DNA of 5,884 nucleotides from Deltaproteobacteria bacterium. GTDB taxonomy: Bacteria > Desulfobacterota > Desulfobulbia > Desulfobulbales > Desulfobulbaceae. The DNA is taken from the NCBI GenBank assembly GCA_024277485.1, contig JAJRVA010000037.1, forward strand, positions 1 to 5,884, given 5' to 3'. The position numbers and the translations under genes are program-made. Numbering within the stretch: the first letter of the stretch is position 1; each line of letters opens with the position of its first letter. Shown here in pieces: positions 1 through 5,884 of this stretch. The notes under the pieces were generated by a model. That model searched no databases. It had not been told where the DNA came from and was given only the letters and a program-made list of their open reading frames with translations.

Positions 1-123
1 CTGTTTGAGCATATCCAGCAGGATAAGAAGCAGTGGACGGTTCAGGACGGGAAAAAGAGGCTTGGGACGCAGGAGCGTATACGGGCGCAGACGGGTTCCA
101 AGTCCTGCGGCAAGAAGCATTGA
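1..123 (+). CDS. C-terminal end of an unidentified protein (5' truncated)
   Basis: Frame 1 is open from the window edge to a TGA at 121-123, giving the last 40 residues of a protein whose start lies outside the window. The translation begins LFEHIQQDKKQWTV and ends RIRAQTGSKSCGKKH. It is hydrophilic and basic, with one cysteine near the end and no membrane segment. Codon third positions are mostly G or C, as in the confident genes here, which supports real coding. A +1-frame open reading frame across the same DNA (5-205) gives an arginine/serine-rich, low-quality translation and was not chosen. I do not recognise the family from this tail. It is codirectional with hisHF but 169 bp upstream of it, so co-transcription is possible but not shown. 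Confidence 0.5.
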   Translation: MFEHIQQDKKQWTVQDGKKRLGTQERIRAQTGSKSCGKKH

Positions 124-178
124 CTGCATGGCTCTGAAATTTCCGGTAACCGAATCCTGTAAAATCTTTATCTTTCAC

Positions 179-206
179 TTGCGGACGACGCTGCATTTGC
201 GATAGT
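179..206 (+). promoter_or_regulatory. Weak candidate sigma-70 promoter for hisHF
   Basis: In the 169-bp gap before hisHF, TTGCGG (179-184) and GATAGT (201-206) are separated by 16 bp and resemble a -35/-10 pair. Each has mismatches to consensus. No other clear regulatory structure, attenuator or RNA was seen in 124-292. Confidence 0.2.
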
Positions 207-292
207 GTCTGTCGATGATAAAAAAGACCGCAGGGTCATTCGCAACCACTTACTGAAGAATACCCTTTTACTCCCATTTCGGACAGAAAAAC

Positions 293-1870
293 ATGATATC
301 TCTTTTAGACTACGGCGCCGGCAATGTCAGGTCTGTCGTCAATGCGCTTGAAAAGCTTGGCGAGACTGTGCAGACAGTGAACTCCGGCCGGGACATACTT
401 CATGCCGACCGGCTTGTTTTCCCCGGGGTCGGCAGTTTCGGCTCCATGATGGAAATCCTGCACAGCAAGGGCTTTGTGGCGCCCCTCACGGAGTACCTGG
501 AATCGGGGAAACCTTTTTTCGGCATCTGCCTCGGACTGCAGGCCCTTTTCAGCAGCAGTGAAGAAGCGCCGGATGTTGCCGGCCTGTCCATAATCCCGGG
601 GACGGTAAAACGGTTCACCGTCAACCTTGCAGTCCCCCATATCGGCTGGAACGGCATCAAAGTCCACCAGCTTTCCCGGATTTTCAACGGCCTGCGCGGA
701 GACGAAAAATTTTATTTTGTCCACTCGTACCATGTTGCGCCGGACTCGGATGAATATGTCCTGACAACAACCGATTACGGGTATGAGTTTGCCTCGGCAA
801 TCCGGAAAAACAACATTACAGCCACCCAGTTCCACCCTGAAAAAAGCGGCAGAGCAGGTCTCGCCCTGCTTGAAAATTTCCTGGCTGAAACCCGGGAGGA
901 GATCATTCCGTCATCCTGCCCGGACAAGACCAGGCTGGCCAGGCGGATAATTGCCTGTCTTGACGTGCGGACCAATGACCAGGGCGACCTGGTGGTGACC
1001 AAGGGGGACCAGTATGATGTCCGGGAAAACGGCAATGTCCGCAACCTGGGCAAGCCCGTCCAGTTAGCCGGCAGATACTATGAGGAGGGAGCGGACGAGA
1101 TCACCTTTCTCAACATTACCGGCTTCCGTGATTTTCCGCTTAAAGACATGCCCATGCTCGAAGTCCTTGAAAACACATCGAAAAACGTCTTTGTCCCGCT
1201 GACTATCGGTGGAGGGATACGCGACTACCGGGACAAGGACGGGCACAGGTATTCTGCCCTTGAGGTCGCATCCGAATACTTTCGCTCAGGCGCCGACAAG
1301 ATATCCATCGGCAGTGATGCCGTCCTTATCGTGGAAGAGGTGCTGCAGACCGGCAGGGCCACCGGGATGAGTTCCATTGAGCAGATTGCCCGGGTGTACG
1401 GCAACCAGGCGGTTGTGATCTCGGTTGACCCGCGCCGCGTGTACGTGAACACACCTGAAGAAGTGCGGCACCATACCATCGAGACAGCGATCCCTGGTCC
1501 GGAAGGAGAAAAATTCTGCTGGTACCAGTGTACTATAAAGGGGGGACGCGAAGGCCGTGATCTGGACGCGGTAACACTTGCCACGGTCTGCGAACAGCTT
1601 GGCGCCGGAGAGATACTGCTCAACTGCATTGACCGGGACGGGACCAACTCGGGCTTTGACCTGGAACTGATCAATGCGGTAAAAAATGCGGTATCAATAC
1701 CGGTCATCGCCTCAAGCGGGGCGGGCAGCCCTGACCACTTCATCGAGGTCTTCACGGAAACACGCGCAGAGGCAGCCCTGGCCGCAGGAATTTTCCACCG
1801 CCGTGAGGTCGCCATCAGCGAGGTCAAGGCAAGACTACGCGGCAGCGTCCCGGTCAGGGAAGAAAAATAG
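293..1870 (+). CDS. hisHF: Imidazole glycerol phosphate synthase, fused glutaminase-cyclase (HisH-HisF, eukaryotic HIS7 type)
   Basis: This cytoplasmic enzyme of histidine biosynthesis converts PRFAR plus glutamine-derived ammonia to imidazole glycerol phosphate and AICAR. Residues 1-200 are a class I glutamine amidotransferase. The nucleophile is Cys79 in GICLG, and His181 and Glu183 in QFHPEKSG complete the triad. Residues about 216-515 are the HisF (beta/alpha)8 barrel, with the catalytic aspartates expected at Asp224 (ACLDVR) and Asp379 (VVISVDPRR) and a phosphate-binding PLTIGGGIR at 302-310. Bacteria and archaea usually carry hisH and hisF as separate genes of about 200 and 255 codons; this 525-residue fusion is close to yeast HIS7 in length. 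It also has HIS7-like barrel insertions at 311-330 (DYRDKDGHRY) and about 385-424 (PGPEGEKFCWYQCTIKGGRE). The ATG at 293 gives the standard HisH N-terminus (MISLLDYGAGN); the ribosome site is weak (GGA about 9 nt upstream). No other his gene is adjacent. The gene ends just before a strong hairpin. Confidence 0.96.
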   Translation: MISLLDYGAGNVRSVVNALEKLGETVQTVNSGRDILHADRLVFPGVGSFGSMMEILHSKGFVAPLTEYLESGKPFFGICLGLQALFSSSEEAPDVAGLSIIPGTVKRFTVNLAVPHIGWNGIKVHQLSRIFNGLRGDEKFYFVHSYHVAPDSDEYVLTTTDYGYEFASAIRKNNITATQFHPEKSGRAGLALLENFLAETREEIIPSSCPDKTRLARRIIACLDVRTNDQGDLVVTKGDQYDVRENGNVRNLGKPVQLAGRYYEEGADEITFLNITGFRDFPLKDMPMLEVLENTSKNVFVPLTIGGGIRDYRDKDGHRYSALEVASEYFRSGADKISIGSDAVLIVEEVLQTGRATGMSSIEQIARVYGNQAVVISVDPRRVYVNTPEEVRHHTIETAIPGPEGEKFCWYQCTIKGGREGRDLDAVTLATVCEQLGAGEILLNCIDRDGTNSGFDLELINAVKNAVSIPVIASSGAGSPDHFIEVFTETRAEAALAAGIFHRREVAISEVKARLRGSVPVREEK

Positions 1871-1882
1871 CGTAAGGGCGCC

Positions 1883-1922
1883 CACCAAAAAAGCCGGGGC
1901 ATGAGCCCCGGCTTTTTTGGTG
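1883..1922. terminator. Bidirectional rho-independent terminator between convergent genes
   Basis: A perfect 18-bp inverted repeat (arms 1883-1900 and 1905-1922) has a 4-nt ATGA loop. The GC-rich core GCCGGGGC/GCCCCGGC is flanked by A6 on the left and T6 on the right. On either strand this gives a hairpin with a U-run on its 3' side. It lies 12 bp after the hisHF stop and 74 bp beyond the stop of the oppositely oriented cytochrome gene, so it can serve both. Confidence 0.92.
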
Positions 1923-1996
1923 CTTATTATAACTGTTTTCGGCCAGAATACCGGGCAAGGCGCAAGGAAACCCTCCTCACCCCTCACTCAGAGCAA

Positions 1997-3478
1997 TCAC
2001 TCCGGCTCATCATGACACAGGTCGCAGTCCTGCGGGATGACGTTGCCGATCTTGCTTGTATGCTCATCGTCATGGCAGCGCCAGCAGCCGTATCCTTCGT
2101 CGGCATCCTGGTGGCCGATATGCTGGCGATAGGTCCCCCAGGTGATCTTCATGTTGGGCCAGACATTGTTCTTCCAGTGTTCAAGGAGAAACTGACCGGC
2201 CTTGACAAGAAGTTCACCATTCTCTTCCACATATGCCTTGCCGTGGCGCTCCGCCTGCAGCTCTATCAGGGTCTTGATCAGGAGCTCATCAGCCTCATCA
2301 CGCGTGGCATATTCCTTTTCCAGCACCGTGATGCTGTCCTCGCGGATACCGGGAAGGCTCGGATCGATCTGACGACCTAACAGGCCGTAATCGACAACTT
2401 CCACAAGCCTGTTATTGATATGGGTCGGACGGTTGTGGCAGTCAATGCAGTCCATGGTCCGCCATTCAGGCACCTCTCCAGCCCCTTCACCTTCGGCCTG
2501 CTCACCATGGTCAATATCATACTCCTCCACAACACCATCGGGACGGGTAACCTTGACCTTGCCTATCAGGGTCCGGGTTTTATTCAGGGGCTGGTATTCA
2601 ACCTTGACATCGCTGCTCACATGCCAGTGGATACCTTCAAACTCCTCGGTAACCGGATTGCGACCGCCGATATGCAGGGATATCTCCTGGATCTCCGGGT
2701 TTTCCTGGTCATCATTGGAAAAGGAAACAAACTTCTTTACCCTTTTGCCGTGGAACTTTTCAGGCCAGTGACATTCCTCGCAGGTATCACGCGCCGGGCG
2801 GAGATGTTCGACCGGAGCAGGAATGGGCCGGCTGAAATTATCCGTAAAAACAGCAACAACCTGCCTCAGACCGGAAATCTTGGCCTTGACGAACCAGGAT
2901 GCGCCGGGACCGATGTGACATTCAGCGCATTTGACCTTTGAATGAGGAGACCGCTTGTATGCGGTGTACTCGGGCGCCATTACCTTATGGCAGAGTTTAC
3001 CGCAGAAATACGGTGATTCGGTAAAATGATACGCTTCGTAGCCGATAACGGTCAGGATGGCCACATTGAGGACGGTCAGGGCTAAAAAACCGACCATGTA
3101 TTTTTTATGACGGGGATTGCTTAAGTCAATGCAGAGTGACCGGTCATCAAGATGCGCGCCCAGGGAATCCTTCAGCCAGTGCTTCCTGTTGATATAACAG
3201 GCCAGCGGGATAATCAGCAGGCCCGTAACCATGAATCCCGGCAGAATCATGTAGCTCAGGGCCGCAAAGTAAGGATTCTCCACAAGGCCCAGCATGTCCA
3301 GGGCCAGACCGATCAGCATCAGGACCACACTGATGGTCGTGGTGGCAACACCGATGAGTCCCAGCGGTGTACGCCACATCGCGTACAGACAATTCTCCCA
3401 CAGTCCCCTGTCGGGGATCTGAGGCGGTGGTATCAGCTCTTCTCCACTGGGGCTGGTTTCTTCATTTTGATTAGCCAT
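1997..3478 (-). CDS. NapC/NirT-family multihaem c-type cytochrome, membrane-bound (six haem sites)
   Basis: A 493-residue membrane cytochrome, probably a quinol-oxidising electron-transfer protein that passes electrons from the menaquinone pool to periplasmic partners. Three hydrophobic helices lie at about 39-62, 74-96 and 128-148. The rest should be periplasmic and holds five CXXCH sites (184-188 CAECH, 233-237 CEECH, 344-348 CIDCH, 465-469 CWRCH, 485-489 CDLCH) plus a CX3CH site, CGKLCH, at 159-164. The NapC/NrfH-like core spans about 150-245 (HKVMAPEYTAY, SPHSKVKCAECHIGPGAS, RPARDTCEECHWPEKF). Canonical NapC/NrfH proteins have one helix and four haems in about 200 residues, so this is an extended relative. 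It resembles inner-membrane cytochromes of Geobacter such as ImcH in general plan, but I cannot assign orthology. The ATG at 3476-3478 is preceded by AGGAGGG with 10-nt spacing, lying inside the end of the upstream gene. Start and stop frames overlap by 8 bp, indicating translational coupling. Its terminal electron acceptor cannot be read from the window. Confidence 0.9.
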   Translation of the reverse strand: MANQNEETSPSGEELIPPPQIPDRGLWENCLYAMWRTPLGLIGVATTTISVVLMLIGLALDMLGLVENPYFAALSYMILPGFMVTGLLIIPLACYINRKHWLKDSLGAHLDDRSLCIDLSNPRHKKYMVGFLALTVLNVAILTVIGYEAYHFTESPYFCGKLCHKVMAPEYTAYKRSPHSKVKCAECHIGPGASWFVKAKISGLRQVVAVFTDNFSRPIPAPVEHLRPARDTCEECHWPEKFHGKRVKKFVSFSNDDQENPEIQEISLHIGGRNPVTEEFEGIHWHVSSDVKVEYQPLNKTRTLIGKVKVTRPDGVVEEYDIDHGEQAEGEGAGEVPEWRTMDCIDCHNRPTHINNRLVEVVDYGLLGRQIDPSLPGIREDSITVLEKEYATRDEADELLIKTLIELQAERHGKAYVEENGELLVKAGQFLLEHWKNNVWPNMKITWGTYRQHIGHQDADEGYGCWRCHDDEHTSKIGNVIPQDCDLCHDEPE

Positions 3479-4394
3479 CTCCCTTGTTCCCTCCTATCTT
3501 ATTGTGTAAAATCAAGCTCATTCGCTCGCCTGTTTCACGAACTTTCGCCAAAAGCTCCAGGCTTTCCTCATCATCAACCTGTTCGCTCTGATCAATCAGC
3601 AGCTGTGTATAATTAATTATGCCGGTCAGGTAGTTGCTCAGGTTATTCAACTCCTTCGGAGAAAGGGTAAATATCCCCTTGCCCTCTCCACCATGAACAG
3701 CAGCATAGGCCCCCTCGGCAAGCATCAGGTTAACCTGACGGGTCAGTTCCGCGATCTCCCTGCACGACTTCGGGTCAACAGCCAGAGGTTCCTGCAGGTC
3801 CGGCTCCTCCAGGTACCGGGCCAGAGAAATAAGCGGTATCAGTGCCTTCTGATACAAAAACAGTACCAGCAGAGACACGCTTGCTATCATAAATGTCAGG
3901 GCGCCGATGGCAAGCCCCTGGAACCGGACCAGCCGTGTCTTCATCTGACCGCTCAACACCCGGTCAAACTGCATCAGGTTCTCCGAGAGTATCCTGAGCT
4001 GATCGTGCAGCTGCACCGCGGTTTCGCGATCCTGCGGATTCTCGATAACCTTTCTGGCAAGCAGCGCTATACCGGGCAGATCCACCTGGTTTATGAGGGC
4101 CAGCTTATACTCTCCCGGCACCAGGGCGCTTTCAAGGAGCCTTGAGAGGTCACTGTTCAGGGCATCCACCTTGCTTGCCACGGCCTCAGCATCGCCCGGC
4201 TCGCCTGTTATCATGGTCCTGGTCAGGTGTTCACGCAGGGTGTCGAACCTGAACAAAATCTTTTCACCCTGATAAATAATGGTGTCGAATTCCCGCGTAA
4301 ACCTGTACTGCAGAAGTCCCAGGACAACGACCAGCGCTAAAAATGCAGCAACCGCACAAAACACACCGAACAAAATCTTCCGCAGCGAGACCAT
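3471..4394 (-). CDS. Two-helix membrane sensor-like protein with degenerate histidine-kinase dimerisation region, no ATPase domain
   Basis: This 307-residue protein has the architecture of the front half of a sensor kinase. TM1 lies at about 7-29 and a mostly helical periplasmic domain at about 30-157. TM2 follows at about 160-182, a HAMP-like linker at 183-230, and a segment at about 245-300 resembling a DHp (HisKA) hairpin: ELNNLSNYLTGIINYTQLL followed by LLAKVRETGERMSLI. In active kinases this box reads roughly HE(L/I)NNPLTGI. Here the histidine position is Lys or Asn depending on alignment, and the protein ends right after the second helix, with no N, G1 or G2 boxes. Phosphotransfer is therefore unlikely; a scaffold, signal-transmission or cytochrome-partner role is inference. 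The start is fixed by an in-frame TAA two codons upstream of the ATG at 4392-4394; no strong Shine-Dalgarno is visible. The stop TAA (3471-3473) lies inside the first codons of the downstream cytochrome gene, so the two form an operon. Confidence 0.75.
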   Translation of the reverse strand: MVSLRKILFGVFCAVAAFLALVVVLGLLQYRFTREFDTIIYQGEKILFRFDTLREHLTRTMITGEPGDAEAVASKVDALNSDLSRLLESALVPGEYKLALINQVDLPGIALLARKVIENPQDRETAVQLHDQLRILSENLMQFDRVLSGQMKTRLVRFQGLAIGALTFMIASVSLLVLFLYQKALIPLISLARYLEEPDLQEPLAVDPKSCREIAELTRQVNLMLAEGAYAAVHGGEGKGIFTLSPKELNNLSNYLTGIINYTQLLIDQSEQVDDEESLELLAKVRETGERMSLILHNKIGGNKGDG

Positions 4395-4795
4395 GAATTA
4401 CGCACCATGTCAGTGGTGTATGTTCTGAAGCAGGGACTTTCAAAGCCGGCACGTATCGGCCCGGTATCTACCACACCCGGATTTTGAGGCATGCAGAAAA
4501 TATCACCTGATATGGCCGGTATCCCTGGAAAAATCCTGTTGTACGGCGACAGCGGTTCCAATGAACGCTGCCCCCGGGAAAACCTTCAACGGAGCATCAC
4601 TTATACATACAACAAAAGCCGGGGAGATCACATCTCCCCGGCTTGTCCGTTCTCACCTGTTGGTAAACGAACCTTCAGTCTCTATTTTCAAGGTATCAAA
4701 ACCTTTTTATTTACATCAAAAGTGGTGTTCAGCTCAATACTTTTTTTCTATTAAAAATAATTTTTTATACAAAAGCAAGTAATCTCTCTTTTCAA
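4395..4795. other. Non-coding interval between the small-protein array and the sensor-cytochrome operon
   Basis: These 401 bp hold no convincing gene. Open frames here (for example 4337-4561 on -, 4491-4782 on +) have no family-like sequence and run over the terminator or into a neighbour. Contents are the hairpin terminator at 4616-4644 and an AT-rich stretch (about 4677-4795) that would be the 3' untranslated region of the small-protein operon. About 220 bp (4395-4615) must contain the promoter of the sensor-cytochrome operon. On the - strand a TTGAAA about 17 nt from a poor -10 near 4410-4440 is the best I can find, and it is not convincing. Confidence 0.6.
4616..4644 (-). terminator. Rho-independent terminator of the small-protein operon
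   Basis: A perfect 13-bp inverted repeat has arms 4616-4628 and 4632-4644 and a 3-nt loop; its core is GCCGGGGAGAT/ATCTCCCCGGC. On the - strand the stem is followed by TTTTGTTG, a usable though imperfect U-run. On the + strand it is followed by GTCCG, so it is oriented for - strand transcription. It lies about 150 bp after the stop of the last small gene. Confidence 0.75.
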
Positions 4796-5011
4796 TTAGA
4801 ACCCTGCGACAGCATTGACCCAGTTGCCAAGCAGTGAAACCGGGCCGCCACTCGCGGCAATGCCGCCGGCAAAACATGCCAGACTCCAGGTTACGACAAG
4901 CAGTGATGCAATGCCTGCTGTATAGATACCGGCCCTGGAAACTTCTGCTGCTGCTGATACCTTTTCTTCTGCCTGGGCCTTAACCCGGATTTTGACTGCT
5001 GTCCCTTTCAT
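4796..5011 (-). CDS. Small single-helix membrane protein, array member 3
   Basis: A 71-residue protein of unknown function, last of three tandem paralogues. The N-terminal 26 residues are polar and basic (MKGTAVKIRVKAQAEEK, then EVSRAG). A hydrophobic segment at about 29-54 follows, then a short conserved tail (ASGGPVSLLGNW, ending VAGF). The positive N-terminus predicts N-in, with the tail outside the inner membrane. It is identical at about 44 of 71 positions to the middle gene's product, aligned without gaps. It shares Cys46 with that protein but not with the first. The start is supported by GGGGAAG 4 nt upstream of the ATG (5016-5022). It is 47 bp downstream of the middle gene and should share its transcript. 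No known domain was recognised. Conservation of length, start and motif across three copies makes it a real gene. Confidence 0.85.
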   Translation of the reverse strand: MKGTAVKIRVKAQAEEKVSAAAEVSRAGIYTAGIASLLVVTWSLACFAGGIAASGGPVSLLGNWVNAVAGF

Positions 5012-5058
5012 TTTTCTTCCCCGTAAATATGCTTTGAATCAGTTGACCTGGTTTTTAC

Positions 5059-5274
5059 TTACATTCCGGTAACAGACTTGAACCAGTTACCAACCAGGGA
5101 GAGCGGACCGCCGCTTGCGGCAAGGCCGCCGACAAAACATGCCAGGCCCCAGATTCCGATAAGCGCTGATGCGATGCCTACTGTATAGACACCGGCCTTG
5201 GAAACTTCTGACGTGGCTGTTGTCTTTTCTCCTGCCTGGGTCCTGACGCGGGTATTAACTGTTGTTCCTTTCAT
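5059..5274 (-). CDS. Small single-helix membrane protein, array member 2
   Basis: A 71-residue paralogue of its two neighbours; family unknown to me. A basic N-terminus (MKGTTVNTRVRTQ) leads through EVSKAGVYT into a hydrophobic helix at about 29-54 containing W42, C46 and F47. The glycine-rich signature GGLAASGGPLSLVGNW follows at 49-64, and the protein ends SVTGM. Small residues spaced through the helix and its end (G49, G50, S54, G55, G56) would allow tight helix packing, so oligomerisation or docking to a larger membrane complex is plausible, but this is inference. A very strong ribosome site (GGAGG at 5282-5286, followed by AAGGAAA) precedes the ATG. It is 56 bp downstream of the first gene, on the same strand. 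Double-glycine pairs resemble bacteriocin leader ends, but they fall after the hydrophobic segment, which does not fit that model. Confidence 0.87.
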   Translation of the reverse strand: MKGTTVNTRVRTQAGEKTTATSEVSKAGVYTVGIASALIGIWGLACFVGGLAASGGPLSLVGNWFKSVTGM

Positions 5275-5330
5275 TTTCCTTCCTCCGGGTAATTTCTCTT
5301 TCTTTCTTTTTCACTATGACTGAATGTGTC

Positions 5331-5543
5331 TTAACCGAATACAGCCTGGATCCAGTTGGAAACAAGCGGCATTACTCCGCCGCTGGCAAGTATCCCGCCG
5401 ACAAATGCTGTAATAACCCAGGCCCCTACGAGTCCGGCTGCTATTGCCAGTGTCGTGATTGCGGCCTTGTTTACCTCTGTATTGGCATGTACTTTCTCTG
5501 CATTTTTTGCTCTTGTCTTTACTGCTGCGTCTGTTCTTTTCAT
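5331..5543 (-). CDS. Small single-helix membrane protein, array member 1 (promoter-proximal)
   Basis: A 70-residue protein, the first and most divergent of the three paralogues (about 31 of 70 positions identical to member 2, no gaps). It has a basic, polar N-terminus (MKRTDAAVKTRAKNAEK), the shared EVNKA at 23-27, a hydrophobic helix at about 29-54 and the signature F-V-G-G-x-x-A-S-G-G at 47-56, then LVSNW and a terminal VFG. It lacks Cys46 (Ala here) and the Pro57 of the other two. AAAGGAG (5550-5556) sits 6 nt before the ATG, a near-ideal ribosome site. The sigma-54 promoter upstream predicts a 5' leader of about 63 nt. Function is unknown. Regulation by a sigma-54 activator suggests an inducible rather than housekeeping role. 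Confidence 0.87.
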   Translation of the reverse strand: MKRTDAAVKTRAKNAEKVHANTEVNKAAITTLAIAAGLVGAWVITAFVGGILASGGVMPLVSNWIQAVFG

Positions 5544-5616
5544 TGTGTGCTCCTTTATTTTTTTCTTTGGTCTCTGTATTCCCGAGACTCATTGTTGCTT
5601 GTCTTGCCCCTTATAT

Positions 5617-5632
5617 TGCACCCGCTGTGCCA
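5617..5632 (-). promoter_or_regulatory. Sigma-54 (-24/-12) promoter of the small-protein array
   Basis: On the - strand the site reads TGGCACAGCGGGTGCA. The -24 element TGGCAC is a perfect match. The invariant GG (5631-5630) and GC (5619-5618) are separated by exactly 10 nt as RpoN requires, and the -12 element is GTGCA against consensus TTGCA. The predicted transcript start is near 5606, about 63 nt before the first ATG. The flanking AT-rich DNA upstream (5633-5715) could bend, but I found no convincing IHF match. Confidence 0.82.
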
Positions 5633-5645
5633 GAAAATATTTCTC

Positions 5646-5662
5646 AACGCAAAAAAAGCGTT
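5646..5662. other. Short inverted repeat with A7/T7 loop upstream of the sigma-54 promoter
   Basis: AACGC (5646-5650) and GCGTT (5658-5662) flank a run of seven A. It lies 14 bp upstream of the -24 element, between promoter and enhancer cluster. It may simply be a bent A-tract. The 5-bp stem is too weak for a confident terminator call, although on the - strand it could also slow read-through from the upstream gene. Confidence 0.3.
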
Positions 5663-5744
5663 TTAGCGCGTAACATATTGTTTTCACATGTTTATTTTTT
5701 TCATAATCGTGATTCAGCACTGGTCTCGTTCTGCCTGCCACAGG

Positions 5745-5804
5745 GCAACATGTTGCGCAACATGTGTAGCACGTGCAACACCCAAGCGCAACACATTGCG
5801 TTGC
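5745..5804. promoter_or_regulatory. Enhancer-like cluster of GCAACA/TGTTGC half-sites with an 18-bp perfect palindrome
   Basis: GCAACA occurs at 5745, 5757, 5775 and 5788, and TGTTGC at 5751, with near matches TGTAGC at 5765 and CGTTGC at 5799. The palindrome ACATGTTGCGCAACATGT is perfect at 5748-5765. A second near palindrome with one mismatch pair (TGTAGCAC/GTGCAACA) occupies 5765-5780. The cluster is centred about 140-170 bp upstream of the predicted start at 5606, the usual range for activator sites of NtrC-family proteins. It lies immediately after the 3' end of a gene with a Fis-type DNA-binding tail. That the regulator binds here is inference. Confidence 0.65.
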
Positions 5805-5813
5805 TCGCACCAC

Positions 5814-5884
5814 TTATTTTGCAACAGGTGAGATATTCAGGCGACGCATGCGCCTGTAAAGAGTGCTTCGATCAATACCCAGAA
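5814..5884 (-). CDS. C-terminal Fis-type helix-turn-helix of an NtrC-family sigma-54-dependent regulator (5' truncated by window edge)
   Basis: On the - strand from the window edge, one frame encodes 22 full codons ending at TAA (5814-5816). The first part reads LGIDRSTLYRRMRRL and the tail NISPVAK. The pattern G-I-x-R-S-T-L-Y-R-(R/K)-(M/L)-(K/R)-x-(L/Y) is the recognition-helix end of the HTH_8 (Fis-type) domain that closes NtrC-family enhancer-binding proteins, usually right at the C-terminus as here. The receiver or sensory domain and the AAA+ domain would lie outside the window. It is codirectional with the small-protein array; 270 bp separate its stop from the first small gene. That gap contains the half-site cluster and the sigma-54 promoter. 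It is too short to appear as an ordinary open reading frame, so it is easy to miss. Confidence 0.82.
   Translation of the reverse strand, partial: LGIDRSTLYRRMRRLNISPVAK

Follow-up and report, generated by a model that had tools for sequence, protein, structure and literature searches.

The Psp system of enterobacteria depends on sigma-54, and joins an AAA+ activator to small inner-membrane proteins with a single helix. In a second system, the action of the small membrane protein MgtR involves FtsH, and the literature extracts available to us describe MgtR as promoting degradation of MgtC. Redox state or proton-motive force is sensed by RegB/RegA. Members of the ImcH family are inner-membrane quinol oxidases that, as far as the source text available to us sets out, are recognised by three N-terminal helices, one CX3CH motif, five to nine CX2CH motifs and partial similarity to NapC/NirT (PMC6295460); the string ‘Desulfobulb’ occurs 0 times in the main text of that paper.

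We analysed a stretch of 5,884 nucleotides (the window) in which an array unit is laid out entirely on the minus strand: the tail of an activator gene, a cluster of GCAACA palindromes, a promoter, three small ORFs and a terminator. All of these elements had been proposed by a sequence-only reading of the window, and all are present. The ORFs encode a type 1 small one-helix membrane protein of 70 aa (positions 5331–5543, minus strand), a type 2 protein of 71 aa (5059–5274, minus strand) and a duplicate of type 2, also of 71 aa (4796–5011, minus strand). Protein identity among the three is 44–62%, and the second and third ORFs share 78% DNA identity across 232 nt. The three copies noted earlier are thus found in the window but are a lineage-specific number, since six of seven close relatives have two copies and only L001 has three. 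Likewise, the ribosome sites, described as good, are strong Shine-Dalgarno sequences for two of the three ORFs when judged with a simple score, but the ORF at 4796–5011 scores 0.

The small proteins have a hydrophilic N-terminal tail of ~33 residues, and a conserved SGGP motif and short helix at the C-terminus. AlphaFold modelled helices at residues 2–53 and 57–69 with a break between them (mean pLDDT 66.6, pTM 0.30), a model too weak for a fold search; comparison with solved structures gave a single match, to a cytochrome P450, with an E-value of 0.25. The N-terminal tail is probably on the cytoplasmic side. Topology is uncertain, because only 82 of 125 members have an N-terminus that is more positively charged than the C-terminus (counted after removal of duplicates and of members shorter than 60 or longer than 95 aa; alignment A3 omits L057:3508, L072:10554 and L088:9336). 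No Pfam or NCBIfam model matched any of 58 diverse members at an E-value of 1e-3, and the three window proteins gave weak, sub-threshold matches only. Seven pattern matches to the small proteins were found on viral contigs; none was confirmed, and we rejected a viral origin.

The activator gene is represented in the window by its 3′ end (5814–5884, minus strand), which reads LGIDRSTLYRRMRRLNISPVAK from position 5882 and is followed by a stop codon at 5814–5816. This tail matches the end of the L001 activator, a complete protein of 608 aa with the C-terminal sequence LGIDRSTLYRRMQRLNISPVAK. Domain evidence comes from the complete copies of relatives: all six have REC, PAS and AAA+ domains, the last with GAFTGA and Walker A motifs, and a C-terminal HTH_8, with Pfam matches to Sigma54_activat, Response_reg and HTH_8 in every case. 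The presence of GAFTGA in 6/6 copies upholds the earlier proposal that the neighbouring gene encodes an NtrC-family sigma-54 activator, and the complete copies identify it as a response regulator.

Between the activator gene and the array lie six palindromic TGTTGC/GCAACA half-sites (5745–5804, minus strand), which make up six of the eight GCAAC/GTTGC words counted over the 341 nt that lead up to the first small ORF; shuffled sequences had a mean of 0.59 words, and none of 500 shuffles reached eight. Half-sites are similarly dense in L001, L002, L004, L005 and L007, and a variant, TGTCGCA/TGCGACA, was seen by eye in L003 and L006. The cluster is a probable binding site for the activator, i.e. 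a candidate enhancer. Closer to the array is a −24/−12 promoter, CTGGCACAGCGGGTGCA (5617–5633, minus strand), with GG-N10-GC spacing and 11 of 13 scored positions matching. Promoter and sites are kept upstream of the array in the seven close relatives, as the sequence-only reading had led us to expect. With GG and GC obligatory, which fixes four of the 13 positions, scores of at least 10 were found for 48/56 arrays, as compared with 19/504 upstream regions of other genes and 38/2800 shuffles, in scans of 330 nt per array (314 for the window; array starts are approximate) and 300 nt per control gene; the L024 array was left out of this count due to its short upstream sequence. We conclude that the predicted type of the activator and the predicted sigma-54 promoter are well supported.

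Most of the arrays lacking this promoter share a context: it was found in 0/6 arrays beside a RegB/RegA-like gene pair, as against 48/50 others (Fisher p = 8.6e-7). The kinases L082 and L086 beside promoter-less arrays reached 210 and 209 of the 350 bits required by the NCBIfam model, and the L086 regulator, whose best NCBIfam match was RegA-like, reached 176 of 250 bits. These scores are below the curated cut-offs, and we therefore refer to the proteins as RegBA-like only. Such control of a subset of arrays fits redox or proton-motive-force sensing, as would be expected if the small proteins formed a Psp-like response to inner-membrane stress, in which they would stabilise, seal or sense the membrane and feed back on the activator. 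A sigma-54 activator beside small one-helix membrane proteins is likewise as in psp. However, the activator here is a receiver-domain response regulator, and its L001 copy scored 265 bits against the TIGR02974 cut-off of 443.55. Moreover, 58/58 small proteins lack a Pfam match at 1e-3, and the link to electron-transfer genes described below appears to exceed what psp would predict. We consider a Psp-like response quite improbable.

The array is followed by a hairpin of 13 pairs with a T-rich tail, resembling an intrinsic terminator (4616–4644, minus strand), and a similar hairpin lies 3′ of the array in all eight window-type loci (the window and L001–L007). The unit had been read as self-contained. 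It extends past the hairpin, since two further minus-strand genes, at 3471–4394 and 1997–3478, belong to a conserved cluster, and we rejected a stand-alone unit as the primary reading. Other members of the recurring unit, which differ from locus to locus, are a histidine kinase, an FtsH protease, a kinase-like membrane sensor and multiheme cytochromes.

The first of the two genes (3471–4394, minus strand) encodes a 307-aa membrane protein that, from its predicted fold and alignments, appears to consist of a NarQ-like sensor half and a remnant of a histidine-kinase dimerisation domain. The six best PDB matches of the predicted fold were all NarQ fragments (E-values of 0.025 to 0.12), with nothing at 0.001, and the HisKA match was weak (17.7 bits versus 26.9). 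Asn250 takes the place of the phospho-histidine, without exception in alignments of 20 and of 38 rows; related full kinases in L056 and L060 retain the phospho-accepting His. The protein ends after the dimerisation part, and no HATPase domain was matched in it or in three scanned relatives. The second gene (1997–3478, minus strand) encodes a 493-aa multiheme cytochrome with three N-terminal membrane helices, one CX3CH adjoining the helices, five CX2CH motifs and similarity to NapC/NirT, in agreement with the ImcH features given in the source text available to us. The cytochrome matched no PDB sequence at 1e-3.

We assigned neighbouring gene classes by motif for 57 arrays at 55 loci (L054 and L057 have two arrays each, sharing one FtsH; the L057 array at 3574–3687, a single weak match with an E-value of 0.01, was retained). 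Forty of the regions, L052–L091, are a non-random set chosen, mostly best-ranked first, from family matches. Within 6 kb of the array, we found an FtsH-like protease at 39/57, a sigma-54 activator at 39/57 and a multiheme cytochrome at 42/57; FtsH is downstream on the same strand in 29/57, the total of 39 including those on the other side or strand. Three FtsH proteins were confirmed by Pfam and two by NCBIfam above cut-off, and four representatives from relatives have the AAA+ and peptidase M41 domains with HEXXH. FtsH is not adjacent to the array in window-type loci: no copy turned up in the window or the sequence examined for L001–L005, and it lies ~6.2 kb from the array in L006 and ~7.1 kb in L007. 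The left part of the window has an NTP-transferase-like gene; past such a gene, in L007, comes the array-type FtsH. Ten further arrays, all with a sigma-54 promoter, have no FtsH within 6 kb (L018–L021, L072, L074, L080, L083, L085 and L088); this absence is partly one of missing sequence, because the L018–L020 contigs are 3.2–7.4 kb long and L080 ends 546 nt past the array. Taken together, the gene context provides good support for membership of these neighbours in a putative respiratory-membrane module.

This context also bears on whether the small proteins are membrane-active peptides, i.e. tandem toxin-like, holin-like or antimicrobial proteins. They are short, hydrophobic and tandem, but throughout one order their genes are mostly neighbours of genes for regulators, proteases and cytochromes, and none of the seven viral-contig matches held up. 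We therefore rejected a toxin or holin array as the primary reading, and regard membrane-active peptides as highly improbable. Of the functions suggested earlier, membrane complex assembly or stress is now favoured, and a stand-alone membrane-active peptide is less likely.

The array-linked FtsH proteins are a separate group. In a phylogenetic tree, 37 array-linked FtsH sequences, together with those of L006 and L007, were split from 14 single-copy and six other FtsH sequences by a branch with 100/100 support, with long-branch warnings on both sides. The small-protein family occurs in 97/146 sampled genomes of one order, the order to which cable bacteria belong, with up to 14 copies. Genomes with the family have a mean of 4.0 FtsH copies, versus 1.45 in the 49 genomes without it (p = 1.4e-16, uncorrected). 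There are exceptions: no more than one FtsH match was obtained in 4/97 family-bearing genomes, and at least three in 5/49 lacking the family. Common descent, the size of the genome or its completeness may underlie both FtsH count and family presence.

A different partnership would make the small proteins either accessory subunits of the adjoining quinol dehydrogenases (ImcH-like or NrfD-type) or factors for their assembly, with FtsH serving merely in quality control of these same complexes. Cytochromes are slightly more frequent than FtsH near arrays (42 versus 39), and at window-type loci the genes immediately after the array are those for the sensor remnant and the ImcH-like cytochrome, with no FtsH. 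However, the partner enzymes are of several kinds; FtsH-bearing arrays have either an ImcH-like cytochrome or NrfD with a c7-type cytochrome, and some arrays have no recognised cytochrome within 6 kb (L018–L020, on short contigs, L074 and L085). The hairpin and tandem copies also suggest an excess of small protein over the single-copy cytochrome. Because arrays with one partner but not the other exist in both directions, gene neighbourhood cannot separate an FtsH partner from a cytochrome subunit; on balance, we think the subunit reading unlikely.

We propose instead, giving the idea an even chance, that the arrays of Desulfobulbaceae-type bacteria belong to a two-component-controlled module for maintenance of the respiratory membrane, in which the small proteins serve dedicated FtsH and electron-transfer partners. 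A redox or membrane signal would pass from a histidine kinase, or in the window lineage perhaps via the NarQ-like remnant, to the NtrC-type response regulator, which would bind the GCAACA palindromes and activate the sigma-54 promoter. A short transcript ending at the hairpin would yield the small proteins in presumably large amounts, and the two downstream products, the sensor remnant and ImcH-like quinol dehydrogenase, would be made at a lower level by read-through. We infer that the small proteins are most likely adaptors, modulators or substrates of the separate FtsH group, with which they would help to assemble, repair or turn over the electron-transfer complexes of the membrane; their contact with FtsH is putative. 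The earlier notion of an activator-controlled membrane response was thus correct as to control but too narrow in scope.

A bolder version, which we hold to be doubtful, is that the arrays constitute an undescribed, order-wide quality-control system in which members of the tandem families, as interchangeable adaptors or else sacrificial substrates, guide the dedicated FtsH. If so, the small proteins would steer FtsH to particular quinone-linked electron-transfer complexes, with different proteins matched to different complexes, and would be expressed on demand under sigma-54 or RegBA-like redox control. The family is present in about two thirds of the genomes sampled in an environmentally important order, yet none of 58 diverse members fits a Pfam or NCBIfam model at 1e-3, and no title or abstract opening in the literature retrieved describes a module of small proteins, FtsH and cytochromes. 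Tied as it is to promoters of the sigma-54 type, to genes of two-component systems, to a separate FtsH group and to multiheme cytochromes, the family makes upkeep of the electron-transfer membrane in these anaerobes a concrete, testable proposal, and the arrays are a defined place for finding new FtsH partners.

Among known systems, Psp resembles these arrays in its sigma-54 control, AAA+ activator and small one-helix membrane proteins. It differs in that the arrays’ activator has receiver and PAS domains and scores below the PspF-type cut-off, the small proteins match no PspB, PspC, PspD or PspG family (0 Pfam and 0 NCBIfam matches at 1e-3 for 58/58), and FtsH and cytochrome genes adjoin many arrays. 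RegB/RegA (PrrB/PrrA, ActS/ActR) is the best NCBIfam match for the tested kinases and regulator at promoter-less arrays, but the L082 and L086 kinases and L086 regulator fall short of the equivalog cut-offs. The nitrate/nitrite sensor kinase NarQ supplies the top six PDB matches of the 307-aa predicted fold, at weak E-values, but the 307-aa protein has Asn for the phospho-histidine and lacks an ATPase domain. The window cytochrome shares with ImcH the layout of helices and heme motifs and the NapC/NirT similarity; a part in the quinol oxidation of extracellular electron transfer, as in ImcH, would be putative here. MgtR and FtsH offer a parallel in the pairing of small hydrophobic proteins with membrane proteolysis, which is putative here; the arrays differ in that their FtsH proteins form a group apart and the small proteins, which come in tandem and as an expanded family, have sigma-54 promoters.

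The sequence-only reading had described a self-contained sigma-54 unit driving three tandem small membrane proteins, and on inspection of the sequence we found all of its elements on the minus strand, including the end of the activator (5814–5884, reading LGIDRSTLYRRMRRLNISPVAK-stop) and the promoter CTGGCACAGCGGGTGCA (5633–5617, GG-N10-GC). The three small ORFs (5331–5543, type 1; 5059–5274 and 4796–5011, type 2) are related, with 44–62% protein identity, and the second and third arose by a younger duplication, given that their DNA is 78% identical over 232 nt. The middle ORF, used as a protein query, gave 68 matches at 1e-3, including the window's own protein, and a contig scan with a 32-sequence alignment gave seven related loci (L001–L007), whose hosts include Desulfobulbaceae, Desulfobulbus, Desulfobacteraceae and Deltaproteobacteria. 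In all seven, the small proteins are followed by the 307-aa protein and then by the multiheme cytochrome, and both small-protein types are present; a third copy occurs in L001 only. In all six loci with enough upstream sequence (L005 is too short), the cluster starts with an activator of ~605 aa, each copy of which has receiver, PAS, sigma-54 AAA+ and Fis-type HTH domains and a GAFTGA motif. Upstream of the cluster in L006, tandem gene pairs (204 aa + 421 aa; 719–2617 and 4659–6554) with equal lengths and identical first 40 residues are either a duplication or an assembly artefact. Elsewhere in the window, a single 525-aa gene (293–1870, plus strand) is a HisH-HisF fusion, with both NCBIfam models above cut-off, and L001, L003 and L006 have genes of similar start and length; the fusion resembles the fused eukaryotic enzyme.

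In the control region, all seven close relatives have a -24/-12 element 5′ of the array that scores 10 or more out of 13. GCAAC/GTTGC half-sites are far above shuffled expectation in the window, L001, L002, L004, L005 and L007 (in each case, 0/500 shuffles had as many), and are fewer in L003 and L006 (40/500 and 5/500 shuffles as many). By eye, TGTCGCA/TGCGACA words replace the TGTTGCA type 5′ of the array in these two close relatives, and the HTH end of their activators likewise differs; a co-change of site and regulator is possible. A hairpin with a T tail (4616–4644 in the window) follows the array in all eight window-type loci. More widely, a strong hairpin lies within 250 nt past 27/57 arrays, compared with 42/531 other genes and 1/570 shuffles; by that criterion, the other 30 arrays have none within 250 nt.

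We classed genes by motif within a 6-kb radius of 57 arrays in 55 loci. Sigma-54 activators were found near 39 arrays, genes with at least four CXXCH motifs near 42, and FtsH-like genes near 39, of which 29 have the FtsH-like gene downstream on their own strand. The FtsH-type AAA and peptidase M41 domains were confirmed by Pfam in three tested representatives, and two representatives exceed the cut-off of the NCBIfam FtsH model. We estimate that, with ~4 FtsH genes per ~3.5 Mb, the chance of one in a 13-kb stretch is ~1.5%; hence, the observed FtsH linkage is far above chance, although the loci are related and were not randomly drawn. Electron-transfer partners of the arrays include ImcH-like cytochromes and NrfD with c7-type cytochromes. 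The L077 PAS histidine kinase has relatives upstream of the array in 20/55 loci, and the L058 HAMP-type kinase has relatives nearby in 9/55; neither type was found in window-type loci.

Using a single fixed score, and counting -24/-12 matches of 10 or more, we found the promoter in 48/56 arrays, compared with 19/504 other upstream regions and 38/2800 shuffles. Six arrays (L061, L071, L078, L079, L082 and L086) adjoin a related kinase and regulator pair, for which the best NCBIfam matches of tested representatives are RegB and RegA, both below cut-off; the one regulator tested (L086) has receiver and HTH domains and lacks an AAA+ domain. None of these six arrays has the promoter, whereas 48 of the 50 others do (Fisher p = 8.6e-7), the exceptions being the array of L069 and one in L057 that consists of a single weak match to the family. 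Promoter presence therefore tracks the type of adjoining regulator, which is what control of an array by its neighbour would predict. The promoter is also carried by seven arrays (L018–L021, L074, L085 and L088) that have no sigma-54 activator in the 6-kb range; their control would have to come from further away. In L018–L021 the array is a single-copy small protein, and the -24/-12 element scores 11–12/13; neither activator nor FtsH was seen within 6 kb, three of the four being on short contigs. The L021 protein adjoins a 2031-aa cytochrome with 12 CXXCH motifs.

In a tree of 59 FtsH sequences, a branch with 100/100 support separates 37 array-linked copies and two near window-type clusters (L006 and L007) from 14 copies of family-less genomes and six others. 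Note that the tree is midpoint-rooted, that six of the nine rows listed as long are array-linked, and that, according to a program warning, the long pair L136/L139 attaches to the dividing branch. Because the root is a midpoint, we read the array-linked FtsH proteins as set apart by a split rather than as a proven clade. FtsH copies average 4.0 in the 97 genomes with the small-protein family and 1.45 in the 49 without (Mann–Whitney p = 1.4e-16; Spearman 0.69), in statistics that ignore ancestry, genome size and completeness. Exceptions run both ways: 4/97 genomes with the family have at most one hit, and 5/49 without it have at least three.

Those 97 genomes are among 146 of the order of L001 (1e-3), with up to 14 members each. 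A wider profile found 486 proteins at 1e-4, 120 of them among the matches listed, and, at 1e-5, members in 20/395 genomes drawn across the phylum, nine of which were already in the order sample and 11 not. The 125 members analysed have a median length of 72 aa and a median pairwise identity of 31%; a hydrophilic tail of ~33 residues precedes one hydrophobic helix and a short C-terminal part, and 123 contain Trp. A diverse set of 58 members gave no Pfam or NCBIfam match at 1e-3. The six-protein arrays of L070, L077 and L089 are apparently repeats of three-protein blocks, suggesting block duplication.

The 307-aa protein (3471–4394, minus strand) has a helical part flanked by two membrane regions. 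The six top matches to its model (mean pLDDT 76, pTM 0.43) are NarQ sensor fragments at E 0.025 to 0.12, with none at 0.001. The C-terminal end is similar to the dimerisation domain of histidine kinases (a weak HisKA match), with Asn in place of the phospho-accepting His in all aligned rows (20/20 and 38/38), and the protein lacks an ATPase domain. Full-length membrane histidine kinases in L056 (4977–6971) and L060 (50–1513) have its N-terminal half and retain His-Glu at the phospho-acceptor place, so kinase and remnant versions exist side by side within this family. On these grounds, the 307-aa protein is best read as a histidine-kinase remnant, and may regulate by pairing with a kinase.

We consider the activator class, promoter, sites, module and separate FtsH group (as a split in a midpoint-rooted tree) well supported by sequence comparison. 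A signal would feed the two-component control, and transcription could read through the hairpin past the array into the downstream genes. The N-terminal tail is more positive than the C-terminal part in 82/125 small proteins, which suggests their topology, and they may be FtsH partners. To engage a membrane protein, FtsH requires some 20 residues of cytoplasmic tail; that the ~33-residue tail would suit initiation is a lead.

The 493-aa cytochrome (1997–3478, minus strand) has three N-terminal hydrophobic segments, one adjoining CX3CH and five CX2CH motifs; it matches Pfam NapC/NirT at 39.9 bits and the NCBIfam NrfH model at 44.2 bits (cut-off 134.2). In its segments and heme motifs it resembles ImcH: three N-terminal segments, one CX3CH and several CX2CH are the set stated for ImcH homologs in PMC6295460. 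We found no description of the array/FtsH/cytochrome module by title or abstract start in literature that mostly excluded subscription journals. The small-protein family has no name in Pfam or NCBIfam; the module would belong to a known kind, membrane maintenance under two-component and sigma-54 control.
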